From contig JAQTWS010000005.1 of the NCBI GenBank assembly GCA_028689175.1, positions 1 to 14,498 on the forward strand: 14,498 nt of DNA. Reading direction: 5' to 3'. A program made the position numbers and the translations under genes. Source of the stretch: Minisyncoccota bacterium. Its GTDB lineage: Bacteria; Patescibacteriota; Minisyncoccia; Minisyncoccales; Minisyncoccaceae. Below the pieces are notes generated by a model, which was not told the DNA's origin, ran no database searches, and saw only the letters and a list, made by a program, of their open reading frames with translations. How positions within the stretch are numbered: position 1 is the first letter of the stretch; every line of letters begins with the position of its first letter. Below, one piece after another: positions 1 through 14,498 of this stretch.

Positions 1-593
<593 letters not shown>

Positions 594-595
594 TT

Positions 596-832
596 ATGTT
601 AGTTAAAGTTATTACTCCAGAAAAAGAAATATTTAATGAAAAAGCAAAAAGTGTAAATTTGCCTACTTTGTCTGGATATATTACCATACTTCCGAATCAT
701 ACAGAACTTATTTCTGTTATTAATAAAGGAAAGATAAAAATAGAATTTGAATCCGGACTAAAAACATTAATGAGTGAAGGGGGAGTGGTAGAAGTATTCA
801 AAGATGAAGTTAATTTACTTCTTACAAAATAA
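596..832 (+). CDS. atpC: F-type ATP synthase epsilon subunit, short form
   Basis: Central-stalk subunit of F1 that couples rotation to the catalytic ring and in many bacteria restrains ATP hydrolysis. The 78 residues match only the N-terminal beta-sandwich: an opening 'LVKVITPEKEIF' strand, 'TLSGYITILPNHTELIS' (the usual G-x-h-x-I-L-P-x-H motif) and a final strand 'EVFKDEVNLL'. The usual family length is about 130-140 residues; the C-terminal two-helix domain that carries the inhibitory function is absent. The stop is followed at once by a terminator, so this is an intact gene end rather than a frameshift: no helical continuation fits before the hairpin. It starts 2 nt after atpD, with no recognisable Shine-Dalgarno. 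Short epsilon subunits occur in some other bacteria, so the loss may be lineage-typical. Confidence 0.9.
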   Translation: MLVKVITPEKEIFNEKAKSVNLPTLSGYITILPNHTELISVINKGKIKIEFESGLKTLMSEGGVVEVFKDEVNLLLTK

Positions 833-856
833 AAAAAAGGGCTTAGCCCTTTTTTT
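832..856 (+). terminator. Rho-independent terminator of the atp operon
   Basis: Perfect inverted repeat: A7-GGGC (832-842), loop TTA, GCCC-T7 (846-856). The right arm itself supplies the U tract. It begins inside the atpC stop codon, so transcription of the atp operon should end here. Confidence 0.9.
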
Positions 857-857
857 A

Positions 858-886
858 TTTGCATAAAAAAATTAAAATGATATAAT
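858..886 (+). promoter_or_regulatory. Putative sigma70-type promoter for the glycine-rich protein gene
   Basis: A perfect -10 box TATAAT (881-886) lies 17 bp downstream of TTTGCA (858-863), which matches 4 of 6 bases of TTGACA. The predicted start of transcription, near 893, leaves a leader of about 30 nt before the ATG at 923. It sits right after the atp terminator, where a new unit would need a promoter. In AT-rich DNA such matches arise by chance, so confidence is moderate. Confidence 0.5.
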
Positions 887-922
887 ATTATTTAATCATA
901 AATAACAATAAATAATAAAATT

Positions 923-3169
923 ATGTCTATCAAGAAAAACATTTTAATTCCTTTGCTTATAACATTTGTATGTGTTTTTGCCATTGTTTTATACAACAAT
1001 AATCAAATTAAAGAAATTAATGACCAAAATAGTTTTAATATTGGAGAATGGGGCAAAGTTTTGGCCGCGGGAGGTTGCTCACCCTCTTCTCATAATGTTA
1101 CTGGCTGGGCTTATGCTTATCCAATAGGGCCAATAAGTTTAAGTTGTACTAATCAAAATGCTCCTGTAAATTATGGAGTTAATATAATTGAAAGCTTTTC
1201 TCCAGTGGTTGAATGTCTTGGAGGCATAGTTTGTGATAGTAATTACATGCCGACATATGCTGAATCAGAAAATTATCACCATGTAAGGATAACAGGCACA
1301 GATATTAACGGAAGTGGATCGGGCACATTCATAGTTCCGCAAGGTCTTTCTATGCTTGATGTTACCGTCGTTGGTGGAGGAGCTGCAGGTTTTAAATTGG
1401 GAGGAGCTGGTGGATATGTTAAAACAGAAAAAAATTATAAAGTTATCCAGGGTGAGTCTATCAATGTTGTAGTTGGGGCAGGAGGAACATTTGACCCTAG
1501 TCCATATCCTTCAAATATGAGGAAAGGAAAAAGTAGTTCTTTTGGGTCTGTTTTAGTAAATAATACAGCAGAAAAATCTTTTGGATTATATATTAAATCA
1601 AATGGTGGGTCAGGAGGAGGAGGTTTCTATATTGGATCTGGCACAACTCCTGGCGGAGAAGGAGGATCTAATGGTGGTGATGGTCAACCTCGTTCGTATC
1701 CGGGAGGAATAGGACAATATTCTACTACTAAAGGAATTGATGGCATGACATATGCTGCGGGTGGAGGTGGGGGCGGTGCAAGTACACAATCAGCATATGG
1801 AGGAACTGATGATTTCGATTCTACTAACCTTGGAAGAGCTGCCACAAGTTTTAATAACAGAGGAGGAACTCCTATTAATAACAGTGGTTCAGGAGGTGGT
1901 GCAGGTTTTTATAATTCATCATTCGATGAGTGGAGCGAGGGAGGAGATGGAGCATCAGGAGTTATAATCGTAAGATTTCCAAAACTTAACGCAAAAGAAT
2001 TATCTGGATATGCCTGGAGTGCAGCAATAGGACCAATCAGTTTTAACAAAAATGAAATTTGCGCAAGCAGTGTTTGTAAAACAACTGATTTTCCTGCTAA
2101 CAATGCTAACACTAAGCATGTTGCTAAAATTGAATATGTAAAGCCTGGAGTTGCAAAAATAACGGGCTGGGCAAGGGCTCTTGCGGCATGTGATTTTGAC
2201 GGTCAAAAGTGTACTAAAAATACTGCTGGAGCGAATGCCGGCGGATGGGATGGATGGATAAAATTTGACAAGGACGCCACGATTAATTTTATAAAGGAGG
2301 GTAGTGTTTATAATACAATAATCCAAACTGACAAGAACGATGGAGAGCATAAAATACTAGGAAATGCTTGGGGCGGGGATCTCTTAGACACAAGAACACC
2401 TCCATCAGCTGTTTTAGGGGAAATAAGATATATAAATGCGAAAACCACTTATGATCCTAATAGAGCTTGTGAGGCTGAGTTTACCCCTACTGCTAATTTT
2501 ACTTTGGCATGTGCAGAAAAGTCAGTTGGAGTTACTTGTTATTTTAAAAAAGGTTCCACTATTACATTGAATAATCTCTCCTCAGCTGATAATAGTGAGT
2601 GTACCTTTAATCGTATAGAAAAAAGTATTTGGACTCCAGGAGGTGCTGTTGCATTAGATGAAGGATCAACCTTTGCTACTCAAGACAAGGCACAGTATGT
2701 GCAAAATATTAAGTTAGAAGTAGAAGATTCTCAGGGGAAAAAGGGCTCAAAGTCTGAAGATTGGACTTTGATAAGAGCTATTCAAGCTGATTTTTCGTGC
2801 TGCGTTAAAAAAGAGGGTAACAATTGTGATGAAGATGGCGATTTTAAAAAATGTAATGATGAAAGTTTCAAGAATCTAACTGTCACAGAAGATACAATTC
2901 TATATTTAAGAGATAGTACTTCTGTTCCTGCTTTTACAATTAAAGCATCCGATGCAACAAACATTGGGAGAGTATGGACTTATCCTCAAGGAAATGTTAA
3001 CGGATCTGGAGAAAATATTAATATTCCGATTAGGCAGGGTGGAAAGATTCAATTAAAAGCTTCTGATACTTCTGGTGACGATACCATGGTTAAAGATTTA
3101 GATGGGGCAAAGGGTATCTTTGGAAAGATTCTTAAAAATCCAGATTTTAAAGAAATTCCTTTTGATTAA
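923..3169 (+). CDS. Exported glycine-rich modular surface protein
   Basis: A 748-residue exported protein of unknown function. Residues 5-24 form a hydrophobic N-terminal segment (signal peptide or membrane anchor). Residues about 123-353 are a glycine-rich domain with 'VTVVGGG', 'GGAGG' and 'VVVGAGG' strands, ending in 'GASGVIIVRF', the usual edge of bacterial Gly-rich domains. This domain is bracketed by two copies of a short motif (60-75 GWAYAYPIGPISLSC; 361-375 GYAWSAAIGPISFN), a variant of the 'GWAWSxNIGWISFN' motif frequent in Parcubacteria; a further related block with 'ITGWARALAACDF' and 'GGWDGWIKF' spans 412-449. Residues about 517-620 and 620-748 are Cys-containing, beta-rich, PKD-like segments. 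There are many Cys residues outside the Gly-rich part, which suits an extracytoplasmic protein. It has its own promoter and terminator. A role in attachment or the cell surface is inference; no catalytic motif is visible. Confidence 0.85.
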   Translation: MSIKKNILIPLLITFVCVFAIVLYNNNQIKEINDQNSFNIGEWGKVLAAGGCSPSSHNVTGWAYAYPIGPISLSCTNQNAPVNYGVNIIESFSPVVECLGGIVCDSNYMPTYAESENYHHVRITGTDINGSGSGTFIVPQGLSMLDVTVVGGGAAGFKLGGAGGYVKTEKNYKVIQGESINVVVGAGGTFDPSPYPSNMRKGKSSSFGSVLVNNTAEKSFGLYIKSNGGSGGGGFYIGSGTTPGGEGGSNGGDGQPRSYPGGIGQYSTTKGIDGMTYAAGGGGGGASTQSAYGGTDDFDSTNLGRAATSFNNRGGTPINNSGSGGGAGFYNSSFDEWSEGGDGASGVIIVRFPKLNAKELSGYAWSAAIGPISFNKNEICASSVCKTTDFPANNANTKHVAKIEYVKPGVAKITGWARALAACDFDGQKCTKNTAGANAGGWDGWIKFDKDATINFIKEGSVYNTIIQTDKNDGEHKILGNAWGGDLLDTRTPPSAVLGEIRYINAKTTYDPNRACEAEFTPTANFTLACAEKSVGVTCYFKKGSTITLNNLSSADNSECTFNRIEKSIWTPGGAVALDEGSTFATQDKAQYVQNIKLEVEDSQGKKGSKSEDWTLIRAIQADFSCCVKKEGNNCDEDGDFKKCNDESFKNLTVTEDTILYLRDSTSVPAFTIKASDATNIGRVWTYPQGNVNGSGENINIPIRQGGKIQLKASDTSGDDTMVKDLDGAKGIFGKILKNPDFKEIPFD

Positions 3170-3188
3170 TAAGGTTTTGATTATTTAG

Positions 3189-3222
3189 TAAAAGAGAGAA
3201 AGCTTTCTCTCTTTTATTTTTT
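3189..3222 (+). terminator. Rho-independent terminator after the glycine-rich protein gene
   Basis: A perfect 28-nt palindrome (3189-3216, arms of 14 bases, GAGAGAAAG paired with CTTTCTCTC at the core) is followed by six T residues (3217-3222). The inner bases must open into a small loop. It is 20 nt past the stop codon. The symmetrical A/T flanks could also work in the other direction. Confidence 0.88.
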
Positions 3223-3269
3223 CATAAATAGTGTTAATAAAAAAATAAGAAAAGTTAATAATAAAAACA

Positions 3270-4214
3270 ATGAAAATAAAAGAAATTTTTGACCTAGTTA
3301 TAAATTTGGGAATTGAGGCAGATTTTAGAGGAAAAGATCACATTGAAAAAAATCTTAAAAAAAGAAAAGAAAAATATGAGAATCTTAGCGTTGAAAAGAA
3401 AGAAATTTTTGATTTAGAAGCATTAAGTAATCCATATATGGATTCTAGGATATATAATATTACGGAAGATAAAGATGTAAAAAAAATTTTAGCTGGAATT
3501 GATATTGAAGGTGAAGAACTTTTTCTTGCAGATAAATTAGGTGATATAGATTTGGTTGTTGCACATCACCCAGAAGGCAAGGGGCTTGCATGGCTTTCCG
3601 ATGTTATGGATATTCAAATAGATATTTTAAATTATTACGGTGTTCCCATAAATCAAGCCGAGAGAGTAACTAAAGAAAGAATTTCAGAAGTAGCAAGGTC
3701 TGTTAATGCAGCTAATCACGACAGAGCAGTTGATATGGCAAGGCTTTTAAATATTAATTTTATGAACAGCCATACTCCTTGTGATAATTTAGCGGCTAAT
3801 TTTTTAAATAAAGAAATTGAGAAAAATAAGCCAGAATATTTAGAGGATATTATAAAAATAATAGAAAGTATTCCAGAATATAAAGAGGCTATAAAAATAG
3901 GAGCAGGTCCTTCCCTTTTTGTTGGCTCTCCAGACAACAGATGCGGTAAAATCGCTTTAACTGAAATTACTGGAGGAACAGAAGGTTCTGAAAAAATGTA
4001 TGAAAAAATGGCTCAAGCTGGAATTGGCACAATAATAGGAATGCATATGTCTGAGAGAAATAAAAAAGAAGCAGAAGCAAATAATATAAATGTTGTTATT
4101 GCGGGACATATTTCATCAGATTCCCTTGGGATGAATTTGTTTTTAGACGAACTTGAGAAGCAGGGTATTGAGGTTATTCCATGCAGTGGATTAATTAGAG
4201 TAAAAAGATTTTAA
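3270..4214 (+). CDS. NIF3-family dinuclear metal-centre protein
   Basis: Belongs to the NIF3 (YbgI/Ngg1p-interacting factor) family, ring-forming proteins with a two-metal site whose biological reaction is still unclear. Likely metal ligands are visible in order: His99-His100 in 'VVAHHPEG', His168 and Asp172 in 'SHTPCDNL' (equivalent to the family HTxxD), and His280 with Asp284 in 'GHISSDSLGM', where many members have H-x3-E. The length, 314 residues, is longer than the minimal family (about 250); the extra part is a charged N-terminal region (20-60) with little similarity to classic members. The start ATG at 3270 has an A-rich leader and no Shine-Dalgarno. The gene ends at the base before the elp3 stop on the other strand. 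The Glu-to-Asp change at the last ligand appears conservative. Confidence 0.88.
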   Translation: MKIKEIFDLVINLGIEADFRGKDHIEKNLKKRKEKYENLSVEKKEIFDLEALSNPYMDSRIYNITEDKDVKKILAGIDIEGEELFLADKLGDIDLVVAHHPEGKGLAWLSDVMDIQIDILNYYGVPINQAERVTKERISEVARSVNAANHDRAVDMARLLNINFMNSHTPCDNLAANFLNKEIEKNKPEYLEDIIKIIESIPEYKEAIKIGAGPSLFVGSPDNRCGKIALTEITGGTEGSEKMYEKMAQAGIGTIIGMHMSERNKKEAEANNINVVIAGHISSDSLGMNLFLDELEKQGIEVIPCSGLIRVKRF

Positions 4215-4226
4215 TCATAAATCTTT
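4204..4226. terminator. Weak stem-loop shared by convergent NIF3 and elp3 stops
   Basis: AAAGATTT (4204-4211) can pair with AAATCTTT (4219-4226) across a 7-nt loop that contains both stop codons. In the elp3 direction the stem is followed by a short T-rich run; in the NIF3 direction there is no T tract. It is the only hairpin near this zero-gap convergent junction. An 8-bp AT-rich stem is weak. Confidence 0.3.
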
Positions 4227-5792
4227 AACCATATAGTAATTTTCTAATCTGTATCCTAATTTTCTATAATAATCTCTCACTCCTACGCCTGATATAACAT
4301 AGATTTTGTTAATATTAAATTCTTGTTTAGTAATTTTTTCTGCTTCACTAATTAATGCCTTTCCAAATCCCTTATGTTGAACTTCTCCTTTTTCTTTAAT
4401 TTTTTTAGATTCACCATAAGTGTGAACTTCCCTTATCATTGCCATATTAGGAGTTATTCTAAGTCTTAACACCGAATAAAGATGATTTCTTTTATTATCT
4501 TCAAAGCTTAAAAATATTTCATTTTGGGATTGTGCTAGATAATTTTCTCTAAACATTTTAATGTCCTTATCTTGTTTTTGAGCTCTTATTTCTCTGCATC
4601 TTATGCATTTGCATTTCCAATTTTCTTTTTGTATTTCTCTATCAATAATTTGTCTTAGGTTAGATGTTTTAGCGCCACCCTCTACAATTAGGGGAGCTGG
4701 TATATCTCTAATAATTCTTTCTATTCTTGTATAATATGGCACCTCCTTTTTTATACTTTTAATTAAATCTATCAACTCTCTTTCTGTATATGGCTTGTAA
4801 TTTCCTTTCTTATAGTCTTTATATAGTTCAGAACTTCTAACAAGGGCGCATGGATATATTTTTAAATAATCTGGTTTAAACTTTTCATTTTTAAAAAGTT
4901 CTCGTGCCATATTTAAATCTTTTTCTATGTTACTTAAAGGTAAGTTAAGCATAATCTGATAAGATACTTTAAACCCCGCATTTTTTAACAAACGAGTAGC
5001 TTTAATGGTTGCATTAACGTCATGTCCTCTTTTAGTTTTTTTAAGAATATTGTTGTATACTGACTGAACCCCTATTTCAATTTTTGTTGCGCCAAGCCTT
5101 CTCATTTCAAAAACTTCTTTTTCATTAATAAAATCTGGTCTTGTTTCAAAAGATAATCCGATTATTCTGTATCTAGTAGATTCATTTAACTTTTGTGCTT
5201 TTTCTAATTCTTTAAAAAGCTCTTTAATTGTTTTATTTGAATATGGTTCTTTTTTATATTCTATTTCATTGCAGGCATCAAAACATCGCTTAACAAACCA
5301 TATCTTATATTTTGTATTATAATACGACCATGTCCCTCCAATCACTCTTAGATCTATTTTTTCAGCGTTGTGTCCAGTGCTTTCCAAAACATCTATTCTT
5401 TTTTTAACTTGAATATATGGGTCATATTTTAATCTTTTTGCCCTTTCAACAGCAGGCTCTCCTGATAAATAGCTTTTAGGAATGTTTTCTTCTTTTGGGC
5501 AAAAAGTACAAGTACCTGGACAAGTATATGGTTTTGTTAAAACAGATACATTAATTACTCCTGAGAGTGACCTGACAGGCCTTACTCTAAGCAAATTTTC
5601 AATAGCTCTATCTTCCTTTAATCTTTTATTTTTAATTAAATTATGATAGACTTTAAGCAAGCTGATATTGTTTGGGCAGGGGAATTTATATTTTTTAGAG
5701 ATTTTTCTTTTTATGCATGCCAAATCATCTGGAGAAGGATTCTTTTTTAAAAATAATTCTTTAATAATTTCTTCATTTATATTTATATGCAT
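4215..5792 (-). CDS. elp3: Elp3: radical SAM/GNAT tRNA U34 carboxymethyl synthase
   Basis: Elp3 makes the cm5 group on wobble uridine (U34) of tRNA using a [4Fe-4S] cluster, S-adenosylmethionine and acetyl-CoA. At 525 residues it is full length. Seen in order: N-terminal tRNA-binding region with 'FPCPNNISLLKVY' (37-49); radical SAM domain with the cluster cysteines C91, C95 and C98 in KPYTCPGTCTFCP; 'YLSGEPAVERAKRLKYDPY' (108-126) and 'VIGGTWS', both strong Elp3 signatures; 'GLSFETRPD' (212-220); 'IGVQSVY'; a cysteine cluster C394/C396/C399 in the linker; and a C-terminal GNAT domain with acetyl-CoA loop Q472-x2-G475-x-G477 and the typical end 'VISGVGVRDYYRKLGY' (499-514). Stop is TGA. No other Elongator subunits are in the window, as in archaeal and the few bacterial Elp3 proteins that act alone. 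Its ATG shares bases with the ATG of the divergent methyltransferase gene. Confidence 0.96.
   Translation of the reverse strand: MHININEEIIKELFLKKNPSPDDLACIKRKISKKYKFPCPNNISLLKVYHNLIKNKRLKEDRAIENLLRVRPVRSLSGVINVSVLTKPYTCPGTCTFCPKEENIPKSYLSGEPAVERAKRLKYDPYIQVKKRIDVLESTGHNAEKIDLRVIGGTWSYYNTKYKIWFVKRCFDACNEIEYKKEPYSNKTIKELFKELEKAQKLNESTRYRIIGLSFETRPDFINEKEVFEMRRLGATKIEIGVQSVYNNILKKTKRGHDVNATIKATRLLKNAGFKVSYQIMLNLPLSNIEKDLNMARELFKNEKFKPDYLKIYPCALVRSSELYKDYKKGNYKPYTERELIDLIKSIKKEVPYYTRIERIIRDIPAPLIVEGGAKTSNLRQIIDREIQKENWKCKCIRCREIRAQKQDKDIKMFRENYLAQSQNEIFLSFEDNKRNHLYSVLRLRITPNMAMIREVHTYGESKKIKEKGEVQHKGFGKALISEAEKITKQEFNINKIYVISGVGVRDYYRKLGYRLENYYMVKDL
5787..5792. promoter_or_regulatory. ATGCAT: overlapping divergent start codons of elp3 and the methyltransferase
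   Basis: The palindrome ATGCAT carries the plus-strand ATG (5787-5789) and the minus-strand ATG (5790-5792), so two divergent genes overlap by 6 nt at their 5' ends. Each gene's promoter and any ribosome-binding signal must then lie within the other's coding region. Neither side has a Shine-Dalgarno; a TATATT box (5778-5783, plus strand) lies 3 nt before the plus ATG and could give a leaderless message. No other in-frame ATG, GTG or TTG is close for the methyltransferase. The promoter idea is weak; the overlap itself is read directly. Confidence 0.6.
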
Positions 5793-6428
5793 AATAGTGA
5801 TAAAATATTAATTAAAACCTATAATGATTATAATGCGATAGCAGAAAGATTTTCAAGAGCAAGAAAAAATATTTGGCCAGAATTTAATTTTTTATTTGAG
5901 GAAGTTAAGGAAAAAGAAAGAGTTTTAGATCTTGGATGTGGTAATGGAAGGTTTTACGAAAAACTAATGAATACAAATTATACGGGAATTGACAGTTCGC
6001 AAAAATTAATTAAAATAGCAAAGAAAAATTATCCTAACGTAGATTTTAAAGTAGCATCAGCATTTGATATTCCTTTTGAAAATGAAGAGTTTGATAGAAT
6101 TTATTGCTTAGCAGTACTTCATCATATCCCTCAAAAATATTATAGCAGATTTTTAGAAGAAACGAAAAGGGTTTTGAAAAATGGAGGACTTCTTATCTTA
6201 ACTGTCTGGAATTTAAATGAAAGAAAAAATAAAGAAGATGTTAAAAAAATAAATGATAAGGAAATTTTGATTCCTTGGCATGGGATAGAGAATCAATATT
6301 TTTATATTTTTGATCAAAAAGAATTAGAGAAATTATTTAAAGATTTTAAAATAATTAACAAAGGAGAAATAAAAATTAAAAAGTTTTTGAATTATTATTT
6401 AATATTAAAGAAGAATGAAAAAAAGTAA
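5787..6428 (+). CDS. Class I SAM methyltransferase, Trm9/ALKBH8-MT-like
   Basis: A 213-residue S-adenosylmethionine-dependent methyltransferase. Motif I is 'VLDLGCGNGRF' (46-56), the acidic end of strand 2 is Asp69 in 'TGIDSS', then 'ASAFDIPF' (90-97), 'AVLHHI' (109-114) and 'ILTVWN' (137-142). It resembles the Trm9 group beyond these shared motifs: an N-terminal 'YNAIAERFSRARKNIWPEF' (15-33, compare 'Y-N-E-I-A-x2-F-S-x-T-R-x3-W-P' of yeast Trm9), a Trp right after strand 5, an 'IPWHG' element (162-166) and a late 'YFYIFDQKELEKLF' (171-184). Trm9 methylates cm5U34, the Elp3 product, to mcm5U34. Being head to head with elp3 makes that role attractive. The fold is certain; the substrate is inferred, and small-molecule methyltransferases of the same family cannot be excluded. 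Its end overlaps the next gene by 14 nt. Confidence 0.88.
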   Translation: MHNSDKILIKTYNDYNAIAERFSRARKNIWPEFNFLFEEVKEKERVLDLGCGNGRFYEKLMNTNYTGIDSSQKLIKIAKKNYPNVDFKVASAFDIPFENEEFDRIYCLAVLHHIPQKYYSRFLEETKRVLKNGGLLILTVWNLNERKNKEDVKKINDKEILIPWHGIENQYFYIFDQKELEKLFKDFKIINKGEIKIKKFLNYYLILKKNEKK

Positions 6429-6987
6429 ATTTGATTTTAGGTATGATGTTGCTATTTCGGGCGCTTCAGACATGGAAATATGTACTCCGGGAACAAAAGA
6501 AAAAGCTTTTGAATTAGGTAAACAGCTTGCAAAAAATAAATGTGTTGTAATTTCAGGAGCAACAAGAGGCATTCCGCATGAAGTTTCTTGCGGAAACAGG
6601 GAGGCTGGGGGTTTAAATATCGGATTTTCTCCCGCAGTTTCAAAAACTGCACATATTAAAGCGTATAAACTTCCATTTGAGCCATATGATGTAATTATTT
6701 ATACAGGAGCAGATTATGCCGGAAGAGATATTGTTATGACAAAATCAGCAGAGGCAATGATTGTTATTTCTGGAAGAACAGGCACAATGCATGAATTTTT
6801 AACAGCTTTTGAAACAGGAAAAGTTATTGGTGTACTTGAGGGAACAGGCGGGGTGGCAGATGAAATTAAAAATTTTTTAAAAATTGTTAAAAAGAAAGCA
6901 AAAGCTCCGATTATTTATAGCAGTGACCCTAAAGAGCTTGTAAAAGCAGTTATTCATGAACTTGAAAAAAATAATAAAATAAATTAA
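6415..6987 (+). CDS. SLOG/LOG-like Rossmann-fold nucleotide-binding protein
   Basis: A 190-residue single-domain protein of the SLOG superfamily (the fold of LOG phosphoribohydrolases, DprA and TIGR00725-type proteins). It opens with a short strand and loop 'DVAISGASDM' (11-20), then 'CVVISGATRGIP' (43-54), a 'GADYAGRDIVMTKSAEAMIVISG' segment (98-120), and 'SGRTGTMHEF' (119-128), which corresponds to the LOG 'PGGxGTxxE' phosphate-binding/catalytic loop; Glu127 is kept, while the first Pro and one Gly are replaced. It lacks the DprA C-terminal parts. SLOG proteins bind nucleotides or nucleotide-derived ligands. The substrate here is unknown. It overlaps the methyltransferase gene by 14 nt, so translation is probably coupled; the next ATG in frame (residue 20) would remove the first strand, so 6415 is the likely start. 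Confidence 0.85.
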   Translation: MKKSKFDFRYDVAISGASDMEICTPGTKEKAFELGKQLAKNKCVVISGATRGIPHEVSCGNREAGGLNIGFSPAVSKTAHIKAYKLPFEPYDVIIYTGADYAGRDIVMTKSAEAMIVISGRTGTMHEFLTAFETGKVIGVLEGTGGVADEIKNFLKIVKKKAKAPIIYSSDPKELVKAVIHELEKNNKIN

Positions 6988-6991
6988 TTTT

Positions 6992-7426
6992 ATGTTAAAT
7001 ATAATTACTATTCTTGAATTAATTTATGCAACATTATTGGGTGCATTAATAGGTCTTGAAAGAGAGATAAAAGGAAAAGATGCCGGATTTCAAACATATG
7101 CCCTTGTTTGTTTAGGCTCATATCTTTTTACAATAATTTTTTATTCTATTTACAATGCTTTTATTCAAGAATCACAAATATCATTTGATCCAGGAAGAAT
7201 AATTCAATCCATAGCAATTGGTGTTGGTTTTTTAGGAGCCGGAGCTATATTTAAAAATAATGAAGGCATAAGAGGACTTACAACTGCAGCAGGGCTTTGG
7301 GTTGCTGCTGCTATAGGAGTCGCAGTTGCAGTGCAAGAATACCTTATTGCCCTTATTGCTGCATTTTTAGTTGTTTTTATATTTTTGCTCCTTGGAATTT
7401 TTGAAAAAAACATAATCAAAAAATGA
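6992..7426 (+). CDS. MgtC/SapB-family membrane protein
   Basis: A 144-residue inner-membrane protein corresponding to the MgtC/SapB transmembrane domain. Family marks are 'GALIGLERE' (17-25), 'GVGFLGAGAIFK' (77-88) and 'GLTTAAGLWVAAAIG' (95-109). About five hydrophobic segments are seen (near 5-23, 34-54, 68-87, 97-113 and 116-136). The C-terminal cytoplasmic domain of Salmonella MgtC (total about 230 residues) is missing, as in many short members. MgtC proteins are linked to growth at low magnesium and to control of ATP synthase or phosphate uptake in some species; the role here is not shown. It starts 4 nt after the SLOG gene's stop and overlaps the next gene by 4 nt (ATGA), within one transcription unit. 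Confidence 0.93.
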   Translation: MLNIITILELIYATLLGALIGLEREIKGKDAGFQTYALVCLGSYLFTIIFYSIYNAFIQESQISFDPGRIIQSIAIGVGFLGAGAIFKNNEGIRGLTTAAGLWVAAAIGVAVAVQEYLIALIAAFLVVFIFLLLGIFEKNIIKK

Positions 7427-8643
7427 GATTAATTGCTGATTTTCACATACATTCCAAATACTCAAGAGCTGTAAGTTCAAAAATGGATTTGGAAGAAATA
7501 AGCAGGCAGGGAAAGATTAAAGGAATTGATATTATTGGAACAGGGGACTTTACTCACCCCTTATGGTTTTCTGAATTAAAGAATAAGTTAATTTTAGATT
7601 CTTCTAATTTTTATATTTTAAAACAAGAAGATTCTATAAAATTTATAATCTCGGGAGAAATAAGTTTAATTTATTCTAAGTTAAATAAAATTAGAAAAAT
7701 TCATCTAATTTTAATATGTCCTAATTTAGAAACTGCGGGAAAAGTAAATCAAAAATTATCAGAGAGATATAATTTAAAATCTGATGGAAGGCCCATACTA
7801 GGACTTGATGCAAAAGAATTTTTAAAAATTATTTTAGATATTTCAAAAGATATATTAGTCATCCCTGCGCATATAATGACTCCTTGGTTTGGTTTATATG
7901 GTTCTAGATCTGGATTTGATTCTATAACCGAATGTTTTGAGGAACTTTCAGAATATATTTATGCTTACGAAACAGGTTTGTCTGCCAACCCTTCGATGCT
8001 TTTAAAAATGAAGGAGTGTAGAGAAAGAACTCTTTTATCTAATTCAGATGCACACTCTCCTCAAAAATTAGGCAGAGAGGCAAACGTTTTTGATTGTGAT
8101 TTTGATTATAATTCTATTATTAAAAAAATTAAAGATAATGATCTTTTAGAAACAATCGAATTTTATCCTGAGGAAGGGAAATATTTTAATGACGGACATA
8201 GAAACTGTAATGTAAATTTTTCTCCAGAGGAAACGTATAAATATAATGGAATTTGTCCTGTCTGTGGTAAACCATTAGTTCTTGGAGTTTTGAACAGAGT
8301 AAATAAACTTAGCGATTTTAAACAAGTAAGCAAATGTAATTTTAAAAGCTTAGTACCATTAAGAGAAATTATAGGAGAAGTACTAGGATTAGGAGCATTG
8401 ACAAAGGCGGTTGATAAGGAATATGTAAAACTAATTGAAGAATTTAAATCTGAATTCAATATTTTACTTTATGAGAATATTTTAAATATAGAAAAAGTAG
8501 ATAAAACAATTGCTCTGGCTATTAAAAAAGTAAGAGAAGGAGATCTTCAAATTATTCCTGGATATGATGGAGAGTTTGGAAAAGTTAAAATATTTGGAGG
8601 CGAAGAAAGAAAAAAGCAATCTTTACAACAAACATTATTATGA
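7423..8643 (+). CDS. endoQ: Endonuclease Q-like PHP-domain DNA repair nuclease
   Basis: Homologue of EndoQ, a nuclease known from Thermococcales and a few bacteria that cuts 5' of deaminated bases (uracil, hypoxanthine, xanthine) and abasic sites. The PHP metal site is intact: His8 and His10 in 'ADFHIHSKYS', Asp42 and His45 in 'GTGDFTHP', Glu79, His94, His150 in 'PAHIMTPWF', Asp209 and His211 in 'SNSDAHSP'. A zinc-site region follows with Cys262, Cys278 and Cys281 ('CPVCGKPLVLGVLNRV'), diagnostic for this family rather than for other PHP proteins. The C-terminal region (310-406) includes a helix-hairpin-like 'VREGDLQIIPGYDGEFGKVKIF'-type segment often annotated as UvrD-like, and the protein ends in QQTLL, a possible sliding-clamp motif. 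Its ATG overlaps the MgtC-like stop and its TGA overlaps the rarA start, each by 4 nt. Confidence 0.9.
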   Translation: MRLIADFHIHSKYSRAVSSKMDLEEISRQGKIKGIDIIGTGDFTHPLWFSELKNKLILDSSNFYILKQEDSIKFIISGEISLIYSKLNKIRKIHLILICPNLETAGKVNQKLSERYNLKSDGRPILGLDAKEFLKIILDISKDILVIPAHIMTPWFGLYGSRSGFDSITECFEELSEYIYAYETGLSANPSMLLKMKECRERTLLSNSDAHSPQKLGREANVFDCDFDYNSIIKKIKDNDLLETIEFYPEEGKYFNDGHRNCNVNFSPEETYKYNGICPVCGKPLVLGVLNRVNKLSDFKQVSKCNFKSLVPLREIIGEVLGLGALTKAVDKEYVKLIEEFKSEFNILLYENILNIEKVDKTIALAIKKVREGDLQIIPGYDGEFGKVKIFGGEERKKQSLQQTLL

Positions 8644-9761
8644 AGCCATTAGCAGAAGAATTAAGACCAAAAAGCATAGAAGATTTTGTAGGGCAAGAAG
8701 AAATTTTGGGTAAAAATAGCTTGCTCAGGAAAGCAATAAAAGAAGATAATGTTCCTTCTATGATTTTTTATGGTCCGCCAGGAACAGGAAAAACTACATT
8801 AGCAAAAATTATCGCAAATAAAACTGAATATCATTTCGAAGAATTAAGTGCTGTTAATTCAGGGATAAAAGATTTTAAAATTATAATTGAAAGAGCTGAG
8901 CTAAATAAAAGATTAAACGAAAAAACTATTCTTTTTATAGATGAAATTCACAGATGGAATAAAAAACAACAAGATGCGCTTTTGCCATACATAGAAAATG
9001 GAACTATCGTTTTGATAGGGGCAACAACAGAAAATCCTTCCTTTGAAGTTAATGCAGCACTTTTATCAAGATGTAGAGTTTTTGTTTTTGAAAAATTAGA
9101 AGAAAAAGAGATCGAAAAAATTATTAAAAGGGCAGTTTTAAAAAAAGATATAAAAATAAAAAATAAGGCAATTAAAATTTTAAGTCAAATAAGCAATGGC
9201 GATGCTAGAGTTGCTTTAAATATTTTAGATTACGCTTCTTCATTAAATAAAAATATAGAAGAAAAAGAGATTAAGGAAGCTTTTCAAAAACAAAATCTTT
9301 ATTATGATAAACATGGAAAAGAGCATCACGATTTAATTTCTGCATTAATTAAATCAATGAGAGCAGGAGAAGAAGATGCTGCTATCTATTATCTTGTTCG
9401 CATGCTCGAAGCAGGGGAAGATCCTTTATATATTGCAAGAAGGCTAATCGTTTTTGCTTCAGAAGATATAGGGCTCCAAAATTCTTTAGCACTAAATCAG
9501 GCTGTTAATGTTTTTCATGCATGCCATTTTATTGGTATGCCAGAATGTCGACTTAATTTAATACAAGGAGTAGTTTATATGTGCAAAAATAAGAAATCAA
9601 GAAAGCTTTACGAAGCTTATGAAAAGGCTAAAGAAGATGTTTCGATGTATGGCAATCTTAAAATTCCTTTACACATAAGAAATATTAAGAGCTTTGAAAA
9701 AGATAATGATTACAAAGAATTTTTACCTCAAAAAGTAAAAAATAAAAAATATTTATCTTAA
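8640..9761 (+). CDS. rarA: RarA/MgsA AAA+ ATPase, replication-associated recombination protein
   Basis: Clamp-loader-like AAA+ ATPase that acts at stalled or gapped replication forks. Residues 1-40 contain the typical 'LAEELRPKSIEDFVGQEEIL' type start. Walker A is 'GPPGTGKTT' (45-53), Walker B 'LFIDEIHRWNKKQQDALLP' (98-116), sensor 1 'GATTENPSF' (127-135), and the arginine-finger region 'SRCRVF' (143-148). The sensor-2 and tetramer parts follow, including 'MLEAGEDPLYIARRLIVFASEDIGL' residues. At 373 residues it is about 50-70 shorter than E. coli RarA; the far C-terminus, usually '...YLP..L....YY.P..' with further residues, stops early after 'EFLPQKVKNKKYLS'. Coupled to endoQ by an ATGA overlap. 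Its last 9 nt overlap the end of mltG on the other strand. Confidence 0.95.
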   Translation: MKPLAEELRPKSIEDFVGQEEILGKNSLLRKAIKEDNVPSMIFYGPPGTGKTTLAKIIANKTEYHFEELSAVNSGIKDFKIIIERAELNKRLNEKTILFIDEIHRWNKKQQDALLPYIENGTIVLIGATTENPSFEVNAALLSRCRVFVFEKLEEKEIEKIIKRAVLKKDIKIKNKAIKILSQISNGDARVALNILDYASSLNKNIEEKEIKEAFQKQNLYYDKHGKEHHDLISALIKSMRAGEEDAAIYYLVRMLEAGEDPLYIARRLIVFASEDIGLQNSLALNQAVNVFHACHFIGMPECRLNLIQGVVYMCKNKKSRKLYEAYEKAKEDVSMYGNLKIPLHIRNIKSFEKDNDYKEFLPQKVKNKKYLS

Positions 9762-9773
9762 GTAAATATTTTT
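9745..9773. terminator. Bidirectional stem-loop at the overlapping rarA/mltG ends
   Basis: AAAAATATTTA (9745-9755) pairs with TAAATATTTTT (9763-9773), an 11-bp stem with a 7-nt loop. Both stop codons lie in it: rarA TAA at 9759-9761 in the loop and the mltG stop (complement of 9753-9755) in the left arm. T-rich tracts follow on both strands. The stem is all A/T, so strength is uncertain. Confidence 0.5.
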
Positions 9774-10730
9774 ATTTATTTTATGTTCTTCAAAATTTTC
9801 ACTAAAGATAGTTGTTCCATCCTTAGCTGAAAGATAGTACCAATAGTTGTTACTTATGGGATTTAAAGCAGCTTCTATGCTTTCTTTTCCTGGATTTGAA
9901 ATTGGTCCAATAGGCAGACCTGTATATTTATATGTATTAAAGGGCGAGTCAACTTTGGAATCAAAAACAGCTCCTTTGTTTGCATAAAGAACAGTGGCAT
10001 CAATTTGAAGCGGCATATTGCTTTCAAGTCTTTTTAAAATAACATGAGAAATCATTTGCTTATCTTCAAATCCCCTAACTTCTTTTTCTATAAGCGAACT
10101 TAGTATTAAAACATCATAAAAATTTTGTTTGTTATCTATTTTATTCCATACTTTTTTTTCAAAATTAGAAAGCATTTTTTTAATAATAATTTCTGGAGTA
10201 TCGTTTTGATTTATATAATACGTATCTGGAAATAAAAATCCTTCTAGGCTTAAATTTTTAGGCTTGTATTTCAAAAACTCAAATTCATTTGATAAATCTA
10301 ATGAAGGGTAGCCTAATTCAGATTTTCCAGCTATATTAAAAAAATATTCTTTGTTAAATAAATTTTTTTCTTCTAAATAATTGGCAATATCATCAATAGT
10401 CCAGCCCTCTCTAATTACAATTTTTTCTTTAACAGTATTTCCATTAATTATTTGATTAATAATTTCTGAACTACCCATTGAAGAATTTAATTTGTATATC
10501 CCTGCTTTAATATCTTTTGGATCATTATGGAAATAAAGGAGTATATAAAAAAGACGGCTATTTCTAATAAAGCCCTCTTCTTTTAAATTTTGAGAAATTG
10601 TTTTTAAAGTCTCTCCCTCTCTAATAACAAAAAGATCTTCCTTGTAATGAGCTGTGTAATTATTAACAAAAAAACATATTAAAATTAGTAATGCAGTAAC
10701 GCAAAAAAAAATTCTTTTTGAAATAAGCAT
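9753..10730 (-). CDS. mltG: Endolytic murein transglycosylase MltG
   Basis: Membrane-anchored lytic transglycosylase of the YceG family that cuts nascent peptidoglycan strands and so sets glycan length. Residues 5-24 are one transmembrane helix with a short cytoplasmic start, followed by the LysM-like region 'VIREGETLKTISQNLKEEG' (35-53) and a second 'VIREGWTIDDIANYL' (105-119). The catalytic domain has 'LEGFLFPDTYYI' (162-173), the active-site Glu215 in 'SSLIEKEV', 'PLQIDATVLYA' (240-250) and 'GLPIGPISNPG' (271-281), all standard family marks. At 325 residues it is about normal length. It is transcribed away from the Kazal/dockerin operon and tail to tail with rarA, so it forms a single-gene unit within this window. 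Confidence 0.96.
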   Translation of the reverse strand: MLISKRIFFCVTALLILICFFVNNYTAHYKEDLFVIREGETLKTISQNLKEEGFIRNSRLFYILLYFHNDPKDIKAGIYKLNSSMGSSEIINQIINGNTVKEKIVIREGWTIDDIANYLEEKNLFNKEYFFNIAGKSELGYPSLDLSNEFEFLKYKPKNLSLEGFLFPDTYYINQNDTPEIIIKKMLSNFEKKVWNKIDNKQNFYDVLILSSLIEKEVRGFEDKQMISHVILKRLESNMPLQIDATVLYANKGAVFDSKVDSPFNTYKYTGLPIGPISNPGKESIEAALNPISNNYWYYLSAKDGTTIFSENFEEHKINKNIYLR

Positions 10731-10746
10731 ATATTAAAAATATATG
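10728..10746. repeat. Inverted repeat overlapping the mltG start codon
   Basis: CATATATT (10728-10735), spacer AAA, AATATATG (10739-10746) is a perfect 8-bp inverted repeat. The left arm contains the complement of the mltG ATG. It could be an operator or a 5' hairpin of the mltG message, but in such AT-rich DNA it could also be chance. Confidence 0.3.
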
Positions 10747-10765
10747 AAAATAGAACATTTGTAAA
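10737..10765 (-). promoter_or_regulatory. Putative promoter for mltG
   Basis: On the minus strand TTTACA (10765-10760, 5 of 6 to TTGACA) is followed after 17 bp by TATTTT (10742-10737, 4 of 6 to TATAAT). The start of transcription would fall at or next to the ATG at 10730, implying an almost leaderless message. A TATATT with 15-bp spacing is an alternative. Confidence 0.3.
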
Positions 10766-10768
10766 GTA

Positions 10769-10797
10769 TTGTTTTTTTATTTAAAAAAGGCGATAAT
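10769..10797 (+). promoter_or_regulatory. Putative promoter for the Kazal/dockerin operon
   Basis: TTGTTT (10769-10774), a 17-bp spacer, then GATAAT (10792-10797, 5 of 6 to TATAAT). Transcription would begin near 10804, giving a leader of about 23 nt before the ATG at 10827. It lies in the divergent gap between mltG and this operon. Confidence 0.4.
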
Positions 10798-10826
10798 ATA
10801 TATAAAAATAAATAAAATACAAGCTT

Positions 10827-13220
10827 ATGATGAATAAAAAAATCTTTTTAACATGTTTAATTTTAATTTTCAGTTTAAATTATACTAATACACATGCATG
10901 TAGTTTAACCGATTTAACTTCCTGCTCTTTTTCTGATTTAAAAGAATTTGTTTCTGGATTGTTATCTTTTGAAAAAAAATCAAATTGTAAAAATGTATAT
11001 TTTCCAGCATGTTCAAAGTCAGGTAAGACATTTGATAATATTTGTTTACTAAAAGAAAGCAAGGATAAATTAGATTATTATGGAAGATGTTTAGAGTATC
11101 CATACAATTTGTCAGCAAATAATTGTGTAAAAGAAAAATTTGATTGGGACGGATATAAGTGTGTAAAAAAAGAAGAAAATCATTTATATTATGAAAATAA
11201 AGAGCTTGGATTTAGTCTAATGCTTCCTTCAAATTCTATAATTAACAAAGATTTTATAGAACTTCCCAAAGAAAGAAATAACACAAATTTAATTTTTAAA
11301 AAGTTAGAATTTATATCAGATAATTATTGTTCGGATATCTTGTCTTATACAAAGGTAAATGATATAGACGAAACTCAAAAATTTAAAATAGTTAATGGAG
11401 AAAATAGTTTAGATTATGGAAATGACATTTTAGCAAATATTAATTATAAATATTATATTTTAGAGAATAAAGATTCTTGCATAGGATTTTTATTTTCCAT
11501 ATATTCAAATGGGTCTTTCGAAAAATATAACAAAATAATAGAAAGCGCTAATTTCAACGAGATTATGGAAAGCCTTTCTTTTATAGAAAAAAGACAAGAA
11601 AAAAAATCTCCTTGTGAAAATTATGGAGATTTAAATTCAGATAATATAATTAATAAAGATGATTTAAATTATTTTGTATTTGGATCAGTTGAAAATAATC
11701 TGCAGAAAAGAGGAGATTTAAATAACGATGCTATTGTGGATGAAAAAGATCAAAATATTCTTTATAGTTTTATTTACGAAAATACTGAATCTTTTCCCGC
11801 TTGCTCAATTGAAAAAGATATAAAAAGGGGGTCAGCTCCAAAAATATTTTTTAATAAAAATTTTAATGTTAAGCAAAACATCAAAAAAACTGAAGCTAAT
11901 ATAACAATAAATTTTGATTTAATTGCTGAAAAAGGTGATATTTACATACCAGCAAATGGCATGCATTTGAAAATTTTAAACGACGAAAATGTAAAGATAG
12001 AAGATATGACATGGAATACAGGTGCTCAAATCAAGGAAGATGGCTATATTTTTTTAGAAAAAGGAAAAACAACATGGATTTCGGTAGAACTTAATTTAAA
12101 GGCAAAAGAGAAACCTATTTATACAAAAGCATTAATTGACGAAATAAGTTACTTAAATGAAAAAGGAGAATTAAAAAAAATTTCAACCCCGATTGAAACA
12201 AATAAATTTTATTTGAATTTTACAAAAGATGAAAATTTGATATGCGGTATTTATGGAGATATCAATGATGACGGATTGATAAATGAAGAAGATATTTCTT
12301 TTATAGTTACAAACAAAGAATTAAATGAAGATCAAAAAATAAGAGCTGACGTTTCTGGCAACGGAGAAGTTAATATAATAGATGCTATTGAAATACAAAA
12401 ATATATTTTAAAAGGAAAGCCTTTTACTATTTGTTCTAAAACTTATACTCCTACAGTATACGATAATGCTCTTGTTGGTGTGGAAAATAACGAGGATAAA
12501 ACAAAACATGTGACTCTAACATTTTATTTAGACTCAAATAAGGGAGATGCTTTAATACCAGCCAAGGTTTCCATAAATCAAGATGACGAATCTTCAGGTA
12601 TCTATTTGCAGCTTGAAAAAGATGGAAATATGATAGTTAAAAATTTAAAACTTTGGAGCAGTGCAGAATTAATAAATTCGGGATTTTTAAAAATTAAAAA
12701 AAATATCCCTAATTGGATTAAAATTGAATTTGATATTGAAGCAATAAATGATACTGCTCTTGTGAATTTTAAAATTAATAAAATAGCTTATTTGAACAAT
12801 ACTGAAAGGGAGTATATTTATCCTTCAGATATTAAAACAGGCGATATATTTTTAAATTATGAAAAAAAAGAATTTTTATCTCCATGTGGACAATTAGGGG
12901 ATCTTAATTTAGATAATTATGTTACTTATTCTGATTACGATTATTTAAAAAATAATTTAAATATTTTACTTAAGGATTACGAAAAATTTATTTATGCTGA
13001 TTTAAATAAAGATGGAATAATAGACGAATTAGATTTGAAAGAACTTGACGATTATTTAAATCAAAAAATTGACAAATTCTCAGGATGCTTAAAAGATGCT
13101 TGTAATTCATCAATAGAACCCGTCTACACAAAAGACGGATTTATATATGCAAATGAATGTTATTTGAAAAAGGCACAAAAAGAAGTTAAATGCTATATTA
13201 ACAAAAACTGTGGATTATGA
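10827..13220 (+). CDS. Exported modular protein with Kazal-like ends and three dockerin-like repeats
   Basis: A 797-residue exported protein of unknown function. Signal peptide: about residues 1-25 (Lys4-Lys5, then a hydrophobic run). Residues 54-88 are a Kazal-like module with four cysteines (C54, C62, C73, C88; spacings x7 and x10 match Kazal C2-C3-C4). Residues 119-255 form a globular domain starting 'YYENKELGFSLMLP', a type common in CPR exported proteins. Then come three pairs of dockerin-like calcium loops: 267-309 (DLNSDNIINKDD, DLNNDAIVDEKD), 477-519 (DINDDGLINEED, DVSGNGEVNIID) and 691-736 (DLNLDNYVTYSD, DLNKDGIIDELD), each bracketed by cysteines (263/326, 473/536, 687/754). Between them lie two homologous beta-rich modules (about 355-465 and 560-678). 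The C-terminus (759-795) is a second Kazal-like module 'PVYTKDGFIYANEC'. ATG at 10827 and 10830 are both possible starts. It overlaps the next gene by ATGA. Confidence 0.86.
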   Translation: MMNKKIFLTCLILIFSLNYTNTHACSLTDLTSCSFSDLKEFVSGLLSFEKKSNCKNVYFPACSKSGKTFDNICLLKESKDKLDYYGRCLEYPYNLSANNCVKEKFDWDGYKCVKKEENHLYYENKELGFSLMLPSNSIINKDFIELPKERNNTNLIFKKLEFISDNYCSDILSYTKVNDIDETQKFKIVNGENSLDYGNDILANINYKYYILENKDSCIGFLFSIYSNGSFEKYNKIIESANFNEIMESLSFIEKRQEKKSPCENYGDLNSDNIINKDDLNYFVFGSVENNLQKRGDLNNDAIVDEKDQNILYSFIYENTESFPACSIEKDIKRGSAPKIFFNKNFNVKQNIKKTEANITINFDLIAEKGDIYIPANGMHLKILNDENVKIEDMTWNTGAQIKEDGYIFLEKGKTTWISVELNLKAKEKPIYTKALIDEISYLNEKGELKKISTPIETNKFYLNFTKDENLICGIYGDINDDGLINEEDISFIVTNKELNEDQKIRADVSGNGEVNIIDAIEIQKYILKGKPFTICSKTYTPTVYDNALVGVENNEDKTKHVTLTFYLDSNKGDALIPAKVSINQDDESSGIYLQLEKDGNMIVKNLKLWSSAELINSGFLKIKKNIPNWIKIEFDIEAINDTALVNFKINKIAYLNNTEREYIYPSDIKTGDIFLNYEKKEFLSPCGQLGDLNLDNYVTYSDYDYLKNNLNILLKDYEKFIYADLNKDGIIDELDLKELDDYLNQKIDKFSGCLKDACNSSIEPVYTKDGFIYANECYLKKAQKEVKCYINKNCGL

Positions 13221-13945
13221 TAGATGGGATTTTATTATTTTTTATAATTTTGCTTATTTATTCTTTTTGGTGGTTTGATTTTTGTTTTTTAAATAAAAAT
13301 ATTTCTAAATTTAAACAAGATTTTGAAAAAGTAAAATCTAAATGTGATATTATTATTATTTTTAATGCAGGTGGTTGGGGAACCGTAGATTATAAAAATG
13401 CTTTTGATCTAAACCCATTTGCTATTTTTATAAAAGATTATTTAAATAAAAAAGGTTTTAAATCTTGTATTATTCAATATTTTAGAACTGAAGACCATCT
13501 AATCGGAAGACTGGGATATGTTAAAGATTATGTTTTTGCTTTTGAAAAACAAGTAAAGCGCATTTCTTCTATCATAAAAGAAACAGATAAAAAGATAATA
13601 TTACTCGGGTTATCTAACGGAGCGCTTATAGCAGATGAAGTTATGGAAAACATGAGAGAAGCTAAAAATATTTTTAGCATAGAGCTTGGTAAGCCATTTT
13701 TTGGAACGCATAGCAAAAATGAAAATATTCTTTTAATAAATAACTTTGAAGATGATTTGTGTAATGGAAATACACTTGAACTTTTAAAAAGTATATTTAT
13801 TTTTACTCCTATAAGATGGATTAAAAATTTTGTTTTAGGGGAGGGAGTTTCTCTTGGTTTAGCCGTTAAAGTTAAGGGGCATAATTATCCACTTGATAAA
13901 TACAAGGGGAAGATTATTAAATTTACTGACGAAAAGATTATATGA
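13217..13945 (+). CDS. Membrane-anchored alpha/beta-hydrolase-like protein
   Basis: A 242-residue protein with one N-terminal transmembrane segment (about 3-21, rich in Ile, Leu, Phe and Trp). The rest looks like an alpha/beta hydrolase: a first core strand ending in 'IIIIFNAGGWG' (45-55, possible oxyanion-hole region), a helix and strand 'CIIQYFR', then 'KIILLGLSNGALIADEV' (126-142) with the nucleophile elbow G-L-Ser133-N-G. His222 in 'GHNYP' is a good catalytic His; an acid such as Asp179 or Asp180 could complete the triad. No family-specific motif lets me name a substrate; ester, lipid or amide cleavage are all possible. Translationally coupled (4-nt overlaps) to the Kazal/dockerin gene upstream and to the flippase-like gene downstream, which suggests envelope work. 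Confidence 0.75.
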   Translation: MIDGILLFFIILLIYSFWWFDFCFLNKNISKFKQDFEKVKSKCDIIIIFNAGGWGTVDYKNAFDLNPFAIFIKDYLNKKGFKSCIIQYFRTEDHLIGRLGYVKDYVFAFEKQVKRISSIIKETDKKIILLGLSNGALIADEVMENMREAKNIFSIELGKPFFGTHSKNENILLINNFEDDLCNGNTLELLKSIFIFTPIRWIKNFVLGEGVSLGLAVKVKGHNYPLDKYKGKIIKFTDEKII

Positions 13946-14498
13946 TAAAGACTCTTCTATTATTCTTATTATCTATTTTATTTGGAGGCATAATCTTTGT
14001 GTATGTTGGTAATACTTTTGGCTGGGATTTCATACTAAGCAGTTTTAAAATATTTTTAAATTTAGAAGGATTTCTAATAATAATTTTATCATTCTTTATT
14101 GCTTTTTTAGGAGCTTTGAGATGGAAAAAAATAATAGGAGAAAAAAGAATTTCCAATAATGAATTATTTAAAATTTATATTGGTGGTTTTTCTATTATGT
14201 ATTTATTTCCTATGGTTATACTTGGAAGTGAGTTTTTTAGAGCATCACTACTTGAGCATAAAGAAAAAATAGGCTGGGATAAAGCTTTGGCATCTGTTTT
14301 TATAGAAAGAATTATAGAATGGACTATAAATATCATAGTGATTATAACTGGTGTTTTGTATTTTTTTTATACAATCCAAAAACCATCTCAAAATCTTGCA
14401 ATTATTTTTGCCGTTTCAATCGCAATCACTTTAATTATTTTCATAACTATTTATTTCTATATTTTCAAAAAAAAGAGTTTTTTAAGAAATATTTTGCT
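13942..14498 (+). CDS. Flippase-like membrane protein (UPF0104/LPG-synthase TM domain), 3' end outside window
   Basis: The first 185 residues of a polytopic membrane protein; no stop is reached before the window ends. ATG at 13942 overlaps the preceding stop (ATGA). Hydrophobic segments lie near 3-22, 42-58, 78-95, 126-145 and 151-175. The segment 'MYLFPMVILGSEFFRASLL' (86-104) followed by 'WDKALASVFIERIIEW' (112-127) matches the conserved pattern of the lysylphosphatidylglycerol-synthase TM/UPF0104 family ('G-E-x-x-R-A-x-L-L ... A-x-x-S-V-x-x-E-R-x-x-D'). Members act as or resemble lipid-linked substrate flippases or aminoacyl-lipid synthases. Whether a synthase domain follows cannot be seen. 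Confidence 0.8.
   Translation, partial: MIKTLLLFLLSILFGGIIFVYVGNTFGWDFILSSFKIFLNLEGFLIIILSFFIAFLGALRWKKIIGEKRISNNELFKIYIGGFSIMYLFPMVILGSEFFRASLLEHKEKIGWDKALASVFIERIIEWTINIIVIITGVLYFFYTIQKPSQNLAIIFAVSIAITLIIFITIYFYIFKKKSFLRNIL

Follow-up and report, generated by a model that had tools for sequence, protein, structure and literature searches.

A divergent elp3-methyltransferase pair

Can bacteria make mcm5U at the tRNA wobble position with as few as two proteins? The question is raised by the window (the whole 14,498-nt stretch of Minisyncoccota DNA analyzed here), in which the gene for Elp3 is divergent from and directly adjacent to one for a Trm9-like methyltransferase, an arrangement suggesting that bacteria with this pair probably make mcm5U. 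The coding regions of the two genes overlap by six bases (5787-5792), and the features discussed below are as follows.

4215..5792, minus strand: elp3, 525 aa, radical SAM/GNAT, predicted tRNA U34 carboxymethyl-forming enzyme (TIGR01211, PDB 6iaz)
5499..5522, minus strand: Elp3 radical-SAM cysteines C91-x3-C95-x2-C98, aligned to the M. infernus Elp3 cysteines
5787..5792, unstranded: ATGCAT palindrome containing the start codons of both elp3 and the methyltransferase gene (6/6 loci of the genus)
5787..6428, plus strand: Trm9-like class I SAM methyltransferase, 213 aa (profile, PDB, fold and motif comparisons)
5925..5948, plus strand: methyltransferase SAM-binding motif I, LDLGCGNG (L47, D48, G50, C51, G52 and G54 invariant in 46 rows)
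6207..6209, plus strand: W141, a Trp past strand 5, common to Trm9 (46/46 order rows)
6273..6278, plus strand: P163-W164, a PW also in Trm9 (P 35/46, W 41/46)
6294..6305, plus strand: QYFY, residues 170-173, at the position of Trm9 RYYH (R in 23/46)
6390..6392, plus strand: N202, probable match of S. cerevisiae Trm9 N271 by motif mapping (44/46)
6415..6987, plus strand: SLOG cluster 4 protein (LDcluster4/TIGR00725-like; PF18306, 114 bits), overlapping the methyltransferase end by 14 nt

The preliminary description of this DNA had read the first gene as a full-length Elp3 with intact radical SAM cysteines and GNAT acetyl-CoA loop, and this was confirmed. TIGR01211, whose cut-off is 350 bits, matched residues 11-525 at 534.2 bits, and the top PDB match was M. 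infernus Elp3 (6iaz, E 6e-124). The cysteines C91, C95 and C98 are in place, and the loop QHKGFG pairs with QHMGYG of the M. infernus enzyme in the alignment. With an inferred numbering offset of 16, E216, K311 and Y313 correspond to M. infernus E207, K302 and Y304, whose replacement by alanine left activity nil or almost nil.

Relationship of the methyltransferase to Trm9

The neighboring protein belongs to a family about 190-250 aa long in the window's order and matches the Pfam family Methyltransf_11 with 82.8 bits. As a single sequence, its top PDB match was Yarrowia Trm9 (5cm2, 51 bits). Trm9 also came first when the PDB was searched with a 46-row profile (87.1 versus 84.5 bits), which PH0226 (1ve3) matched almost equally well, and its lead grew once the family profile was broadened to 68 rows (107.9 versus 95.1 bits). 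A profile of the C-terminal half ranked Trm9 first among 177,635 sequences; because this match was weak (E 0.034), we count it as support, not proof.

The predicted fold (pLDDT 95.7) retrieved PH0226 first and 5cm2 second by E-value in Foldseek, and 5cm2 had the highest target-normalised TM-score (0.81) among the 50 matches listed. The free tree did not resolve the placement of Trm9. Relative to a quick free tree, constrained trees scored +20.0 when Trm9 was grouped with the signature-bearing rows defined below, +16.6 without Trm9 and +15.1 with PH0226 in its place; none of the three groupings was rejected, and the Trm9-containing group had the highest likelihood, a weak preference.

Residue comparisons point in the same direction as the profiles. 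From Trm9 we chose a signature of eight positions, and the shared ones lie outside the SAM core. At least five of the eight were present in 94/94 Elp3-linked rows (91 distinct genes), and at most three in 29/37 unlinked rows. A grouping with small-molecule methyltransferases was thus not borne out, with Trm9 ranked first by the profiles and Trm9 positions beyond the SAM core common in the family. The preliminary description had also pointed to a Trm9-like N-terminus with a W-P element, a Trp after strand 5 and a late YFYIFDQKEL element. The first of these stood in part: W30 occurs in 42/46 order rows, but the following P is not general. The other two were upheld, by W141 in all 46 order rows and by YFYIFDQKEL being a local version of the family motif RY[FYV]HxFxxxEL (Y171 45/46, F175 46/46, L180 46/46). 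Taken together, the features noted for the two genes go far beyond what chance would give.

According to parts of PMC5372719, tRNA binding and kcat of yeast Trm9 depend on residues R29, H115, R241, Y243 and N271. Mapped by motif, these positions would correspond to R26, H112/H113, Q170, F172 and N202 of the window's protein. The Arg equivalent to R241 is missing from 18/18 aligned rows of the window's family, and many relatives keep R and Y at the R241 and Y243 positions, carrying RYYH where the window's copy has QYFY. This divergence is one opening for a reading in which the methyltransferase modifies the Elp3 product or its tRNA at another atom (the 2'-O of the cm5U34 ribose would be one choice) or acts on a further derivative, such that the end product is not mcm5U. 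Gene linkage indicates a shared pathway only, and Elp3 products are elaborated in several known ways (described in parts of PMC7694415). We nevertheless regard such a product as unlikely, given that Trm9 is the top solved relative, that the residues outside the SAM core are common to Trm9 specifically, and that the RYYH motif is kept by relatives in other families.

Genes next to the pair

A SLOG gene lies downstream of the methyltransferase gene in 26/30 order loci, and across much of the window's family the two genes overlap at their ends; it also follows a DUF7411 gene in three loci. This association, together with the accumulation of ncm5U in yeast lacking functional trm9 and an extra step suggested in parts of PMC3110198, would fit a scheme in which mcm5U is only an intermediate that is then amidated to ncm5U or altered further, perhaps with the help of the SLOG-family protein. 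We hold this to be quite improbable: when flanks of at most 4 and 1.5 kb were inspected, SLOG accompanied the pair in just 4/20 contig loci and 2/30 phylum loci, several of them from the order. SLOG is therefore dispensable for the core reaction. Nor is any SLOG enzyme known to act on tRNA.

Six genomes of the order lack the methyltransferase and have a DUF7411 PP-loop ATPase in the same divergent slot. Members of this family may act on carboxylates, and DUF7411 is a candidate for the ncm5U-forming enzyme, which the consulted parts of a 2019 article call unknown in any organism (PMC6412123). We tentatively suggest, while leaning against it ourselves, that the slot divergent from bacterial elp3 could be a swappable site for cm5U34 tailoring, where a Trm9-like enzyme would yield mcm5U and DUF7411 or an asparagine-synthase-type PP-loop ATPase would amidate the same carboxylate to ncm5U (or carry it further, to the nitrile cnm5U). 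In that case the missing ncm5U enzyme would be the PP-loop protein, and the eukaryotic pathway would have its simplest versions in the bacterial two-gene forms.

Conservation of the linkage

Linkage to elp3 in relatives, another element of the proposal, proved extensive. The two genes are adjacent and divergent in 93/99 genomes of the window's order that have both (Elp3 rows below ~150 bits were excluded, which kept 110/113 genomes) and in 64/77 such genomes of a phylum-wide draw. The phylum tally used a uniform threshold of 95 bits, at which 82 genomes have the methyltransferase, 77 have both genes and 64 have them adjacent and divergent. Just below it fall G216 (91 bits, beside Elp3) and G156, G174 and G237 (91-93 bits, no Elp3); at E 1e-20 the methyltransferase was matched in 119 phylum genomes, and the remaining matches score lower and resemble generic class I enzymes. 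Inspection by eye of two f43 genomes (G091 and G110) found the pair split by an inserted IPP-isomerase-like gene and others.

A search of contig loci placed Elp3 beside the methyltransferase in 20/80 loci, all 20 divergent and eight outside CPR. The divergent pair also occurs in Chloroflexota, Fermentibacterota and Ignavibacteriota, so it is not peculiar to CPR; overall the linkage extends over several phyla and many families and persists at identities as low as ~25%. Elp3 was found in 106/286 genomes of the phylum sample, including 74/74 with a methyltransferase match of at least 107 bits (Fisher p 2e-43, for genomes that are not independent), and 32 of the 106 Elp3 genomes had no strong methyltransferase match. 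Seven order genomes have a methyltransferase match and no Elp3; five of them have matches of only 60-70 bits, and in the two strong cases (G055 and G105) the contig ends next to the gene, on the flank expected to hold Elp3. Although class I methyltransferases abound and share a SAM core that resembles many enzymes, linkage this broad, the co-occurrence of every strong phylum match with Elp3 and the weak or contig-end nature of the seven exceptions leave a small-molecule or generic methyltransferase, merely sharing a promoter region with elp3 in a head-to-head layout, strongly disfavoured and very improbable.

MnmE/MnmG, Trm112 and tRNAs

As to mnmE and mnmG, whose absence the preliminary description proposed to test, neither MnmE nor MnmG exceeded its cut-off in any of the 147 order genomes. 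Weak MnmG matches in 55 of them (at most 22.6 bits, mostly over the first ~33 positions) were rejected as probable FAD-binding Rossmann folds. Across the phylum, MnmG was present in 6/286 genomes, none of which has Elp3. Because MnmG is this rare, its absence says little that is specific, and we dropped the idea of Elp3 as a specific MnmG replacement, the exclusion in these 286 genomes reaching only Fisher p 0.09. One pair-bearing genome (Ignavibacteriales) has MnmG. These genome comparisons thus lend no specific support to the pair as a replacement for MnmE/MnmG.

Trm112 (PF03966), which the preliminary description supposed to be dispensed with, had no match in the window's genome; it was over cut-off in 7/147 order genomes. 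Since the genome has no Trm112 match, we term the enzyme Trm9-like and not a Trm9-Trm112 enzyme. The genome's anticodons include Arg-UCU, Gly-UCC, Lys-UUU and Gln-UUG, four of the five eukaryotic Trm9 substrates, while tRNA-Glu-UUC was not found in this fragmented assembly.

A proposed two-protein pathway

Taken at the level of sequence, the affinity to Trm9, the conserved linkage and the 0/147 result for MnmE and MnmG favor the reduced pathway of the preliminary description, and we consider it likely that the pair forms a minimal bacterial U34 route in which Elp3 makes cm5U34 and its Trm9-like neighbor makes mcm5U34 without Trm112. Family membership and the kept catalytic residues suggest that Elp3 alone, using acetyl-CoA and radical SAM chemistry, would install the carboxymethyl group on C5 of U34. 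Judging by its closest relative, the shared residues and the linkage, the methyltransferase would then methyl-esterify the cm5U carboxylate, presumably independently of a Trm112 partner, which had no match in the genome. The likely substrates are the tRNAs served by eukaryotic Trm9, and in the window's order the SLOG-family protein may be a third, accessory member.

Bacteria with the pair would probably make a wobble modification so far credited to eukaryotes and archaea, not bacteria. With a Trm9-like enzyme linked to Elp3 in several phyla of bacteria, a small, apparently Trm112-free system is at hand for studying the chemistry and origin of mcm5U. The pair suggests how bacteria without MnmE/MnmG may treat U34 and makes it testable how reduced genomes decode AAA/AAG-type codons, and the DUF7411 swap singles out a specific protein family as candidate ncm5U enzyme.

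Comparison with known systems

The proposed pathway would act at the same tRNA position, and in the same decoding role, as bacterial MnmE-MnmG-MnmC, but by different chemistry, and MnmE and MnmG were over cut-off in 0/147 order genomes. With eukaryotic Elongator and Trm9-Trm112/ALKBH8 it shares the Elp3 catalytic subunit and catalytic residues, as well as a methyltransferase whose nearest solved relative is Trm9 and which has residues outside the SAM core in common with it; the bacterial version of the mcm5U34 pathway would consist of only two genes, divergently arranged, in a genome without a Trm112 match. Among archaea, parts of PMC5372719 describe Elp3 and Trm9 in Haloferax and a Trm9 candidate clustered with Elp3 in Sulfolobus solfataricus, and archaeal Trm9-Trm112 is credited in parts of PMC7694415. 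Stand-alone Elp3, as proposed here, and its clustering with a Trm9 candidate are alike, whereas archaeal Trm9 is discussed together with Trm112 and the pair described here is divergent, occurs in several bacterial phyla and has Trm112 unmatched in the window's genome. Finally, Dehalococcoides mccartyi DmcElp3, called a rare example of a bacterial Elp3 in the consulted parts of PMC6367351, is a bacterial Elp3 that acts without other Elongator subunits, as proposed for the window's enzyme; in contrast to that rarity, Elp3 was present here in 106/286 phylum genomes, often with a conserved partner.

A divergent pair with a shared start

The window carries elp3 head to head with a methyltransferase gene, followed by a third gene on the methyltransferase strand:

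4215-5792, minus strand: Elp3 (TIGR01211, 534.2 bits, cut-off 350)
5787-6428, plus strand: class I methyltransferase (best single-sequence PDB match Yarrowia Trm9, 5cm2)
6415-6987, plus strand: SLOG cluster 4 protein, 3' of the methyltransferase gene

The elp3/methyltransferase finding is real. At the level of sequence and genomes, the reading in which Elp3 would make cm5U34 and the Trm9-like enzyme mcm5U34 is well supported. Judged by its family and residues, Elp3 would form cm5U34, and the neighbouring methyltransferase would then methylate the cm5U34 carboxylate, with SAM as donor, to give mcm5U34, a step in which Trm112 would take no part.

A single ATGCAT palindrome (5787-5792) supplies the start codons of both divergent genes, as it does in all six loci of the genus. 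Should both starts be correct, the upstream signals of each gene lie inside the coding sequence of its partner, and the divergent transcripts would begin inside each other's genes. No purine-rich ribosome site was obvious by eye at the shared start. The NIF3/DUF34-family protein at 3270-4214 ends immediately beside the elp3 stop, and close relatives of it (~60-68%) lie near elp3 in seven searched loci, two of which (L054 and L227) are from the same genome.

Top PDB match of the window Elp3 was M. infernus Elp3 (E 6e-124), with 219 of 456 aligned residues identical. The alignment showed that the three radical-SAM-motif cysteines are kept, as are E207, K302 and Y304 (published numbering, inferred to differ from the chain index by 16). 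According to PMC13315578, alanine mutants of these three M. infernus residues lost all or nearly all activity, and Y304F retained part of it.

Likeness of the methyltransferase to Trm9

The preliminary description had called the methyltransferase Trm9-like, and profile searches agreed with the single-sequence match. With a profile of 46 rows from the order (A1), Trm9 ranked first of 177,635 PDB sequences (87.1 vs 84.5 bits for the next), and its lead widened to 107.9 vs 95.1 bits when the profile was built from 68 Elp3-linked rows spanning several phyla (A3). Using the C-terminal half alone, Trm9 still came first, as a weak match (E 0.034). The AlphaFold model was confident (pLDDT 95.7); Foldseek placed PH0226 first and Trm9 second, with the target-normalised TM-score of Trm9 (0.81) the highest among the best 50 matches listed.

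Eight Trm9-derived positions (R, W, W, W, R, Y, H, E) were scored as a comparison only. Linked and unlinked rows alike had been collected by similarity to A1, to Elp3 or to the window's own protein, and the choice of positions followed a look at the family, so the score is no independent test. At least five positions matched in 46/46 order rows and in 48/48 other Elp3-linked rows (94 rows, representing 91 distinct genes). Among 37 rows without a nearby Elp3, 29 matched at most three, two matched four, and six matched at least five (L167, L081, L085, L088, L087 and L104). Searching in reverse, with the Trm9 stretch as query, placed linked rows higher than unlinked ones (AUC 0.90 full, 0.89 C-terminal). 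The free tree did not settle branching at the depth of Trm9; when the signature rows were held together, grouping with Trm9 had the best likelihood of three groupings tried, a weak preference for placing them there.

Excerpts of a review (PMC5372719) describe reduced tRNA affinity and activity for yeast Trm9 R29A, H115A, R241A, Y243A and N271A, which an inferred motif mapping equates with R26, H112/H113, positions 170 and 172, and N202. R26 is kept in 45, H112 in 46 and N202 in 44 of the 46 A1 rows. Position 170 is Arg in 23/46 order rows, Gln in the window copy, and not Arg in any of 18 rows from the window's family; this missing Arg is the main argument from sequence that the window copy may fall short of full Trm9 function.

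Linkage across genomes

The window's genome is fragmented (586 kb in 100 contigs, the window being C95) and 94% complete. Its proposed membership of the candidate phyla radiation (CPR) was borne out, since a species-genome scan gave Paceibacterota, Parcubacteria and Portnoybacteria as its nearest named records.

A survey of elp3 and methyltransferase co-occurrence, suggested in the preliminary description, upheld the linkage. Among 147 genomes of the order, 106 had the methyltransferase (E 1e-15) and 113 had Elp3 (E 0.001; 107 above cut-off), with 110 Elp3 genomes retained in the tally after rows below ~150 bits were left out. The pair was divergent within 600 nt in 93 of the 99 genomes with both, divergent on one contig 0.7-3.7 kb apart in five more, and on separate contigs in one. 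Seven genomes had a methyltransferase match and no Elp3, five of them at 60-70 bits; in G055 and G105, strong matches without Elp3 lay at a contig end, on Elp3's expected side.

Of 286 genomes drawn from the whole phylum, 106 had Elp3 (E 1e-40; 103 above cut-off). Counting methyltransferase rows of at least 95 bits, 77 genomes had both, of which 64 were adjacent and divergent, five divergent 1.1-3.5 kb apart, one tandem 5 kb apart (G347) and seven on separate contigs. At 107 bits or more, Elp3 accompanied the methyltransferase in 74/74 genomes, and 32/106 Elp3 genomes had no such match. In the species-genome scan Elp3 adjoined the methyltransferase in 20/80 loci, always divergently; eight of these were outside CPR (six Chloroflexota, one Fermentibacterota, one Ignavibacteriota).

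The suggestion that mnmE, mnmG and trm112 might be missing was likewise pursued. Neither MnmE nor MnmG was found above cut-off in any of the 147 order genomes (0/147 each), and Trm112 had no match in the window's genome and exceeded its cut-off in 7/147. MnmG occurred in 6/286 phylum genomes, none with Elp3, and in 2/20 genomes reached through loci (completeness not given), namely one from Ignavibacteriales that bears the pair and one from Omnitrophota whose methyltransferase is unlinked; for linked-pair genomes in this set the count was 1/13.

PP-loop neighbours in Elp3-only genomes

Full DUF7411 proteins (at least 225 bits) occurred in 6/147 order genomes, five from one family and one from another, and five further genomes had matches of 34-38 bits only. 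The six with full DUF7411 all carry Elp3 and lack the methyltransferase (E 1e-15), and in each of them DUF7411 is divergent from Elp3 in the methyltransferase's slot (L217, L220, L221, L224, L225, L226). In five other Elp3-only loci, Elp3 adjoins or lies close to an asparagine-synthase-like PP-loop protein, divergent or in overlapping tandem.

Asparagine-synthase-like PP-loop proteins near Elp3, with basis of assignment
L218, 1254-2036: Pfam
L219, 454-1305: Pfam
L236, 2222-3013: Pfam
L239, 4719-5534: Pfam
L243, 2136-2924: similarity

A PP-loop neighbour was thus present in 11/38 Elp3-only loci (from 39 genomes so classed, G255 left out; several Elp3 at a contig end) and absent in 27/38, one of which (L246) has a divergent, weakly matching methyltransferase (67 bits). 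Carboxylate activation is common among such PP-loop enzymes, so amidation of cm5U to ncm5U would fit; the neighbour could instead act in 2-thiolation. The DUF7411 PP-loop ATPase is a candidate ncm5U/cnm5U-forming enzyme. Among control genomes, M. jannaschii, H. volcanii and M. acetivorans match both DUF7411 and Elp3, and S. acidocaldarius matches Elp3 and not DUF7411. By eye, three related loci with Elp3 and no methyltransferase (L232, L247, L250) have a divergent nucleoside-diphosphate-kinase-like gene.

Other genes in the window

In 26/30 order loci the SLOG gene is co-oriented with the methyltransferase and lies 3' of it; within much of the window's family the two genes overlap at their ends. 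It also lies near DUF7411 or the asparagine-synthase-like protein in four Elp3-only loci. Its conserved GxxGTxxE motif is reminiscent of LOG-type enzymes, and among solved structures it is closest to 1rcu and Moco carrier proteins.

Elsewhere, 923-3169 encodes a large Gly-rich putative secreted protein directly following the apparent ends, by eye, of atpD (3-593) and atpC (596-832). At 10827-13220 this CPR genome encodes another large putative secreted protein, whose repeats of the pattern GDLNxDxxVxxxD we take to be dockerin-like.

Comparison with known systems

In the open literature, with most subscription papers and bioRxiv outside it, the papers listed described neither a Trm9-like enzyme nor mcm5U in bacteria and identified no ncm5U-forming enzyme, and we found no paper pairing Elp3 with the candidate phyla radiation by that name and none on DUF7411; the sources include PMC5372719, PMC7694415, PMC6412123, PMC6313347, PMC6367351, PMC10849945 and PMC13315578. 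One paper linking Elp3 and Patescibacteria describes an archaeal gene cluster.

Yeast Trm9 acts on tRNAs with five anticodons according to the review (PMC5372719), and genes for four of these (Arg-UCU, Gly-UCC, Lys-UUU and Gln-UUG) are among the tRNA genes found in the window's fragmented genome. Glu-CUC was found there as well, and Glu-UUC was not.
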